Source: Lachnospiraceae bacterium
Lineage (GTDB): Bacteria; Bacillota; Clostridia; Lachnospirales; Lachnospiraceae
Assembly (NCBI GenBank): GCA_017940415.1
Contig: JAGAYR010000016.1
Coordinates: 155,316-219,315, forward strand
DNA length: 64,000 nt
Direction of reading: 5' to 3'
Part shown: positions 1 through 64,000 of the stretch, in pieces
Numbering within the stretch: the first letter of the stretch is position 1
Layout of the letters: each line of letters starts with the position of its first letter
Made by a program: the position numbers and the translations under genes
The notes under the pieces: model-generated
Seen by the model: only the letters and a program-made list of their open reading frames with translations
Database searches by the model: none
Told to the model about the DNA's origin: nothing

Positions 1-1831
1 ATTCTTTCTCTCCGTTCATCTTAAGTCCCTCAAACCCGATCATGAACGGCATCGTAAACATTATCGGGAATGCATATCTTGCATGCTTCATAAAACAGGG
101 TCCTGCCATGCATACCAGAAGAGATATGAGTTGCAAGGCATACAAATGCACACAGCCTTTGCGCCTTCTGATGAGCAGGATCATGATCCAGGTCCACAGT
201 CCGGGGCTTTGAAGCATTCCGAAAAACGAGATCCTGTCTATATATCTGTAAGCAAAAATAAGCAGCTCATCCGCGCCTTCGAACAATCCCGTTCTGGGGA
301 ACAACTCACTGTCACCCTCGTACCTGACGGCTGTATCCGTTTCGGGATCAAACCATCCGTATACGCTGAGGAAAAATGATTCGAAATATGTTCCGGGATG
401 CTTGAAGAACATTCCCGTCCATGTCTTCATATATCCCAGGACAACGTCTTTTCCTGCGTTTGTATCATAGTATTGCTTTACGGGATCCGAGATGGTGGGA
501 TCGTAGCTTTCGATCATATCCCCGTAGTTTCCGAAAAGTGCATTAATGCTTTCAATCTCTTCGGAAGTAAGTTCATCCTCATACCTTGTCAGATACAGAG
601 CCGTCTGCTGCATGGGAATGGAAAGCATTTCCTTAAGTCCGTCACTTTCCGCATGAGTATAGGCTTTGATTCCCGATGATAATGCGGTATACATGCCCAT
701 GGGAAGTATGATCAGGACAAGTACCTTTTTTACGACCTCTTTGTTTGCACAATTCTTCAGTCCGTACACACACATTACAAGTCCGTTTACGAACACGATT
801 ATGCTTCCGTTATTCCTGCATGCGCATACCAGAAATGCAGCAAAGCATATCTTAAAGAACTTCTTTTTATCCGACAGGAACGCTTTTTCATCATCATAAA
901 ATGATATCGCGAGCAGGAAGTACAATATCACCGCAGCAATAAAGAACACATCTTTGATGGCTGTTGTAACTATGTTCGAATAGATCGGTGACAGTACATA
1001 TATTCCCAGTATAAGAGTAAGCAGGGGCGTCCTTGCCCCTCTTTTTTTCAATTCCTTAAGAGTAAGGGAAAGTGCGGATGCCAGCGCGATCTCCTGAAGA
1101 ATGATCCATCCAAACAAACCGAGATCGTAATTTCCGAATACCGCTTTGAAGAGCTTAAACCACACTCCGATCACTGCGGTAAGAACTATGGGATGATGCC
1201 CCGACCAGGGCATGTCGCCAGTATTCTGCATCATCTGCCCGATGAAATCCGCATTGTAATTTCCCGGGAAATTCAGGATCGTAACCGGAAGCCATAATAC
1301 GAAAAGGATCAAGATCACATTTCGAAACAGGTGCTCATCAAACACTCTGTCCATGATCTTCAATCCGTTATCAAAGGATGATACTTTCTTTAATCCGGCC
1401 TCAAAAAGTGCAAAGATAAGTCTGAAGATAACTCCGAATCCAAGGGAAGCCAGTACCGCTCTCAAAACGCTTGGGAATGTCACGAATACACCGGACAGAT
1501 TTCCGAATTCGGCAGCAGATCTTCCGAATACAACTATGAATCCAAGGATTGAGGGTAAGACGCATCCTTTCAAACACTTACCGATCTTTTCACGAACGAA
1601 ATAGATTGCGGCTCCGCACAGAAGTGAAGCTGCGATCATGTCAAACTGATAATCGCCAAGCATCGTAAAGATCCTGTGCTTAATAAAATCCTGACTCACT
1701 CTTCCGTAAGCCCAAAAGGGTAAACCTTCGGTAAAACGAAATGTAAGGGCAAATCCCGCCAAAAGCGCGGAAATAATAAACTCCACCGCATCCCGGGTCT
1801 TATTCTTTTGTCCCAAGACATTTTTATTCAA
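1..1831 (-). CDS. DUF6020-like polytopic membrane protein (3' end outside window)
   Basis: An uninterrupted minus-strand reading frame runs from a TTG codon at 1831 off the window's left edge, giving about 610 residues without a stop. It encodes many hydrophobic segments. An early extracytoplasmic loop contains the motifs NADFIGQM and GHHPI, which resemble DUF6020 membrane proteins of Lachnospiraceae glycan loci. The TTG start lies 4 nt after the stop of the upstream gene, with a weak GTGGGG ribosome site; the nearby ATG is out of frame. It is the last visible gene of a three-gene membrane-protein operon. A polymer-handling or GT-C glycosyltransferase role is inference; no enzymatic motif is certain. 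Confidence 0.7.
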   Translation of the reverse strand, partial: MNKNVLGQKNKTRDAVEFIISALLAGFALTFRFTEGLPFWAYGRVSQDFIKHRIFTMLGDYQFDMIAASLLCGAAIYFVREKIGKCLKGCVLPSILGFIVVFGRSAAEFGNLSGVFVTFPSVLRAVLASLGFGVIFRLIFALFEAGLKKVSSFDNGLKIMDRVFDEHLFRNVILILFVLWLPVTILNFPGNYNADFIGQMMQNTGDMPWSGHHPIVLTAVIGVWFKLFKAVFGNYDLGLFGWIILQEIALASALSLTLKELKKRGARTPLLTLILGIYVLSPIYSNIVTTAIKDVFFIAAVILYFLLAISFYDDEKAFLSDKKKFFKICFAAFLVCACRNNGSIIVFVNGLVMCVYGLKNCANKEVVKKVLVLIILPMGMYTALSSGIKAYTHAESDGLKEMLSIPMQQTALYLTRYEDELTSEEIESINALFGNYGDMIESYDPTISDPVKQYYDTNAGKDVVLGYMKTWTGMFFKHPGTYFESFFLSVYGWFDPETDTAVRYEGDSELFPRTGLFEGADELLIFAYRYIDRISFFGMLQSPGLWTWIMILLIRRRKGCVHLYALQLISLLVCMAGPCFMKHARYAFPIMFTMPFMIGFEGLKMNGEKE

Positions 1832-1835
1832 TACA

Positions 1836-3017
1836 TTAACCCCACATCATATATGAGACACCCATGCAGAGTCTTACGAAAAACAAAAGTCCGCACCAGG
1901 TATGATATGCAAGCACTGCTCCGCAGCCTGCCAGATATACTTTCTTAACTATGCTCTTACATGTTTTGAAGGACTTAAGATCATTTATCCACATGATAAG
2001 TGCGATTCCGAATATAAGAATTATCGTAAATGCATAGCCCCAGCTGAAATTCGCATCCATGTTTCTGGATCCTTTCTCGCTGAACAGGAAATACTCCATA
2101 TAACCTGTTCCGGCGCAGAGCCATGCAAAAAGTAAATATCTGTTCTTAAAGATCTCCTTTATGTGGAGAAGAAGCATCATAAGAGGAAATGCTATGGACA
2201 GGAAGCTTACAACGAGCAGATATCCGGTGTGAGCCGACATAGCTTTTCCCGGAGCTATCATGATTCCGTTTCCGCCTGCGCCAGCCCTGAAGAGCGCATT
2301 GTTTTGAAGTACCATTACCGCAAAAGAAGGAACAACTGAGGTGGCAAAAAACACAAGCTTACCGAAAGGTGCCCTCTTAGTGATCAGATCAACGATCAGA
2401 AAGATGAGCATCGCAGGAGTAACTGCCAGAAAGAAATTGGGCTTTGCCGCGGTTGTAAGTGTAAGGATACATGTGAAAAATAAATATGACTTGGTTGTCA
2501 GTTTACCTGCTATATCCTTTTCAATCCGCAGGTATACAAGGATAGTCCAAAGTCCCATCCACTTCATCATCAGATACGTAGAATTATGCCATATGGATGA
2601 AGCATGCATTCCCATGTATCTTCCGTCCGAAAGTCCCCTTATATAACAGGGCATGACAATGTTCAGAAGAAGTGCAAGTAGTATAGCAACATTCGAATCG
2701 ATCTTTTTATCGGATACTTCGATCAAAAGCTCCGCCGTAAAGAATACCGAAAGAGCCGCAAACAATCCCAGCAATATGGGAAGAAGTTCCAGTGTTCCCG
2801 CCTTGGAAAGCCCTATTATGATAAATGATATGAGGGAATAAATAAGTCCGTCATCTACCGCCAGACTGATATGAGCGGGGAGATCCGATTCATAAACAGC
2901 TCCTTCCGTCCAGCCCATAAACTTGTAATACAGGAAAACGCAGAGCGCGCAATACGTGACAAGCAGCACAGCAGCGGAGATCTTAAATACCGGGGGAGTT
3001 TTTTTCTTATCAGACAT
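1836..3017 (-). CDS. Polytopic membrane protein, paralogue of the upstream gene
   Basis: This 393-residue protein has about ten predicted membrane helices. It is clearly related to the product of the gene immediately upstream: both share an AKPNF/TKPSF segment followed by a hydrophobic stretch, and both end with similar aromatic/glycine-rich helices. The first extracytoplasmic loop contains SDLPAH, an acidic motif at the place where GT-C glycosyltransferases carry theirs. Its start overlaps the preceding gene by 8 nt, indicating translational coupling. I do not recognise a named family with certainty. A lipid-linked-sugar glycosyltransferase or polysaccharide-related function is inferred. Confidence 0.7.
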   Translation of the reverse strand: MSDKKKTPPVFKISAAVLLVTYCALCVFLYYKFMGWTEGAVYESDLPAHISLAVDDGLIYSLISFIIIGLSKAGTLELLPILLGLFAALSVFFTAELLIEVSDKKIDSNVAILLALLLNIVMPCYIRGLSDGRYMGMHASSIWHNSTYLMMKWMGLWTILVYLRIEKDIAGKLTTKSYLFFTCILTLTTAAKPNFFLAVTPAMLIFLIVDLITKRAPFGKLVFFATSVVPSFAVMVLQNNALFRAGAGGNGIMIAPGKAMSAHTGYLLVVSFLSIAFPLMMLLLHIKEIFKNRYLLFAWLCAGTGYMEYFLFSEKGSRNMDANFSWGYAFTIILIFGIALIMWINDLKSFKTCKSIVKKVYLAGCGAVLAYHTWCGLLFFVRLCMGVSYMMWG

Positions 3018-4221
3018 AGAAATATCCTCCGCCGTAAAGCATTACAAAAAATGCAAGCCCGCATCCCAAGTGCCATACAAACACACCCCATTCAAATGCA
3101 AGCATCCAGACAGGCTGTTTTTTCTTAACCGTATTTTCTATAAGGAGCATGAGGCCGGATACAAATACAAAGAATATTCCGTAGATATATCCCCATGCGA
3201 AATTGCAATGCTGAAGCCTGTCTCCCTTTTCGTAGAGACATAAGAATTCCAGAAATCCCGCCATCATGATTTCCCATGAAAGCAGGAAGATCTTGTTATC
3301 CTTAAATCTCTTGAAATTGAGCAGCATCATAACACCGGGGAATGCATTGGCCAGCATGATGGCAAGTACAATATTGTGCGTATATACTCCCCATGCTTTT
3401 CCGATGGCAAATCCGATACCGCCGTCATCACCCGCATGTGAATCCGATCCGAACACTCCGCCGAACTGGATAAGAAGCGTAATAAAGGTGGGGACGGCAG
3501 TTGCAAGAAGACAGAAGAATTCTTTGGTCTTCTTGCCCTTGGATATGATCAGCCTGACTATCATATGTACGGCCGCTGCCGATACGATAACCAACGTAAA
3601 GCTGGGTTTTGTGAGTGTGGCAAGAAGCAGGAATATTCCGAAAGTCACATATTCTTTGATGTCCACATGATCTTCGTAATAGGTAAGAATATGTGCAAAG
3701 AGGAAAAATGCAACTATCGCAAATCCCCTTGCAGCCAGATATGTCTGGTTATAGTAAGGGTTTGCGCTGTAAACGCCGAGATTTCTGAGAGTCATTCCCG
3801 GCAGGTAAATTCCCTTGGGAGGATAGAGCATCGATACAAAAAACAAAGCGTAAGTCGCCAGAAGGATAAACTCCTCATAAGCCGTTTTGTTTTTATTCTT
3901 ATCGGGTACAAGGGGGCTTAAGTATTTGAGCATGAAAAATGAAAGCACCGCAGGCGATACGGAATTAAGAACGGTTGCGGAAAGGGCCGCCCCCATCTTA
4001 ACTCCTGCAAACAGAGCAAAGAATTTACCCAGCATGAAATATACGGGATAGGGAAAATCAAATCCGCTGTCGATTCCCTGCATTTCCAGAAGATAAGCAT
4101 CCACATCGGATCCGTAGACCAGATACTCGGTATGAAATGCCTGATTTCTGAACAACACAAAGAGAAGGTATGTATATGATGCGAGAAGAAGAATATATAC
4201 TATCTTCGTTACTTTTTTCAA
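3010..4221 (-). CDS. Polytopic membrane protein, first gene of three-gene membrane operon
   Basis: The protein has about 403 residues and roughly ten hydrophobic helices, with an acidic first-loop motif YGSDVDAYL. It is a tandem paralogue of the next gene. I place the start at the TTG at 4221 (protein LKKVTKIV...) because a perfect GGAGG lies 9 nt upstream; the in-frame ATG at 4248 has no ribosome site and sits inside the likely leader. An extended -10 promoter (TGGTATAAT) lies just upstream. The GT-C-like topology suggests sugar transfer from a lipid donor, but this is inference only. Confidence 0.7.
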   Translation of the reverse strand: MKKVTKIVYILLLASYTYLLFVLFRNQAFHTEYLVYGSDVDAYLLEMQGIDSGFDFPYPVYFMLGKFFALFAGVKMGAALSATVLNSVSPAVLSFFMLKYLSPLVPDKNKNKTAYEEFILLATYALFFVSMLYPPKGIYLPGMTLRNLGVYSANPYYNQTYLAARGFAIVAFFLFAHILTYYEDHVDIKEYVTFGIFLLLATLTKPSFTLVIVSAAAVHMIVRLIISKGKKTKEFFCLLATAVPTFITLLIQFGGVFGSDSHAGDDGGIGFAIGKAWGVYTHNIVLAIMLANAFPGVMMLLNFKRFKDNKIFLLSWEIMMAGFLEFLCLYEKGDRLQHCNFAWGYIYGIFFVFVSGLMLLIENTVKKKQPVWMLAFEWGVFVWHLGCGLAFFVMLYGGGYFYV

Positions 4222-4251
4222 AGCCTTAATCCTCCAAAAACATATCAAATA

Positions 4252-4260
4252 ATTATACCA
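4252..4260 (-). promoter_or_regulatory. Extended -10 promoter of membrane-protein operon
   Basis: On the minus strand the sequence TGGTATAAT forms an extended -10 element about 30 nt upstream of the TTG start at 4221. The -35 region is just a T-run, shared with the terminator of the neighbouring operon, so the extended TG probably compensates. Confidence 0.55.
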
Positions 4261-4273
4261 TACGGGAAATTAT

Positions 4274-4301
4274 TAAAAAAGCGAGGCCGCATGGCCCCGC
4301 C
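4274..4301 (-). terminator. Rho-independent terminator of the trkA-MATE operon
   Basis: On the minus strand a GC-rich stem (GCGGGGCC/GGCCTCGC, GCAT-type loop, one mismatch) is followed directly by TTTTTT. It lies about 20 nt downstream of the MATE stop codon and abuts the promoter of the next operon. Confidence 0.8.
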
Positions 4302-4321
4302 TGATAATTCCGCCTTTTTGG

Positions 4322-5737
4322 TCAGATATATTCGTTTGTTCTTGAATACTCTTCATATTTATCGTCCTGCTCGGTATGTTTGTCTTCTTTGGGAAGATTT
4401 GAGAAGAATTTCATCAAAAACGGAATGGATATAAGCGCAGACAGGATATCGGCGCACATCTGTGAACACTGGATTCCCAAAAATCCCATAAACAAAGGCA
4501 ATATAACCAGAAGAGGAATATAGCATAGTCCCGATCTGAGCATCGACAGTATCGATGCCTTCTTAGCCTCTCCTATACTCTGGAACAGCATGTTTCCCAC
4601 TACAGAGATCGGCTGCACCACCACCGCGATGCACATAAATCTCAGTGCGGGTATTCCGTAATAAACGACCATGTCGTCATCTCTGAACACCCTGATTATG
4701 TCCGCAGAGAAAACAAAACCAAGAACCGCAAGGCAGGTCATAAGAATGGTTCCGGCTCTCCAAGTTGCAAAGCAGGCTTCCCTTACTCTTTTATACTTTT
4801 TGGAACCGTAATTAAACGCGGAAACAGGCTGGAATCCCTGGCCGATACCGATCATGGTACTTCCTATAAACATCAGCACTCTTCCGTCTATGGTCATTGC
4901 GGCGATCGCAGCATCTCCGTAGGGTTTGGAGCATGCGTTGAGCACCATAGTGGACAAGGTTGCACAAAGCTGTCTGAGAAGTGAGGGAAACCCGGTCTTG
5001 ATGATCTCAAAGACTCTCACTGCGATCTCTTTTGCAGGAAGCTTCAGATACGCCGGATTTATGGAGCTGATAGCCCTGTGTGACAGGAACATGTACAGAA
5101 GGATGCACAGACTGACTATCTGGGATACCATTGTCGCAATTGCCGCTCCTCTTATTCCCAGTCCGTAATTAAACATAAGTATGGGATCCAACGCCATATT
5201 GAGTACGCCGCCCGATACCAGCCCGAACATGGCAAAAAACGCTCTGCCCTCATATCTGAGTACATTGTTAAGGACACAGCTTACTGCCAGAACCGGACCC
5301 GATATCAGAATATAAGTCGCATAGATCTTGGCATAGGGGAAAATAGTAGGAGTCGCCATCGAATTAATAAGTGCATCCAGACAGATGAATCCCAACAGAG
5401 TAAGAAAGATGCCGGATAAAAGCGATGCGGTGATTCCCAAAGTCAGGGTCTTATCCGCTTCATCTTTTTTACCGGCAGCAAGAAGTCTTGCTATTTTGGA
5501 ACCGCTCCCCTGACCATACATAAATCCGAAGGCCTGGAAAACGGATTGAACACTCATTACAATTCCGATGGCCGCGCTGGCACTTGTATTGATCTTACCT
5601 ACAAAATAAGCATCAACCAGGTTATATACCATGGTGATCAGCATGCTTATGACCGTGGGTACCGCCAGGGTAAATACCAGCTTTCCCGGCGGCGTAAGTA
5701 TCATCTTTTTATATTGTTTAGCTTCGTCATCGTTCAC
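4322..5737 (-). CDS. MATE family efflux transporter
   Basis: This 471-residue, 12-helix protein begins with the typical MATE N-terminus (LVFTLAVPTVISMLITMVYNLVDAYFVGKI region) and has the internal repeat expected of the family. MATE proteins export cationic compounds or other small molecules using Na+ or H+ gradients. Its ATG overlaps the ptsI stop by 4 nt (ATGA), so it is translationally coupled as the last gene of trkA-trkH-fruK-ptsI-MATE. A terminator follows. The exported substrate cannot be read from the sequence. Confidence 0.9.
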   Translation of the reverse strand: MNDDEAKQYKKMILTPPGKLVFTLAVPTVISMLITMVYNLVDAYFVGKINTSASAAIGIVMSVQSVFQAFGFMYGQGSGSKIARLLAAGKKDEADKTLTLGITASLLSGIFLTLLGFICLDALINSMATPTIFPYAKIYATYILISGPVLAVSCVLNNVLRYEGRAFFAMFGLVSGGVLNMALDPILMFNYGLGIRGAAIATMVSQIVSLCILLYMFLSHRAISSINPAYLKLPAKEIAVRVFEIIKTGFPSLLRQLCATLSTMVLNACSKPYGDAAIAAMTIDGRVLMFIGSTMIGIGQGFQPVSAFNYGSKKYKRVREACFATWRAGTILMTCLAVLGFVFSADIIRVFRDDDMVVYYGIPALRFMCIAVVVQPISVVGNMLFQSIGEAKKASILSMLRSGLCYIPLLVILPLFMGFLGIQCSQMCADILSALISIPFLMKFFSNLPKEDKHTEQDDKYEEYSRTNEYI

Positions 5738-7425
5738 TTCAAAATCTCTTTTATCTTCTCCACGGTATCGGCTTCCAGCACAAGAGATGTTAAACTTCTG
5801 CAGCTGGACATGGTCAGGCCGCGAACAGCTCGTTTTATCTCTTCCACTTTGTAAGGAGATACGCTAAGGTTCTTTACTCCAAGCCCTAAGAATACGGGGA
5901 GCATGCAGGTATCTGATGCTGCTTCTCCGCAGACCGTAACAGGTATTCCAACAGAGATGGCCGCATCACATATCTGCTTCACAGCCCTGATAACCGCAGG
6001 CTGATATATGCTCACATAACCTGCCATTGCGGGGTTTCCTCTGTCGGCACACATTATGTACTGGGACAGATCGTTGGTTCCTATCGAAAAGAAATCGACT
6101 TCCCTGGCCAACTCACGGGCACACATAACAGCGGCAGGAGTCTCCATCATGCACCCCAGCTTTATATCCTCGCGATAGGATAAGCCGTGCTTGCCCAGTT
6201 CATATCTGCATCCTTCTATAAGATGCCTTGCTTCGATAACTTCGGAAAGTGAAGTTACCATGGGTATCATGATATCTATCTTTCTGCCCTTTGATGCTTT
6301 AAGGATTGCCCTGGCCTGGATCATAAAACTGTCGGGATCAAGAAGGCTTCTTCTTATACCCCTTAAGCCCAGTGCAGGATTATCCGTATGACTTTCGCTT
6401 TCCAATAGTGCATCCGGCCCCTTGTCGCCGCCCACGTCCATGGTTCTGATAACAACATCCTTGCCGGCAAAAGAATCCGCTATGCGCGCATATATCTCTT
6501 CCTGTTCATTTTCGGGATAATTTAAACCGCCGCTCATAAACAGGAACTCCGTTCTTACAAGACCTGCTCCGTCGGAATATGCTGCCTCCTCCGGAACGTC
6601 CCCGGAACTGATATTGCACAATACTCCTATCTGAGTTCCGTCCTTGGTCTTTACGGGTTCAGAAACAATTCCCTTAGTCTCTTTAGGCTTCTTTATCACA
6701 GGAACAGCCTTGCCGGAATACATGGCTTTTTCCTCGGAAGTGGGATCTATTATAACGATTCCGTTTCTTCCGTCCACAATGCATTCTTTATTATCCGATA
6801 CATCTTCGGAAGTGTAAGGAACTCCGAATACCGCAACGATCCCCATGGATCTGAGGATTACGGCAGCATGCGAAGCCCCGCTTCCCCCGCGCATTACGAC
6901 AGCTTTTACATTCTCTGCCTTACAGCTTACTATCTGTGCCGCAGAAAGCCTGTCTGCAAATATGACATCTCCGTCAGATTCCGCAACATTCTCCTGAGCC
7001 CCGGTTACCTCACCGCCCATAAGAGACATAATCCCGTTTTTTACTTCCTCAAGATCTTCGTTTCTGGCAGCAACCGTCTCATCGCCTGAAGCATTCAGCA
7101 TATCAGAATATTTCTTACACGCTTCTTCCAGTGCTTCATCGGCAAACATTCCGGAATCGATCAGTTCCAGAACATCATCGGACAAAACAGGATCTCTGGA
7201 TATCATGATCTGAGCGGATATGATATCCGAGCCCTCTTTGCTGGAACTTTCGGAAGCCACTTTTTTCATTGAACTTTCGAATTCCAAAAGAGCATCAAAA
7301 AAACGCATCCTCTCGAAGTCCGCGTCAGCCTTCTCCCGCTTTGCTTCGCCGGAGCCTGACGCAAACCTCTCACGGATACGTCCTATTACGATTCCATCAT
7401 TAATGGGTAATCCTTTATACTTCAT
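5734..7425 (-). CDS. ptsI: Phosphoenolpyruvate-protein phosphotransferase (PTS enzyme I)
   Basis: This 563-residue protein has full enzyme I architecture. The phospho-histidine motif GASHAAV is near residue 186, the PEP-binding segments LVRTEFLFM and VIRTMDVGGDKG lie near 289-336, then come METPAA, FSIGTNDLSQY and a C-terminal CGEAASD. It phosphorylates HPr from PEP as the first step of PTS sugar uptake, in the cytoplasm. The N-terminal helical domain is somewhat divergent. It overlaps fruK by 11 nt upstream and the MATE gene by 4 nt downstream. No HPr or enzyme II gene is in the window, so partners must lie elsewhere. Confidence 0.93.
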   Translation of the reverse strand: MKYKGLPINDGIVIGRIRERFASGSGEAKREKADADFERMRFFDALLEFESSMKKVASESSSKEGSDIISAQIMISRDPVLSDDVLELIDSGMFADEALEEACKKYSDMLNASGDETVAARNEDLEEVKNGIMSLMGGEVTGAQENVAESDGDVIFADRLSAAQIVSCKAENVKAVVMRGGSGASHAAVILRSMGIVAVFGVPYTSEDVSDNKECIVDGRNGIVIIDPTSEEKAMYSGKAVPVIKKPKETKGIVSEPVKTKDGTQIGVLCNISSGDVPEEAAYSDGAGLVRTEFLFMSGGLNYPENEQEEIYARIADSFAGKDVVIRTMDVGGDKGPDALLESESHTDNPALGLRGIRRSLLDPDSFMIQARAILKASKGRKIDIMIPMVTSLSEVIEARHLIEGCRYELGKHGLSYREDIKLGCMMETPAAVMCARELAREVDFFSIGTNDLSQYIMCADRGNPAMAGYVSIYQPAVIRAVKQICDAAISVGIPVTVCGEAASDTCMLPVFLGLGVKNLSVSPYKVEEIKRAVRGLTMSSCRSLTSLVLEADTVEKIKEILK

Positions 7426-8350
7426 CGAATACCTTCATTATCTCTTCATACTCGGGAAGCTTACCTTCGAATACGGCTGCACTTCCGGCAGCAACACCGA
7501 GTTTAAGAGCATATCCCGGATCATGTTCATCGAGGAATCCCTTGATAAATCCGGCGGTCATCGAATCTCCCGCACCGAATGCACCGAGTGCTTTTCCGGC
7601 AGGAGCCTTGCACTTATGAACTTCACCGTTTTTATCAAGAAGGAGCGCGCCGTCCGCCCCCATAGATACTATAACATTCTCCGCGCCTTCTTTGTGAAGT
7701 TTTTCTGCTTCTTTGGTGATATCTTCGATACTCTTAAGTTCTTTTCCGGAAGCCTGGCAAAGTTCTTCGAGATTGGGTTTGATAAGGAAAGGTTTATACT
7801 TCAGGGCTTTCCCCAGCCTGTCACCCGTCATATCTACAACAACCTTAACGCCTTCGGGAACAGCTTTCAGGATTCTCTCCAGAGTATCTTCAGGTGACTT
7901 GGCAGGCATGCTTCCGGCAATAACAAGAAAATCCTCATCGGTCAGTTTCTCTATTTTCTCGCAGAGTTCGTCAACAGACTCATCCTCAACAAGAGGTCCT
8001 GCCGCATTAAGCTCGGTCTCTTCATATCCGCGCTCTGCTGCATCATCAAAGGGAGTTCTTATCTTAACATTGATACGGCTGATACCGTTCTTATAAGGAA
8101 GCATAATGAAACCTGTGCGGATTCCGATGCTTCTTAAGGTTCCTTCTATCTCATCTCCCGTTGCTCCGGCAATGAATCCAAGAGCTCTGGTGGGAACATC
8201 CAGATTCTTGAGGACAACGGATACATTGATACCCTTACCGCCCGCACGGAGTTCTTCCCTGTCGGATCTGTTTGTTCCGCCCTTTTTAAGGTATGCGGAA
8301 GGATACATTACATAATCAAGTGACGGGTTCAAAGTAAGAGTATAGACCAT
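7415..8350 (-). CDS. fruK: 1-phosphofructokinase (PfkB family)
   Basis: At 311 residues this is the usual FruK length. The N-terminus TLTLNPSLDYVMY is typical of FruK/LacC, GGKGINVS is the sugar-binding motif, and AFGAGDSMTAGF near 257-268 is the PfkB C-terminal signature with the catalytic Asp. It converts fructose-1-phosphate to fructose-1,6-bisphosphate. It lies 1 nt after trkH and overlaps ptsI. In many Firmicutes fruK sits with a fructose PTS enzyme II, which is absent here. Tagatose-6-phosphate kinase is the main alternative within the family. Confidence 0.85.
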   Translation of the reverse strand: MVYTLTLNPSLDYVMYPSAYLKKGGTNRSDREELRAGGKGINVSVVLKNLDVPTRALGFIAGATGDEIEGTLRSIGIRTGFIMLPYKNGISRINVKIRTPFDDAAERGYEETELNAAGPLVEDESVDELCEKIEKLTDEDFLVIAGSMPAKSPEDTLERILKAVPEGVKVVVDMTGDRLGKALKYKPFLIKPNLEELCQASGKELKSIEDITKEAEKLHKEGAENVIVSMGADGALLLDKNGEVHKCKAPAGKALGAFGAGDSMTAGFIKGFLDEHDPGYALKLGVAAGSAAVFEGKLPEYEEIMKVFDEV

Positions 8351-8351
8351 T

Positions 8352-9797
8352 TTATTTCCTCCTTGGTTTCAACATGCTGAAGAACAGAAGCATAGGGAAC
8401 AGCTCAAGTCTTCCCGCAAGCATGTCGAAGATCAGTATTATCTTGGAATATGCAGAGAAAAATCCGTAGTTACATGTGGGGCCTACCAGTGAAAGTCCGG
8501 GACCGATATTGTTGATGGTCGCCGCTACCGCGGTAAATCCCGTGGTAAAGTCATAATTCTCAATACTGACGAATAAAAGTGATATGAAAAATATCACAAA
8601 ATAGATCGAGATGAATACATTGGTGGAACGGATAACCGATTCCTTAACAGTATTGCCGTCCATTCTCAGAAGCTTAACTTCCCTGGGATGTCTTAACACA
8701 GAGAGTTCCTTGGCAAACTGCTTCATGAGCAGAACGATCCTGTATACCTTAACACCGCCCGCGGTAGATCCCGAACAGCCGCCTATCATCATAAGGATGA
8801 GAAGTATCGTTCTGGACAGTTCCGGCCACAAATCGAAATCTGCTGTCGAATATCCGGTGGTTGTCATGATGGAAGCCACCTGGAAGAAAGCATGACGGAG
8901 TGATTCACCGGCACTCTGATAAAGATGGCTGATGTTGATCGCGATGATAACGGTGGAAGTAAATACAATGGCAAGATAGTATTTGACTTCCTCGATATGA
9001 AAAGCTTCCTTGATCTTGCGGGATATTATAAAGAAATAAAAAGTATAGTTAATTCCGCTGGCTGCCATAAATACGGCAATTATCATCTGCTGCGCCGCAG
9101 TATATGTTCCGCATGATTCATTAACCAGTCCGAAGCCTCCGGTTCCGACGGTTCCGAAAGTAAGAAGAGCCGACGAATACAGATCCATTCCGGAAATAAG
9201 AAGAGCGATCATCTCGGCAATGGTGATACCGAAATACATGCTGTACATAAGCCTTGCGGTATCACGCACATGAGGAACGATTCTCTCTACGGAAGGTCCG
9301 GTGGACTCCGCTCTCATCAGGTTCATATCGGAAGTTCCCAGCATGGGGAGAACCGCCATCATGAACATGAAGATTCCCATACCGCCGATCCAGTGCATAA
9401 AGCTTCTCCAGAACATTCCGGATCTGCTTAGGGCAGTAACATCGGAAAGAATACTTGCTCCGGTGGTGGTAAAACCTGAAACTGTTTCAAACAGAGCATC
9501 CACATAATTAGGAATGTCACCGCTGAGCATAAGAGGGATGGCTCCGAAAATGGAAAGCACCACCCAGCAAAGGGCTACTATGATATATCCTTCTTTAAGA
9601 GAAAGATTTTTTCCGGGTTTGATCCTGGCAAGGGGAATTCCGGGGATAAGGCAGATACCGATGGTCAGAAGGTACCACATCCAGTTACCGTCCCTGTAGA
9701 TCAGAGAAACAAACATGGGAAGGAGAAGAAATGCCCCTTCAAAGATCAGGAGTATTCCCACAATATAAAGGACTATCGAATTCTTTTTCATGATCAC
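8352..9797 (-). CDS. trkH: TrkH-type potassium uptake channel subunit
   Basis: The 481-residue polytopic membrane protein has the repeated TrkH/KtrB pore pattern, with selectivity-filter segments such as TGASI, GTVGTGGFG, TTTGYSTAD and NNIGPGLS, and the signature MHWIGGMGIFMF. It forms the K+-translocating subunit gated by TrkA. I use the GTG at 9797 because AAGGAG lies 8 nt upstream; an in-frame ATG two codons later is possible. It overlaps the trkA stop by 4 nt. Confidence 0.92.
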   Translation of the reverse strand: MIMKKNSIVLYIVGILLIFEGAFLLLPMFVSLIYRDGNWMWYLLTIGICLIPGIPLARIKPGKNLSLKEGYIIVALCWVVLSIFGAIPLMLSGDIPNYVDALFETVSGFTTTGASILSDVTALSRSGMFWRSFMHWIGGMGIFMFMMAVLPMLGTSDMNLMRAESTGPSVERIVPHVRDTARLMYSMYFGITIAEMIALLISGMDLYSSALLTFGTVGTGGFGLVNESCGTYTAAQQMIIAVFMAASGINYTFYFFIISRKIKEAFHIEEVKYYLAIVFTSTVIIAINISHLYQSAGESLRHAFFQVASIMTTTGYSTADFDLWPELSRTILLILMMIGGCSGSTAGGVKVYRIVLLMKQFAKELSVLRHPREVKLLRMDGNTVKESVIRSTNVFISIYFVIFFISLLFVSIENYDFTTGFTAVAATINNIGPGLSLVGPTCNYGFFSAYSKIILIFDMLAGRLELFPMLLFFSMLKPRRK

Positions 9798-11149
9798 TCG
9801 AGAATCTCCTTGATATTGGCAATCCTTCCGCCGCTCATGACTATGATAACTCTGTCACCCACCATCAGCTGATCCTGACCGGTGGGGATAATGTTCTTGC
9901 CGTTTCTGAAGATGCTGCAGACGAGCGCATCTTTTCTGAGCTTAAGATCTTTGAGCATGACTCCCGTAACAGAGGACTCCTCCTTGATCTTAAACTCGAT
10001 TGCTTCAGCCTTTCCGTCCTCCAGTTTGTAAAGCGACTCAACATCGTTGGAAGGATCGGTGCTGAGGGAACGGGCAAATTTAACGATATAATCCGCGGTT
10101 ATGGCCGAGGGATTGATAATGGTATCAAGATTAAGCGCATCTATTACGGAACCGAAATTCAGTCTTCCTATCTTGGTGACAACCTTCGCCTTGGAATGCT
10201 TGCCCGCATAGAGAGACAGAAGTATGTTCTCCTCATCAACTCCGGTGAGAGCGGCAAATCCCTGGAAGGAGGACAGATCTTCCTGATCGAGAAGATCCCT
10301 GTTAGTTCCGTCTCCGTGTATTATTCTGGCTGCGGGAAGTCCTTCGGACAGTTCCTCGCACCTCTTGTAGTCCATTTCAACAATGGTGGTCTCGATGCCG
10401 GATCTTAAGAGTCTTTCCGCCAAATAGTAGGACAGAGTTCCTCCTCCGACTATCATTGCATTTCTGACTCTTCCTTTAACGACGCCCAGCTTCTTGAAAA
10501 ATGCCAAAGCATCTTTTCTCGTGGTGGCAATGCTGACATCATCATCCGCCGCAAAAGAGAAATTACCTTTGGGGATGATAACGTCCTTACCTCTTCTGAT
10601 GGTACAGACGATTATTCCTTTTAATATGTCTTCTCTCAAAATGGAGAGAGACTGTCCGCAAATGGACATTTCTTCGGTTACATGGAAATGGAAAAGCTCC
10701 ACTCTTCCGCCGGAGAAAGTATCGATCTTAAATACCTGAGGAAACAAAAATACTCGTGATATCTCCATTGCTGCGGTATCTTCGGGATTGATTACCATCG
10801 CAAGGTTAAATTCTCTCTTAAGGAAATCTATCTCATGGGAATAGATGGGATTTCTGACTCTGGCTATGGTCTTGCACCTTCCTGCCCTGCCGGCTATCAG
10901 GCAGGCAAGCAGGTTCTTTTCATCGGAATCCGTGACCGCGATAAAGAGATCGCACTCCTTGATACCCGCATCCAGAAGACTCTGGTAGCTGACACCGTTT
11001 CCGATGACTCCCATGGCATCATAATGATTGGTTACCGCTGCTATGGCTTCGCTGTCTTCATCGACAAGCGTAATATTGTGATCTTCGCTGGACAGCAGCT
11101 TGGTGATAACCATTCCTACCTTGCCGCATCCTACAATGACTATATTCAT
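9794..11149 (-). CDS. trkA: Trk system potassium uptake regulatory protein TrkA
   Basis: The 451-residue protein is built of two RCK_N (Rossmann NAD-binding) plus RCK_C units. It begins MNIVIVGCGKVGMVITKLL, with a second glycine-rich motif MIVGGGTLSYYLAERLL near residue 230. TrkA binds nucleotides in the cytoplasm and gates TrkH. It is the first gene of a five-gene operon. A GGAGG ribosome site lies next to a 16-bp perfect palindrome in the leader, which may regulate it. Confidence 0.93.
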   Translation of the reverse strand: MNIVIVGCGKVGMVITKLLSSEDHNITLVDEDSEAIAAVTNHYDAMGVIGNGVSYQSLLDAGIKECDLFIAVTDSDEKNLLACLIAGRAGRCKTIARVRNPIYSHEIDFLKREFNLAMVINPEDTAAMEISRVFLFPQVFKIDTFSGGRVELFHFHVTEEMSICGQSLSILREDILKGIIVCTIRRGKDVIIPKGNFSFAADDDVSIATTRKDALAFFKKLGVVKGRVRNAMIVGGGTLSYYLAERLLRSGIETTIVEMDYKRCEELSEGLPAARIIHGDGTNRDLLDQEDLSSFQGFAALTGVDEENILLSLYAGKHSKAKVVTKIGRLNFGSVIDALNLDTIINPSAITADYIVKFARSLSTDPSNDVESLYKLEDGKAEAIEFKIKEESSVTGVMLKDLKLRKDALVCSIFRNGKNIIPTGQDQLMVGDRVIIVMSGGRIANIKEILE

Positions 11150-11158
11150 AAAACCTCC

Positions 11159-11174
11159 GTGGCATATATGCCAC
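11159..11174. repeat. 16-bp perfect palindrome in the trkA leader
   Basis: GTGGCATATATGCCAC is a perfect dyad lying directly upstream of the trkA ribosome site (GGAGG at 11158-11153 on the minus strand). It could be an operator or an RNA hairpin next to the RBS. On the plus strand it is followed by TTTTTT, but no plus-strand gene ends there. Confidence 0.5.
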
Positions 11175-11252
11175 CTTTTTTATAGCAAAGCACTACATGA
11201 TGTATAATACTATTTTGAATCGGATATTTCAATCGAAGCCCCTCGTAACCGT

Positions 11253-11281
11253 TTGACCTGCAAACGCCTCTGATATATTAT
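11253..11281 (+). promoter_or_regulatory. Promoter with predicted leaderless start
   Basis: TTGACC (-35), a 17-nt spacer and TATTAT (-10) precede the ATG at 11288 by only 6 nt. The expected transcription start therefore coincides with the start codon, and no Shine-Dalgarno sequence is present. Confidence 0.6.
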
Positions 11282-11287
11282 TTTTTT

Positions 11288-12421
11288 ATGGAAAAATCTC
11301 GTAAAAAACTGACTTACATCACTACCTTGATTCTTGCAATAACTGCGGTTATTGTATTCTTCACAAACCGTATCATCCCTTTTATGATGGATGATCTCTG
11401 GTACTCCACACTCCTGGATTCACCCGAACCCATCACCTCGTTTTCGGATATCATACACGCCCAGGTATGGCACTGGCATAACTGGGGCGGAAGAAGCCTG
11501 GCTCACGGACTTCTCCAGCTGATCATTCTGGGCGGAGAAGGATTTGCGGACGTACTTAACACCCTCTGGCTCTTTGTTTTGTCATTTACGGTCATCCTGT
11601 GTTCAAAGGTTTCGTCAAAACTCAAAGCAGTTCTCGCACCTCTGACCCTGACCGCAGGTCTTATCATCGGCCTTTCCGCCAATTGGAAAATGAGCATGTT
11701 CTGGGAAGCAGGTGCAGCAAACTATCTGTACATCACCGCATTCCTTCTCTTTTTCATGTTCTGCTACCTGAGAGAAACTGACGGAGAAGTCAAAGCTCTT
11801 CCCGGCATCCCCCTATGGATGATCCCTCTTTCCTTAATCGCAGGCTGGAGCAACGAGAATATGGGACCCACCTGTTTCATCGTCTCCGTTATCGTTATGT
11901 ATCTTATGAAAAAGAGTACGCGAAAGATCCCCTTCTGGATGATCGAAGGCAGCATCATCTGTTTTATGGGCTGTATCTTGTGCATCGCCGCTCCCGGTAA
12001 TTTCGTAAGAGCCGCAGAGGCAAATAACGAATACGGACTTCTCTGGAAATTATTCCTCAGATGCTACAGCGAGTGCAAAGCCCTTTTCTCATTCCAGATG
12101 CTGACACTCCTTACACTGGCCGCTGTTTTGATCATCAGCATTCCTGTTCTCGGAATAAAGCTTAAGAAAGCGGAGATCATTCTCCTCATAAGTGCACTTC
12201 TTTCCTGGGGCGCAATGGTCCTCTCTCCCCACTATCCCGACAGAGCTACATTCGGCACGATGTGTCTAATGATAAGCGTGATCATATCCCGCAGCTCTCT
12301 TATCATTGAAAAGAAAAAAGAGGCGCTGTGGCCTCTTTATCTCGGTGCTTTATTGATCTGGCTGAAAGGCATGTATGACCTTTTCGAATTCATCGCGATC
12401 TATCTCGGATGGATCAAATGA
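11288..12421 (+). CDS. DUF6056-like polytopic membrane protein
   Basis: The 377-residue protein has about ten hydrophobic helices. Its N-terminus resembles DUF6056 proteins: a helix, then FMMDDLWYS and WHNWGGRSLAH in the first outer loop, then LGLSANWKMSMFWEAGAANYLY-like segments. These proteins are common in Firmicutes glycan loci and look like GT-C enzymes, with acidic and aromatic residues in loop 1. It is the only plus-strand gene here, convergent with the Mur ligase gene with no spacer. A sugar-transfer role is inferred. It appears to be translated from a leaderless mRNA. Confidence 0.8.
   Translation: MEKSRKKLTYITTLILAITAVIVFFTNRIIPFMMDDLWYSTLLDSPEPITSFSDIIHAQVWHWHNWGGRSLAHGLLQLIILGGEGFADVLNTLWLFVLSFTVILCSKVSSKLKAVLAPLTLTAGLIIGLSANWKMSMFWEAGAANYLYITAFLLFFMFCYLRETDGEVKALPGIPLWMIPLSLIAGWSNENMGPTCFIVSVIVMYLMKKSTRKIPFWMIEGSIICFMGCILCIAAPGNFVRAAEANNEYGLLWKLFLRCYSECKALFSFQMLTLLTLAAVLIISIPVLGIKLKKAEIILLISALLSWGAMVLSPHYPDRATFGTMCLMISVIISRSSLIIEKKKEALWPLYLGALLIWLKGMYDLFEFIAIYLGWIK
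12311..12338 (-). terminator. Terminator of the Mur ligase operon, inside the convergent gene
   Basis: On the minus strand AAAGAGGC and its complement form an 8-bp stem with a 6-nt loop, followed by TTTTTTCTTTT. It lies about 85 nt beyond the Mur ligase stop and within the last 110 nt of the convergent plus-strand gene. Confidence 0.65.
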
Positions 12422-13963
12422 TCAGGCTCTCGCCAGATGAGGAGATTCATTGTATTCTTTGATGAACTCCTTGGTATAATCCGCATCCGATCTGCAGGGT
12501 GCATAGACAGTGCCGTACTTCTGTCTTGTTTCTTCACCTTTTCCCGTTATCAACAATACGGTAGGTTTTCTGACTTCGAGGATTGCCTTGTGAATGGCTG
12601 CTCCTCTGTCTTCTATCTCTTCGTAATCGATTCCCGCTTCGCGTGCATACTTTGCAACCTCCGCAGAGATCTCATCGGCAGGATCCGGTCCGGGATCTTC
12701 GGCGCAGATATATATCTTGTCACCGTATTTGGCAGCTACCTGAGGAAGTTCGTATCTTCTCTGATATGCTTTTCCGCCGGGACATCCGAATATTCCCACG
12801 ATCCTGTATCCGGGGAATTCTTTCTTAACGGATGAATAGAGCGCTTCGAAGCTGAGCTTGTTATGTGCATAGTCTACGAATGCATTTACAAGTCCGTCAT
12901 CGCTCTTAAAAAGTTCCATTCTTCCGGGAGACTTTGCTTTTCTGAGTCCGGCTTTAATGCAATCCACAGGAATACCGTAAATTTCCGCAGCCGCTATAAC
13001 TCCCAGTGCATTTTCCACGTTGAAAAGACCGGGCATGGTGAGCTCAAATTCCTCTTCGAATGCAGGAGCCTTCTTTTTGGTCACGCCGAAGAAAATACTG
13101 CTCCCTTCCTTGCGGATGTCATGTGCGTAATAATCCGCTTCGGGATTCTTGCAGCTGACGGTGGTTACATCCCCTGCAGCTTTTGCTTCTTCAAGAACTC
13201 TTTCCACGCAGTCCGTATCAAGGCAGACAACGGCATGCTCGGTAAGAGCGAACATCTTCATTTTGGAAGAAAGATAATCTTCAAAATCTTTATGCTCATT
13301 GGGGCTTATATGGTCCTCGGATATATTCAGGAAAACAGATACGTTATAATCAATGCCCATTACCCTGTCATACTTAAGAGCCTGACTGGATACTTCCATC
13401 TCCATGAAATCGATCCCCGAACTCACCGCATTGTAGAAATGTCTGTGAAGTTCAAGAGATTCCGCAGTGGTGATGTGGGACTCTTCCCTTATAACCCCAT
13501 CATAATTATCAATGGAAGATAAAACCCCGCTCTCGGGTTTTCCGTTTCTCTCCAGATATTCATCCACAACATACTTCATATAATAGGTAGATGTGGACTT
13601 TCCCTTGGTTCCGCCAAAGCCCGTAAGATTAAGCTTCTTCTGGGGATAATCATAGAAAAGATCTCCCAAAAGCGGCATGGCTTTTCTGATGTCCGATACT
13701 ATGATGGCAGGAACGTCGCCGCCTTCTTCGTATTCTTTTTCGGAGATGTATGCACATGCTCCGTCGGTGATTGCAGACTTAAGGTATTCCGGTTTAAACG
13801 CGGCTCCCTTACAGATAAAAAGAGTACCGTCCTTAACCTCTCTGGAATCGTAAGTCACATAAGAGATCTTGCGGGAGAATTCTCCTTCGTTAACACAGCC
13901 TGTCAAAAGGCCTGCTGCCTTAAGTGCATCTTTATATTGATCGAGTGTTAAAATCTGAACCAT
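12422..13963 (-). CDS. MurE-like Mur ligase with non-canonical substrate loop
   Basis: The 513-residue protein has the three Mur ligase domains: an N-terminal UDP-substrate domain with SYVTYDSREVKDG typical of MurE, an ATP-binding P-loop GGTKGKSTS near 117-125, and a C-terminal domain with VDYAHNKLS and EDPGPDPADEI near 422-432. MurE joins the third amino acid to UDP-MurNAc-L-Ala-D-Glu. The meso-DAP-specific DNPR motif is replaced by EDPGPDP, so the added amino acid cannot be assumed. The P-loop has K where the family usually has N (GTNGKT). It heads downstream of a racemase and an ATP-grasp ligase in one operon, suggesting a dedicated tailoring pathway rather than the housekeeping murE. Confidence 0.8.
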   Translation of the reverse strand: MVQILTLDQYKDALKAAGLLTGCVNEGEFSRKISYVTYDSREVKDGTLFICKGAAFKPEYLKSAITDGACAYISEKEYEEGGDVPAIIVSDIRKAMPLLGDLFYDYPQKKLNLTGFGGTKGKSTSTYYMKYVVDEYLERNGKPESGVLSSIDNYDGVIREESHITTAESLELHRHFYNAVSSGIDFMEMEVSSQALKYDRVMGIDYNVSVFLNISEDHISPNEHKDFEDYLSSKMKMFALTEHAVVCLDTDCVERVLEEAKAAGDVTTVSCKNPEADYYAHDIRKEGSSIFFGVTKKKAPAFEEEFELTMPGLFNVENALGVIAAAEIYGIPVDCIKAGLRKAKSPGRMELFKSDDGLVNAFVDYAHNKLSFEALYSSVKKEFPGYRIVGIFGCPGGKAYQRRYELPQVAAKYGDKIYICAEDPGPDPADEISAEVAKYAREAGIDYEEIEDRGAAIHKAILEVRKPTVLLITGKGEETRQKYGTVYAPCRSDADYTKEFIKEYNESPHLARA

Positions 13964-13972
13964 TTTTATTCC

Positions 13973-14680
13973 TTACAGTTCCTCGTACTCCGCACCGCTT
14001 CTTATAATGGACTCTCTTACAAGAACGTCGAGAGCATCCACGCAGTGCATGGGAACTTTATGATGTTTCTTATATACGCTGAGTTCCGTGCAGGCAAGGA
14101 TTATGACATTGCATCCCTTACTCTGCAGATTGGTGACCGCAGCATGGAATTTATCTTCGTCTCCCAGATTACCGGCTTTGATATCGTCATAGATAAGAGA
14201 CATTACTTTCTGCTGGTATTCGGGATCGGGTATCTCCGACTCAAGTCCGAACTTCTCGCAGGCCTTCTGATAAAGCCCGGTCTTAACCGCTCCGTCGGTA
14301 GCAAGAATTCCCACCTTCTTAACCTTGATCTCACCCTCCGCAATGTATTTGGCGGTTTCTTCGATCATGTTAATGACAGGAACCTGAGTCATGGCCTGAA
14401 TCTTATCCAGGAAAAAGTGGGAAGTGTTACAGGGAATGGCGATATTGCCCGCTCCGCACTTTTCCAGCTTTTCGATCTCACCCTTCATTGCGGCAAGCAG
14501 TTCTTCGTGCTCACCTGAATTGATGGCATCGGTTCTGTCGGGCATGGATGCATGGCTTAAGATGACCATATCTATATGGTCCTGATCTCTCAAAGCCTTG
14601 GTATGTGCAATTACTTCTTCGTAAAAATATGCGGTGGCCTCGGGGCCCATTCCGCCTATTACTCCGAGAATCTTTCTCAT
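13973..14680 (-). CDS. Aspartate/glutamate racemase family protein
   Basis: At 235 residues this matches PLP-independent Asp/Glu racemases. The N-terminus is GVIGGMGPEATAYF, and the two catalytic cysteines are visible in AIPCNTSHFF (Cys84) and ILACTELS (Cys197). Such enzymes interconvert L- and D-aspartate or glutamate in the cytoplasm. It sits 9 nt upstream of the Mur ligase gene and 15 nt downstream of the ATP-grasp gene. A D-amino acid made here is a natural substrate for either neighbour. Which amino acid is used is not shown by the sequence. Confidence 0.88.
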   Translation of the reverse strand: MRKILGVIGGMGPEATAYFYEEVIAHTKALRDQDHIDMVILSHASMPDRTDAINSGEHEELLAAMKGEIEKLEKCGAGNIAIPCNTSHFFLDKIQAMTQVPVINMIEETAKYIAEGEIKVKKVGILATDGAVKTGLYQKACEKFGLESEIPDPEYQQKVMSLIYDDIKAGNLGDEDKFHAAVTNLQSKGCNVIILACTELSVYKKHHKVPMHCVDALDVLVRESIIRSGAEYEEL

Positions 14681-14695
14681 GCGGATATCTCCATA

Positions 14696-15916
14696 TCAGA
14701 TCTTGTAATACTTCTTGAACTTCACGTAATGGCTGAAGTAAGTTCTGATCATCCTGTACATTCTTCCGGGATTGGTATCTCCCTTCAAAAACACGGGATT
14801 AACCACCTTGCCCTCACTCCAGAGCTTCTTCATTCTGCTCTTAAGATCTTCATCCTTGACATATTTAAGAGCAACACCCTTGGGAACTACAGTCCAGAGT
14901 CTTTCTTCCTCCGCATATTTAAGAGGAAGATCTTTGCCGTAGAAATAATCTTCGGTGATATACTCCGCTACGTTAAATCCGGAACCCGTAACATAGAAAT
15001 TACTTCTTCCCTGTCTGGTGTTGATCTCAAAGAATTTGAACTTTCCGTCACGAGTGTCATATTTGATATCGAAGTTTGAGTATCCCACATAATGCATTGA
15101 CTCGAGAAGATTCTTAACTCTCTCCATCAGCTCTTTATTGGGCTCGGTGATTATAAGCGCATGGTTTCCGAGACCGTGAGGAGTATGCTCTTCGAGAAGC
15201 ACATGTCCCAGACACATCATCTTTACTTTTCCGTTATGATCCGAATATGAAGTAAGTACTCTCATGTACTCATCATTTCCGGGGATTATGTCCTGAATGA
15301 TCATCTTATCGGTATATCCCGCATTGTAGATATCATCAAGAACGCTTATCATCTCTTCACGGTCATGAATGGTATAAACCTTCTTCTGGGTATCAAAGGG
15401 ATGTTCCCAGTACTGAATACCGTTGGAAGGCTTCATGATAACCGGATATTCGAAATTCATCTCGAAATCCTTGCCCATGGATCTGTCATAAATGACGGTT
15501 CCGGGATAATCGATGCCCCACTTGTCGCAGAGACCGTAGAAAGTCTCCTTCATCTGAAGCGAGTGCATCAGATCATAGTCTATATAGGGAGTGATGATGT
15601 TCTCCGCAAGTTCAGCTTTATGTTTGGAGCAAAGTGCCACGTATGAATCTCCGCAGCCCACTAATATTATGGTCTTATCCTTGTGATCCGCAGCGAATTT
15701 ATTGATTCTATCAACAAAATACTCATCTGTCTCGATGCGGGGATCGGCTTCGTATTCGATTATCCTGCTGTCGTAGCTGGGACCGGTGGGATATTTTCCG
15801 AAAACATGGCATTTGACATTATATTTTTCGTAAAAAGCTCTGGAGACGGAATATGTATTTATATCGCCTCCGAGCATTACGGGTATGAACTCTTTTTCCG
15901 TAAAAGATAAGGACAT
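14696..15916 (-). CDS. ATP-grasp carboxylate-amine ligase (D-aspartate ligase-like)
   Basis: The 406-residue protein has an ATP-grasp fold: an N-terminal Rossmann-like part with VMLGGDINTYSVSR, a central lysine/glycine segment YPVIMKPSNG, and the metal-binding FFEINTRQGRSNFY near the C-terminal third. The closest type I recognise is the carboxylate-amine ligase group containing the enterococcal D-Asp ligase, which attaches D-Asp to the peptidoglycan stem lysine. It is the first gene of a racemase-Mur ligase operon, fitting D-amino-acid attachment to a cell-wall precursor. Substrate assignment is inference. Confidence 0.82.
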   Translation of the reverse strand: MSLSFTEKEFIPVMLGGDINTYSVSRAFYEKYNVKCHVFGKYPTGPSYDSRIIEYEADPRIETDEYFVDRINKFAADHKDKTIILVGCGDSYVALCSKHKAELAENIITPYIDYDLMHSLQMKETFYGLCDKWGIDYPGTVIYDRSMGKDFEMNFEYPVIMKPSNGIQYWEHPFDTQKKVYTIHDREEMISVLDDIYNAGYTDKMIIQDIIPGNDEYMRVLTSYSDHNGKVKMMCLGHVLLEEHTPHGLGNHALIITEPNKELMERVKNLLESMHYVGYSNFDIKYDTRDGKFKFFEINTRQGRSNFYVTGSGFNVAEYITEDYFYGKDLPLKYAEEERLWTVVPKGVALKYVKDEDLKSRMKKLWSEGKVVNPVFLKGDTNPGRMYRMIRTYFSHYVKFKKYYKI

Positions 15917-15959
15917 TTTACGTTCCTCTCTGCATTTTCCGAATTTTTAAACAACCTTT

Positions 15960-15968
15960 AGTATATCA
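15960..15968 (-). promoter_or_regulatory. Extended -10 promoter of the ATP-grasp operon
   Basis: The minus strand reads TGATATACT, an extended -10, about 45 nt upstream of the ATP-grasp start codon. The -35 is weak. The site lies in the 106-nt divergent region shared with the plus-strand phosphoesterase gene. Confidence 0.45.
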
Positions 15969-16022
15969 CAAACTGGATTATTATCCACTTTTGAAGTAAA
16001 ATGTGAATTCGAGGTAAAAATT

Positions 16023-17105
16023 ATGAGAAATTTCGGATCTACTTTATTAAAAATACTTGCCACTTTGATTGCGGTACTGGCCGTTGCTTTTATCGTCCTG
16101 CTGATCGTAATCTCCGTAAAAGAATACAAACCCGAGGATTGGGAGCAGCTCGAAGTTGCATCATGTGCATCCCCTGAGGAAGTGATCTTACCCGGTGATA
16201 ACCTTAAGATACTCACCTGGAATGTAGGATGCGGAACCCTCGGAGACAACGCGGATTTCTTTATGGACTACGGCAAAATGGTTTATACCGCAGATGTTCA
16301 GAGAGTCGGAGAAAACATGGGCGGAATCATCGATTCCCTGGATGATATCCAACCCGATATCATGCTCCTTCAGGAAACCGACATCAATTCATCCAGATCT
16401 TATGGCGTGAATGAAAGAGATCTTATCTCCACCGCTTTCCCCGCATACGATAATACTTTTGCTTACAACTTCAACGTAGCATACATTCCCTACCCCATTC
16501 CGCCCATCGGAAGAGTTCAGAGCGGTCTTACCACCCTTTCCCGCTATCCTATATCTTCCGCAGAGAGGATCCAGCTTCCCTGCCCCTTCAAATGGCCCGT
16601 AAGATGTCTCAATCTCAAGAGATGCCTTTCCGTCAGCAGAATCCCCGTCGAAGGAACCGATAAACAGCTTGTCATCGTAAACCTTCATCTGGAAGCATAT
16701 GACGACGGTGTGGGAAAAGCAGCACAGACAAGAATGCTGGCAGACTTCCTTCAGACCGAAGCGGCAGCAGGAAATTATGTTATAGCCGGAGGAGATTTTA
16801 ACCAGAGATTTTCTTACACCGATGCTTCGGCATATCCCGAGTACGAAGGCAAATGGCATTGCGGAATTTTGGATGAAGTCGAATTCGGACAGCATCTGGA
16901 TTTCTGTCAGGATCCTTCATTCCCCACCTGCAGATCCCTTGATAAGCCCCTTGTCGGTGCAGACCGCGATACATTCCAGTATTACGTTATCGACGGATTC
17001 ATCGTTTCCGACAACATTGAGGTTATATCCGTAGAAACCATAGATAACCAATTTAAATACACCGATCACAATCCCGTGGTCCTTGAAGTATCATTAAAAC
17101 CCTGA
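16023..17105 (+). CDS. Membrane-anchored endonuclease/exonuclease/phosphatase family protein
   Basis: This 360-residue protein has an N-terminal membrane helix (about 10-32) and then an EEP metallo-phosphoesterase domain on the outer face. Active-site elements are complete: ILTWNVG, LLQETD with Glu118, VNLHLEAY, AGGDFNQ and the terminal YTDHNPV. EEP enzymes hydrolyse phosphodiesters in nucleic acids, lipids or phosphoinositides. Extracellular orientation suggests a lipid or nucleic-acid scavenging role, which is inferred. It is a single plus-strand gene between divergent and convergent neighbours, ended by a bidirectional terminator. Confidence 0.87.
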   Translation: MRNFGSTLLKILATLIAVLAVAFIVLLIVISVKEYKPEDWEQLEVASCASPEEVILPGDNLKILTWNVGCGTLGDNADFFMDYGKMVYTADVQRVGENMGGIIDSLDDIQPDIMLLQETDINSSRSYGVNERDLISTAFPAYDNTFAYNFNVAYIPYPIPPIGRVQSGLTTLSRYPISSAERIQLPCPFKWPVRCLNLKRCLSVSRIPVEGTDKQLVIVNLHLEAYDDGVGKAAQTRMLADFLQTEAAAGNYVIAGGDFNQRFSYTDASAYPEYEGKWHCGILDEVEFGQHLDFCQDPSFPTCRSLDKPLVGADRDTFQYYVIDGFIVSDNIEVISVETIDNQFKYTDHNPVVLEVSLKP

Positions 17106-17124
17106 TCTGTATTCAGACATGCAA

Positions 17125-17153
17125 AAAGGCCTCCCGCTTAGCGGGAGGCCTTT
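17125..17153. terminator. Bidirectional terminator between EEP gene and pgi
   Basis: A 13-bp perfect stem (AAAGGCCTCCCGC and its complement) with a 3-nt loop is flanked by T-rich tracts on both strands. It lies between two convergent genes. Confidence 0.9.
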
Positions 17154-17163
17154 AATATTCTCA

Positions 17164-18747
17164 TCAGATTTCGAACAGATCGCTGTAAGCCTTAAGTGCG
17201 CCGTCGGTCTCATGTGCGAGAACCTTCTTTGCAAGAACCTTTCCGAGCTGAACACCTTCCTGATCGAAGCTGTTAAGGTTCCATACGAATCCCTGGAACA
17301 TAACCTTGTTCTCGAAGTGAGCAAGGAGTGCGCCGAGTGCTTCGGGAGTGAGCTTCTCTCCGATGATGATGCTTGAAGGTCTGTTTCCTGCGAAGTTCTT
17401 GTTGCTGTTCTCATCAGACTTGCCGCAGGCAAATGCCATGATCTGAGCTGCAACGTTTGCACAGAGCTTCTTCTGGCTGGTTGAACCCTGGATATCCACA
17501 TCAACACCCTGCTGGCTCTCTTTGAAGCCGATGAACTGGAGAGGGATGATGTCGGTTCCCTGGTGAAGGAGCTGATAGAAGGAGTGCTGTCCGTTGGTTC
17601 CGGGCTCTCCGAAGATAACGGGACCGGTTACATAGTCAACGGGCTCACCGAAACGGTTAACGCTCTTTCCGTTTGACTCCATGTCAAGCTGCTGGAGATG
17701 AGCGGGGAATCTGCTCATAGCCTGTGAATAAGGAAGAACTGCGGTTGATCCGTATCCGAGTACATTTCTCTCATATACACCGATAAGCGCATCGAGAAGA
17801 TCGGGATTGGAAAGGATATCCTTACCGGTAGCAAGCTTGTCTTCCTCTGCGGCACCGTTTAAGAATCTTGCGAAGATCTCGGGTCCGAATGCAAGTGAAA
17901 GAACTGCTCCGCCTACTGCTGAAGTTGAAGAATATCTTCCGCCGATATAGTCATCCATGAAGAATGCATCGAGGTAATCGCTGTTTCCCGCAAGGGGTGA
18001 AGTCTCGGAAGTAACTGCGATCATGTGCTTAGCGGGATCGAGACCTGCCTTCTTAAGAGCATCCTTAACGAAAGCTTCGTTGGTGAGGGTCTCAAGAGTG
18101 GTTCCCGACTTTGATACGAGAATGAAAATAGAATGAGCAACATCGACATTTGCAAGAACGCCTGCTGCATCATCGGGGTCTACGTTGGAAATGAACTGAG
18201 CCTGCATCTTGAAGAAGCCGCTAACCTTAGCCCAGTTCTCAAGAGCAAGGTACATAGCTCTGGGGCCGAGGTCGGATCCGCCGATACCGATCTGTACAGC
18301 GGTGGTGAACTTCTCACCCTTCTCATTAGCGATCTCGCCTGAGTGAACCTTATTTGCGAATGCAGCGATTCTCTCCTGCTGCTCTACATAGAAAGCTCTC
18401 TTGTCGGTGCCGTCGCACTCAACCTTATTTCCGAGCTGTCCTCTGGTAAGGTGATGAAGAACAAGTCTCTTCTCACCGGTATTGATAACTTCGCCGTTGT
18501 AAAGTGCCTCGAACTTCTCTGCAAGGCATGCCTCATCGGCAAGCTTCTGAAGATCCTTTAAAATAGCATCATCAACGTTCTTGGCAGCATAGTTAAATGC
18601 CATACCTGCAGCCATCTTTGATGAATACTTGGCAACTCTCTCAGCTCCCTCAGCTCCTGCCATAACCTTGGTAAGGTCTGCGGGGGTATCGGATGCGAGC
18701 TTTGCGGATGCATCCAGTTTGTCATAGTTTATCCACTTAATAGCCAT
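17164..18747 (-). CDS. pgi: Glucose-6-phosphate isomerase
   Basis: The 527-residue protein carries the phosphoglucose isomerase signatures DYIGGRYSSTSAVGG (266-280) and, near the C-terminus, a FDQEGVQLGK segment, plus VSKSGTTLET (211-220) that binds the sugar phosphate. It interconverts glucose-6-P and fructose-6-P in glycolysis. Fructose-6-P made from mannan by ManA in this window would enter here or go straight down glycolysis. It has its own promoter and a strong AAGGAGG ribosome site. Confidence 0.96.
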   Translation of the reverse strand: MAIKWINYDKLDASAKLASDTPADLTKVMAGAEGAERVAKYSSKMAAGMAFNYAAKNVDDAILKDLQKLADEACLAEKFEALYNGEVINTGEKRLVLHHLTRGQLGNKVECDGTDKRAFYVEQQERIAAFANKVHSGEIANEKGEKFTTAVQIGIGGSDLGPRAMYLALENWAKVSGFFKMQAQFISNVDPDDAAGVLANVDVAHSIFILVSKSGTTLETLTNEAFVKDALKKAGLDPAKHMIAVTSETSPLAGNSDYLDAFFMDDYIGGRYSSTSAVGGAVLSLAFGPEIFARFLNGAAEEDKLATGKDILSNPDLLDALIGVYERNVLGYGSTAVLPYSQAMSRFPAHLQQLDMESNGKSVNRFGEPVDYVTGPVIFGEPGTNGQHSFYQLLHQGTDIIPLQFIGFKESQQGVDVDIQGSTSQKKLCANVAAQIMAFACGKSDENSNKNFAGNRPSSIIIGEKLTPEALGALLAHFENKVMFQGFVWNLNSFDQEGVQLGKVLAKKVLAHETDGALKAYSDLFEI

Positions 18748-18786
18748 AATGTTGTCCTCCTTGGCCCATTTACTAATCCGCAGAAT

Positions 18787-18815
18787 ATATTACACATTTA
18801 AGGGTGATATTTCAA
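18787..18815 (-). promoter_or_regulatory. Promoter of pgi
   Basis: On the minus strand TTGAAA (18815-18810), a 17-nt spacer and TAATAT (18792-18787) form a good sigma-A promoter, about 40 nt upstream of the pgi start and just after the glgX stop. Confidence 0.7.
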
Positions 18816-18823
18816 ATATAAAT

Positions 18824-21088
18824 CTAGTCATAGGAAAGGGTAGTTTCGTAGATCCTGACGCTCCTTGCTTTTATCCTGAAAGCCCCGTGACAACGCTCTC
18901 TTTCCGTATCAAACGGCCTCTCCAGATAGGTATCTGCCGCAAGAACCCAGGAATAACCGCATCCTTCGGGTAGTGCCGGGAGCTCCGCATCCAGGTCCTC
19001 CCAATAGGAATTGACCGCTATGAACACCGCCTGAGGGTAGTTTTTGTTGAATTTTCCGGGATATCCCGCAAAACAAACCCCCACATAGTGTGAATAATCG
19101 CAAAAATCGCTTCTCCAGGCCTTAGTATCGTGGACCGACATTCCGGGAAGCCCGAAAGCATCGTTTCCGCAGTTTTTCCTTATACAGTCATGCTCTTTCC
19201 TGAATCTGATCAGTGTCTTGAAGAAATCATACAGATCCCTGTTTGCGTCCAGATCCTTCCAATTAAGCCAGGCGATGTAATTATCCTGACAATATGCGTT
19301 ATTGTTACCGCCCTGAGAATTTCCGAACTCGTCACCCATGAAAAACATGGGAGTTCCGCGGCTCATCATAAGCACCGCCGCCGCATTCCTGATCATCCTG
19401 CGCCTTAAGGCATTTACTTCCTTATCAGTGGTCTCGCCCTCTGATCCGCAGTTCCAGCTTCTGTTATCGTCTGCTCCGTCGGTGTTACCCCAGTTATTTT
19501 CCTCATTGTGCTTCTGATTGTAGGTATACAGATCGTGAAGCGTAAATCCATCGTGACATGTGAGGAAATTTACGGAAGCATTATGCCCTCTTACTTCGGG
19601 GATATAAAGATCCGGAGATCCCATCATCCTCTTGGCCGCATCGCAGGCTTTACCGGCATCTCCTTTAAGGAAGGATCTCATATCATCCCTGTAGCGTCCG
19701 TTCCATTCCGCCCATCTGTTCCATGAAGGGAAAGTTCCTACCTGATACAATCCTCCGGCGTCCCACGCCTCCGCAATGAGCTTGACGTTTCCGAGGATGG
19801 GGTCATAAGCAAGACTCTGGAGAAGAGGCGGCTTGCTCATTGGAGATCCGTCCTCATTTCTACCTAATATAGAAGCAAGATCGAATCTGAATCCGTCGAT
19901 ATGATATGTGGTAACCCAGTATCTGAGACAGTCCAGTATAAAGTTCTGGACTATGGGGTGGTTACAGTTCAGTGTATTTCCACATCCGGAGAAATTGTAA
20001 TAATGCCCGTCCGGGGTGAGCAGATAGTAGATATTATTATCGATTCCCTTAAAAGAAAACACCGGGCCGTGCTCATTTCCCTCAGCGGTATGGTTGAACA
20101 CAACATCCAATAAGACATCAATGTCATTTTCATGGCACAGTTTTATGAATTCTTTTAACTCCGTGCCTTCCCTGTTGAACTCCACGGCCGAGGTGTAGCT
20201 GGTATTCGGCGAGAAGAAAGAGACGGTATTGTAGCCCCAATAATCCATCAGCTCTCTTCCATAGAAATCCCTGTGATCGAGAGTTTCGTCGAATTCGAAT
20301 ATGGGCATGAGTTCGAGAGCATTTACTCCCAGTTCCTTCAGATAAGGAAGCTTTTCCATGATTCCGGCGAAAGTACCCGCCTTATCTCCGGTTCCGGATG
20401 ACTTGTCCTTGGTAAATCCCCTGACATGCATCTCATAGATGACAAGATCTTCCATGGGCTTATGCTTTCTTGTGAGCCTGCCCCAGTCGAAATTGTTTTT
20501 GACGACTCTTGCTTTATAGATCGAGTCATTATAGGCACCCCACTTGCTCTGGCCCGTTACAGCCTTGGCATAGGGGTCGAGGATTATCTTGTTCTTATCG
20601 AAAATAAGACCTTTTGCAGGATCGTAGGGTCCGTCGAATCTGTACGCGTATTCGAAATCTTCTATATCTATATCGAATACGATCATGGACCACACCTTAC
20701 CTATCCTGTAACTGTCGGGAAAAGGAAGAACGGCATAAGGAACATTGCTTTCTCTTTTAAACAGGAGAAGCTCGCAATAATATGCCTGATTTGATGAAAT
20801 GGTGAAATTTACGCCGGTGGGAATCGCAGTGGCGCCGTTTAACTCATAGATGCCGGGACGCACGCCGTAGCCGGCTATGACATCGTAAGGCTCCATGTGA
20901 ATCTCGCCCAGATTGGAGATCGCGGCCCTTACGTCCGAGATCGTGGCGAATTTCTTGACCGCATTTTTTGTCTCGAGAGCTATAGACTTTTCCGCATCCG
21001 AAGCCACCTTAACGGAAGCCTTGGACGAGGCCTTTTTTGTCCCATTGGAATTCTTTGAACGGGGCTTATTTCCTGTGCTTTCTGCCAT
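18824..21088 (-). CDS. glgX: Glycogen debranching enzyme (GH13, GlgX/isoamylase type)
   Basis: The 754-residue protein has a CBM48-like N-terminal domain (about 65-180), then a GH13 barrel. Region I is DVVFNHTAEG (328-337), region II GFRFDLAS with nucleophile Asp403, region III LIAEAWD with acid/base Glu440, and region IV CHDGFTL near 511-517. It cleaves alpha-1,6 branches of glycogen or limit dextrins. A low-complexity Lys/Ser/Ala-rich extension (about 1-45) precedes the catalytic part and is unusual for GlgX. No signal peptide is visible, so it is cytoplasmic. An extended -10 (TGGTATAAT) lies about 45 nt upstream. Confidence 0.92.
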   Translation of the reverse strand: MAESTGNKPRSKNSNGTKKASSKASVKVASDAEKSIALETKNAVKKFATISDVRAAISNLGEIHMEPYDVIAGYGVRPGIYELNGATAIPTGVNFTISSNQAYYCELLLFKRESNVPYAVLPFPDSYRIGKVWSMIVFDIDIEDFEYAYRFDGPYDPAKGLIFDKNKIILDPYAKAVTGQSKWGAYNDSIYKARVVKNNFDWGRLTRKHKPMEDLVIYEMHVRGFTKDKSSGTGDKAGTFAGIMEKLPYLKELGVNALELMPIFEFDETLDHRDFYGRELMDYWGYNTVSFFSPNTSYTSAVEFNREGTELKEFIKLCHENDIDVLLDVVFNHTAEGNEHGPVFSFKGIDNNIYYLLTPDGHYYNFSGCGNTLNCNHPIVQNFILDCLRYWVTTYHIDGFRFDLASILGRNEDGSPMSKPPLLQSLAYDPILGNVKLIAEAWDAGGLYQVGTFPSWNRWAEWNGRYRDDMRSFLKGDAGKACDAAKRMMGSPDLYIPEVRGHNASVNFLTCHDGFTLHDLYTYNQKHNEENNWGNTDGADDNRSWNCGSEGETTDKEVNALRRRMIRNAAAVLMMSRGTPMFFMGDEFGNSQGGNNNAYCQDNYIAWLNWKDLDANRDLYDFFKTLIRFRKEHDCIRKNCGNDAFGLPGMSVHDTKAWRSDFCDYSHYVGVCFAGYPGKFNKNYPQAVFIAVNSYWEDLDAELPALPEGCGYSWVLAADTYLERPFDTERERCHGAFRIKARSVRIYETTLSYD

Positions 21089-21129
21089 GAAAAATCCCTC
21101 CCACTAAGAAACGTCCTACAGACCCTTAA

Positions 21130-21138
21130 ATTATACCA
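21130..21138 (-). promoter_or_regulatory. Extended -10 promoter of glgX
   Basis: The minus strand reads TGGTATAAT in the divergent region upstream of glgX. The -35 match is poor, so the extended TG is the main evidence. Confidence 0.5.
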
Positions 21139-21151
21139 TTTTTAGCCTGAT

Positions 21152-21180
21152 TTGCATATATCGGGGCCTTGTGATAGTAT
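21152..21180 (+). promoter_or_regulatory. Promoter of the DUF4430-ECF operon
   Basis: TTGCAT, a 17-nt spacer and TAGTAT, with an extended TG one base before the -10, lie upstream of the DUF4430 gene. The predicted transcription start is near 21187, immediately before a stable hairpin. Confidence 0.6.
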
Positions 21181-21187
21181 CTTTCGG

Positions 21188-21211
21188 TGCCTGAAAGCAC
21201 TGTTTCGGGCA
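21188..21211 (+). promoter_or_regulatory. 5'-terminal leader hairpin with an alternative fold
   Basis: TGCCTGAAA pairs with TTTCGGGCA (9 bp including one G-T, 6-nt loop). The same bases can instead form CGGTGC/GCACTG (21185-21202). The hairpin would sit at the very 5' end of the mRNA, upstream of the AAGGAG ribosome site. Confidence 0.5.
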
Positions 21212-21237
21212 GGTTTTGATTAAGGAGATATGAAAAA

Positions 21238-21756
21238 ATGGAAAAGAAAACAAGAAATCTGCTTATCGGCTTGGGAGCATTTGTAGCTCTTATTGTCATC
21301 GCGCTTATCGTATTCAATATGTATAAGCCTCAGTCTCAGCCCGCAACCGCTGCAGAGACCGAAATCGCAGCAGAGGAGACCGCAACCGCTGACGAACAGA
21401 CTGCAGAAGATGTTGCAGATGACGAGCAGGCAGATGATGATCAGAATGCGGATGATATCAAGAACATCGTTATCGAAGTTAAGGATTCCGAAGGAAACGT
21501 AACTTCTTACGAAGTAACCACCGATGCCGAGTTCCTCAGACAGGCTATGGACGAGGCAGAAGGTCTTACTTATGACGGATCCGACAGCGAATACGGAATG
21601 ATGGTTGAAGTTGTAAACGGAGAGCAGGCTATCTACTCCGAAGACAATGCTTACTGGGCATTCTATGTTAACGGCGAGTACGGCAACTACGGAATCGATT
21701 CCCAGCCCGTTACCGACGGTGACACTTATTCAATCGTTTACGAAGCAGCTAACTAA
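21238..21756 (+). CDS. DUF4430 (transcobalamin-like) surface protein
   Basis: The 172-residue protein has an N-terminal membrane helix (about 8-28), an acidic Glu/Asp/Ala/Gln-rich linker (about 38-75) and a C-terminal DUF4430 domain with DNAYWAFYVNGEYGNYGI-type sequence. DUF4430 resembles the beta-domain of transcobalamin/intrinsic factor and is found in surface proteins near ECF transporters. It probably captures a ligand, perhaps a corrinoid, and hands it to the S component encoded next. It is anchored by the uncleaved helix; no lipobox Cys is present. The ligand is inferred. Confidence 0.85.
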   Translation: MEKKTRNLLIGLGAFVALIVIALIVFNMYKPQSQPATAAETEIAAEETATADEQTAEDVADDEQADDDQNADDIKNIVIEVKDSEGNVTSYEVTTDAEFLRQAMDEAEGLTYDGSDSEYGMMVEVVNGEQAIYSEDNAYWAFYVNGEYGNYGIDSQPVTDGDTYSIVYEAAN

Positions 21757-21763
21757 TCCCCTC

Positions 21764-21796
21764 ACCGGCAGGCTTCATAAGTCTGCCGGTATTTTG
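21764..21796 (+). terminator. Terminator-like hairpin abutting the ECF S start codon
   Basis: An 11-bp stem (ACCGGCAG...CTGCCGGT extended by GCT/AGT) with a 5-nt loop is followed by ATTTTG and, 7 nt after the stem, by the ATG of the next gene. It probably sets the ratio between the two products. Confidence 0.7.
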
Positions 21797-21797
21797 T

Positions 21798-22325
21798 ATG
21801 GATAAGAAATTCTCGATAAAAGATATAGCATATATAGGAATGGCCGTCGCGCTCATAGAAACCTGCAAGATGGCACTTGCTTTCCTTCCGAACATCGAGC
21901 TGACATCCCTCTGGCTCGTAATGTTTACCTTGCTCATGGGTTGGAAAGCACTCATCATCGTTCCGATCTTTGTAGCAATAGAGGCAAGTCTGTACGGTCC
22001 CCATGTGTGGGTAATAATGTATCTCTATGTATGGCCCTTACTTATCATTCTGTCTCATACATTCCGCAAGAACACAAATGTTTTATTCTGGGCTCTTCTG
22101 TCCGGATTCTTCGGGCTTTTCTTCGGAGCTTTATGCACTCCGGCCCAGGTTATATTTTTCACCAAACCCGATACATTCAATGCAGCGCTAAAAGCAGGAT
22201 TTGCATGGTGGGTTGCAGGTATACCCTACGATGTAGTCCATGCCATAGGGAACTTCTCCATAATGCTTGTTCTGTATACGCCCATACAGTTTGCGGTGAA
22301 CAAATTAGAGACTATTTCACATTGA
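21798..22325 (+). CDS. ECF transporter S component
   Basis: The 175-residue, six-helix protein starts with the S-component pattern FSIKDIAYIGMAVALIETCKMALAFLPNIEL and contains short loops throughout. S components bind a vitamin or other micronutrient and dock on a shared EcfAA'T energising module, which is not encoded in this window. Linkage to a DUF4430 protein suggests cobalamin or another corrinoid, but the substrate is inferred. No Shine-Dalgarno sequence is visible; a terminator-like hairpin occupies that position. Confidence 0.8.
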   Translation: MDKKFSIKDIAYIGMAVALIETCKMALAFLPNIELTSLWLVMFTLLMGWKALIIVPIFVAIEASLYGPHVWVIMYLYVWPLLIILSHTFRKNTNVLFWALLSGFFGLFFGALCTPAQVIFFTKPDTFNAALKAGFAWWVAGIPYDVVHAIGNFSIMLVLYTPIQFAVNKLETISH

Positions 22326-22350
22326 CTAGGCCTCGAAAAAAATATATATT
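22322..22350 (+). promoter_or_regulatory. Promoter of tRNA-Ser
   Basis: TTGACT, a 17-nt spacer and TATATT precede the tRNA by about 25 nt. The -35 overlaps the stop codon of the ECF S gene. Confidence 0.7.
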
Positions 22351-22374
22351 ATTGAAGTTGGCAATAAAGGTCAT

Positions 22375-22460
22375 GGAGAAGTATCGAAGCGGTCATAACG
22401 GGGCGCACTCGAAATGCGTTTGCCCTCCGGGGCACGAGGGTTCGAATCCCTCCTTCTCCG
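22375..22460 (+). tRNA. tRNA-Ser (anticodon CGA)
   Basis: The 86-nt sequence folds as a class II tRNA. GGAGAAG pairs with CTTCTCC in the acceptor stem. The anticodon loop is CTCGAAA with anticodon CGA, reading UCG. A long variable arm is present (GCCC/GGGC), and the T arm is GAGGG-TTCGAAT-CCCTC. The 3' CCA is not encoded. The long variable arm and anticodon both support serine. Confidence 0.93.
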
Positions 22461-22467
22461 CTACATG

Positions 22468-22498
22468 AAAAACCTGAGAGCGTTGCTCTCAGGTTTTT
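22468..22498. terminator. Bidirectional terminator after tRNA-Ser and the BlaR1-like gene
   Basis: AAAAACCTGAGAGC pairs with its complement around a GTT loop and ends in TTTTT on both strands. It serves the tRNA on the plus strand and the convergent sensor gene on the minus strand. Confidence 0.92.
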
Positions 22499-22504
22499 AC
22501 TTTA

Positions 22505-24904
22505 TCATTCATCCATTTTGAAATCATGGCAGGATTCGAGGATGATACTTGAATCTTCCTGAACGAATATTTCAATCGTAACCCTAACCGCATTTTCATA
22601 ATCGGGAACGGGACTGTACTTATATACATAACCCGTAGGTGCGGACAGGTATACCTTACCGTCTTCAAACTCAATATTGATAATATCCGACCAGACTATC
22701 TTCTCGAGTTCATTGTGTTTCTCAAAAGGTTTTACGTGTATACCAAACCAGGCGCTTACATAAGCGGGCGTTATCTGGAACACATTGAACTCCTGCCTAG
22801 CACTGTCCCAGTTGTATCCGATATTTTCATCAAGATAATCGGCAAAATACTGACTGTCATATCTGGTGAGTTTATAGTTACCGCCGTCATATTCCACAAT
22901 GCACAGTCCGTACTGACACATACCGGTGCCGGTTCCTTCACATTCTGCGATCAGGTACTCATCCGTGCCATCCCCGTCCGCATCAAACTTTTCAATCGTC
23001 GGACCGTATGCACCCATGGCAATATCCACAGGTATCTCAATATCACCGTCATAGATCACAGACTTCATTGTCTGATAATCCTGTCTGAGATATACCGATC
23101 CGTCCGAGGAATAATAATCATATACATTTCCTTCGGATTTTTCAGGCACTTCATGTGCTATATACGAATCAAACAGCTGAAGATAATCACAAGGCTCGTC
23201 GCCAAGCAAAAGTCTTATTGCCAGATGTGGACCTGTTGAATTACCGGTAGATCCGATGGTACCGATAACGTCACCTGCACTTACCACATCGTTTACATTT
23301 ACGCTTACTTCTTCAAGATGACAGTATGTAACCGTAATAAGTCCTGCAGACTCTACTATATAATTTCCGTCCTTATCGTCAAATCCGGTTTCTGTTATTG
23401 TACCGTCAGTAGCCGCATATATGGAATCACCGATTTTTCCTGCGATATCGGTTTCGGGATGATAATTGTCCTCGTCTGTACTGAACTGTCTGGTTACCAG
23501 ATCACTATCCGTAGGCCATACAAAGGTCTGGGATTCCACCTCTACGACATCAGCATCTTCAAGATCTCCCAAAGGATTAACTCCGAGAACAAACTCCTCT
23601 CCGTCTGCAAGCTTTACCATATTGAAATTATCGGAACCTTCTGAAACAAAAAGCAGACTATTCTCCGAGATTTTGAATCTGTTTACTCTTTCGGTTCCCG
23701 TCATCTCTGCATCATCTGTCATGGTAAGGATTCCTTCTTCAATGGAATATGTTCCTGTACCGATGAAACTGCTGATGGGAGATTCATACCATGTATAGGT
23801 TCCGTCAGGCAGAAACGAAATACTGAAATTTATCAGTTTATCCGAATCCGTACCATTAATGGTATAAGCGTTTAAGCTGTAGTAATATACTCTTTCTTCA
23901 TCAAATACATGGGGCTCATCCAAAACCGGTATTTCGTTTTCCAAAGGTGCTTCACTCACAGACTCATCCTTCTTAGGATTTGTCAGGAAGCAAACTGCCA
24001 GAACCACACATGCAACAAGTGACGCAATTATGATCCAGAAAGCAGGCTTCTTATAATTAAGTACATTCTTTATACGCATCTTTACTCCGGTCTCTCCAAA
24101 AGCCACAGGACATGCCGCAATCCTTCTTCTTTGAACGCTACAATTAAGCAGTGCCTGAGAATATGCAGCCATATAATCACTGCTCTTATCACGGATCACC
24201 TTTTCATCACATGCCGATTCTATATCCCTGCGCAAAAGAACATATGCAAACCAGCTCAAAGGATTGAACCAATATACGGCCAGAAGTGCGTATCCCAAAG
24301 GCTTCCATACATAATCGCATCTCTTCAAATGTGCCTTTTCATGAGCCAGAACAAGCTCAAGAGTTTCACTGTCCATTCCGGAAGGCACATATATAACGGG
24401 ACGAATTATTCCGAGTATGAAGGGAGATTTTACTTCATCACATTCCATTATTCCTTTTTCAAGAAGTGCGGCTTCCCTTACGCTTCTTTTGATCTTTGCA
24501 TAGCTGATAAAAGCATACAAAGCCATAGCTAAGATACCGATTACCCAAACAATACATAAAACCGTTACAACAACCTGCATGGGATTTACACTGTTTGCCG
24601 CAGCCGGCGCAAATGTCTCTTCCATCACAGGATTAACTGCACTGTTAACCACGTTTATCCCTGTTTCGATATGAGGTGCATCGGTTGCCTGAATATTCGC
24701 GGGTACCACTTCTCCGCTGGGAAGAAGACTCAGTGCACTCTCAAGTGAAAAGGGGACCATAAGCCTTATAGCAACCAACGCCCACAGCAGGCATGTAACC
24801 CATTTAGGTGCTTTTTTCAAAAGAAGTCTTACTGCTATAACAGCCAGAATCAGCCATGATGCGCTGTAAGACAGATTTAATATTTTCAGGAAAACTGTGC
24901 TCAT
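22505..24904 (-). CDS. BlaR1/MecR1-type M56 sensor protease with C-terminal LytM-like domain
   Basis: The 799-residue protein starts with four membrane helices and an M56 metalloprotease domain with HEKAH (188-192) and ESACDEKVI. A further helix is near 287-307. An extracellular part follows: a lipocalin-like beta region (about 335-440), a peptidase M23/LytM domain (about 462-580), and a C-terminal region containing a DADGDGTDEY repeat. In known BlaR1 the outer domain senses beta-lactam and activates the protease that clears BlaI. Here a LytM domain takes that place. LytM keeps His482 and Asp486 but has HLA (560-562) in place of HLH, so zinc binding is probably lost. It overlaps blaI by 4 nt. 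Confidence 0.85.
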   Translation of the reverse strand: MSTVFLKILNLSYSASWLILAVIAVRLLLKKAPKWVTCLLWALVAIRLMVPFSLESALSLLPSGEVVPANIQATDAPHIETGINVVNSAVNPVMEETFAPAAANSVNPMQVVVTVLCIVWVIGILAMALYAFISYAKIKRSVREAALLEKGIMECDEVKSPFILGIIRPVIYVPSGMDSETLELVLAHEKAHLKRCDYVWKPLGYALLAVYWFNPLSWFAYVLLRRDIESACDEKVIRDKSSDYMAAYSQALLNCSVQRRRIAACPVAFGETGVKMRIKNVLNYKKPAFWIIIASLVACVVLAVCFLTNPKKDESVSEAPLENEIPVLDEPHVFDEERVYYYSLNAYTINGTDSDKLINFSISFLPDGTYTWYESPISSFIGTGTYSIEEGILTMTDDAEMTGTERVNRFKISENSLLFVSEGSDNFNMVKLADGEEFVLGVNPLGDLEDADVVEVESQTFVWPTDSDLVTRQFSTDEDNYHPETDIAGKIGDSIYAATDGTITETGFDDKDGNYIVESAGLITVTYCHLEEVSVNVNDVVSAGDVIGTIGSTGNSTGPHLAIRLLLGDEPCDYLQLFDSYIAHEVPEKSEGNVYDYYSSDGSVYLRQDYQTMKSVIYDGDIEIPVDIAMGAYGPTIEKFDADGDGTDEYLIAECEGTGTGMCQYGLCIVEYDGGNYKLTRYDSQYFADYLDENIGYNWDSARQEFNVFQITPAYVSAWFGIHVKPFEKHNELEKIVWSDIINIEFEDGKVYLSAPTGYVYKYSPVPDYENAVRVTIEIFVQEDSSIILESCHDFKMDE

Positions 24905-25272
24905 TTCTTATTTCCCTTCTTGAACTCATCGATCATCTTCTGTATCTCATCCACTTCCGCATTGGATAATTTCTTACGGGAAGTAAATGCAGCTATAAAT
25001 GCGGGAAGAGATCCTTCATATGAATCCTCAACTATCTGCTCGCTCTTGGCAGAATAGAAATCTTCTCGTGTCATAAGGGTGGTGACCACTCCGTCCTCAT
25101 TCTGAAGGAGTCCTTTTTCGCAGAGTTTTCTCAGTACCGTATATGTGGTGGGTTTCTTCCAGCCCAGTTCTTTCTCACAAAGCTTTACAAGTTCTCCGGA
25201 TCCGAGAGGCTCATTTGCCCATACGATATCGGCAAATCTCTCCTGTACCGCTCCCAGTTCTATATCTTTCAT
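24901..25272 (-). CDS. BlaI/MecI/CopY-family transcriptional repressor
   Basis: The 123-residue winged-helix repressor includes ELGWKKPTTYTVLRKLCEKGLL, the BlaI/MecI recognition region, and a C-terminal dimerisation helix. I start at the ATG at 25272 because GGAGG lies 7 nt upstream; the longer frame to 25341 would run through the promoter and operator. It should repress its own operon and be cleaved when the co-encoded M56 protease is activated. Two 16-bp dyads overlap its promoter. Confidence 0.92.
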   Translation of the reverse strand: MKDIELGAVQERFADIVWANEPLGSGELVKLCEKELGWKKPTTYTVLRKLCEKGLLQNEDGVVTTLMTREDFYSAKSEQIVEDSYEGSLPAFIAAFTSRKKLSNAEVDEIQKMIDEFKKGNKK

Positions 25273-25283
25273 AAAACGCCTCC

Positions 25284-25329
25284 GTGGTTTATCCCTATAA
25301 ACTAAAATTAGTTTATTCCGATAAACCAC
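25284..25329. promoter_or_regulatory. Double BlaI-type operator
   Basis: Two copies of GTTTAT-N4-ATAAAC (25287-25302 and 25311-25326) are spaced 24 bp centre to centre. Together they also form nested dyads with GTGGTTTAT/ATAAACCAC ends. They overlap the -10 and downstream region of the blaI promoter, as expected for cooperative repressor binding. Confidence 0.85.
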
Positions 25330-25338
25330 ATTTGTCAA
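25310..25338 (-). promoter_or_regulatory. Promoter of the blaI-blaR1-like operon
   Basis: On the minus strand TTGACA (25338-25333), a 17-nt spacer and TAAACT (25315-25310) form the promoter. The upstream operator dyad covers the spacer and -10. Confidence 0.8.
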
Positions 25339-25343
25339 CATCG

Positions 25344-25372
25344 AAAAACGGCAGGATTTTTCCTGCCGTTTT
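25344..25372 (-). terminator. Terminator of the epimerase/ABC importer operon
   Basis: On the minus strand a 12-bp stem (AAAACGGCAGGA and complement, 4-nt loop) ends in TTTTT, about 30 nt beyond the epimerase stop. Confidence 0.88.
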
Positions 25373-25399
25373 CATAAGTCTTATAAAGTGTGATCAATT

Positions 25400-26590
25400 C
25401 TATGTCGAATAACCCATTCTTCTGATAACTTCTATACACATTCTTCCGTTGTGATACGGACATTTCCATGGTTCAACTATCGGCAGGCCGTTTATCGGAT
25501 TGCCATCCCCATCAACTGCCCAAAACCACTCTGAGCCTTCTCTTTTGTCTACAAGATTATCGAATATAAACTCAAGACAGCTCCTTGACGCATTCAGATA
25601 TCTCTCATCAGAATTACCGGATTCATTGTATGCATTTAAAAAACCGACAACTGTTTCAGCCTGAACCCACCAGATTCTTTTTTCATCCACTTTTCCGGCC
25701 TCGCATTCATTCGGAAGTGAATGCCCGTCGAAAGCCGTATCCAGAATATTTTGTGCCAGGTCTTTTGTTATCCTGTGGATTCTTTCACCCCACATGCGGT
25801 CCGCCTCGTCCAGCGTTTCAACAGCTCTGTCCACCAGCCAAGAAGTTTCTATATCATGTCCGTAGCTGTGAAGATCAATGAGCGACTTATAATCATCGTC
25901 AAAAAACACTTCCTGTCTGTGAAGCGATCCGTTATATACCTTTTCCGCAAAATCATTCAGAATATCCTTCAGTGCATTTTTGACTTTGTTGTCATTCCAT
26001 ACACTGTAAAGCCCCGTGTATGCTTCAAGTACATGAAGCAATGTATTCATGGTCCTGTCTGCTATTACGCCATTTTCGGAGAGTTTATCATTATCTATCT
26101 TATGAAAGCTTCGATCCGACGCTTCAAGATAGCCTTTTTCATCTTTGCATTTGGTCTCTATCAGATAAAAAAGTTCCTCCGCCTTTTCCAAAGCTTTCGG
26201 ATTCCCGCTTGCTTCATAATAGGAGGACAAAGCATATATTGCAAAAGCCTGATTGTATGTATGCTTCGTAGAATCTTTCACTTTCCCGTCATATGTTGTT
26301 GACCAGAATATTCCCCCGTTTTCCTTATCAAGACAGTGCTTTGTCATATAAGCATAGGCATGGTCCGCTTCATGGAGCAAAGATTCGTCTTTCAATAACA
26401 GATAAGCACTAGAAAAAAACCACAAGATCCTGCTGTTTAATATACAGCCTTTCTCAGCTTTTTTATCGAGCTTAAGGTTATAATCCAGATATCCGTAATA
26501 CCCGCCGAATTCATCATCTCTGAGCCCCTTCCAAAAAGGGATAATACAATTTTCGAGATGGTCTTTTACTTTGTTCACCATTGTCTTCAT
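25400..26590 (-). CDS. Cellobiose/mannobiose 2-epimerase (AGE family)
   Basis: The 396-residue protein is an (alpha/alpha)6-barrel AGE-family enzyme. Segments such as GGYYGYLD, TKHTYNQAFAIYALS, GHDIETSWL, WWVQAET and WKCPYHNGRMCIE carry the family's catalytic His and substrate residues. These enzymes epimerise the reducing-end glucose or mannose of beta-1,4 disaccharides. With GH130 phosphorylases elsewhere in the window, converting mannobiose to mannosylglucose is the likely reaction. It is the last gene of the importer operon, 5 nt after a permease gene, and lacks a signal peptide. Confidence 0.9.
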   Translation of the reverse strand: MKTMVNKVKDHLENCIIPFWKGLRDDEFGGYYGYLDYNLKLDKKAEKGCILNSRILWFFSSAYLLLKDESLLHEADHAYAYMTKHCLDKENGGIFWSTTYDGKVKDSTKHTYNQAFAIYALSSYYEASGNPKALEKAEELFYLIETKCKDEKGYLEASDRSFHKIDNDKLSENGVIADRTMNTLLHVLEAYTGLYSVWNDNKVKNALKDILNDFAEKVYNGSLHRQEVFFDDDYKSLIDLHSYGHDIETSWLVDRAVETLDEADRMWGERIHRITKDLAQNILDTAFDGHSLPNECEAGKVDEKRIWWVQAETVVGFLNAYNESGNSDERYLNASRSCLEFIFDNLVDKREGSEWFWAVDGDGNPINGLPIVEPWKCPYHNGRMCIEVIRRMGYST

Positions 26591-26595
26591 CTGTT

Positions 26596-27444
26596 TTATC
26601 CCTTAACCGCTCCCACCGTTAGTCCGGAATATATCTGTTTCTGACACAGTACAAACACCAAAAATGCCGGAAGAAGCGATATTATAACTCCGGCGCATAT
26701 AAGATTATATTCACTGCCCAAAGGTCCTACGAAGGTATACAAAGACGTGGCGACCGTGGCATATCTGGTCTTATCCTGGAGATAAAGGCTGGCGCAGTAA
26801 TACTCATTGTAGGTTCCCACGCCTTTCAAAATACAGCTGGTGACAATAGCCGGTTTTAACAGAGGAAAAAGAATCTTATAAAATATGGTGAAATAGCTTG
26901 CTCCGTCTATAATGGCTGATTCGTCGAGTGAATAGCTTATATTCTCAAAGAACTGTATATATATGTAGATCGATATAATATCGGTCCCGCACATCATGAT
27001 AATGTAACCCATAAGAGAATTTATGAAACCGAGCTTGTACATGATCTCATATACCGCAATCTGCATTGCAACACCCGGAAGCTGGGAAGCAAAAAGAAAC
27101 AGCGCTCTGATTATGGTGTTTCCGAAAAATTTAAATCTATTAAGCACATACGCCAGCTGAGTTCCGATCATTACAGAGAAAAATAAAACACATACCAGGA
27201 TGATCAACGAGTTTGCAAAAGCTCTAGCCATGCCGGCTTGTTTAAAGGCTCTCACGAAATTATCAAAATAAAGCCAGTTTTTGGGCATCGTCATTACATT
27301 GGTCGTATGATATTCTTCATCTGTTTTAAACGCGGTAATTACACATGAAATAACCGGGAGCACCGCGCAAAAGGAGAAAAAAACCAATGACAGATATTTT
27401 ACAATTGTAAAAATCACTCTTCCGATCTTATCCATCACTCCCAT
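26596..27444 (-). CDS. Carbohydrate ABC transporter permease (MalG type)
   Basis: The 282-residue protein has six membrane helices and the EAA-type loop SLDESAIIDGASYFTIFYKILFPLLKPA that contacts the ATPase. The C-terminal YSGLTVGAVKG is typical of MalG/UgpE-like permeases. It pairs with the MalF-type protein encoded 1 nt upstream. No ATPase gene is in the operon, so a shared MsmK-like ATPase probably energises it. It is expected to import beta-manno-oligosaccharides, judging from the operon context. Confidence 0.92.
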   Translation of the reverse strand: MGVMDKIGRVIFTIVKYLSLVFFSFCAVLPVISCVITAFKTDEEYHTTNVMTMPKNWLYFDNFVRAFKQAGMARAFANSLIILVCVLFFSVMIGTQLAYVLNRFKFFGNTIIRALFLFASQLPGVAMQIAVYEIMYKLGFINSLMGYIIMMCGTDIISIYIYIQFFENISYSLDESAIIDGASYFTIFYKILFPLLKPAIVTSCILKGVGTYNEYYCASLYLQDKTRYATVATSLYTFVGPLGSEYNLICAGVIISLLPAFLVFVLCQKQIYSGLTVGAVKG

Positions 27445-27445
27445 A

Positions 27446-28444
27446 CTACTTTCCTCCCGCAGCGGATAATCTCTGCTGTCTTTTAATACTTCGTTTTATC
27501 GCTCTCTGTCTTCTGATCTCTGCCCTCGGATCTTCATCCTCGGAATTTTTAAATACATATTTAAAGAACAGCTTTTGGAAAATAGTCACCACGAAAATAA
27601 TAAGAAGCAGAATTATTGCCATAGCGGAAGCCAGTCCGACCTTCTGCTGAGTGTGTGCGATCTCATGCATTACCACAAAATATGTTCCCGTTCCGTTGGC
27701 ACCGCTCGTAATAACATAAGGAGGTTCAAATGCACTCAGTGAACCGGTGATCGACAGAATAACATTAAGCGTGATTATCGTTTTTATACTGGGGACGATG
27801 ATGTATTTAAACTGCTGAAATCTGTTTGCTCCGTCAAGCATGGCCGCTTCATATAATTCGGAATCAACTGACATGATAGCCCCGATAAATAAAACCATGT
27901 TCTGGCCAAAGTATCTCCAGACCGAAGTTCCGACCAGAGAAAAATTATTGATCCTCTGATCTTTCAGCCAATAAGGAAGATCCTCAAGATTAAATCCGCA
28001 CCACTGAAGAACAGTGTCAAAAACAAATCCCCTTGTGTAAAAGAATTTGAAAATAAAACCTATTGCAATTCCGTTGATAAGAAACGGAAAAAACATAAAT
28101 CCCTTAAAAATATTACCGCCTTTTACCTTAAAGCTAAGTATTGTTGCCAGATACAGAGCAAGCGACAACTGCACGATCGATCCAAGCATGTAGTACAGGC
28201 TCAGTTTTAATGCATCAAAACAATCGTCTCTCTGAAATACTTTTATATAGTTCTTGAGTCCGACAAATTTGCGGTCTCCGATGTATTTCATGTTATAAAA
28301 ACTGAAACTAAACATTTTGCCAAACGGCAAATATGTAAATACAAACAAAAGAAGAAGAGGAACGACCATAAAGGCAAACATAACAAGCACCTGCTGCCCA
28401 TCCCTGCTTTTTATCCATTCTTTAAAAGTTCTCTTTTTTTTCAT
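27446..28444 (-). CDS. Carbohydrate ABC transporter permease (MalF type)
   Basis: The protein has about 332 residues, six helices and an EAA loop (LYEAAMLDGANRFQQFKYIIVPSIKT). I choose the ATG at 28444 because GGAG lies 7 nt upstream; the ATG 15 codons earlier lacks a ribosome site and lies in the intercistronic hairpin region. A basic C-terminal tail (RRQRAIKRSIKRQQR) is notable. It forms the inner-membrane channel with the MalG-type partner. Confidence 0.9.
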   Translation of the reverse strand: MKKKRTFKEWIKSRDGQQVLVMFAFMVVPLLLLFVFTYLPFGKMFSFSFYNMKYIGDRKFVGLKNYIKVFQRDDCFDALKLSLYYMLGSIVQLSLALYLATILSFKVKGGNIFKGFMFFPFLINGIAIGFIFKFFYTRGFVFDTVLQWCGFNLEDLPYWLKDQRINNFSLVGTSVWRYFGQNMVLFIGAIMSVDSELYEAAMLDGANRFQQFKYIIVPSIKTIITLNVILSITGSLSAFEPPYVITSGANGTGTYFVVMHEIAHTQQKVGLASAMAIILLLIIFVVTIFQKLFFKYVFKNSEDEDPRAEIRRQRAIKRSIKRQQRLSAAGGK

Positions 28445-28493
28445 GCCTGTTCTCCATCCAGGTCGCAAAACCGGTCCGCTCATTTTCATAAAT

Positions 28494-28526
28494 ATAGCCG
28501 GAGAGACTTAAGGACTCTCCGGCTAT
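28494..28526 (-). terminator. Intercistronic hairpin between binding-protein and permease genes
   Basis: A perfect 12-bp stem (ATAGCCGGAGAG and complement, 9-nt loop) lies between the two genes and has only a short T-stretch. It probably works as a partial terminator or 3' stabiliser that raises binding-protein output over the permeases. Confidence 0.75.
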
Positions 28527-28539
28527 GAAGGAAGCATAA

Positions 28540-29940
28540 TTAATAATTAACTTCTATTCCCAGTTCTTCCTGAGCTTCCTGCCACTTCTCTGTCCAGTCA
28601 GCCATGATCTCATCAAAGGTCTCCGATCCTGTAACACCGGCTTCAACAATTCTCTGAACCTTGTCATTTCCGCCTGCATTGAATGAGAGCTCTGATTCCG
28701 AATTCATATCATTGAGAAGAGTCTCCTCACCCGCAACAGAAGGCTGATCGGCAAGAACTTCACATCCGTCAAATGCTGCATACATATCGGGATTCTGTCC
28801 GCCTATTACTACCGTATAACCGCCTTCGTTGTAGCACCAGTTTGATCTTTCAACCATCCACTTTACGAATATAAGAGCAGCAGTCTTATTTTCATCCGAT
28901 GAATTAATATTGATACCGTAGTTATAGTCGCCGCCTGCATTTACATACTGCTTACCGTTAACTGTCATAGGGAAAGGCATATATCCGACATTTTCGGGTG
29001 TATCACCTGCTTCCTGCATCTGAGCGTAAGCCCATGATCCGAGAACCATAGTAGCAATTTCACCTCTGTTAAGCATGCCCTTGCAGCTTTCCCAGTCTGT
29101 CGTTGTGTAGTCGTCTTCGATAAGATCCTCAGCGCATGCATCATACAGAATCTTGTAAAGATTGTAGATACCGGTTCCGTCACCGGGATCTTCAAACGGA
29201 TTTGCGGTATGTACAAATTTCTGATTAAAGAATGTATTATCTCCGTCAGTTACAATTCCGATATATGCATCCCATGCACCCATAGTCCATCCGGCAGCAT
29301 AATTTGTATAAAGAGGAATCGCATCCGTCTTTTCTTTGACAAGTTTAAGGTCAGCAATAAACTCATCGGGTGTTGTGGGAAGCTCGGTAATACCTGCATC
29401 AGCGAAAACTTTCTTGTTGTAAAGGACGCCCTGAGCATTTGCCATATAGGGAATGCCGTAGCAGACATTATTAAACTGCCAGTTATCTACAAAGTTCAGT
29501 TTTGCAGACAGGTTGTCGAGTGTATCGAGCGGCATGAAGTATGTAGGAAGATCCGACTTATCTACAGCGGGAATGAACATAATGTCTCCCCAATCACCGG
29601 TAGAAAGACGAAGAAGTGAATCCTCTGCATAATCGGTTACCGCCTCGGTGGTTACAGTGATGTTAGGAAATTCCTTATTGAATTCTGCTATCATAGCAGC
29701 CATTGTTCCATCAGCCTCACGATCTGTTTTGTGATGGACGAATTTGATCGAAGCAGTAAAATCACTATAATCATCAAGATTAAGTGTTGTGTAGGACGGC
29801 ACTTCCCCTCTTGCCGCATCTGCTTCAACCGGTGTCTGTGATGCCGGGGTGTTTACAGTTTCGGATGTCGCCCCGCACCCCATGGTCGTAACTGCCATAG
29901 CTACTGCAGTTAACAGTGACAATACCTTTTTCTTACTCAT
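28540..29940 (-). CDS. Sugar ABC transporter substrate-binding lipoprotein
   Basis: The 466-residue family 1 extracellular solute-binding protein has a signal peptide and lipobox TMGC (Cys22), then a mature part with YNKKVFADAGI and similar motifs. I start at the ATG at 29940, which has AGGAGG upstream; the longer frame begins in the operator region. As the first gene of the importer operon it binds the oligosaccharide outside the cell. Beta-manno-oligosaccharide specificity is inferred from the epimerase and LacI context. Confidence 0.92.
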   Translation of the reverse strand: MSKKKVLSLLTAVAMAVTTMGCGATSETVNTPASQTPVEADAARGEVPSYTTLNLDDYSDFTASIKFVHHKTDREADGTMAAMIAEFNKEFPNITVTTEAVTDYAEDSLLRLSTGDWGDIMFIPAVDKSDLPTYFMPLDTLDNLSAKLNFVDNWQFNNVCYGIPYMANAQGVLYNKKVFADAGITELPTTPDEFIADLKLVKEKTDAIPLYTNYAAGWTMGAWDAYIGIVTDGDNTFFNQKFVHTANPFEDPGDGTGIYNLYKILYDACAEDLIEDDYTTTDWESCKGMLNRGEIATMVLGSWAYAQMQEAGDTPENVGYMPFPMTVNGKQYVNAGGDYNYGININSSDENKTAALIFVKWMVERSNWCYNEGGYTVVIGGQNPDMYAAFDGCEVLADQPSVAGEETLLNDMNSESELSFNAGGNDKVQRIVEAGVTGSETFDEIMADWTEKWQEAQEELGIEVNY

Positions 29941-29968
29941 AATATCCTCCTTGGAAATACACCGTTTT

Positions 29969-30039
29969 TTAGCTAACAAATAATTTTTTAGCTAATAATA
30001 ATTATATTTTATTATTCTTGTTAGTCAAGTATTAGCTAA
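29969..30039. promoter_or_regulatory. Three TTAGCTAA operators flanking the importer promoter
   Basis: Perfect palindromes TTAGCTAA occur at 29969-29976, 29988-29995 and 30032-30039. The first two lie downstream of the -10 and the third just upstream of the -35. The same 8-mer recurs upstream of lacI-1 (31213-31220), supporting it as the LacI-1 site. Confidence 0.8.
30001..30028 (-). promoter_or_regulatory. Promoter of the mannoside importer operon
   Basis: On the minus strand TTGACT (30028-30023), a 16-nt spacer and a consensus TATAAT (30006-30001) form a strong promoter bracketed by TTAGCTAA sites. Confidence 0.8.
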
Positions 30040-30067
30040 CGTTTTACCTAAATTCTACCTAACAAAC

Positions 30068-30113
30068 AAAAAGAGCATCTTGCATTTGGTTATTATTCCC
30101 ATCGCAAGACGCT
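30068..30113 (-). terminator. Terminator of lacI-1
   Basis: On the minus strand GAGC-N-TCTTGC pairs with GCAAGA-N-GCTC across a long loop and is followed by TTTTT. It separates lacI-1 from the importer promoter. Confidence 0.65.
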
Positions 30114-30142
30114 CAAGATTTATAAATATATATATATTACTT

Positions 30143-31159
30143 TTAGCGTATTTTTTTCACACTGTCTCTTTCAATAAGTTCGCCTTCTACTATGCTCAGT
30201 CCTCCTCTGTACGGTTCACCCCGCAGCGTATGAATTATTCTTTTTACGGTTCTGCGGACCATTTCATCCATATCAACTTTATAAGTTGTTATTCCCAAAT
30301 CCTCTCCGCCCCCCGAATATACAAAATCGTCGTATCCGACAACCGATATATCCTGAGGAACTTTATAACCTTTTTCCTTCAGATAATTTATAAAACGAAC
30401 CGCAGAGATATCGCAGTTACAAACAAATGCCGTGGGCATCTTTTTAGGAAGCTTGACGTATTTTTCCACATCTATGCTGCCCCTGCCCAGTCCTCTGTCA
30501 TCCAAAACCCACTCCGGCTTGACCGAAAGACCGTGCTCCATAAGTGCTCTGGTATATCCCAGATATCTGTCCGTGATAGACGGTGTGGCCAGTACGGTTC
30601 CGACATACCCTATATCTTTGTGACCGTTATCAAAAAGATAACTTGTCAGAATATATGCTCCGTAATAGCTTCCGGAAATAACCGAATCCTTTTGATACTT
30701 TTTGTCCGAAAAATCCATATAGAATGTCGGGGTTAAAAGCTTTTCATCCAGCATCAAAAGATAGTTCTCGTTCAGAGCACCCATTATAACCACCGCATCC
30801 ACATTTCCGTCACCGATCAGTTTGGGATATACAAGATCGTTTTCATCATCATCGCTTAACTCTTCAAGCATTGTAAAACAGCCCGTTCTGGCAGCCCTGG
30901 AAGAAAAAATCTGATACATGCGTCCATAAAAAGAATCTGCACTCTCGAGATATCTTGCGGCTATAAGCACTCCGATCTTAAAGCTCTCATTTTCTTTGGA
31001 TTGAAATGACTTTTGATAGCCTCTCTCTTCGGCAATATCCATAATGCGACGGCGCATTTCCTCGCTTACGCCTTTTTGTCCCGATAAAGCTTTGGAAACA
31101 GTTACCGTACTGATCCCAAGCTCTGCGGCAATATCAGACATTGTGACTTTCTTTGGCAT
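30143..31159 (-). CDS. LacI-family repressor 1 (mannoside importer)
   Basis: The protein has about 338 residues. The N-terminal LacI HTH is VTMSDIAAELGISTVTVSKALSG, followed by a periplasmic-binding-type effector domain with GYVGTVLATPSITDRYLGY and ISVVGYDDFVYSG. The start at 31159 has a GAGGTGGG ribosome site. It is clearly paralogous to the second LacI in the window, suggesting a related ligand such as a mannoside or its phosphorolysis product. TTAGCTAA palindromes sit at its own promoter and at the importer promoter, implying autoregulation. Confidence 0.92.
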   Translation of the reverse strand: MPKKVTMSDIAAELGISTVTVSKALSGQKGVSEEMRRRIMDIAEERGYQKSFQSKENESFKIGVLIAARYLESADSFYGRMYQIFSSRAARTGCFTMLEELSDDDENDLVYPKLIGDGNVDAVVIMGALNENYLLMLDEKLLTPTFYMDFSDKKYQKDSVISGSYYGAYILTSYLFDNGHKDIGYVGTVLATPSITDRYLGYTRALMEHGLSVKPEWVLDDRGLGRGSIDVEKYVKLPKKMPTAFVCNCDISAVRFINYLKEKGYKVPQDISVVGYDDFVYSGGGEDLGITTYKVDMDEMVRRTVKRIIHTLRGEPYRGGLSIVEGELIERDSVKKIR

Positions 31160-31190
31160 GCATCCCACCTCACATCTCATATTATAATAT

Positions 31191-31220
31191 TTAGCTTGAT
31201 TTTACTCGTTTTTTAGCTAA
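31191..31220. promoter_or_regulatory. LacI-1 operators at its own promoter
   Basis: TTAGCTAA (31213-31220) and a near-match TTAGCTTG (31191-31198) lie just upstream of the lacI-1 start, with a minus-strand promoter-like AT-rich segment between them. Confidence 0.65.
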
Positions 31221-31231
31221 GTCGCAACACA

Positions 31232-31255
31232 AACCGGTTCCATACGGAACCGGTT
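31232..31255 (-). terminator. Hairpin after the RCC1-like gene
   Basis: A perfect 10-bp stem (AACCGGTTCC and complement, ATAC-type loop) lies about 20 nt after the RCC1-like stop. The trailing T-run is poor, so termination is likely but not certain. Confidence 0.6.
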
Positions 31256-31276
31256 CGCTTAACTGTCTTATTCCAC

Positions 31277-32926
31277 TCAAAACGTTATCAGTTCACCGTC
31301 ATACGTAGATACCAGATGTACTGCATTAGACAGATACATTCCCGATCTGTCGCTGAATTCGCTCACACCTTCTTCGGTTCTCCCTCCGAATTCGTCATAG
31401 AGGGCTATCTTCCCATCGGAACCGAATGTGAAGATCATGCATGAATAAAAAAGCTGTCCCTGCATAGCTCTGGGCGGATAATAATATATCAGATAAGATC
31501 TTCCTTCAATTTTCGTAACATAGTAGCTTTTCCACCCCGCACTGGGCAGAGCAAACATACTTCTCCAATATTCTGTTCCGTCAGCTGCGGTTAAATAAAT
31601 GTTCCCTATTCCCTGTGTATCATTTACTATAGCGGAATAATCCACGGTCAGAACGTCATCTGTACCGTCTCCGTCAAAATCTCCGGTATATGTGATAACG
31701 TCATCCGCCTTCGCAAAAGATGACATATCAATATCACCATCTCCGAAGCTCAACTCAGTAACAGTCTCCGGTTTGATAATATTATCGGAGTTTATGATAT
31801 CCAGCTCGCTGTCAGTCATATAACATGCCGCAAGCATTGAGCAGGGATATTCATTCCTGTCCATCCATCTGGCTATGCCATCCGTACCTGACGATTCCGT
31901 ATAAAGAAAACGTCCGTCAGCCGTCACGCCGAATATGAAAAACGGAGTAACTTGTAAATATCTGACATTCGTCCAATTCTCGGCATCCTCATATTGTGGA
32001 GTTTGTTCATATACTTCAACTACTACGGTTCCGTCATCTTTTAACCCTGCGGTAATATATAGCTGTGCCGATATTTGGATAATGTTATTCCAGTTATTTA
32101 TATCAGAAGCAAGGTAATATGCGTTCGATACTGTGAGCAGTCTTCCGTCTTCGGTCAGCCCGAAGGGGGCAAGTCCGTCCGCTATATAAGCTACATCTGC
32201 CCAGCTTTCCGTCTTGGAATAGAGGTTATTATCATAGGTCTGTTCAACAGGGTTCAGATAAACCTTACCGTCACTGTAAAGTGCAATTTCCGGTATTGAA
32301 TCCGAGTCATTGTACGCTATCTGAACCACCCGCGACCAATCGATCCAATCCAAAGCGTCAGAACAAACCCACTTGCCGTCAGAACGTATAGCCCAGCAAT
32401 CGGGAGATGTAAAATACATGTCCTCTACATGTCCGTTATATTGACTAAGTTCATCGTAGAAAGGTCCGATCACTCCCTCAGAAAGATCTACACATTCTCC
32501 GCAAAAAACATCAAAAGCACTGACTGTTCCCGAGTCATCAAGCATAAAAATCTGCCACCCGTTTCTGAAGATTGCATTCACATTTTCAACGCCGGGTAAA
32601 TATCCGTAATCCACAGCACCCCCGCCATAATTCATCACATAATAAACTCTGTTGTCGGTCGTGATATATGCAACATAACTCTCACCGAGAATGATCTTGC
32701 AGGAATCCGCATCAGACAATATATAATCCGATGCCTCTTTAAACAATTCAGCGTCTTCATAAGATTCGACATCCATATACCATGACGGATCATCTTCAGG
32801 GCCTTCCGATATAGAAGGCAAACTTATAAAAATCAAATAAAGAATAAGCGCAGCAATTCCAAGCAGCAGTACCAAGCCCGCCACTCCTATGGCTATGCCC
32901 GGCAAGATCACCTTTCTTTTTTTCAT
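31277..32926 (-). CDS. Membrane-anchored RCC1-like beta-propeller protein
   Basis: The 549-residue protein has an N-terminal basic stretch and membrane helix (about 10-36), an acidic linker, then repeated units of the form GLKDDGTVVV, GLTEDGRLLTV and GVTADGRFLY separated by W-x-x-V/I segments. This pattern is typical of RCC1-type propeller blades. Near the C-terminus DFDGDGTDDVLTVDY is an FG-GAP/calcium-binding-like repeat. It is probably exposed outside the cell. Function is unknown. It is monocistronic and has a terminator-like hairpin in its leader. Confidence 0.75.
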   Translation of the reverse strand: MKKRKVILPGIAIGVAGLVLLLGIAALILYLIFISLPSISEGPEDDPSWYMDVESYEDAELFKEASDYILSDADSCKIILGESYVAYITTDNRVYYVMNYGGGAVDYGYLPGVENVNAIFRNGWQIFMLDDSGTVSAFDVFCGECVDLSEGVIGPFYDELSQYNGHVEDMYFTSPDCWAIRSDGKWVCSDALDWIDWSRVVQIAYNDSDSIPEIALYSDGKVYLNPVEQTYDNNLYSKTESWADVAYIADGLAPFGLTEDGRLLTVSNAYYLASDINNWNNIIQISAQLYITAGLKDDGTVVVEVYEQTPQYEDAENWTNVRYLQVTPFFIFGVTADGRFLYTESSGTDGIARWMDRNEYPCSMLAACYMTDSELDIINSDNIIKPETVTELSFGDGDIDMSSFAKADDVITYTGDFDGDGTDDVLTVDYSAIVNDTQGIGNIYLTAADGTEYWRSMFALPSAGWKSYYVTKIEGRSYLIYYYPPRAMQGQLFYSCMIFTFGSDGKIALYDEFGGRTEEGVSEFSDRSGMYLSNAVHLVSTYDGELITF

Positions 32927-32944
32927 AATATTCTCCTCATATAC

Positions 32945-32979
32945 AAAAATACCGAAAGGAACAAACGTCCCCCTCGGTA
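32945..32979 (-). promoter_or_regulatory. Terminator-like leader hairpin of the RCC1-like gene
   Basis: On the minus strand ACCGAGGGGGA pairs with TTCCTTTCGGT (11 bp, three G-T pairs, extended by a T-A pair) and is followed by TTTTT. It sits between the presumed promoter (TTGAAA-17-TATGAA) and the start codon, so it could attenuate transcription. Confidence 0.5.
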
Positions 32980-33033
32980 CTCTTAATTAATTTCATACCA
33001 TTTTTACCGAGTTTTTTCAATATCGAAAAACAG

Positions 33034-33062
33034 TTGACACACGTCCTGTATCATTGTACTAT
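33034..33062 (+). promoter_or_regulatory. Promoter of the GntR-ABC operon
   Basis: TTGACA, a 17-nt spacer and TACTAT. The -10 lies inside the inverted-repeat operator. Confidence 0.82.
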
Positions 33063-33075
33063 TGCAGTAGTACAA
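33054..33075. promoter_or_regulatory. GntR (YtrA-type) operator
   Basis: TTGTACTA-TTGCAG-TAGTACAA is a perfect 8-bp inverted repeat with a 6-nt spacer, overlapping the -10 and transcription start of the operon that encodes the GntR repressor. Confidence 0.8.
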
Positions 33076-33092
33076 CACAAGGAGGAAACCAT

Positions 33093-33437
33093 ATGCCCTG
33101 GAATCTGGATTCGGATAAGCCCATATTCATCCAAATTGTTGAACGGATTGAATCGGACATAGTCTCAGGTAAATATGCTCCCGGAGAAAAACTCCCCACG
33201 GTAAGAGATCTTGCAGTCGAAGCTGCGGTCAATCCAAACACCATGCAGAAAGCATACGGTGAACTTGAAAAAATAGGACTCGTATACAGTCAGCGCACAA
33301 GCGGAAGATTTGTTACCGAGGATAAAACTCTTATAGAAAAGACCAGAAAAGAACTTGCCAAAAAATCCGCTGCGGAATTCCTTGCCAGGATGAAGGAACT
33401 CGGTATCGGCAAAGAAGATGCGATCAAGCTTTTATAA
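33093..33437 (+). CDS. GntR-family repressor (YtrA subfamily)
   Basis: The protein has about 114 residues: a winged HTH (PIFIQIVERIESDIVSGKYAPG and LPTVRDLAVEAAVNPNTMQKAY) plus a short C-terminal helix pair, the layout of YtrA-type regulators. The start at 33093 follows AGGAGG; the upstream ATG lies in the operator. It probably represses itself and the ABC transporter genes that follow 12 nt later. YtrA systems often respond to cell-wall-active compounds, but no ligand can be read here. Confidence 0.92.
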   Translation: MPWNLDSDKPIFIQIVERIESDIVSGKYAPGEKLPTVRDLAVEAAVNPNTMQKAYGELEKIGLVYSQRTSGRFVTEDKTLIEKTRKELAKKSAAEFLARMKELGIGKEDAIKLL

Positions 33438-33449
33438 GAGGAGAAAAAT

Positions 33450-34145
33450 ATGAGCACAATAGTCGAATGCAATAACTTAAGCCACAGTTACGGCAAGAGT
33501 CTCGCGCTTGATGATATCAGCCTTAGAATCGAATCCGGTAAGATAGTCGGTCTCTTCGGCCCCAACGGAAGCGGCAAGACAACTCTTATCAAAATGCTCA
33601 CCGGAATGATTCACGATGAAACCGGTGCCGTCACAATATGCGGCAATCCTGTCGGAGAAAAATCCAAGGCTGTCGTGTCCTATTCTCCCGACCGTGTCGC
33701 TTACAGACCGGACAGCAAAATCACCGGCCTCTTAGACATGTATGAATTGATGTACGACGATTTCGACAGAAACAATGCAGAAGACTCACTGAAAGAGCTT
33801 GGAATAGGAACGGAAGAATACGTCGGCAAGCTTTCTAAAGGAAGTGCCGAGAAGCTTCAGATCATCCTGACCATGTCAAGAAAGGCAAAGTTCTATATTC
33901 TGGATGAGCCCATTAACGGCGTTGATCCTGTATCCAAAGAAAACATTATCAAGATCATGCTCGGGAATGTTCCCGACAAGTCATCAATAATGATTTCCAC
34001 ACATCAGATAGAAGAGATTGAACAGGTTTTGGATGAAGCGATATTCATCAAAGAAGGTAAGATTGTATTCCACAAATCCGTAGATGAGCTCAGGGAGGAA
34101 ACCGGAAAATCCCTTCTGGATGCTTATAAGGAGGAATTCAGATGA
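33450..34145 (+). CDS. ABC transporter ATP-binding protein
   Basis: The 231-residue protein has Walker A GPNGSGKTT, the signature LSKGSAEKLQ (variant of LSGGQ) and Walker B FYILDEPINGVDP, followed by an H-loop in STHQIEEIE. It is the nucleotide-binding partner of the permease encoded next, overlapping it by 4 nt. The weak signature motif is typical of YtrB-like exporters. A resistance or envelope-stress role is inferred from the GntR context. Confidence 0.92.
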   Translation: MSTIVECNNLSHSYGKSLALDDISLRIESGKIVGLFGPNGSGKTTLIKMLTGMIHDETGAVTICGNPVGEKSKAVVSYSPDRVAYRPDSKITGLLDMYELMYDDFDRNNAEDSLKELGIGTEEYVGKLSKGSAEKLQIILTMSRKAKFYILDEPINGVDPVSKENIIKIMLGNVPDKSSIMISTHQIEEIEQVLDEAIFIKEGKIVFHKSVDELREETGKSLLDAYKEEFR

Positions 34146-34966
34146 ACAAAAGACTGGGAAAGCTAGAATATAATGAAACCAAAAAACTCTTTACGGTATT
34201 TACCGTGATCTTGGTTGTTTATCAGATCATATGCATTATCCTGGGATTGATCTCAAGAAACACATCATCGGAAATACCCTCTGATACCATCGTCATAATC
34301 ACGATATGTTCAGCTCTCGGCATCATAATGTGCTCGATAATCATGATCAAAAGGTTTTATAACATCCTTTTTTCTGCAGAAGGCTCGATCAGGCTGGCTA
34401 TGCCGGTCAAAAACAGTGAGCATCAAAAGGTAAATATAAAAACCGCACTCATTTGGATCTATATCATGTTCGCCATCTTTATTATCGGCATCGGATTAAC
34501 GGAAGTAACCTCGGGCGAACGCATATACGGAGTTGCAAACACTTACCGTAATTATATAGAGTCTTACACTGTCATGGACAGGCTTCCCGCCCCCGCACTA
34601 AAAGCCGTCATAACAATTGTCTTTGATGTACTCACGATGATGGTGATCATTGCAACCCTTTATATTTCATGTATCTTTGCGGTTACGATCGCAAGCAGGA
34701 TCTCGGGCCGCTTTAATATTTTGCAAAAGAACGGCGTACTGTTCATTGTCGTTGTCGTCTTATACAATATAAAGGCATTGTTCCTTAATAACCTGTATCA
34801 TATCTTCAATTATGTGGTAAACAGAGTTAATCGCAGTCCTGTTCCACTGAGCATGTATGCATTTCAACTGATTCTGGACATTTCCTGCGTGATAGTCTAC
34901 GGGCTGTCCGCAATCGCAATGTACCGTATCGGAAGATCCATCCTCAACAAGAAGCTTGATATCTGA
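34142..34966 (+). CDS. ABC transporter membrane protein
   Basis: The 274-residue protein has about six hydrophobic helices and no soluble domain. It starts inside the end of the ATPase gene (4-nt overlap), so it is the membrane partner. There is no family name I can give with confidence; ABC-2-like topology is the likely fold. Together with the GntR regulator and ATPase it forms a compact exporter operon ended by a strong terminator. Confidence 0.8.
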   Translation: MNKRLGKLEYNETKKLFTVFTVILVVYQIICIILGLISRNTSSEIPSDTIVIITICSALGIIMCSIIMIKRFYNILFSAEGSIRLAMPVKNSEHQKVNIKTALIWIYIMFAIFIIGIGLTEVTSGERIYGVANTYRNYIESYTVMDRLPAPALKAVITIVFDVLTMMVIIATLYISCIFAVTIASRISGRFNILQKNGVLFIVVVVLYNIKALFLNNLYHIFNYVVNRVNRSPVPLSMYAFQLILDISCVIVYGLSAIAMYRIGRSILNKKLDI

Positions 34967-34980
34967 AATAAAAGCAAGTA

Positions 34981-35037
34981 AAAAGGAAACGGTTCTCCCG
35001 GCACATAACCCAAGTGCCTTGAGAACCGTTTCCTTTT
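34981..35037. terminator. Long bidirectional terminator
   Basis: A 17-bp perfect outer stem (AAAAGGAAACGGTTCTC and complement) encloses an inner GGCAC/GTGCC stem. It lies between the convergent permease gene and the small membrane protein gene and has T-tracts on both strands. Confidence 0.9.
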
Positions 35038-35053
35038 CTATATCGTCAATTAC

Positions 35054-35428
35054 TTATTTCCTTCTTACAGGTCTTCCTTTTTCTCCCATCTCATACTTCT
35101 GGGCGAAATCAGGATTAATGGATGCAATCCTGTCATACTCATCGGGATTAGCGAATACATACTGAAAAGCTACATTAGCTTTTGTTCTGATGTTTTCCTC
35201 CGACCACTTCTCCGAAAGCTGATCGGTCAGCTTTCTGCCTACATATATGAACAGGAACAGTGCGAGTGCTGCAAGTATAACCGCAACGGTTACGCCAACT
35301 GCTTTGTTCTCGATCATGCTGAAAGCAACAACAGCTCCGATTCCGGCAAGATACCCACCGATGTTTGCCACAACCGAAATGAGTGTTGCCTTGGTAGAAT
35401 AAGGGTAGTTCCGATAATAAAAAACCAT
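35054..35428 (-). CDS. Small two-helix membrane protein of unknown function
   Basis: The 124-residue protein has two membrane helices (about 15-38 and 44-65) and a charged C-terminal part with NPDEYDRIASINPDFAQKYE. I do not recognise a family. A good AGGAGG ribosome site precedes the ATG. It lies 32 nt downstream of the EAL gene, so the two may be cotranscribed and the protein could be linked to c-di-GMP signalling, but this is only positional evidence. Confidence 0.65.
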   Translation of the reverse strand: MVFYYRNYPYSTKATLISVVANIGGYLAGIGAVVAFSMIENKAVGVTVAVILAALALFLFIYVGRKLTDQLSEKWSEENIRTKANVAFQYVFANPDEYDRIASINPDFAQKYEMGEKGRPVRRK

Positions 35429-35460
35429 AATCTGTAATTCCTCCTAGGCCGCCTATATTT

Positions 35461-37425
35461 TTAACCTACAGCGGAGCTTTTGCAAAATGCCATAAATTCA
35501 TGCTCCGGCATAGGCTTGGCATAATAGTAACCCTGGATATATTCACATCCCATATCCGAAAACCACATTGCCTTCTCTTCATCCTCAACGCCTTCCACAA
35601 CAATTTCCGCGCCAAGACTCTTAAGCAGACTGATGGTCTGTCTCATTATATCATAGCTTCTGTTGTCTACAAGTCCGTCTACAAGAGATTTATCAAGCTT
35701 GATGATCCTATAGGGGAAGCTCATGACACGGCTGAGATTCGAATAGCCCGAACCGTAATCATCAAGAGAGAATCCGTTACCGTTGGTAGTGATATCTCTC
35801 ATGGTCCTGAGAACAGCATCCGCCAGGTAATCCGACGCAGTCTCGGTAATCTCAAAGTTAATCCTGTCGGGATTGATATTATACTCTCCGAGAATATCCT
35901 TGATCTTGTCAGCCATATTGGACTGCATGCACTGTACAACAGAAAGATTGACTTCCACAAATTTGATACCGGTATTTGCCAGATCACCCTCTTTGATAAA
36001 CCTGCATACATCCTTTATTACGAACTCACCGATCTGAAGAATGCTTCCGCTCTTCTCCGCAGCAGGAATAAACAGTGCGGGTGAAATGAATCCCAATTGC
36101 TCGTCCTTAAGTCTTATAAGCGCTTCCGCAGAAACAAACTTCTCATCCTTGGTAGAATAAATTGGCTGATAATACATTTCGAACTTCTGGTTCTTGATGG
36201 CATCTGCGATAATCCTGTCCAGATTGTTCTTGACTACGAAATCCTTCTCGGGAGCCATCTCGGAATATCTGACATATTTATTCAAAGGAACGGCGCTGTC
36301 ATATGTCTCCGACAATTTGACCAGCTGCTTATCGCTGCTTATCTCGTTGGGGATTACAACACCGCAGATTGCAAAATTAAGTTTAAGTCTGATTCCGTCC
36401 ACAACAAAGAGATCTCTGAGTCTGGGAATCATGGCCTCAGCAGTTTTTTCGATAGCTTCCAGATTATACTTTCCGCGGACCACGTATGCAAAGAGACCGT
36501 TCTTAAGGTAGTACAGGTTTACATCCTCGGCCTTGTATTCTTTTAACATATCGTAAAAATTGTCGGATATCTGTTTCAGAAGAGTTATATACATCTCATA
36601 TCCGAGAGTCGCTCTGATGGATGCGATGTCCTCAAGTTTTCCAAACATGACAAACGCGTCATCTTTAGCCTCGAAGATATTTCTCACCCCTCTTCTGAAT
36701 GCCGTATAGGATCTTGCTCCCGTCTCAATATCCACGTTTTCCTCAGGACTGATTACATAGAAGCTAAGGATAAGTGCTGTAATTGCAAGTCCGAACATCT
36801 GCACGAGAATATCGGGATGATCCATCTGAATATTGAATGCAATGACGTTGATGGGGAATACCACCATCATTGCTGCATATTTAATCTTATCGAGGCTCTT
36901 GTGAATGAAGCAGTGTGTTACATGGACGAATGCAAAAAACGCATAGTAGTAACCGATCGCTATCACAGTCCACAGATACTCACCTCTGTTGTACTGAACA
37001 TCAACCTCGCCGACTCTGGTGTAATAAAACAGGATATGCTGTGAGAAATTAACTATTATAAGAACAATCTGTGTAACAAGAGGAAGTGCATAGCAGATGG
37101 CATAGAAAGGAGTCCTGATTATCCTCCTGAAAGTGCCGGTCATCCTTCCTACCATATAAATATAAATGGTATAGCTTGCTACATTGAGAAAATTGTAGAA
37201 ACTGCAGGCTATTTCCCTGAACAGAATCGAACTTGAAAGAGGACGCAAAAAAATAAGAGGAGCCGATCTGAGTATATCGGCTATAGACAGAACAAGAAGA
37301 ATAACGACATACTTAATGAATGCCTGATTATCCCGTCCCCGGTTCATTCTTCTGAAGAAAAGCGAAGTCAAAAGTGCAAAAAGCACAACAATTGCCGCTA
37401 CATCAAGGTAATAAACTCGATACAT
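35461..37425 (-). CDS. Membrane-bound EAL-domain c-di-GMP phosphodiesterase
   Basis: The 654-residue protein has about seven N-terminal helices (to residue 225), a degenerate GGDEF-like domain (about 235-385; KNGLF where GGDEF is expected) and an EAL domain (about 395-645). EAL catalytic motifs are complete: SAEALIRL, EVNLS, FEITETA, DDYGSGYSNL, IKLDKSLV, VVEGVED and QGYYYAKPM. It should hydrolyse c-di-GMP, with the degenerate GGDEF as a regulatory or GTP-sensing part. The hybrid kinase gene lies upstream on the same strand with a similar seven-helix sensor, suggesting a related input. Confidence 0.92.
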   Translation of the reverse strand: MYRVYYLDVAAIVVLFALLTSLFFRRMNRGRDNQAFIKYVVILLVLSIADILRSAPLIFLRPLSSSILFREIACSFYNFLNVASYTIYIYMVGRMTGTFRRIIRTPFYAICYALPLVTQIVLIIVNFSQHILFYYTRVGEVDVQYNRGEYLWTVIAIGYYYAFFAFVHVTHCFIHKSLDKIKYAAMMVVFPINVIAFNIQMDHPDILVQMFGLAITALILSFYVISPEENVDIETGARSYTAFRRGVRNIFEAKDDAFVMFGKLEDIASIRATLGYEMYITLLKQISDNFYDMLKEYKAEDVNLYYLKNGLFAYVVRGKYNLEAIEKTAEAMIPRLRDLFVVDGIRLKLNFAICGVVIPNEISSDKQLVKLSETYDSAVPLNKYVRYSEMAPEKDFVVKNNLDRIIADAIKNQKFEMYYQPIYSTKDEKFVSAEALIRLKDEQLGFISPALFIPAAEKSGSILQIGEFVIKDVCRFIKEGDLANTGIKFVEVNLSVVQCMQSNMADKIKDILGEYNINPDRINFEITETASDYLADAVLRTMRDITTNGNGFSLDDYGSGYSNLSRVMSFPYRIIKLDKSLVDGLVDNRSYDIMRQTISLLKSLGAEIVVEGVEDEEKAMWFSDMGCEYIQGYYYAKPMPEHEFMAFCKSSAVG

Positions 37426-37447
37426 TTTGTCCCCTAAAATATAAAGA

Positions 37448-37482
37448 ATTCCCCCCGTGTATTATCACATACAGGGGGGAAT
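37448..37482 (-). terminator. Terminator between hybrid kinase and EAL genes
   Basis: ATTCCCCCC pairs with GGGGGGAAT, with an inner TGTA/TACA pairing. On the minus strand it is followed by a T-rich tract. It separates the two signalling genes, so the EAL gene needs its own promoter or read-through. Confidence 0.65.
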
Positions 37483-37530
37483 ATTATCTATTGTAAAATA
37501 TACGGTTTTTAGAGGTTTTTTTCGGCAAAA

Positions 37531-39429
37531 TCACATATCGTTTCTCTCAGTGATCAGATTGTCGTCAAGAAGGTTCATGACTGCCTCCTCAAGTCTTCTT
37601 CCGTTAACCGGTTTGGAAACGAAATCGTCGAAGCCCTGTCTGAGGTATTCCTCTCTTGCTCCGGACAGAGCATTTGCCGTAATGGCTATGAAGGAGGTGC
37701 TTGCGTTCTTCACTCTCTCTATCTGTCTTGCACGTCTGAGCGCCTCAACTCCGTCCATATCCGGCATGATGTGATCCAGAAGAACAACGTCGTAGCTGGT
37801 TCTGGTAAGCTCCTCCAGCATTTCTTTTCCGCCGGAAACCTGGTTTGTTATAACGCTCGTTTCCTTGAGGAGCATCGCCTCGAGAACACGGTTAATATCA
37901 TTATCGTCAACTATGAGAACCTTAGCTTCGGGAGCTTTGAAAAGAGGTCCTTCATGCGCCTTCTCTCCATATGCGGGATTATCAACATCCTCGTCGATCA
38001 GATCCGACTGCTCCGCTATCTTCTGAGGTATCCTTACTGTAAATACCGATCCCTCTCCGTACTTGCTCTCAGCTCTTACGTCTCCGTTCATCATATCCGT
38101 GAGCTTAGATACAATGGCAAGTCCCAGTCCCACACCGTCACCTGCTCTGGATCTGGTATCTCCCAGACGGTCGAAGGAGCCGAACACCTTACCCAGCTCA
38201 CCTTCCTTGATTCCTCTTCCTGTATCGGAAACCTTTATCTCCAGGATTATGCTCTTTCCGTCAAGAGGCGCGGAACCTACATAAAGACTCACTTGTCCCT
38301 TGGAGGTATATTTGATGGAATTTCCGATCAGGTTCAGTATTATCTGCCTGATCCTTACCACATCGCCCACAAGTATTTCGGGAACAAGACTGCCAACATC
38401 ACAGTTCAACTTAAGCCCCTTCTCTTCGGCTCTGAACAGACAGGTCTTATATATGTCCTTCACCAGTGAAGATACCCTGTAGGGAGCGTTGACCACATCC
38501 AGCTTTCCGGTCTCAATATCCGCATAATCAAGAATCTTGTTGATGGTCTCCATAAGAGTGAGTCCGGCGCTTTCGATATCCCTCGCGTAACCGGTAATAT
38601 ACTCGTCCTTGCTCTCTCTTAAGATCAGCTCACCCATTCCAAGGACAGTGCTCATGGGAGTTTTGATGTCACGGGATACTGAGGTCAAAAACTCGCTTTT
38701 AACTCTCTTAGCCTTCTCTGCTTCAATCCTGCATGCGTCAAGTTCAGCCAAAGTCTCCTGAAGATGTGCATAATCCGGTGTCTCCACGAACAGAAGGATT
38801 ATCATAACTCCCAATGTCCCGAAAAAGAAAACAAGAAGCGTGCCGGGAGCAATAAATGCCTGAAAAATGGTTCCCACGGTGATAAAGATAAATCCCGAAA
38901 GAGAGATCATTTCCCTGAGATTAAGACTCTTGTAATGCATAAGCGCATAAACAAGGGCGTAGATAATGAAATAGAAAGTCGGAACATAACACAGAAAATG
39001 CATAGGTCCGAAATTATAAACATTCTGCTCGTCCAGATAGAATATCCAGCCCGAGCGGATATTGATGATCAATACGACAGCATAAACCATCATAAGAGCC
39101 ATATTAATCTTGATCATGACTTCGTCAAATTTTTTCTGCTCTCCGACAAAAGCCACTGCATATCTGAGGTAAGCATATCCGGCGAAAGCCGCAAAGAAGA
39201 AATAGACCGTATTTATAATAAGAGCTACCGTCCGTCCGAAATATTCCGGAGCAGCTATTGATACGGCACCGAGAATGTCAAAGATGAGTCCGCACAATAT
39301 TGATATCATCAGGACCAGGAACTTCTTATATCGTTCAGTTCTGGTTCTTCTCGTCATTACCAGACAGGCTATGGAGATGACCATGAAAAAAACTGAGGCC
39401 ACTTCATATGAAATATTGTAATTACTCAT
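37531..39429 (-). CDS. Hybrid histidine kinase lacking the phospho-acceptor His
   Basis: The 632-residue protein has seven N-terminal helices (to about 215), a coiled linker, a HisKA-like helix pair, an ATPase domain with NLIGNSIKYT, DTGRGI and GVGLGLAI, and a C-terminal receiver domain with LIVDDND, LLDHIMPDMDG, ITANA and FVSKPV. The H-box reads FLTSVSRDIKTP, with Arg253 (codon CGT) where family members have SHEIRTP. Autophosphorylation at the usual site is therefore impossible, though the receiver keeps its Asp. It may be a pseudokinase, a phosphatase, or work with a partner kinase. Confidence 0.88.
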   Translation of the reverse strand: MSNYNISYEVASVFFMVISIACLVMTRRTRTERYKKFLVLMISILCGLIFDILGAVSIAAPEYFGRTVALIINTVYFFFAAFAGYAYLRYAVAFVGEQKKFDEVMIKINMALMMVYAVVLIINIRSGWIFYLDEQNVYNFGPMHFLCYVPTFYFIIYALVYALMHYKSLNLREMISLSGFIFITVGTIFQAFIAPGTLLVFFFGTLGVMIILLFVETPDYAHLQETLAELDACRIEAEKAKRVKSEFLTSVSRDIKTPMSTVLGMGELILRESKDEYITGYARDIESAGLTLMETINKILDYADIETGKLDVVNAPYRVSSLVKDIYKTCLFRAEEKGLKLNCDVGSLVPEILVGDVVRIRQIILNLIGNSIKYTSKGQVSLYVGSAPLDGKSIILEIKVSDTGRGIKEGELGKVFGSFDRLGDTRSRAGDGVGLGLAIVSKLTDMMNGDVRAESKYGEGSVFTVRIPQKIAEQSDLIDEDVDNPAYGEKAHEGPLFKAPEAKVLIVDDNDINRVLEAMLLKETSVITNQVSGGKEMLEELTRTSYDVVLLDHIMPDMDGVEALRRARQIERVKNASTSFIAITANALSGAREEYLRQGFDDFVSKPVNGRRLEEAVMNLLDDNLITERNDM

Positions 39430-39470
39430 AACCGGTCCACTCTTTCACGTATATCTTACGAAACTAAAAC

Positions 39471-39504
39471 AAAAAGGTGCGTAACCGAAAGGGTTCCGCA
39501 CCTT
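39471..39504 (-). terminator. Terminator of the alanine symporter gene
   Basis: AAGGTGCG pairs with CGCACCTT, with an inner TAACC/GGGTT stem and GAAA loop. On the minus strand TTTTTGTTTT follows. It lies about 40 nt beyond the agcS-like stop. Confidence 0.85.
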
Positions 39505-39540
39505 GTATTTTATCCCATTTTCCTTAAAAAAACCAGCATA

Positions 39541-41028
39541 TCACTGAACGTCATCAGTGCGTTCTTCCTGCTCTTTCTGGACCTCCGGAAGCGCGGAATA
39601 CATGGGTTTTATATCCTTTCCTTTGATAACACGGTCTATGTAGTTACGGGTTATCTTCATGACTGTTCCGCTGAGAACTATAACACCGATAAGGTTGGGC
39701 ATAGCCATAAGTCCGTTAAATGTATCGGAAAGGTCCCAGGCAAGTGAAAGATCCATGGTCGCACCTATGATAACGAAGACAACGAATATAAGTTTATAAA
39801 TAAGTGTTGCCTTGGTTCCGAAGAGGTACTCAAATGCTTTTCCGCCGTATACGCTCCATCCCAGAACGGTTGAGAAGGCAAAAAGAGTAATGGCAACTGC
39901 GATGAACCATCCGCCTGCCGCTCCTAAAGTTCCTGAGAAAGCTTCCGCAACAAGCGCTGTCTTTTCGGATGTAGAGATCATTTCACCGGTTTCAAGATTC
40001 ATAACACCGGATGAAAGAACGGCAAGTGCGGTGAGAGTACATACAACGATGGTATCGGCAAATACTTCGAAGATTCCCCACATACCCTGTCTTACAGGCT
40101 CTTTAACATTGGATGCAGAGTGAACCATAACGGAAGATCCGAGACCCGCTTCGTTGGAGAAGACACCTCTCTTCATTCCCCAGGTGATCGCCATCTTCAC
40201 ACCACTTCCTACAATACCGCCGCCTACAGCCTTCATGGCAAATGCGCCTTTGAAGATTGCTACGAATGCAGGGCCCACAAGTGAAATATTGGCACATACG
40301 ATAACGATACATCCGATGACATACAAAACCGCCATGACGGGAACAAGCTTCTCGGTCACACTTGCGATCCTCTTAAGTCCGCCTACGATAACAAGTCCTG
40401 CAAAGATCATCAGAAATCCGCCGGTAGCAACATAAGGAATATGGAATACGGAATTGAGGTTGACCGCTATGGAGTTTATCTGGCTCATATTTCCTATTCC
40501 GAATGAAGCGATTACGCAGAAAATGCTGAAAAGAACGGCAAGAACCGCACCGATCTGTTTGCATCCCTTCTTGGAGCCGAGACCGTCCTTGAGATAATAC
40601 ATGGCGCCTCCGCACCACTCTCCCTCGGAATTCTTTCTTCTATAATAGATACCGAGAACGTTTTCGGAATAGTTTGTCATCATTCCGAAAAACGCAACGA
40701 TCCACATCCAGAAGATTGCACCGGGGCCGCCGCTGGCAAGAGCTGCGGCAACGCCTGCGATATTACCGGTTCCGATGGTTGCCGCAAGAGCGGTACAAAG
40801 ACTCTGGAACTGGCTGATCTGGCGATCGTGACTTTCGGTATGTGCAGTTACATGTTTGTTACTGAATATTCCCCCAAGTGTGTTTTTGAACCAATGACCG
40901 ATATGACTTATCTGGAAAAAACCCGTAAGTGCGGTCATGAGTATGCCGGTTCCCACAAGAAGCACCAGCATCGGGAGTCCCCACACAAAATTGTTTACGG
41001 CCGAATTTACATTTTCTATCAGCTGCAC
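39541..41028 (-). CDS. Sodium:alanine/glycine symporter (AgcS family)
   Basis: The 495-residue protein has about ten helices and the family motifs LCTALAATIGTGNIAGVAAALASGGPGAIFWMW and GVFSNEAGLGSS. It imports alanine or glycine with Na+ across the inner membrane. The start is GTG at 41028 with GAGGAG upstream. Its leader contains the terminator hairpin of the upstream GH36 operon, just before the ribosome site, so its expression may partly depend on read-through. Confidence 0.93.
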   Translation of the reverse strand: MQLIENVNSAVNNFVWGLPMLVLLVGTGILMTALTGFFQISHIGHWFKNTLGGIFSNKHVTAHTESHDRQISQFQSLCTALAATIGTGNIAGVAAALASGGPGAIFWMWIVAFFGMMTNYSENVLGIYYRRKNSEGEWCGGAMYYLKDGLGSKKGCKQIGAVLAVLFSIFCVIASFGIGNMSQINSIAVNLNSVFHIPYVATGGFLMIFAGLVIVGGLKRIASVTEKLVPVMAVLYVIGCIVIVCANISLVGPAFVAIFKGAFAMKAVGGGIVGSGVKMAITWGMKRGVFSNEAGLGSSVMVHSASNVKEPVRQGMWGIFEVFADTIVVCTLTALAVLSSGVMNLETGEMISTSEKTALVAEAFSGTLGAAGGWFIAVAITLFAFSTVLGWSVYGGKAFEYLFGTKATLIYKLIFVVFVIIGATMDLSLAWDLSDTFNGLMAMPNLIGVIVLSGTVMKITRNYIDRVIKGKDIKPMYSALPEVQKEQEERTDDVQ

Positions 41029-41042
41029 TTTTGTTCTCCTCT

Positions 41043-41080
41043 CAAAAAAAATAAGACGCCAATCTATTGAATTGGCGCCT
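41043..41080 (-). terminator. Terminator of the GH130-GH36 operon
   Basis: CGCCAAT pairs with ATTGGCG around a 7-nt loop and is followed on the minus strand by TCTTATTTTTTTT. It lies between the GH36 stop and the start of the symporter gene. Confidence 0.82.
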
Positions 41081-41115
41081 TTGTCAACAAAATCATTTTA
41101 AGCAAAAACCGTTTC

Positions 41116-43416
41116 TTACGCAAGTCTTTTTATTTCGAACATCATCTGGGCATAATCTCCGGGAAGAAGAGGCAGGATGATTCCCGCATTCATAAGCGCG
41201 CTTCCGCTGAGCACACCGGGCGCAAGATCCTCCCAAGCTTTCTTTTTAGCTCTGCTGCAAAAGAAAGAATCTTCCCTGTCTGATCCGATAAGACTGATTT
41301 CATATCGTGCATCCGGATCAAGGCCTTTAAGTTTAATGCATCTTCCTTTGCCGTTAGGATATGCTTTGCACTGTACATATGTAAGAAGTGCTCTGCTCTT
41401 ATCCTTAAGCACGGACATCCAAGCATCGAAATATCCCGTTTCAGACTCGGAAGCTATCCGATAATAATCGCCTTCCCGGACGATCTCTCCGTATCTGTGA
41501 TAGCTCTCAACCTGCTCGGGGATAGCTTCCCTTTCCTCATCGGGTATCTTCGTAATATCCAGCTCATATCCGAAGGTTCCCGAAAGAGCAACCGCTCCTC
41601 TGACATCAAAAGGCATGCTTCTTCCCGTGATATGATTGGGAGAAGCGGACACATGCGCTCCCATGGTACTTAAGGGATAGAGCATCTCCGTACCTGCCTG
41701 TATGGATAATCTCTCATATGCATCCGTATCGTCGGAACACCAGATCTGAGGCGAATAAAAGAGCATTCCTCCGTCGAATCTTGCTCCGCCTCCGGAGCAA
41801 TTCTCCAATAAGAGATCCGGAAATTCCTCAAGAAGTCTTCCCTGAAGATCATAAACGGCTGCCGTATACAGATAAGACAGTCTTCCCATGGATGCAGGCT
41901 CCAGTCCTTCGCTTCCAAGGTCCGAGAGCTGTCTGTTCATGTCCCACTTTACATATGATATCTTTGCACTCTTCAGGACATCCGATACGCTTTTATAAAC
42001 GTAATCACGGACTTCACTTCTTGTAATATCAAGCACGTACTGGTTTCTCATCCTGCAGGGCACTCTGTCCGGTACCGCTATGGCCCAATCGGGATGGGCA
42101 CGGTAGAGATCGGAATCCGGTGAAACCATCTCGGGCTCAAACCAGATTCCGAATTTCATACCGATCTCTTCCAGCTTATCGGATAATAGTCTAAGCCCTC
42201 CCGGAAGTTTTTCTTCATTAACGGTCCAGTCGCCGAGAGATGAGTTATCATCGTTTCTTACACCGAACCATCCGTCATCCATGACAAGCATTTCGATCCC
42301 GCACTTTTTCGCTTCGGATGCAATCCTTATAAGTTTGTCCGTATCGAAGTCAAAATATGTTGCTTCCCAGTTATTGATAAGAACAGGTCTTTCCTTATGC
42401 AAATACGGACTGCGGATAAGATGATCTCTGAACAGATCATGGAAAACATGACTCATTTCGTCAAAACCGTTTTCGCTATATACAAGAACAGCTTCGGGAG
42501 CCTGAAAACTTTCACCACCCCTAAGATCCCATGTAAAATGTTCGGGATTTATGCCTATGTAGGATCTTACATTATCAAACTGGTCCATTGATGAACCGCA
42601 GATAAAATTTCCGGACCAGATAAGAGTCTGAGCATATACCTTGCCGCGATCACTTCCGGCATTTTTATCGCAAAGAGCCATAAAGGGCTGGAACTGATGG
42701 GAGGTTTCTCCTCGTGTTGAATAAACTTCAACGCTTCCTCTCGAAAGTTTTCTCCTGTCGATATGCCTTTCCCTTGCCCAGGTTCCGGATAAAGTAACAA
42801 CATCGGGATTACTCTCTCCCCATACTCCTTTATCAAGATCCAGGCAGCTGCTGAAAAGTTTGTTTAAGGTGACACATTTGTCAGTTTTGTTCTCCAGCTT
42901 TACATTCTTTACGATTGCATCATTGTCTTCGAAAACGGAATATGAAAGTACAGCCTCAAGTCCCAGAACTTCGTCGGATAAGGTGATCTCCAATGTCTCT
43001 GCTTTGCTGTTACCTTCGAAAGTTGCAGGCATCCTTACATCTCTGCCTTCGGGCATCCGGGCAAAAAGATTTTCTTTTCCTTCATATATCCTGTGAGACT
43101 TATACAGAAACTGAGACGCATCATTTCCCTTGTCATCAGTTACCGTAACCGCTGCCGGTCTGTAATCCCCGACGCCTGATGAAGGGAATTCAAACCTTGC
43201 ACAGTCAAGGTAACTTCCTCTGTCTCTTTCATTCACGGAAGGAACAAAGGGACCCGCCCCGCACCTTAAAAGGTACCTGAGGTTGTCCCTTTGAATCTTC
43301 GCTCCGTAATATACATTGTTAAGAAAGCCTTCCGTATCGGTTATGGCAAGGCACATGGTAGTGCTCTTTGTCTCTATGAAAAAGAGCCTGCTTTCTTCGT
43401 CGTAATATATTTCCAT
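41116..43416 (-). CDS. GH36 alpha-galactosidase
   Basis: The 766-residue protein has the GH36 layout: an N-terminal beta-sandwich, a (beta/alpha)8 barrel with MLVMDDGWFG, the nucleophile Asp in YVKWDMNRQ, then LLENCSGGGARFD and the acid/base Asp in WCSDDTDA, plus a C-terminal beta-domain. It removes alpha-1,6-galactose from galactomannan oligosaccharides. No signal peptide is visible, so it acts after import. It starts directly after the manA stop and ends the mannoside-catabolic operon. Confidence 0.94.
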   Translation of the reverse strand: MEIYYDEESRLFFIETKSTTMCLAITDTEGFLNNVYYGAKIQRDNLRYLLRCGAGPFVPSVNERDRGSYLDCARFEFPSSGVGDYRPAAVTVTDDKGNDASQFLYKSHRIYEGKENLFARMPEGRDVRMPATFEGNSKAETLEITLSDEVLGLEAVLSYSVFEDNDAIVKNVKLENKTDKCVTLNKLFSSCLDLDKGVWGESNPDVVTLSGTWARERHIDRRKLSRGSVEVYSTRGETSHQFQPFMALCDKNAGSDRGKVYAQTLIWSGNFICGSSMDQFDNVRSYIGINPEHFTWDLRGGESFQAPEAVLVYSENGFDEMSHVFHDLFRDHLIRSPYLHKERPVLINNWEATYFDFDTDKLIRIASEAKKCGIEMLVMDDGWFGVRNDDNSSLGDWTVNEEKLPGGLRLLSDKLEEIGMKFGIWFEPEMVSPDSDLYRAHPDWAIAVPDRVPCRMRNQYVLDITRSEVRDYVYKSVSDVLKSAKISYVKWDMNRQLSDLGSEGLEPASMGRLSYLYTAAVYDLQGRLLEEFPDLLLENCSGGGARFDGGMLFYSPQIWCSDDTDAYERLSIQAGTEMLYPLSTMGAHVSASPNHITGRSMPFDVRGAVALSGTFGYELDITKIPDEEREAIPEQVESYHRYGEIVREGDYYRIASESETGYFDAWMSVLKDKSRALLTYVQCKAYPNGKGRCIKLKGLDPDARYEISLIGSDREDSFFCSRAKKKAWEDLAPGVLSGSALMNAGIILPLLPGDYAQMMFEIKRLA

Positions 43417-44355
43417 TTATACCCTCGAAAAGATGATCTCCATATCACCGCTCAGTTTGACTTCCTTTGCACCGTCTGCGGTGATGAGCATGTGACTTCC
43501 TTTTTTTACATCCGTATCAAATACTTTACCGGATCCCCTAACTACACTTGCGCATAGGAAAGCGGCGTCGCTTTCGAAAACAAATTCCCCGTTAACCTTT
43601 ATTTTCGAAACGGTAAAATATTTAGTTTTAACCAGATCAATCACAGTATTTCCGGTTTCATCCGCGCTGTGATATACCTGCTCTTCTACCGGAGCGGCAG
43701 GTACTGTGATAACATCTTTGCTCTTATCAAGATGAAGCGGTCTGGGCTTTCCGTTCTGAAGTCTTCCGTAATCGTAGAGCCTGTACGTGACATCACTTGA
43801 CTGCTGTGTTTCAAGAACGCAGACTCCCGCAGTTATGGCATGAACCGTTCCGGAGTCGATCCTTACCATATCACCCGGTTTAACCTTGACCCTTCGGATC
43901 AGGTCCTCCCATTTTCCGTTATCTATCATGTCATCAAGCTCTTCTTTGGTAGAAGCGTTGTGACCTGCTATCAGTTCTCCGCCTTCAGGGCAGTCCAGAA
44001 CATACCAGCATTCGTTCTTTCCGAGAGATCCGTTTTCATGCTCTGCGGCATATTCGTCTCCGGGATGAACCTGGATGCTCAGATCCTTATTGGCATCAAT
44101 GATCTTGATAAGGAGCGGGAATCTGTCACCTTTCGCATTTCCGAATATTTCTCTGTGATCTTTCCATAATTCGGACAGCTTAAGACCGATAAATTCTCCG
44201 CTTGACGCAACGCTCTCACCCGTAGGATGAGCGGAGATCCCCCAGCACTCACCTATATCATCACCCGGTTCGTCATAACCGAATTCATCTCTGAGTTTTT
44301 TTCCGCCCCAGATGGTATGTGAAAAATAAGGTTTTAATAAGATTACTTTGTCCAT
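43417..44355 (-). CDS. manA: Mannose-6-phosphate isomerase, class I
   Basis: The 312-residue cupin enzyme carries FSHTIWGGKKL at the N-terminus, the zinc-site segment LSIQVHPGDEYA with following EHE and KNECWYVL, and DSGTVHAI. It converts mannose-6-P to fructose-6-P. In this operon it channels mannose released by GH130 phosphorolysis, after phosphorylation, into glycolysis. It overlaps the esterase gene by 1 nt and abuts GH36. A phosphomannomutase for mannose-1-P is not in the window. Confidence 0.93.
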   Translation of the reverse strand: MDKVILLKPYFSHTIWGGKKLRDEFGYDEPGDDIGECWGISAHPTGESVASSGEFIGLKLSELWKDHREIFGNAKGDRFPLLIKIIDANKDLSIQVHPGDEYAAEHENGSLGKNECWYVLDCPEGGELIAGHNASTKEELDDMIDNGKWEDLIRRVKVKPGDMVRIDSGTVHAITAGVCVLETQQSSDVTYRLYDYGRLQNGKPRPLHLDKSKDVITVPAAPVEEQVYHSADETGNTVIDLVKTKYFTVSKIKVNGEFVFESDAAFLCASVVRGSGKVFDTDVKKGSHMLITADGAKEVKLSGDMEIIFSRV

Positions 44356-45473
44356 TAATTATTTCCCGATACGATAATGCTTACCAGATAAAAAGGAAGA
44401 ACATCTCCTTCATGAGTCTGAGTAAGCTCGATCCTTACTGTATGCTCTTTGTTTTCACCGTGATCAAGTGCGGTGCAAAGGCAGAGTTTATCTCCCCAGT
44501 CCTCATCAAATTCCGCATTCAGTTCAACTGCAGATGATTTATCGCCGTCAACGGTAAGAGTCGCAACAGGTGCAGGTTTCTTTATGGTTCTCCTATACTG
44601 AACACCGATACATGAACCCTTTACCTTAAACATTATATACGACCCTTTTTCGGTTGCCGTCCACCCTTTTCTGAAGATGTCCGTAATGACATCCTGAGGA
44701 AGGTTATCTGCCGTAAATCCGCTCATGCCCGACAGTATGCTGTCGGCATTATCATTTCTGTATCTTACGGAAGATTCATATGCATTTTGAGTTTCAGCCG
44801 CAGGCAGTTCTTCTTCCGGCTGTTCAGCCTCATTCATATGCTCTTTGATATCTTCCAAAACGGATACGATGATCTTTGAAACCATCTCATGTCCCGCATC
44901 ATTCGGATGAAGATTGTCTTCCGTGATGGTCTTGTTTTCCAGCCTTCCGCTTTCCAGCTCAGGAATTATAACATCTCTCATGCTGACCGCAGGGACGTGG
45001 TATTTCCTTGCCACCTTCGAATGAATAAGCTGGGCACTTCCTCCGTCATCGAATCTCACATTGTGAATCAGCATAAGAGCTCTTCCGAAATCCGATGAAA
45101 GAATCTTTCTTATCAAACCTTCATACGTCTCATGGAAATGCTCTGTAGCTTCATCATTAACGGAAAATTCCACAAAACATATATCCGGCTTTTTCGAAAG
45201 CAGATCTTCTTCTGCTCTCGCGCAACCGAACTGGGAATCCGTAGCCCCTATTCCCGCATTTACATATTTTACATCAGATAGAGGAAAAGAGCGCTTAAAC
45301 CACTCAAAAACCTTATAGGCATAACATTTATCATAAGAAGTCGCTGCACATCCCTGGGTGATCGATCCTCCCAGAAATCCTACGGTGATTGCCTCCCCCG
45401 CCAGAGCCTTCTTATATACATTAATGATCCTGCTTCTGTTTCCTCTGTTAGACTGTGCTTTTTCGTTCATCAT
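44355..45473 (-). CDS. SGNH-family carbohydrate acetylesterase (CE17-like)
   Basis: The 372-residue protein has an N-terminal SGNH hydrolase domain: block [11 protein letters not shown] with the catalytic Ser, [10 protein letters not shown], the EFSVNDEA block, and DNLHPNDAG with catalytic Asp/His. A C-terminal beta-sandwich (about 240-372) follows and resembles the carbohydrate-binding part of CE17 mannan acetylesterases. No signal peptide is visible. In a GH130/GH36 operon it probably deacetylates imported acetylated manno-oligosaccharides. The CE17 assignment is by domain order and context. Confidence 0.82.
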
Positions 45474-46648
45474 TTTCTCGCAAATAGTGCTTCGTTTTTC
45501 TCTATCAGTTCGATCCTCTGTTTTACGCAGGATGCGCTGTGGCCGGGATCCGAAGGAGTGTTAAATACATAATCCTCGAGTCTTTCCAGAGAAGTTCCCG
45601 CAACATGAAGTCTGGTATCGGAGGATGCGTAATAGATGAACACATCACCCATCTCATTTACCACGGCTCCGTTGGTAAATACAACGTTGCTTACATCGCC
45701 GAGTCTTTCATATCCTCTGGGTCCGATAAGAAGGCCCGAAGGCTCTGCTATAACCCTTGCAGGATCATCAAGTGCTGTGGCAAATGCATAAATGACATAT
45801 CTGAGTCCCGCCGCTGTATTTCTGACACCGTGTGCTATATGGATCCAGCCCCTGTCGGTTTTAATGGGAACCGCTCCCGCACCGTTTTTAACTTCGGTGA
45901 TGGTGTGATACTTTCTCAGCGAAGTAAGTCTTTCTTCATTAATAACCGCATGCTCGATATCATCACAAAGGCCGAAGCCGATCCCTCCGCCGGAACCGGT
46001 ATTGATGAAATCATCCATGGGTCTTGTATAGAAAGCATACTTTCCGTCAACGAATTCGGGAAGAAGCACACAGTTTCTCTGCTGGGGACTGCTCGTTGTA
46101 ACAAGGTTATCCAGTCTCTCCCAATGCTCCAGATCCTTAGTCCTTACGATTCCTGCGGCTGCAACGGCAGCAGACAGATCGTTAGAAGAAGTATCCTTAC
46201 TCTCTGAGCAATAAACTCCGTAGATATATCCGTCCTCATGAAGAGTCAGTCTCATGTCATATGCATTGACCTCTTCGGGATATTTGGAATCATCGATAAG
46301 GATGGGCTTTCCACGGAATCTGAATCCGTCAACGGGAGAATCGCTTTCTGCTATGGCAAAAAAAGACTTTCTGTCATCGCCTTCGATCCTGGGACAAAGG
46401 ATATATTTTCCGTTCAGATAAAGAGCTCCGGAATTGAACACTCCGTTTATACCAAGCCTGTTTTCAAAAAAAGGATTGGTCTCTTCATCAAGATCATACT
46501 GCCACTCTATGGGAACGCTTTCCCTTGTAAGAACCGGATTGACATATCTGTCATAAATTCCGTTGTACATATTTTCATCAATTCGATTCTTACGGGACAG
46601 GTATACTTCCTGCTTTGCCTTTAATTCAAAATATTTAGGATGAATCAT
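45470..46648 (-). CDS. GH130 subfamily 1 beta-1,4-mannosylglucose phosphorylase
   Basis: At 392 residues this fits GH130_1. Recognisable motifs are [25 protein letters not shown]-like [21 protein letters not shown] with the general-acid Asp, [30 protein letters not shown] and [12 protein letters not shown]. It phosphorolyses 4-O-beta-mannosyl-glucose to mannose-1-P and glucose. It is the natural partner of the 2-epimerase encoded 19 kb away. It overlaps the esterase gene by 4 nt. Confidence 0.93.
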
Positions 46649-46655
46649 ATTAACC

Positions 46656-47681
46656 TCATCTGATTCCGAGTTCGGTATCGGTATCCGTTACATGGCTGTG
46701 AGCCTTGATATAGTCTACGATCAGATCAACCTTGGTAAATGCAAGACCTACATAGCTGTCTGCACATCCGTAGTAAAGCGCGATCCTGCCGGTTGAAGCA
46801 TCATGAACGGTTGCACAAGGGAAGGTTACGTTGGGAACGAATCCTCTTTCCTCATACCACTCTTCGGGAGTAAGGAGGAAGTTCTCACATCTGTAGAGAA
46901 CCTTGGAAGGCTCGTTGATATCGAGGATTGCTCCGCCGATGGAATATACATATCCGTTGCAGGTTCCGGCAACACCGTGATAGAAGATAAGCCATCCCTC
47001 TGTAGTCTCGATGGGCGCTGCTCCTCCTCCGATCTTAAGGCTCTCCCACCACTCGGAGCATCTGCTCATAACATGTCTGTGCTTTCCCCAGAAAACCATG
47101 TCAGGGCTCTGTGACAGGAAGATATCTCCAAAAGGAGTATGTCCGGAATCCGAAGGTCTTGAGAGCATTACGTAATTGCCGTTTATCTTCCTGGGGAAGA
47201 GAACCGCATTTCTGTTAAAAGGAATAAAGGGATTCTCAATTCTGGTAAAGGTCTTGAAATCCGTGGTCTTGGCTATTCCGATCGCTGCTCCGTAGAAATC
47301 CTGACACCAGATTGCATAATAAGTATCCTCTACCTTAACAAGTCTGGGATCATATGCATAAACGGGCATGAACTCTTCGCCCTTTTCATTTACGAATCTG
47401 ATCTTATCCTTCTCAAAATCCCAATTGATTCCGTCTTTACTTCTTCCGAAGTAAATATATGAAACACCGTTTCTCTGCTCTCCGCGGAATACTCCAACGA
47501 AAGCTCCCTCATATGCTACAACGGCACTGTTGAAGATTCGTGCCACACCCTCAATGGGATTTCTTCCTATGATAGGGTTCTGCGAATATCTCCAGATAGG
47601 AGCATCCGTAAATGTTTCAGGGCCGTCCTGCCAGGGCATGTTGGGAACATCGGGTGCATTCAGGATCTTAACGTCACTCAT
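46656..47681 (-). CDS. GH130 subfamily 2 beta-1,4-mannooligosaccharide phosphorylase
   Basis: The 341-residue five-bladed propeller has an N-terminus (NMPWQD...[11 protein letters not shown]) matching GH130_2 enzymes, and carries [18 protein letters not shown] with the general-acid Asp, [22 protein letters not shown] and [13 protein letters not shown]. It shortens manno-oligosaccharides by phosphorolysis, releasing mannose-1-P. It is the first gene of the catabolic operon, 7 nt before GH130_1, with a strong promoter under a presumed LacI-2 site. Confidence 0.92.
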
Positions 47682-47725
47682 TTTATTCTCCTTTAAAAAT
47701 AAATTGATTAATGTTTAACCTGCAT

Positions 47726-47740
47726 TTAGTTAAATTTAAC
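47726..47740. promoter_or_regulatory. LacI-2 operator in the GH130 leader
   Basis: TTAGTTAAATTTAAC contains the 12-bp perfect palindrome GTTAAATTTAAC and the 8-mer TTAGTTAA (complement of TTAACTAA). It lies just downstream of the promoter. Confidence 0.7.
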
Positions 47741-47757
47741 CAGATGCTTTTGCAGTG

Positions 47758-47786
47758 ATTATATATCCCGAAATTCAGATATTCAA
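47758..47786 (-). promoter_or_regulatory. Promoter of the GH130-GH36 operon
   Basis: On the minus strand TTGAAT (47786-47781), a 17-nt spacer and consensus TATAAT (47763-47758). A palindrome suited to LacI-2 begins 17 bp downstream of the -10. Confidence 0.82.
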
Positions 47787-47828
47787 AGGAAATTTGCCCA
47801 AAATTCATCATTTCGTCGTTTAGGATAT

Positions 47829-47847
47829 TTTTAACTAAATTTAACTA
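47829..47847. promoter_or_regulatory. LacI-2 operator-like site at the lacI-2 stop codon
   Basis: TTAACTAAATTTAACTA covers the end of lacI-2, about 45 bp upstream of the GH130 -35. With the site in the leader it could form a repression loop. Confidence 0.55.
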
Positions 47848-48857
47848 TGCAACTTTTTAACACTCTCTTTTTCAACCAATTTTCCGCACACAATATGAAG
47901 TCCCTTTTTATAGTCTTCACCCCAGACATTTTGAAGTGCTATCTCCACGGCCTGCTTGGACATCTCCGCCAGATCTACTTCATACGTGGTGATCTCGGTC
48001 TCGCATATTCCGGGATAGGTGTAATTGTCATAGCCCGCAACGGATATATCTTCGGGAACGTGATATCCGTTCTTCTCCAGCTTCTTGATAAGAAGAGCTG
48101 CAGTCAGATCACAGTTGCAGAAAAAAGCCGTGGGCATATCCTTGGGAAGAGTGAGCATTTTTTCAGCATCTGTCAGACCCGTCTTTGCATCTCTGTCATC
48201 AATTATCCATTCCTTCTTGAGCTTACCGCCATGCTCCAATACCGATTTCTGATATCCCAGATATCTGTCCGTTATGGAACCGGTAGCAAGAAGAGTTCCT
48301 ACGTATGCGATCTTCGTATGCCCCATATCATAGAGATAATTGGTCATGGCATACGCACCGTAGAAGCTGTCTGAGACAACGCAGTCCATATCCGCATCCT
48401 TACCCATGAAATCCAGATATACCACAGGAATGTCAAATCCTTCTCTCATGGCAGATAAATAATCCTCCGCCATATTTCCAACAACTATACAGGCATCAAC
48501 CTTGTCCTCTGCAAGAAGCCTGGGCATTTCCGTTTTGTTTTCCATGTCGGATGTGACAACTTCCAGCATGGCAAAACTTCCCATGAGGGATGCAGTCTTA
48601 TTCATATCCTGATACATCTGCCAGTAAAAACTGTAAAATCTGGTCAGGTAACTTTCCCTGCAGATGACTCCTATATTCTTACTCGGATGTCTGGCAGCAT
48701 AAGTATGAGGTTCATACCCCAGTTCTTTCGCCACCTTTTTAATCTCCTCCAGTTTCTGCCTGCTCACCCCTCCTTTTCCGGAGAGAGCTTTCGAGACAGA
48801 CACTATCGAAACCCCTGTTTTTTCGGCTATATCCGCCAATCTTACCTTGTCACCCAT
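47841..48857 (-). CDS. LacI-family repressor 2 (mannoside catabolism)
   Basis: The 338-residue protein has the LacI HTH (VRLADIAEKTGVSIVSVSKALSG) and a sugar-binding effector domain with AYVGTLLATGSITDRYLGYQ and ISVAGYDNYTYPG. It shares long blocks with LacI-1, such as DMPTAFFCNCD and SFYGAYAMTNYLYD, so the two are paralogues. The recognition helix differs (SIVSVSKAL versus STVTVSKAL), matching the different operator 8-mers. It lies directly upstream of the GH130 operon and probably autoregulates through the TTAACTAA cluster at 48923-48962. Confidence 0.93.
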   Translation of the reverse strand: MGDKVRLADIAEKTGVSIVSVSKALSGKGGVSRQKLEEIKKVAKELGYEPHTYAARHPSKNIGVICRESYLTRFYSFYWQMYQDMNKTASLMGSFAMLEVVTSDMENKTEMPRLLAEDKVDACIVVGNMAEDYLSAMREGFDIPVVYLDFMGKDADMDCVVSDSFYGAYAMTNYLYDMGHTKIAYVGTLLATGSITDRYLGYQKSVLEHGGKLKKEWIIDDRDAKTGLTDAEKMLTLPKDMPTAFFCNCDLTAALLIKKLEKNGYHVPEDISVAGYDNYTYPGICETEITTYEVDLAEMSKQAVEIALQNVWGEDYKKGLHIVCGKLVEKESVKKLHS

Positions 48858-48871
48858 ATATACACCTCTGT

Positions 48872-48910
48872 AAAAAAATACCTGCGTGAGAACATGCCCA
48901 CACAGGTATT
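48872..48910 (-). terminator. Terminator in front of lacI-2
   Basis: On the minus strand a 14-bp stem (AATACCTGTGTGGG with its partner, two G-T pairs) is followed by TTTTTTT. It lies 15 nt upstream of the lacI-2 start and about 70 nt downstream of agrC. It is the likely end of the agr transcript. Confidence 0.8.
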
Positions 48911-48922
48911 CTATCTTATCCG

Positions 48923-48962
48923 TAGTTAAAGTTAAACTAAATTTTAACTAAACTTAACCAAA
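48923..48962. promoter_or_regulatory. Cluster of TTAACTA-type half-sites (LacI-2)
   Basis: The segment contains several TAGTTAA/TTAACTA elements in both orientations, including a full TTAACTAA at 48944-48951. It lies between agrC and the terminator that precedes lacI-2. Confidence 0.6.
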
Positions 48963-48976
48963 CCATCACTTAACGC

Positions 48977-50278
48977 TTAAGGTTTGGGAATGCATATGGA
49001 GAAAACAAATTCCTTATCATCATAATTGATGGAATATGACCCTCCGTATTTCTCAACAGATTCTATAATGTTCTTTATTCCCAGGCCATGTTCCTCTTTA
49101 TCAGCCTTCAATGTCCGGATCTCTTCTCCCTCTTTGACAATCTCGCCATTATAAGTATTTCGAACAGAGATGATGATCTCGTCTGCTTCCTTCATCAGTT
49201 TCAGCTTTATCGTCTTTTGATCGCACTTCTCGCAGGCTTCTATGGCATTATTCAGAAGATTGGACAGTATAACAACAATATCCGAATCCTCAACCCAGAG
49301 ATCGGCCATCTCATTAAACTTCATTACAAGAAGAATTCCACGCTCCTCCATCTCCCTGTACTTGGTATTAACGATTGCATCGATCAATGTATTGTTTGTA
49401 TTGATGTTACTGTCGGTATCCGTCAACTTTCCACCGATCTCGGTAATGTATTTCTCCAGTTCTCCGTATTCTTTTTTCTGAAGAAGCGCCTCCATGCACA
49501 TGATCTGGTTTTTATATTCATGAGCACGTTTTCTCTGCAACTCATAATTATCGTATACGGACTTGTACATCTCAGCCTGATTTTTTACCCTCTCGCGAAA
49601 CAGGTCATCCTCATGGATCCTGCGCTCTCTTTTCACAATATCGCATAGCAGGTAAAACGCAGCCAGATTGATCACCACCAGCCCGATGGAAAAAAGCATA
49701 TATATCCTTTCCAAGTCGGGATCCTTCACTGCTCCCGAGTCGCCCATCATTGCAATGATCAGAGTCAGTGTAAATATCGGGAAAACCATAAATCTGATCC
49801 ATTCCGAATCCGTGATGTTTTTTTCCGCAGCACTTTTGGAAAGATGTTTTCTAAGCCAGATCACAACCCAGAAATCCACCAGCTTGGAAAGAGCCGTAAA
49901 GAGGCTGGCGTTTATGGTTATATCCGGGTCCATTGTAACAAGCAAATCTCTGACAGAGCTCATCAGCAGATAGAATATTATGTCGATTGCTCCCAATGCC
50001 CCAAAAAACAAAAGTGAGATTGCCGCAGCTTTCCATAATTTGAGTTTCATGGAAACAGCCATCAGTACGCTCACGAGAGGGACGATGACAAAAACCTTGG
50101 CGATCAGATGATCATCCAGCAGAAATACCGAAAGAATAATTGCCAAAACGGTAAGGCAGTTTAACAGCAAAACAACAGGACGCTTTGTGTATCGCCTCTC
50201 CGAAAAAACACCGAAAAAGAGGATACAGCAAACCGCTTCAACAAAAACTATTAAAATACCTTGAATATAATAAGCCAT
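48977..50278 (-). CDS. agrC: AgrC-type sensor histidine kinase (GHKL)
   Basis: The 433-residue protein has six or seven N-terminal helices (to about 215), a dimerisation helix with RKRAHEYKNQI holding the phospho-His, and a GHKL ATPase domain with NLLNNAIEACEK and HGLGIKNIIESVEKYGG. This is the architecture of AgrC-like receptors of cyclic autoinducer peptides. It is last in the operon, 5 nt after agrA, and is expected to detect the peptide made by agrB/agrD and phosphorylate AgrA. Confidence 0.88.
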   Translation of the reverse strand: MAYYIQGILIVFVEAVCCILFFGVFSERRYTKRPVVLLLNCLTVLAIILSVFLLDDHLIAKVFVIVPLVSVLMAVSMKLKLWKAAAISLLFFGALGAIDIIFYLLMSSVRDLLVTMDPDITINASLFTALSKLVDFWVVIWLRKHLSKSAAEKNITDSEWIRFMVFPIFTLTLIIAMMGDSGAVKDPDLERIYMLFSIGLVVINLAAFYLLCDIVKRERRIHEDDLFRERVKNQAEMYKSVYDNYELQRKRAHEYKNQIMCMEALLQKKEYGELEKYITEIGGKLTDTDSNINTNNTLIDAIVNTKYREMEERGILLVMKFNEMADLWVEDSDIVVILSNLLNNAIEACEKCDQKTIKLKLMKEADEIIISVRNTYNGEIVKEGEEIRTLKADKEEHGLGIKNIIESVEKYGGSYSINYDDKEFVFSICIPKP

Positions 50279-50283
50279 TTAAG

Positions 50284-51009
50284 TTATATAGCTCCCTTAT
50301 ATTCCGCCACAGCCTTTTGAACTTCCTTAAATCTGGCTTTCGGAATACTGAGTTCGGTTCCGTTATCCGTAAACAAACTGTATCTGACTACTTTTCCCAC
50401 ATGGGAAATATTCACAAGATAGCTTTGATGAATTCTCAGAAAACGCTCACATGACAATTTACCCTCAAGTTCATCAAGAGTCATATAAAGGCTATATTTT
50501 TTAAGCGAATCTTCCATGATGTAGAAAAATAATTTATGAAGATTGCTTTCTATGTATAATATCCGGTCAAGGGATATACTCTTCGTTCCTTCGAGGAATT
50601 CAAATTCGATCTTATCAACCGAATAATTCATTTTGGCAAAGATTGCATCCATGCACTCTTCGACAGCATTTTTCAAGGTATTGTTATTCTTGAGAATATA
50701 TCTGATTGCATCAACCTTATATCCTTCAAGAGTGTAATCGATATAGGCTGTCACAAACACAATGAAGATGTCGCTGCTGTATTCGCGGATCTTCCTCGCT
50801 GTTTCCAGGCCATCCATCCTATCCATGTTAATGTCCAAAAAGACAACATTATACTTAAGCATTTCAATCCCCTGAAGAACAAACTCCTCTCCGGATTCAA
50901 ATGCATCAATAGAATGAACCATTCCTTTTTCATTCAGATATGGGATTAATATGCCGTTGATTTCATGACGAAAATACTTTTCATCATCGCAGATTGCTAT
51001 ATTCAGCAT
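50284..51009 (-). CDS. agrA: AgrA-type LytTR response regulator
   Basis: The protein has about 241 residues: an N-terminal receiver (IAICDDEKYF, VVFLDINMDRMDG, VFVTAYIDYTLEGYKVDAIRYILK) and a C-terminal LytTR DNA-binding domain (IESNLHKLFFY and FLRIHQSYLVN). I start at the ATG at 51009 where the receiver begins. A GTG 14 codons earlier has no ribosome site; the one for the ATG is also weak. LytTR regulators bind direct repeats, and no clear pair was found upstream of the operon. Confidence 0.9.
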   Translation of the reverse strand: MLNIAICDDEKYFRHEINGILIPYLNEKGMVHSIDAFESGEEFVLQGIEMLKYNVVFLDINMDRMDGLETARKIREYSSDIFIVFVTAYIDYTLEGYKVDAIRYILKNNNTLKNAVEECMDAIFAKMNYSVDKIEFEFLEGTKSISLDRILYIESNLHKLFFYIMEDSLKKYSLYMTLDELEGKLSCERFLRIHQSYLVNISHVGKVVRYSLFTDNGTELSIPKARFKEVQKAVAEYKGAI

Positions 51010-51064
51010 CGAACACGTACCGTCCCCTATATATAACCGTGTTACCCCCACGGATGATTATATA

Positions 51065-51250
51065 TTAGGAACGATTGTGATTACAATCTTTTACAGATGA
51101 TCCGGTATCCTCATCCTTCTTCCCGGGCAAAGCGGGCTGGTACAGAAGGAATATGCAGGGAGGATCGTTGGGATCGAAAGCAAGAGGACTCTTCCCGCTT
51201 AAAGTTTTATTGAGTATCTGTAACATTCTTTTCTTAGTTTTTTCTGCCAT
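51065..51250 (-). CDS. agrD: AgrD-like cyclic autoinducer peptide precursor
   Basis: The 61-residue peptide begins with an amphipathic, basic helix (KTKKRMLQILNKTLSG), continues with a short spacer, then DPPCIFLLYQPALPG with a single core Cys32, and ends in an acidic tail (KKDEDTGS). The C-x4 core followed by YQPxxP matches clostridial cyclic lactone autoinducer precursors. AgrB would cleave after the core and form a thiolactone at Cys32. The gene overlaps the end of agrB, with AGGAGG 9 nt upstream of its ATG. Confidence 0.82.
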   Translation of the reverse strand: MAEKTKKRMLQILNKTLSGKSPLAFDPNDPPCIFLLYQPALPGKKDEDTGSSVKDCNHNRS

Positions 51251-51827
51251 TTGGTTCTACCTCCTGTCCTTTCAACTTTGCAAATACCATAAGCAAAAAA
51301 TCCAGTATTACAGCAAGTGCAATACAAGAAACCACTTTATCCGGGATTCCCACGATCCATAAAGTCAGCATGGTGCCAAGTTCCGTCACAGCAACAATAC
51401 GTGCTTCTTTTTTCTTTTTTCGGATTCCGTCCCGGTTCAGATTCAGATTCGGATGATTTATAAATCCCATGTACATGACCATGATTCCTGCCAAAGCAAC
51501 CGTAATCATCAGATAAATATTCAATTCAATATAAGGAATCAACATTGTAACTATCGAAAACAATAATACAGATCCCGTAAAGCATCCGAAGTAAGAGTCA
51601 AAATGATAGCCTCCTGTCTTACTCCTGAGCAAAGCAAAAGAAATCAAAAGCACAGCCATCAGTTCAAATCTGTGAACGGTCAAAGCAAGCAATAACAATG
51701 TGACCGTGGTAAGGAATGTCTCAACTGCGATCACAAGCCTGTATGCATATAATTCGGTCAGCTCCGGTGAAATAATATTCTCATCAGTCATCTGACAGGC
51801 GATTCTATTTGCGACTCTGTCAATCAC
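51234..51827 (-). CDS. agrB: AgrB-type autoinducer-processing membrane protease
   Basis: The protein has about 197 residues, six helices and the AgrB active site: RSKTGGYHF with the catalytic His, and Cys seven residues later in YFGCFTGS. It processes and cyclises AgrD at the membrane. I favour the GTG start at 51827, which has AAAGGA upstream and follows the preceding gene's stop; the ATG at 51842 (five codons earlier) is the alternative and would overlap that gene by 14 nt. It is encoded directly before agrD. Confidence 0.9.
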   Translation of the reverse strand: MIDRVANRIACQMTDENIISPELTELYAYRLVIAVETFLTTVTLLLLALTVHRFELMAVLLISFALLRSKTGGYHFDSYFGCFTGSVLLFSIVTMLIPYIELNIYLMITVALAGIMVMYMGFINHPNLNLNRDGIRKKKKEARIVAVTELGTMLTLWIVGIPDKVVSCIALAVILDFLLMVFAKLKGQEVEPNGRKN

Positions 51828-51828
51828 A

Positions 51829-52746
51829 TTAATTCCTTTCATTTACGACATAATATACACTTTCATACTGTTCTCCAAAGCCGGCCTCTGCGCAATATTC
51901 CGTTATTATATCTTCAACATCATCTGCGCTGAGTTTTGACGCTACAGTTCCCTGAGTTCTGAAGCTGTACATAAAATTAACCGGGATATTATATATGTGG
52001 TCTCCATAATAATCATCATTTGTAAAAATAGGCATTACGACGTAATTGTCTATTTTCATAAATGAAGTTCCGCGGAAAACATTTGATCCCTCATCCAGAA
52101 ATCCTATTATCTCAGCCTTGCTTTCGTTGAAAACATATTTAATACTCAGCACATCCCCTACATCATATAAATCTTTATAACTGTAGCCCAAGATAACAGA
52201 GATTGGTTTACCGGGATCAAGAATCAAATCTTCTTCCGTAAACCCTCTGCCCTCAGATATTTTCAGATCAAAAAAGGGAATCGTATTAAGCCCGAACCAA
52301 ACCGCTTTAACACATGTGGATTTAGTCACAACCCCTTTGTCATCAACAAATTCGTATGTTTGTGATTCAATCGTGTTTCCGTGTTCATAACCGGATACAT
52401 TATTCTCCGGTCCGTTGTAATCATCCAAATATACGGGATTATCGTAAAGTTCTACATATTCGAACGATTCGCTGTTCAGCAGCAGGTTATAAAACCGTTT
52501 AAACACCGGTATCATTTCGGGGTCGGTGTGCATATATTCTTTATCACCGACCAGATTGTCCATGATCGTGTAGAATTGTTTTTCTTCATATATTTCCGAA
52601 AACCTGTTTTTCTGATCGGTGGTTTGAAGCAGTAATCTCGTAGACACAGCAACACAGAATATTCCTATTACAGACAGAAAAGTCAATAATAGAAATATTC
52701 TGTGCTCATTTTTTATTCGATTGATTATTTCAGAGGAAAAGGACAA
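51829..52746 (-). CDS. MacB periplasmic-core-like membrane protein, first gene of the agr operon
   Basis: The 305-residue protein has one N-terminal membrane helix (about 16-36) and a large extracytoplasmic domain. Segments such as IPFFDLKISEGRGFTEEDL, ISVILGYSYKDLYDVGDVL and AEIIGFLDEGS match the MacB_PCD domain of FtsX/MacB ABC permeases, but the three C-terminal helices of those permeases are missing. The start is TTG at 52746 with CAGGGA upstream. It ends next to agrB, so it belongs to the operon. A stand-alone extracellular MacB-like domain in an agr operon is unusual; function unknown. Confidence 0.75.
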   Translation of the reverse strand: MSFSSEIINRIKNEHRIFLLLTFLSVIGIFCVAVSTRLLLQTTDQKNRFSEIYEEKQFYTIMDNLVGDKEYMHTDPEMIPVFKRFYNLLLNSESFEYVELYDNPVYLDDYNGPENNVSGYEHGNTIESQTYEFVDDKGVVTKSTCVKAVWFGLNTIPFFDLKISEGRGFTEEDLILDPGKPISVILGYSYKDLYDVGDVLSIKYVFNESKAEIIGFLDEGSNVFRGTSFMKIDNYVVMPIFTNDDYYGDHIYNIPVNFMYSFRTQGTVASKLSADDVEDIITEYCAEAGFGEQYESVYYVVNERN

Positions 52747-52796
52747 TTACAAAATCCCTGCTTAATAATTTTTCATACTAAATTAAATGCCAAAAA

Positions 52797-52870
52797 GCAA
52801 TGCCGCTCGCGGTATCGTAGTGCTTTTAGGGGAAGTGTTTTAGAGGAACGATAACCGGAGCGGCATTTGC
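52797..52870. repeat. Long imperfect hairpin 1
   Basis: GCAATGCCGCTC-CGG-TATCGT pairs with ACGATAA-CCG-GAGCGGCATTTGC over about 20 bp with three bulges and a loop near 30 nt. It is enclosed by the TAAATTAAAT/ATTTAATTTA dyad at 52779-52788 and 52898-52907. Confidence 0.7.
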
Positions 52871-52939
52871 AAAAGCTACCATAAGTTATGTCTCTGTATT
52901 TAATTTATAGATATATTCCGGAGGATACTATACCGAGTG

Positions 52940-52981
52940 CAGAAAACGGACGCAGATTACAGAAAACGGACATAAAGAAGC
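52940..52981 (+). repeat. Tandem CAGAAAACGGA repeats resembling an IS end
   Basis: CAGAAAACGGA occurs at 52940 and 52960, a 20-nt period, the second followed by CATAAAGAAGC. The same arrangement with the same period is found at 63809-63848 next to an IS3-type transposase gene. Confidence 0.65.
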
Positions 52982-53058
52982 CGCTCAGCTATCGTGGGGT
53001 TAGTTTCTTGTGTTTTGGGATAACTTACAAAATTAGGGGACCCGATAGTTATGAGCGG
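52981..53058. repeat. Long imperfect hairpin 2
   Basis: CCGCTCA pairs with TGAGCGG and CTATCG with CGATAG, with a small internal loop and about 48 nt between the arms. The arm sequence (CCGCTC...TATCG) resembles that of hairpin 1, so the two may be diverged copies. Confidence 0.6.
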
Positions 53059-53174
53059 CGAAAGGATGAGTCTCTATGAGCTTCGCTTCGTTATGTACTT
53101 TACAGTTATTTATAGCCTGAATTCAATATCTGTTACAGAATACAGACAAATATTGCATTAAACGGATTGATCTG

Positions 53175-53930
53175 TCATTTTGTTGCGAGAATGGCGTACC
53201 AATCTTCATCATCAATGTTTTCAAACGGGATATATGAGGGAAATGAATAATACTTAATATCTTTATATCCCAGGGAGGCCAGTTTATCCGCAATCAGTTC
53301 CCTGCTTAGCGGAATATAGTACTCTTCAAACTTCTCCTTCCTGTATATAGTCTGATTTTTTTCAAAGGTATAGAGAAGGTTAAAGGTCATGGAACCATCC
53401 GAATTATAATCCCACACCTGCGTGAGATTCACCCTGTCATCGTTAACAAAGAAAGGATCATAGAGATAGAATCTCTTCTTTTCCCTCAGGATCTTATCCC
53501 AATTTCTTGTATCAATATAAATATACCCGGTATCTGCCACGTGCTCATCCATCTGTTCCAGCACGCGAAGAGCATCTTCATTAGGCACGTGAGCAAGAGA
53601 ATTACCTGTGCTTGCAACCACATCAAACTTCCGTTTCCCCCAGCATGACAGGTCTCTGAAATCTGCAGTTTTCAGGTCCGGCTTATATCCTTTATCAGAT
53701 ATCTTGATACTGCATTTTCCAAGCATCTCATCGCTGAGATCGGAACCGCTGAGAGATACTCCCAGATCCATCACCGGAATAGTTACACTTCCGGAACCGA
53801 TGCTGATATCCAGCATGGAGCCTATTTTCTTTCCTTCAAACAACTTCTCCCAATGCTTTTTATATGCTTTATATCTATCCTCACTTTCTATCAGATCATA
53901 GATATCCGCCTTGTCGTACAAACTTCCCAT
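53175..53930 (-). CDS. Class I SAM-dependent methyltransferase
   Basis: The 251-residue protein contains MLDISIGSGSVTIPVMDLG as motif I (SAM binding) and LSGSDLSDEMLGKC and DLKTADFRDL as following strands, then FDVVASTGNSLAHV. The substrate is unknown. The C-terminal half (FEEYYIPLSRELIADKLASLGY) is typical of small-molecule methyltransferases. It lies 4 nt downstream of a small membrane protein gene and so is probably cotranscribed with it. Confidence 0.85.
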   Translation of the reverse strand: MGSLYDKADIYDLIESEDRYKAYKKHWEKLFEGKKIGSMLDISIGSGSVTIPVMDLGVSLSGSDLSDEMLGKCSIKISDKGYKPDLKTADFRDLSCWGKRKFDVVASTGNSLAHVPNEDALRVLEQMDEHVADTGYIYIDTRNWDKILREKKRFYLYDPFFVNDDRVNLTQVWDYNSDGSMTFNLLYTFEKNQTIYRKEKFEEYYIPLSRELIADKLASLGYKDIKYYSFPSYIPFENIDDEDWYAILATK

Positions 53931-53934
53931 TTTC

Positions 53935-54249
53935 TTACCCTATCAAAACTATTACCAAAACCAATATGCAGCTTATGATTGCATTTACTATGACGAATAT
54001 ACCGGTATATTTTTCCTGGTATTTTTGCAGATCCGGAATTTTGCGTTTTTCCTCATCAGTCATTCTCCATGTTGCAGGAAACAAAGCAGCGCAGGAAAGG
54101 ATCAGAAACACTAATAAAGATACGAAGAGCAGAATTACTGCTACTCCGACGTCTCCCTTAGGATGGCTGATCTTATAAATTCCTGTCAGCAAAATGATCA
54201 GAAGCATAAGAAACTCCACGCATTTTTGCCATTTATTGAAATTAGCCAT
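53935..54249 (-). CDS. Small three-helix membrane protein
   Basis: The 104-residue protein has helices near 12-28, 35-60 and 82-104, with a charged cytoplasmic loop WRMTDEEKRKIPDLQKYQEKY between the last two. I do not recognise a family. It is the first gene of a two-gene operon with the methyltransferase and is divergent from an XRE regulator, which may control it. Confidence 0.7.
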   Translation of the reverse strand: MANFNKWQKCVEFLMLLIILLTGIYKISHPKGDVGVAVILLFVSLLVFLILSCAALFPATWRMTDEEKRKIPDLQKYQEKYTGIFVIVNAIISCILVLVIVLIG

Positions 54250-54305
54250 ATGACACCTTCCTATTCCGGATAGAGATCCTACTTATCAATCAGTCGTTGA
54301 CCATA

Positions 54306-54325
54306 CAACAATTAATTGATTGTTG
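54306..54325. promoter_or_regulatory. Inverted repeat in the XRE divergent region
   Basis: CAACAAT-TAATTG-ATTGTTG is a perfect 7-bp inverted repeat, itself containing CAATTAATTG. It lies just upstream of a plus-strand promoter (TTGATT-17-TATAAC, 54323-54351) and is a good candidate operator for the XRE regulator. Confidence 0.6.
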
Positions 54326-54390
54326 ATTTGATACTTTTCTTTCGATATAACTATATCACACCGGTGAGTTCACACAAAGGAGAGAAATAT

Positions 54391-55407
54391 ATGCAGGTAT
54401 CAATCGGAATCAAAATAAGAGAACTCAGAAAACGTGACGGAAGGAAGCAGGAAGATGTTGCCACCGCTCTGGGTATTACCAATCAGGCAATCTCTCGCTG
54501 GGAAGCAGGCAAAGGATACCCCGACATGGAAATGATCCCTGCGATTGCCAACTATTTCCATGTATCTATTGATGAACTATTCGGATATAACAACGACCGC
54601 GAAAACAGACTTTCCGGTTATATCGAAAAAGCTTACGAAATGGCAAAGCCTGAGTTTATGCTTAACAGAAAGAATCTGAAAAAACACGAACAGTTCCTGA
54701 GAGAGGCTCTGTCCGAATTTCCCAATGAATGGAGATTACAGGAAAGGCTGGCTGTTGTATTACAGGTAAAAGCCGGTTCATCATCTTCCGGCAAAATCGA
54801 TAAATGCATTCTTCGTGAAGCCGCAGAGTTATTAGAGCTTTCCGGAAAAGAATGTGATGACGAGCATAGAAAAGAAACAATGACCGATGCTCTGATCTCG
54901 ATATACACACAGATTGGTGACTACAAAAAGATTGAGGAAATGGCCGCCTGTGCATCCACTATTCACTGCAGCCGTGAGATCATCAAAACAACAATTCCGA
55001 ATGCAGGGGATAAAGACCACCATTTAGATGATGCATTCCTTTCACTTATCCACGAGCTTTCCGTTCTCCTGTGGAAAAATCAAGATAAGTTAAAAAGTGC
55101 TTCCTTTTATCTGTCGATAACCGATATTTATAAAAATCTCTTTGAAGAGGATTTCGGTTTATTCAATAGTGATTTGTGTCTCCTTTTTCTTCAAATCTCT
55201 CGCATATACGCATGTGAAGGAGAAGAAAAACGCGCTCTCGCATATTTTGGAAAAGCCCGCAAGCACTGTATTTTATTTGAGGAAGCATTCAATAAGAACA
55301 GGAACGCGCAGGTTCACCCATGGAGCTTTATCTACGTAAGTGAAAATACATTAAAGGAATTCACATCCGTTTTTCCTAAAGAGATAATCAGCAAATTACA
55401 CAGATAA
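54391..55407 (+). CDS. XRE-family transcriptional regulator with helical repeat domain
   Basis: The protein has about 338 residues. An HTH_3 domain lies at the N-terminus (IRELRKRDGRKQEDVATALGITNQAISRWEAGKGYPD), then a long alpha-helical region resembling TPR repeats. The start at 54391 follows AAGGAG; the upstream ATG lacks one. C-terminal helical repeats in such regulators often bind small peptides or effectors; no ligand can be read. It is divergent from the membrane protein/methyltransferase pair. Confidence 0.88.
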   Translation: MQVSIGIKIRELRKRDGRKQEDVATALGITNQAISRWEAGKGYPDMEMIPAIANYFHVSIDELFGYNNDRENRLSGYIEKAYEMAKPEFMLNRKNLKKHEQFLREALSEFPNEWRLQERLAVVLQVKAGSSSSGKIDKCILREAAELLELSGKECDDEHRKETMTDALISIYTQIGDYKKIEEMAACASTIHCSREIIKTTIPNAGDKDHHLDDAFLSLIHELSVLLWKNQDKLKSASFYLSITDIYKNLFEEDFGLFNSDLCLLFLQISRIYACEGEEKRALAYFGKARKHCILFEEAFNKNRNAQVHPWSFIYVSENTLKEFTSVFPKEIISKLHR

Positions 55408-55461
55408 AAAATAAACTCTCCTGTTTTGAGGTGACCCTCAAAACGGGAGAGCTTATTTTAT
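55408..55461. terminator. Strong bidirectional terminator
   Basis: CTCTCCTGTTTTGAG pairs with CTCAAAACGGGAGAG (15 bp, one G-T), extended by AAATAA/TTATTT. It lies between the convergent XRE gene and the small protein gene. Confidence 0.93.
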
Positions 55462-55466
55462 GCATA

Positions 55467-55697
55467 TCAGTATTCTTTATCCACGTGATCCAATCCATAT
55501 GTCTTCATAAACAGATTAAGATCTTCGTTGTCTTTGATGAACATTACTTCCGAGAACTGCCCGGTGGTTTTGTTCTTGAATCCCGCAACCTGTTCTCCGT
55601 TACATATGGAGGCTTTTATTATGGGTTTTTCTTTTTCGGGATCGTATTTATATGACGGTGCATTCGGTATCTTCGATTTAAAAAATCCAAATCCCAT
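55467..55697 (-). CDS. Conserved small protein of Clostridia
   Basis: The 76-residue protein contains KPIIKASICNGEQVAGFKNKTTGQF, a pattern I recognise from a widely conserved small clostridial protein sometimes labelled aspartate dehydrogenase without basis. Its function is unknown. It lies 15 nt after the preceding gene and ends the PadR operon. No signal or membrane helix is present. Confidence 0.75.
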   Translation of the reverse strand: MGFGFFKSKIPNAPSYKYDPEKEKPIIKASICNGEQVAGFKNKTTGQFSEVMFIKDNEDLNLFMKTYGLDHVDKEY

Positions 55698-55712
55698 AAG
55701 CCTCTCCTTTTC

Positions 55713-57095
55713 TCATTGCAGATCTATCTGCTCTGAAGTCAGGTTGCCGTTCCATTCATTTCCGTCGCAGCGATGATATTCGGTAAATGTTTTTCCGTCT
55801 GTCATTGTATATACTACCTTGAATACCTGTCCGGCTTCAATACTCATCGGATAATTATAATAGGGAAGAACATTACCGGTGGTAGGTACATCTTTAAAAT
55901 CATCGTATGCATCTTCAATCCTCCATACCTCACGGGATTTGTATCCCGGAAGCGAATATGTCAGATCCATGCTTCCGAAATATGATGCCGTATATTCCTT
56001 GCCGTTTATGGTTAAGGTTTCCACAGAGACTGCTTCCGTATTATTCAAATACACCGTCTCATATAAGTTCTCACTGCTTACTTTATCTCCATAGAGTTCT
56101 CTCAAGGCATTTCCAAGACAGGGAACCGTCCATGTACCGTAATTCATTGCATCAAGATCTGTATGAGCAGAGCCAAAAATTCCCATTACTGCACTTCCGC
56201 CCAGACGTTCATATTCCCGGATAAAATTATTTACCATCTGTGTTTCACGGTATTCGTAGTCCTCATCCTTATAAAACCTCTTTCCCTGCTCGATATTTTC
56301 ACTTGCAAGAATATATTCTTCTGAGGTTTCGGTATACCCGTTATTAAGAAGGTATTTCAGATATCTCTCTCCGGTAGTAGCATACTGATGTCCTACGTCA
56401 ATTCCGTGAAAGACAGTTTCGGGGCATTCGCTTTTCAGTTGAAAAAAGAAATCACGAACCACGGGTGAATATCCTTGTGATCCTTCCCAATCACAGAAAA
56501 CATCATAAAAAATGATATCGTCATCTGCCTGCATCCATAAGTTCAAAAACTGAGCAGTATAATAGGGATCTTCAACGAACAGATCTCTCATTCCCAGATC
56601 ATAGTATTCTTTCCAGATTTCCAATTCTTTATCAAGAATTTTCTCATCGGCATGAGCTTCACCGTATAAATATATATTTCCTGTAGTATCAGTCAGTTCC
56701 ACTTTGGAAGTGACATTATAACTTCCGGTGAAACTATCAGCTTTTACACTGACTATCGCACGTCCCGATACAGCTATCAGAAATGTACCGCTTCCGATAT
56801 CTGTCTTTTCATAAACAACATCTTTTCCGCTTTTAACGGTAACGGAAAGAGTTCCGCTTTCTGCTTGAGATGTAAACTGCAGATATCCGATTTCCGGAAA
56901 GACGGGCTTTACAAATGTACCGCTGAAATGCGTGAGTGAAACATCCCACTCATGCATGCGTGCCCTGTCGGAATATCCGCCTATCGCGCCTAACCTTGTG
57001 CTTACAAAGCCGAAATATTTTAAAGTTCCAAAAAGCCCGATAAATATGAGGGCAAAAATCACAGATACAATTGTCTTCTTTGCTTTCTTACTCAT
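55713..57095 (-). CDS. Membrane-anchored TraB/ChaN/Tiki-like protein
   Basis: The 460-residue protein has one N-terminal membrane helix (about 7-28), a beta-rich region, and a domain with YLYGEAHADEKILDKEL, MRDLFVEDPYY, FHGIDVGHQY and VMGIFGSAHTDLD. The paired GE-x-H and GSAH motifs resemble the EreA/ChaN/Tiki fold, which includes metalloproteases and esterases. It is probably extracellular. Activity is not established. It lies 2 nt after the DUF2812 gene in the PadR operon. Confidence 0.65.
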   Translation of the reverse strand: MSKKAKKTIVSVIFALIFIGLFGTLKYFGFVSTRLGAIGGYSDRARMHEWDVSLTHFSGTFVKPVFPEIGYLQFTSQAESGTLSVTVKSGKDVVYEKTDIGSGTFLIAVSGRAIVSVKADSFTGSYNVTSKVELTDTTGNIYLYGEAHADEKILDKELEIWKEYYDLGMRDLFVEDPYYTAQFLNLWMQADDDIIFYDVFCDWEGSQGYSPVVRDFFFQLKSECPETVFHGIDVGHQYATTGERYLKYLLNNGYTETSEEYILASENIEQGKRFYKDEDYEYRETQMVNNFIREYERLGGSAVMGIFGSAHTDLDAMNYGTWTVPCLGNALRELYGDKVSSENLYETVYLNNTEAVSVETLTINGKEYTASYFGSMDLTYSLPGYKSREVWRIEDAYDDFKDVPTTGNVLPYYNYPMSIEAGQVFKVVYTMTDGKTFTEYHRCDGNEWNGNLTSEQIDLQ

Positions 57096-57097
57096 AG

Positions 57098-57700
57098 CTA
57101 TTCCTCGATCCCGGATCTTCTCTTGTCCCTAAAGTACCTGATGAGATAAACAAAAAATCCGGTCAAAAAAACAAGTGCCACAGCATACCACATCAGCATA
57201 AGACTTGTATCCGCGAAGGATATTGTTCCTATTACGGTAAACAGTAAAAACAGCATGAAATACGGTATCAGAAACTTTGCGTAGTAATTTGCTTTGTCCG
57301 TATTGGTGGTGTGGAGTTCAAAAGGAGTTCCGTCGTTTTTCTTTTCAACGATAAGGAGTGCTCTTTCCATCACGGTCTGATAGTCCGCAAACTTGCTTCC
57401 TTTATCGGCAAGCTTTCTCCAATAGATATTTCCTATATCGAAATCCAGATTTACGTTCTTGAAGAAAACCGTATAACCCATATCTTCCAGAAACGCCGCA
57501 TAGTCCTTACCCTCGGTTTTGGATTTATCTCCGATGTATTCGATCTGATATACATACTCATCAGGTTCACAGGTTTCGAATTCGTAGAACAATCTTCCGC
57601 ACTTTACAAGCCTGTATCCCTTAGATGCCATCTTATTGAGCCAGTTTCTCTGGGCATCAATGAATCCAGCATAGTATCTAGCCTTTTTAATGGTACTCAT
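57098..57700 (-). CDS. DUF2812 membrane protein
   Basis: The protein has about 200 residues. The cytoplasmic N-terminal part begins KKARYYAGFIDAQRNWLNKMASKGYRL, characteristic of DUF2812, followed by two membrane helices (about 130-155 and 160-185) and a basic tail. The start at 57700 has GGAGG 6 nt upstream. DUF2812 genes are usually encoded with PadR regulators, as here; their function is unknown. Confidence 0.85.
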   Translation of the reverse strand: MSTIKKARYYAGFIDAQRNWLNKMASKGYRLVKCGRLFYEFETCEPDEYVYQIEYIGDKSKTEGKDYAAFLEDMGYTVFFKNVNLDFDIGNIYWRKLADKGSKFADYQTVMERALLIVEKKNDGTPFELHTTNTDKANYYAKFLIPYFMLFLLFTVIGTISFADTSLMLMWYAVALVFLTGFFVYLIRYFRDKRRSGIEE

Positions 57701-57702
57701 GA

Positions 57703-58020
57703 TCAACCTCCAATAATTCCGGATGCAATCTCGGTTAAGTCCTTCAGTCTCTTAAGCTCCGCTTCTGCTACTACCTTTCCCTTGGAAGTAATGACGTACT
57801 CTTTTTTACGACCGTCAGCATCTCCGTGAGGTTCGATCCATTCCTTTTCAAGAAGGGAATTGATGGCCCCGTACAAAGTTCCCGCTCCAAGGCTGAGTCT
57901 TCCGCCCGTGGAATCCGAGATGAACTGCATGATGGCGTATCCGTGCTTCGGTGTGTACAAAGAAAGCAAAATAAAGAATGTAACCTCCGTAAGTGCTCCG
58001 CCTTTAACGTTGTCTCTCAT
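57703..58020 (-). CDS. PadR-family transcriptional regulator
   Basis: The 105-residue winged-helix protein has LTEVTFFILLSLYTPKHGYAIMQFI and GTLYGAINSLLEKEWIEP, the PadR signature, followed by YVITSKGK. It should repress its own operon; a TTATTAC-N7-GTAATAA dyad overlaps the promoter. The stop overlaps the beginning of the DUF2812 frame. Ligand unknown. Confidence 0.92.
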   Translation of the reverse strand: MRDNVKGGALTEVTFFILLSLYTPKHGYAIMQFISDSTGGRLSLGAGTLYGAINSLLEKEWIEPHGDADGRKKEYVITSKGKVVAEAELKRLKDLTEIASGIIGG

Positions 58021-58037
58021 TTTTATCCCCTTCGCGT

Positions 58038-58058
58038 TTATTACGTTTACTGTAATAA
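58038..58058. promoter_or_regulatory. PadR operator
   Basis: TTATTAC-GTTTACT-GTAATAA is a perfect 7-bp inverted repeat, overlapped by a second dyad TTACTG...CAGTAA. Both cover the -10 and downstream region of the PadR promoter. Confidence 0.75.
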
Positions 58059-58085
58059 AATATCAGTAACCGTAATAGTTGTCAA
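58057..58085 (-). promoter_or_regulatory. Promoter of the PadR operon
   Basis: On the minus strand TTGACA (58085-58080), a 17-nt spacer and TATTTT (58062-58057). Confidence 0.78.
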
Positions 58086-58114
58086 CAAAAAATCACCCTC
58101 CGAAGAGAGTGATT
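58086..58114 (-). terminator. Terminator of the bacteriocin operon
   Basis: On the minus strand AATCACTCTC-TTCG-GAGGGTGATT forms a 10-bp stem with a TTCG tetraloop (one G-T) and is followed by TTTTT. Confidence 0.9.
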
Positions 58115-58181
58115 CTTTCTTCTCAGCATGTATAATTGTAAGGCAACGCACATTCATTCATTTGTCAACATAGACGTATCA

Positions 58182-59978
58182 CTAATTCCCGATAACTTTT
58201 TCTAATAAATATCTAATTATCGTTTTCCTTTCCGTTACTATTCTGGCAGTAACTTTCATACCTATTCCTATCTCACCTTCATTACCGTCACGATCATATA
58301 AGATCTCATCCGGAATGCTTCCTTCAATAAGATAATAACCAGAATATTCTCCGTTTTGCATTATTGTGTCTCCGGAAACTCTGAGCACCATTCCCTCAAC
58401 GATGCCGTATTGTCCTCGTGGAAGAGCCGCTATATCATATCTTATCTCATCACCAGGTTTGATACCCACTATATCAGAATTTCCTACATACATCTGAACT
58501 CTATAACCACTTTCATTTGCAGGAATAATGGTTGCAATGGGAGAGCCCGCACTTATCACATCACCCACGACTGGTGACACAGCCATATTTATGAAACCGG
58601 ATTTTGCGGCAACAATACTTCCTTGATTAATCTGATTTATTGCTCTATCCATTTCAGATCTCACCGCCATAAGATTATTTTCGCAAGTATTTAGTTTATT
58701 TATAATAGAAATAGCATGCTCTGCAGAATATAAAGAAATCTCCTCGAAATCCCCCGAATCAGTTACCGAGCAATCAAACCTTTCTTCCGTAAGATCATAA
58801 AGTGAGACACTTGTCTCTATACTACTCTTCTCCGATTCAAGGGAGGTGATTTCTGCATCTGTTTGGCTTATCGCTTTAAGAAAGATAAGAGACGTTTCCG
58901 AATTGAACGAATCATCCAGCTCCTGAAGCCTTTGATCAGTTTCTTTGATTGAATTGAGTTGAATCTGTAGATTATTAGATTTCGATATCAGTTCATCACG
59001 AGCAGCTATATAACTGCTAAGCATTTTATTTTTATATGCCTGGACTGCATCTTCGAGCCCTTCAGGATCATCTGCAAACTTCTTTTCATAAGCCGCTATT
59101 TCATCCAGATAGCTCATATACATCATTCTATACGATGAATTATCCCCTGAAGGAAAGCAGTCGCTTCCATTGGTAATAGAGTTTATTAGTCTGTTGTATC
59201 CGGTAATCTGGGTATCATAATAATCTATATTAGCTCTACCAGCAGATAACGTCGTATCCATCTGTATATCCGTTCTACCTGAGAGATATTCATTAGTAAG
59301 CGATGTCAGATTTGCTTCATATTGACGATACAAAATATCATACTTAGGATATTCTACACACAGATTCTGTCCAGTGAGAATGCTGTTTTTATACGAATAA
59401 AGCCCCATAAGTTCATAGTTGATCTGGGCTAATCTTTCATTCATATTTTCAAGATTGATTAGGTTTGTAGCTCTTTCATACGAATATTTTCTATTGCCAC
59501 TCTCAACATTAAGAATAAAGTCTTCAAAAGTGACATAATACAAATATTCTGCACCATCCGGTGTAGACTCAAACGGATTTTCACCACTATCAATCGCATC
59601 TAGATATTTTATCAGCATTTCTCTTTCAAATTCATATTCTGATGCGCGATCTTCCAATTCAGACAGAATAATCTCGTGTTCTGAAACATCTATAGTAAAC
59701 AAAATATCTCCCTCATTTACGTACTGTCCATCATAAAAGTATACATCCTTTACTTTTCCTGATATCATAGGCGTTACAGTTGCAACATCATCATTCGGTC
59801 TTATTACTCCGAAAGCAGACGAATATATATCTATTTTTCCCACGCATGCGTATATAACAATCACGACAAGCATCGTTATAATCGCATATACAAAACCTGT
59901 GACCCACGAAGACGGCTTGGACATATACACTTCACGGCTATCGGTCATATCTTCCATATTAATGATTATCTTTTTCAT
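58182..59978 (-). CDS. HlyD-like bacteriocin secretion accessory protein
   Basis: The 598-residue protein has one N-terminal membrane helix (about 26-50), a biotinyl-lipoyl-like segment (VKDVYFYDGQYVNEGDILFTI), a long coiled-coil region (about 105-440) and a C-terminal second lipoyl half plus beta-domain. This is the membrane fusion/accessory layout seen with C39-type bacteriocin exporters. It would bridge the exporter across the envelope. It follows the exporter gene by 3 nt and ends the operon. Confidence 0.88.
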   Translation of the reverse strand: MKKIIINMEDMTDSREVYMSKPSSWVTGFVYAIITMLVVIVIYACVGKIDIYSSAFGVIRPNDDVATVTPMISGKVKDVYFYDGQYVNEGDILFTIDVSEHEIILSELEDRASEYEFEREMLIKYLDAIDSGENPFESTPDGAEYLYYVTFEDFILNVESGNRKYSYERATNLINLENMNERLAQINYELMGLYSYKNSILTGQNLCVEYPKYDILYRQYEANLTSLTNEYLSGRTDIQMDTTLSAGRANIDYYDTQITGYNRLINSITNGSDCFPSGDNSSYRMMYMSYLDEIAAYEKKFADDPEGLEDAVQAYKNKMLSSYIAARDELISKSNNLQIQLNSIKETDQRLQELDDSFNSETSLIFLKAISQTDAEITSLESEKSSIETSVSLYDLTEERFDCSVTDSGDFEEISLYSAEHAISIINKLNTCENNLMAVRSEMDRAINQINQGSIVAAKSGFINMAVSPVVGDVISAGSPIATIIPANESGYRVQMYVGNSDIVGIKPGDEIRYDIAALPRGQYGIVEGMVLRVSGDTIMQNGEYSGYYLIEGSIPDEILYDRDGNEGEIGIGMKVTARIVTERKTIIRYLLEKVIGN

Positions 59979-59981
59979 AGT

Positions 59982-62138
59982 TCAATCACCTACCTGTGAA
60001 ATATACAGACTCCTATAATACCCGCCTTCCTTTTCCATCAGTTGCTCATGACTACCACATTCAACGATCATCCCTTTCTCCATCACGAAGATTAAATCGC
60101 ATCTTTTAATTGTACTCAGTCTATGTGCAATGACTATTGTGGTCATATCTTCTCCATAAGAATCCAGTGTCTCCTGTATGGCTCTTTCTGTCACAGCATC
60201 AAGGTTGCTCGTCGCTTCGTCAAGAATCAATATATCCGGTTTCTTAAGCATTGCTCTTGCAATAGCAAGTCTCTGTCTCTGGCCTCCAGATAGATTACTG
60301 CCATTTTCATCAAGATGACTGTCATACCTTAAAGGAAGTTCGTTAATATAATCGTGGATTCGTGCCTGCTTTGCGGCATTAATCACCTCTTCCATATCTG
60401 GGTTTGTCACTCCGAAAGTAAGATTTTCAATTATCGTTCCTGAAAATAGAAAAGTTTCCTGTGGTATATATGCTATTTTTTCACGCAGTATGCTTATATC
60501 AATGTCCGGTATAGCCAGTTCGTTTATGGTAATGCTTCCAGATTCACACTGATAAAAATTCAGTAACAATTTAGCAATGGTACTTTTCCCTGCTCCGCTT
60601 TCCCCAACTATAGCCACCCTCTGTCCTCTTTCTATATGCATCGAGAAATGCTCCAGCACATACCTTCTCGTTCCGTATCTGAACGTAATATCCCTTATAT
60701 CAATATTCCCTTTGAGTGACAATGGCTTCACTTTACCTTCTCCATCAGTTTTATTCTCGATTTCAAGATCTAGTATCTCACCAAGTCTGTCGGATGCAAC
60801 AACAGCGGTTTGAATTGTTGGCTGGAGATTTATAATGTTTTTTACCGGATCTAAGAAATAAACTAAAAGAGCATTAAAAGATACCAGACTTCCTACAGTC
60901 ATTGTCCCATTTAGTACAGAATGTGCGCCTATCCATATAATTGCTATCCCACCAATTGATTCAACAAGCATCTTAAGCCCATCCTGGGTATTTCCTATTA
61001 CAGAAAGCCTGAATATACTTCTTAAAAGTCTTATAAACTTGAATTCTGTTTCAGTCTGCACCGTGCGTTCCCCGTTGAATGCCTTTACAGTCTGGATGCC
61101 ATTGACAGATTCAACAAGATAAGAGGTAAGTTGTGCATTATCTTCCATCTGTTTTTGATTGGCCATTTTATACAATCCGTTAAACGAAAATACAAGAATC
61201 GCGTAAAGAAAAACCATTATAAGTGCTATAAAAAACAACGTAGAATTCTTAGCAAAAAGTATCACGCCTCCAGCAATCATCATCAAAGAATCAATCATAA
61301 CAGTAAGAGCTGCCTTTGATATTGCGCTTCTTATTGAAGAAGCATCCTGAAATCTCGATATAATCTCACCGGTTTTTCTAGTGCTAAAAAAATCCATAGG
61401 AAGTTTCAATACATGCTCATAATATCCAAGCAAGAGTGATATATCTAGTTTCTGTGATAAATACACGAGAAGCTGTGATCTTAAAACTGACAAAATCACA
61501 GAAAAAAACTTAAGCAAAATAATCCCTATCGACAGGACATTCAAAGTCTTAACTATCCCCGCAGGTAAAATGTCGTCTATGATGAGCTGAAAATAAAATG
61601 CCCCCAATATTCCCAACACTGTTATACTCAGAGAAGCAATAAATATATCCAACAGCAATTTCTTCTGAGGTTTTAGTAGGATAAAAAAACGCTCAAAAAT
61701 ATTCTTGGTATCACTTCCCTTTCTGAATTCATTATTCGGAACCATAAAAATCAGAACACCAGTCCAGGTTTTAAAGAATTCGTCAGGGGTTATTTTGATA
61801 ATCCCTTTTGCCGGATCAGCGATTATCACCTGCTTCCTCGTAATCTTATGGATAACAACATAATGAAGCAAAGTTCCATCCACCACTACATGGGCAACGG
61901 CAGGCAATGGAAAATCAGAAAAAAAGGCATCCCGGTTTCCCTTGACGCCTTTTGCTGTAAAGCCCAACTGTTCCGCAGCCTTAATCATTCCATATGCATT
62001 TGTTCCCGCTTTGTCAGTTCCTGCAACCTGCCTAATCTTTGTGATTGAGGTCTTAAACCCAAACTGTTTGCAGATAGTAGCAAGGCAGGCAGCACCACAA
62101 TCAGTAATATCGTGCTGTTTAATACAATAATATTTCAT
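59982..62138 (-). CDS. C39-peptidase ABC exporter (PCAT) for double-glycine peptides
   Basis: The 718-residue protein has an N-terminal C39 cysteine protease domain with Cys14 (DITDCGAAC), His92 (LLHYVVIH) and Asp108 (IADPA), then six membrane helices, then an ABC ATPase with Walker A GESGAGKST, signature NLSGGQRQRL and Walker B ILILDEATSNLD. It cleaves leaders after a Gly-Gly and exports the mature peptide. Two GG-leader peptides are encoded just upstream. The 3-nt spacing to both neighbours indicates one operon. Confidence 0.95.
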   Translation of the reverse strand: MKYYCIKQHDITDCGAACLATICKQFGFKTSITKIRQVAGTDKAGTNAYGMIKAAEQLGFTAKGVKGNRDAFFSDFPLPAVAHVVVDGTLLHYVVIHKITRKQVIIADPAKGIIKITPDEFFKTWTGVLIFMVPNNEFRKGSDTKNIFERFFILLKPQKKLLLDIFIASLSITVLGILGAFYFQLIIDDILPAGIVKTLNVLSIGIILLKFFSVILSVLRSQLLVYLSQKLDISLLLGYYEHVLKLPMDFFSTRKTGEIISRFQDASSIRSAISKAALTVMIDSLMMIAGGVILFAKNSTLFFIALIMVFLYAILVFSFNGLYKMANQKQMEDNAQLTSYLVESVNGIQTVKAFNGERTVQTETEFKFIRLLRSIFRLSVIGNTQDGLKMLVESIGGIAIIWIGAHSVLNGTMTVGSLVSFNALLVYFLDPVKNIINLQPTIQTAVVASDRLGEILDLEIENKTDGEGKVKPLSLKGNIDIRDITFRYGTRRYVLEHFSMHIERGQRVAIVGESGAGKSTIAKLLLNFYQCESGSITINELAIPDIDISILREKIAYIPQETFLFSGTIIENLTFGVTNPDMEEVINAAKQARIHDYINELPLRYDSHLDENGSNLSGGQRQRLAIARAMLKKPDILILDEATSNLDAVTERAIQETLDSYGEDMTTIVIAHRLSTIKRCDLIFVMEKGMIVECGSHEQLMEKEGGYYRSLYISQVGD

Positions 62139-62141
62139 ATA

Positions 62142-62525
62142 TTACTCATTTCCAAAAAGATATTTATGCACGCTATCAAACAATGTATATGATGCAATGG
62201 CTGAAATAGAACTTGCTATACCACGACCATCTAAAACTAATTCTTCATAGAACATAAATATTTCAACAACTGATATAAACACGGCCACAAACAATAAGAA
62301 ATAGGTCCACGATTTCTTTTTGTTCACAAGTTCTCCCGTTTGTTCCGTATTGTGCCAACCACATTTAACTGAAAAAAGCGCAAACAAAAAGCAAATCACC
62401 ATATTAAAAATATAATAAATATCTATGACCGGATGATTAGCAAGACTATAAATTGATAATATTATCAAGCAAATAACCACTACCGTCGAAACGATTTTTC
62501 TCAAATTATTTAGCTTTATACTCAT
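62142..62525 (-). CDS. Small membrane protein, candidate bacteriocin immunity protein
   Basis: The 127-residue protein has three or four hydrophobic helices (about 10-28, 33-52, 72-90, 100-118). It has no recognisable family. It lies between the peptide genes and the exporter, 3 nt from the exporter gene, the usual place for an immunity protein. Immunity is inferred from position, size and topology only. Confidence 0.65.
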   Translation of the reverse strand: MSIKLNNLRKIVSTVVVICLIILSIYSLANHPVIDIYYIFNMVICFLFALFSVKCGWHNTEQTGELVNKKKSWTYFLLFVAVFISVVEIFMFYEELVLDGRGIASSISAIASYTLFDSVHKYLFGNE

Positions 62526-62611
62526 ATATTGCCACCCAAATGATATATTCTTGTATATTCAAATCACGTTTTATCTATGTAAATAGAAGTTTTTTGTTTT
62601 GGTTAAATGAG

Positions 62612-62662
62612 CATCCCTAGCAAGAAGCAGAAAAGAAACCCCACACTTAAATGCTAGGGATG
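62612..62662 (-). terminator. Hairpin after the bacteriocin peptide genes
   Basis: CATCCCTAGCA pairs with TGCTAGGGATG (11 bp) across a 29-nt loop, directly after the second peptide gene. Without a clear T-run it is probably a partial terminator or mRNA stabiliser, keeping peptide mRNA above exporter mRNA. Confidence 0.65.
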
Positions 62663-62670
62663 TCCTCATA

Positions 62671-62862
62671 TCAATCAGCTGTAACGCCAGCAATTATCAT
62701 ACCTGCTCCGCTTATAACCGTTGCTACTCCGCTAGCACTTAATGCTACTGTAGCACATTCTGCTACTCCGCCAACCACAACCAAAACTCCGCCGACAATA
62801 AGCCATCCATTAGCCCCACCATATATATCCTGTAATTCATCGTATGACAACTCTGTATACAT
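62671..62862 (-). CDS. Double-glycine bacteriocin precursor peptide 2
   Basis: The 63-residue peptide has a 16-residue leader, MYTELSYDELQDIYGG, of classic double-glycine type (acidic, with a hydrophobic residue at -4 and -7 and GG at the end). The mature part, about 47 residues, is very rich in Gly, Val and Ala, with one Cys and a C-terminal SGAGMIIAGVTAD. It forms one hydrophobic helix-like stretch. It is encoded 14 nt after a second GG peptide, so a two-peptide (class IIb) bacteriocin is likely. No match to a named bacteriocin came to mind. Confidence 0.82.
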   Translation of the reverse strand: MYTELSYDELQDIYGGANGWLIVGGVLVVVGGVAECATVALSASGVATVISGAGMIIAGVTAD

Positions 62863-62876
62863 TTTTCATCCCTCCA

Positions 62877-63083
62877 TCAAGCTATAGAGCCAATCAAACC
62901 ACATCCCGTTCCCGCAAGAATCAATGCTCCAGGAATATTACCTGTTGCAGCCACAATAGGGCTAGCAGCTATGCAAAGGACTCCGCCAGTAGCAAGCGCA
63001 AATTCTCCCCATCCGCCGGCAGTAATATCAAACAATTCTCCATCAAGTAGTTCACAAAAACCGTTCTGTAATGCAATTTCCAT
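62877..63083 (-). CDS. Double-glycine bacteriocin precursor peptide 1
   Basis: The 68-residue peptide has a 24-residue leader ending ELLDGELFDITAGG. The mature part of about 44 residues starts WGEFALATGG and contains GxxxG motifs (GNIPG, GTGCG) typical of helix-helix packing in two-peptide bacteriocins, and two Cys that could form a disulfide. A strong AAGGAG ribosome site precedes it. It is the first of the peptide pair. Confidence 0.82.
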   Translation of the reverse strand: MEIALQNGFCELLDGELFDITAGGWGEFALATGGVLCIAASPIVAATGNIPGALILAGTGCGLIGSIA

Positions 63084-63114
63084 TTTTCTTCTCCTTTTAA
63101 AAATTTATACACAA

Positions 63115-63150
63115 AAGAAAAGTGATATTCTTATCCTAGGTACTTTTCTT
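63115..63150. repeat. Inverted repeat upstream of the peptide genes
   Basis: AAGAAAAGT and ACTTTTCTT form a perfect 9-bp inverted repeat with an 18-nt loop in the 172-nt gap before the first peptide. It may end the upstream gene's transcript or be part of peptide regulation; no convincing promoter was picked out. Confidence 0.45.
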
Positions 63151-63255
63151 CAAGCGTTTTTTCGTCATATTTGTTCAAAGATTGCATCTTAAAACATTAT
63201 TAGCTTTAATCATAGAATTTTAAATCAACTGTTTGTAACCCACTCGCATTTTCTT

Positions 63256-63714
63256 CTACACTATATTAGGATTGATTCCTACATAAATATCTATTTCTAC
63301 ACTTTCGGAAGATGCCTTATCCGTACTTTTTGAAACAACATATCCCGTCGTTATTGGCTTTAATTCATGCTCTGCTATATATTTGTTTAATTGATTGTAC
63401 ACCTCCTGAAATCCTGCCGGATATCCTTTAAATGAAGCAACCACAGCATTAACTATTAATATCTGTCTCTTATAAGCAAACGTATCTGATGAATCAACTC
63501 TTCTATCTATAGGCATAAACACCTCAAAATCAACTCCATTGCCTTCTATAGAATGTGTAGCAGTTATCAGATCACCAATCCGCCTTGCACCAACTTCCCG
63601 AATATACGTTTCCATTTCCTGTACGACTAAACCGATTTCATCCTGTCTTTTTATTCCTCTATAACAAATTAAGTTATCTATATGTAGCTCTTGCTTTTCT
63701 TTTATTCCTATCAT
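63256..63714 (-). CDS. GyrI-like/effector-binding-type protein (DUF5085-like)
   Basis: The 152-residue protein has no membrane helix and two related alpha/beta halves (RIGDLITATHSIEGNGVDFEVFMPID and KPITTGYVVSKSTDKASSESVEIDIYVGI), a layout resembling GyrI-like small-molecule-binding proteins and DUF5085. It lies upstream of the bacteriocin peptides on the same strand. It could be a regulator, chaperone or immunity factor; the sequence does not decide. An IS begins about 95 nt upstream. Confidence 0.65.
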   Translation of the reverse strand: MIGIKEKQELHIDNLICYRGIKRQDEIGLVVQEMETYIREVGARRIGDLITATHSIEGNGVDFEVFMPIDRRVDSSDTFAYKRQILIVNAVVASFKGYPAGFQEVYNQLNKYIAEHELKPITTGYVVSKSTDKASSESVEIDIYVGINPNIV

Positions 63715-63869
63715 TTTATTCCCTTAGTGAAAGCAACCTATTGACTTCCTATCCTATATATTTTTAGTTAAAATTACGACAATTAATAATCCAATACAAT
63801 GCTCCTTCCAGAAAACGGAAAAATATAGCAGAAAAAGGACAAAAAAGCACTCTCCGAAGTGATATGCTA

Positions 63870-63913
63870 CCTCTTAAGTAGACAAGGTAAATAACCAAAA
63901 TCTACTTAGGAGG
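63870..63913 (+). promoter_or_regulatory. Ribosome-site-sequestering hairpin of the transposase gene
   Basis: CCTCTTAAGTAGA pairs with TCTACTTAGGAGG (13 bp, one mismatch, 18-nt loop), burying the AGGAGG that precedes the ATG by 7 nt. This would limit transposase translation from transcripts entering from outside. Confidence 0.7.
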
Positions 63914-63920
63914 TATTTTT

Positions 63921-64000
63921 ATGGGGCGAAAGACTAAATGTACAGTAGAGGAAAAGATTTCTGCTGTTGAGGATTATTTGAATGGAACACGTTCTATCTC
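63921..64000 (+). CDS. IS3-family transposase OrfA-like HTH protein (partial)
   Basis: Only the first 26 codons are in the window: MGRKTKCTVEEKISAVEDYL, then NGTRSI. This is the start of the HTH domain common to IS3/IS150-type OrfA proteins. AGGAGG lies 7 nt upstream. The rest of orfA and any orfB are beyond the window edge, so intactness is unknown. Confidence 0.7.
   Translation, partial: MGRKTKCTVEEKISAVEDYLNGTRSI

What the first reader, a model, noticed from the sequence alone, without database searches (positions are those of the whole stretch)
62671..63083. Adjacent double-glycine peptides: a possible undescribed two-peptide bacteriocin
Two short genes 14 nt apart encode peptides with clear GG-type leaders (ends ELQDIYGG and LFDITAGG) and hydrophobic Gly/Ala-rich mature parts of 47 and 44 residues with GxxxG-like motifs. 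They are followed by a small membrane protein, a C39-peptidase exporter and an HlyD-like protein. Pairing and order match class IIb bacteriocins, but the mature sequences match none that I recognise. Peptide 1 has two Cys, peptide 2 has one.
Basis: partly seen in the sequence, partly recalled or inferred. Interest (0 to 1): 0.75.

Follow-up and report, generated by a model that had tools for sequence, protein, structure and literature searches.

The report
Two-peptide bacteriocin operon with guard-like gene
A bacterium carries two neighbouring genes for small secreted peptides, probably a paired antibacterial weapon with its own exporter, and just before them sits a gene resembling proteins that shield other bacteria from their own membrane toxins before export.

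Summary
The two double-glycine peptide genes are real (minus strand, 62877-63083 then 62671-62862, 14 nt apart). A 3-TM protein, the only C39-peptidase exporter found in the assembly, and an HlyD-like adaptor follow.

No family model matches either peptide above its cut-off. A similarly arranged pair with the exporter occurs in two other genera (G197, G139); those pairs are homologous to each other, but the window's mature sequences are not significantly similar to them.

DUF5085 proteins TipE and ExiB neutralise glycine-zipper type VII toxins made in the same cell. Such genes recur beside GG peptides or C39 exporters: 10 of 14 places in one search (3 were seeds), 4 of 8 in a Pfam-seeded one.

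Best explanation: an unmodified two-peptide bacteriocin with two immunity layers, a membrane protein and a cytosolic DUF5085-like sequestering protein. The bacteriocin part is likely. The guard role is inferred, and counter-examples exist. New variant of a known kind.

The parts
63256..63714 (-). DUF5085-like / GyrI-fold soluble 152-aa protein, first gene of the set; proposed cytosolic guard (immunity or chaperone) for the peptides
62877..63083 (-). Peptide A precursor, 68 aa: 24-aa double-glycine leader, 44-aa hydrophobic mature part (net -1, 2 Cys, 2 GxxxG)
   Evidence: match to G197 peptide A, E 5.3e-6, carried mainly by the leader since the mature parts alone are not significant
62671..62862 (-). 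Peptide B precursor, 63 aa: 16-aa double-glycine leader, 47-aa hydrophobic mature part (net -2, 1 Cys, no GxxxG)
   Evidence: no family above cut-off
62612..62662 (-). Inverted repeat (11-nt arms 62612-62622 and 62652-62662) between peptide B and the membrane-protein gene; possible RNA stem separating or tuning expression
   Evidence: RNA fold of 62590-62675 -26.5 kcal/mol, z -3.2; no terminator-like site found by the consensus scan
62142..62525 (-). 127-aa protein with three predicted TM segments; candidate membrane immunity protein
   Evidence: hydropathy; no family above cut-off; ends three nt before the exporter gene
59982..62138 (-). Peptidase-C39 ABC exporter, 718 aa
   Evidence: TIGR01193 695.5 bits, PF03412 139 bits; only match of the C39 model in the assembly
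58182..59978 (-). HlyD-like exporter accessory protein, 598 aa
   Evidence: PF13437 40.6 bits; best NCBIfam TIGR01843 and TIGR01000, both below cut-off

Best explanation
The locus encodes an unmodified two-peptide, class IIb-like bacteriocin. Peptides A and B are made as leader-bearing precursors, cut after Gly-Gly and exported by the C39 ABC exporter with its HlyD-like partner, and act together on the membrane of competing bacteria (inferred). The producer protects itself at two places: the 3-TM protein at the membrane, and the DUF5085-like GyrI-fold protein in the cytosol, which holds the hydrophobic peptide in its groove until the exporter takes it, as ExiB and TipE do for glycine-zipper type VII toxins. 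Shown here: gene content, order, leaders, exporter, predicted fold, and recurrence of the DUF5085-like gene beside GG-peptide/C39 genes. Inferred: antibacterial activity, need for both peptides, role of each immunity candidate.
For: Pairing, leaders and exporter. Similarly arranged pair plus exporter in G197 (pair, 107-aa membrane protein, exporter, HlyD) and pair beside exporter and HlyD in G139; G197 and G139 peptides A (z 8.9) and B (z 11.4) are homologous. DUF5085-like gene: 14 places in 12 of 397 family genomes with a 3-row profile; 10 of 14 beside GG peptides and/or a C39 exporter, and 7 of the 11 places that were not profile seeds, of which two are broken fragments and one truncated. 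Search seeded by the Pfam model itself: 8 places in 196 order genomes, 4 in such clusters; of the 3 places over the Pfam cut-off one is in a C39 cluster (G480, 30.1 bits), one in an LXG cluster (G153), one in neither (G458). A peptide-seeded search, blind to this gene, hit 13 other genomes; in four of them (G421, G467, G527, G556; three families) a DUF5085-like gene lies in the same GG/C39 cluster, two of these (G527, G556) also found. The gene sits 82-186 nt upstream of a same-strand GG gene in window, G131, G054, G421 and G556. Fold: GyrI-like, with CtaZ (closthioamide-bound) and the albicidin resistance protein STM3175 among the top matches. In print: TipE and ExiAB are DUF5085 proteins that neutralise glycine-zipper toxins co-produced in the same cell; ExiB binds the zipper in a hydrophobic groove (PMC10434224, PMC12744356; passages read).
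Against: The window protein is below the DUF5085 cut-off (26.3 against 30 bits). 15 of 18 related exporters have no DUF5085-like gene in the stretch fetched, though three of those loci end at a contig edge just upstream (L014, L045, L056); the G139 pair itself has none beside it. The three GG-leader ORFs seen beside the G480 gene are not Gly-rich, and the LXG toxin beside the G153 gene carries a GHH nuclease domain, so zipper binding is not a general rule. Strict GxxxG is absent from peptide B. 4 of 14 places and 4 of 8 are not in bacteriocin clusters. The profile was built only from bacteriocin-linked proteins, which biases it. Several relatives match Pfam weakly or not at all (L046, L048, L077, L079 no DUF5085 hit), and one (L088) matches GyrI-like better. 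Mature-sequence homology to the G197 and G139 pairs is not significant.
Confidence: 0.5

Rival explanations
1. Two-peptide bacteriocin as above, but the DUF5085-like protein is a ligand sensor or regulator: a stand-alone GyrI-type effector-binding domain that senses peptide or a small molecule and controls the operon.
For: The best fold matches include effector domains of transcription factors (EcmrR, BmrR, Rob); it is the first gene, 172 nt from peptide A.
Against: No DNA-binding domain found in its 152 aa; the closest curated family is DUF5085, of which at least TipE and ExiAB were shown to be immunity proteins.
Confidence: 0.2
2. Two independently acting single-peptide bacteriocins exported by one transporter, not a functional pair.
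For: Related exporters also carry single GG genes or runs of three; five DUF5085-linked clusters show one longer GG peptide (L078, L079, L080, L081, L083).
Against: A pair in the same order, 11-14 nt apart, recurs in G197 and G139.
Confidence: 0.25
3. The peptides are signals (pheromones) or have another secreted role rather than killing.
For: GG peptides exported by such transporters also serve cell-to-cell communication (PMC7018657, abstract start). An HTH_3 regulator with a weak TPR match lies at 54316-55407 on the other strand and a PadR regulator at 57703-58020; their targets are unknown.
Against: Mature parts of 44 and 47 residues are long and very hydrophobic (GRAVY 1.36 and 1.54); no receptor or sensor gene was recognised among the nine ORFs scanned, but sequence upstream is missing.
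Confidence: 0.12
4. The DUF5085-like gene is an unrelated neighbour, and the locus is an ordinary two-peptide bacteriocin cluster.
For: 15 of 18 related exporter loci show no such gene; its Pfam score is below cut-off.
Against: Repeated adjacency in many genera, from searches seeded three different ways.
Confidence: 0.15

Closest known systems
Class IIb two-peptide bacteriocins (lactococcin G, plantaricin EF/JK and the like)
   Same: Two adjacent genes with GG leaders, C39 exporter plus accessory protein, small multi-TM candidate immunity protein (class features recalled)
   Different: No sequence match above cut-off (NF038034 14.6 against 37 bits); slightly acidic, where class IIb peptides are usually cationic (recalled); GxxxG in one peptide only; DUF5085-like gene
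Gallocin A (PMC10100652, search listing only)
   Same: Two-peptide bacteriocin; Cys residues in the mature peptides
   Different: Title reports intramolecular disulfides required for activity; here only peptide A has two Cys, and the Cys numbers differ in the G197 and G139 pairs
TelE/TipE and EsxX/ExiAB (T7SS LXG glycine-zipper toxins with DUF5085 immunity proteins; PMC10434224, PMC12744356, passages)
   Same: DUF5085-related soluble protein beside a hydrophobic, Gly-rich product; EsxX also has separate membrane immunity proteins
   Different: Large LXG toxins exported by type VII secretion; here short GG peptides exported by a C39 ABC system
Cdz system of Caulobacter (PMC5380434, search listing and abstract start only)
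   Same: Two-protein bacteriocin with glycine zippers
   Different: Alphaproteobacterial and cell-surface associated; membrane immunity protein, as stated in PMC10434224
Pneumococcal rtg locus (PMC7018657, passages)
   Same: C39 exporter, several GG peptides, and a gene (rtgX) listed as GyrI-like hypothetical protein
   Different: Function of the peptides not determined and none given for rtgX in the passages seen; Rgg-regulated; relation of rtgX to DUF5085 not tested here
Enterocin DD14 / DdD (PMC13262744, abstract and outline read)
   Same: Two-peptide bacteriocin with a protein needed for immunity against peptide made inside the cell
   Different: Leaderless peptides; DdD is a multi-TM membrane protein, not a soluble GyrI-fold protein

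Membership tests
Class IIb two-peptide bacteriocin | Two adjacent structural genes | tested here: met
   14 nt apart, same strand
Class IIb two-peptide bacteriocin | Double-glycine leaders and dedicated C39 exporter with accessory protein | tested here: met
Class IIb two-peptide bacteriocin | GxxxG or GxxxG-like motif in both peptides | tested here: inconclusive
   Peptide A two GxxxG; peptide B none strict, AxxxA present; small-residue spacings not above shuffles
Class IIb two-peptide bacteriocin | One cognate multi-TM immunity protein | tested here: inconclusive
   127-aa protein with three TM segments, no family above cut-off
Class IIb two-peptide bacteriocin | Both peptides needed for full antibacterial activity | not testable with these tools
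   needs synthesis and assay
Curated bacteriocin sequence families (lactococcin G beta NF038034, Bacteriocin_IIc PF10439) | Score over the curated cut-off | tested here: not met
   Peptide B: NF038034 14.6 against 37 bits, PF10439 11.1 against 27.1 bits; peptide A no hit
DUF5085 (PF16895) | Score over the Pfam gathering cut-off | tested here: not met
   26.3 against 30 bits for the window protein; the G480 relative in a C39 cluster reaches 30.1. Hence called DUF5085-like throughout
DUF5085 (PF16895) | GyrI-like duplicated SHS2 fold | tested here: met
DUF5085 (PF16895) | Binds and neutralises a membrane-active toxin in the cytosol (TipE, ExiB) | not testable with these tools
   needs co-expression and binding assay
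T7SS LXG effector cluster | LXG toxin gene beside the DUF5085-like gene | tested here: inconclusive
   No LXG domain in the nine ORFs scanned on the downstream side; the contig ends 286 nt upstream of the gene, so the upstream side is unknown

The most novel reading that the evidence does not exclude
DUF5085-like GyrI-fold proteins are a previously unrecognised cytosolic immunity/chaperone layer of C39-exported unmodified bacteriocins across this bacterial order: they hold hydrophobic GG peptides in a groove before export, so the same fold guards producers of both type VII membrane toxins and small bacteriocins.
Probability: 0.35. Interest if true: 0.75.

Novelty: new variant of a known kind. 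Interest (0 to 1): 0.52.

Why it matters
Producers of leader-bearing class II bacteriocins are thought to rely on the leader and on membrane immunity proteins (recalled). Intracellular protection is an open question even for leaderless ones, where the membrane protein DdD was recently reported to give it (PMC13262744, abstract). A soluble groove protein that guards hydrophobic peptides inside the cell would add a different kind of layer, give a genomic marker for finding unmodified bacteriocins that sequence models miss, and link two weapon systems (T7SS toxins and ABC-exported peptides) through one immunity fold. It can be tested with small proteins in laboratory strains.

Tried and rejected
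Sequence relatives of the peptides: none in viral contigs (peptide B alone; the 3-row peptide A alignment); none in plasmids for peptide B and four weak matches for peptide A, best E 0.3, under unrelated features. Genome contigs with the 2-row peptide A alignment: one locus, L061, letter for letter the G197 contig, titled a Clostridiales MAG. Solved structures: peptide A best match a designed 'Cake4' protein at E 0.0022, peptide B best E 0.92; both judged not informative. Peptide B in 397 family genomes: none of the 6 non-self rows was kept (four lie in open frames over 200 aa; the G062 and G112 neighbourhoods, fetched, showed no GG-peptide/exporter cluster by the scan). Peptide A there: 2 non-self rows, G197 kept as a relative, G182 kept only as a GG-leader peptide.

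Peptide-profile search in 196 order genomes: 14 genomes including the window's, 19 non-self rows. Some are clearly not bacteriocins (L089 lies inside a 2622-aa frame; L090 and L098 lie opposite a long gene). Used to look at neighbourhoods, not as homologues.

Glycine-zipper enrichment: tested by shuffles and not found in the window peptides. Tree of 16 DUF5085-like proteins: too divergent to say whether the bacteriocin-linked ones have one origin. The exporter survey scored at most two candidates per genome at E 1e-230 or better, so more distant C39 exporters were not surveyed. The Pfam census did not list G421 or G467, whose proteins match PF16895 at E 3e-4 and 9e-5, so it misses cases. The G325 fragment was not picked up by the HMM; its neighbours were read. 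In one search the regular expression missed one of three GG genes of L046 seen by eye. No ExiA or ExiB structure appears among the rows shown in the PDB fold searches; that says nothing about relatedness.

Full report
What is there. The window is the end of a 219-kb contig (G000:C7, 2.69-Mb assembly in 48 contigs, completeness 84%). On the minus strand, from the contig end inward, lie a 152-aa gene (63714-63256), peptide A (63083-62877, 68 aa), peptide B (62862-62671, 63 aa), an inverted repeat, a 127-aa membrane protein (62525-62142), a C39 ABC exporter (62138-59982) and an HlyD-like protein (59978-58182). The Pfam C39 model matches one place in the assembly, this exporter. A coding start that looks like a transposase (resemblance recalled, not searched) begins near 63921 on the other strand, and the contig stops at 64000, so anything further upstream is unknown.

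The pairing, the leaders and the exporter context are right. The Cys counts are swapped (peptide A two, peptide B one in the mature part), GxxxG occurs only in peptide A (two), and in neither peptide do small-residue spacings exceed shuffles. Net charges are -1 and -2, unlike the usual cationic class IIb peptides (the latter recalled). No Pfam or NCBIfam model reaches its cut-off; Bacteriocin_IIc gives 11.1 of 27.1 bits and lactococcin G beta 14.6 of 37 bits, both for peptide B. Bacteriocin_IIc does touch relatives below its cut-off: G139 peptide A at E 1.2e-4 and a G131 peptide at E 4.8e-4.

Relatives. Among 397 genomes of the family, the one convincing match to peptide A outside the window is in G197 (E 5.3e-6). 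There a pair 12 nt apart is followed by a 56-aa ORF, a 107-aa membrane protein, a 65%-identical exporter and an HlyD protein. The same contig is public as JAAYNM010000071.1, titled a Clostridiales MAG. In G139 a pair 11 nt apart lies just downstream of HlyD. G197 and G139 peptides A and B are homologous pair by pair (z 8.9 and 11.4), whereas the window's mature peptides give z values of 2.5 or less against the four. So the arrangement is conserved; the window's active parts have no sequence relative in what was searched. Around the 18 exporters found at E 1e-230 or better (52% identity or more, 17 of 397 genomes), 8 of 18 loci hold a run of two or more GG genes no more than 150 nt apart, window included (regular-expression scan, loci cut by contig ends included).

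Recurrence. A profile of these three proteins (A3) matched 14 places in 12 of 397 family genomes. Ten of the 14 lie beside GG-leader peptides and/or a C39 exporter: the window, G131, G054, G139:C14, G007:C15 (truncated), G092, G082:C50, G301, and broken fragments in G182 and G325. Four do not: G115, G007:C33, and two generic GyrI-like or MerR proteins in G082:C12 and G097. Leaving out the three seeds, 7 of 11. The Pfam model alone matched 8 places in 196 order genomes: four in such clusters (window, G480, G556, G527), one in a type VII cluster with YwqH-like and LXG genes (G153), and three elsewhere (G458, and the weak G511 and G525). Of the three over the cut-off, one is in each context: C39 cluster (G480), LXG (G153), neither (G458). 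A search by peptide profile, blind to this gene, hit 13 other genomes of 196; in G421, G467, G527 and G556, from three further families, a DUF5085-like gene lies in the same GG/C39 cluster. Distances to a same-strand GG gene are 82-186 nt in window, G131, G054, G421 and G556. The reverse view is weaker: of the 18 exporters closest to the window's, 3 have the gene.

Literature. DUF5085 appears in 5 papers of the library, of which I opened two, as passages. TipE antagonises the glycine-zipper LXG toxin TelE when both are expressed in E. coli (PMC10434224). ExiAB, a DUF5085 heterodimer, neutralises cytosolic EsxX by holding its glycine zipper in a groove on ExiB, while the membrane proteins ExiCD protect from outside (PMC12744356). 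TelE's C-terminal domain is described as having a stretch weakly homologous to bacteriocin IIc. The pneumococcal rtg locus, a C39 exporter with several GG peptides, has a gene rtgX listed as a GyrI-like hypothetical protein (PMC7018657 passages). Searches for DUF5085 (5 papers), PF16895 (none), GyrI-like with bacteriocin and immunity (2 papers) and glycine zipper with class II bacteriocin, cytoplasmic and immunity (1 paper, not opened) showed me no report of DUF5085 in GG-bacteriocin clusters; three of the five DUF5085 papers were seen only as listing, and papers outside this library may exist. Two recent pieces on class II bacteriocin surveys were seen as passages only (PMC13289728; PMC12648078); those passages do not name DUF5085. 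Intracellular immunity to a bacteriocin is not itself new: DdD is reported for leaderless enterocin DD14 (PMC13262744, abstract).

Interpretation. The simplest model is a two-peptide bacteriocin with membrane immunity (127-aa protein) and a cytosolic guard. Against a strict glycine-zipper role stand the G480 cluster, whose GG-leader ORFs are not Gly-rich, the G153 LXG toxin, which carries a GHH nuclease domain, and the absence of GxxxG from peptide B. The guard might recognise hydrophobic helices more broadly, or leaders, or be a sensor. The inverted repeat between peptide B and the membrane gene (z -3.2) could keep peptide transcripts more abundant than the exporter's (inference).

Verdict. 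On re-checking the calls I corrected several statements (C39 uniqueness now rests; the peptide-seeded cases overlap partly with the Pfam census; regulators near the locus are now told); none required a change of odds.

Noticed in passing
window 62612-62662: 11-nt inverted repeat with a 29-nt loop between peptide B and the membrane-protein gene, no terminator-like T-run found; possible expression-tuning stem.
   Followed up: partly
window 63921-64000: Coding start on the plus strand at the very contig end that looks like a transposase (by eye, not searched); the cluster may be flanked by a mobile element.
   Followed up: no
window 54316-55407: HTH_3 regulator with a weak TPR match, on the opposite strand beyond the HlyD gene; any link to the peptides is unknown.
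   Followed up: partly
window 55713-58020: PadR-like regulator, DUF2812 protein and a 460-aa protein of no clear family follow the HlyD gene.
   Followed up: no
L108 4393-8958 (G153): Type VII LXG cluster with a GHH nuclease toxin and two tandem DUF5085-like genes (only the second is recognised by Pfam), so this family also accompanies a non-zipper LXG toxin.
   Followed up: partly
L015 1739-1915 and L082 1995-2117: Broken remnants of DUF5085-like genes directly upstream of intact GG-peptide genes in G182 and G325.
   Followed up: partly
L014 888-1189: ORFs that look like transposase pieces (by eye) between the peptide pair and the exporter in G197.
   Followed up: no
L049 10639-11155: Three GG genes in a row (G336), two with nearly identical leaders but different mature parts, suggesting duplication and diversification.
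   Followed up: no
L020 / L023 (G000:C30:9553-14068): Two neighbouring ABC exporter genes in the window's genome, one frame with an internal TGA; no C39 match there.
   Followed up: partly
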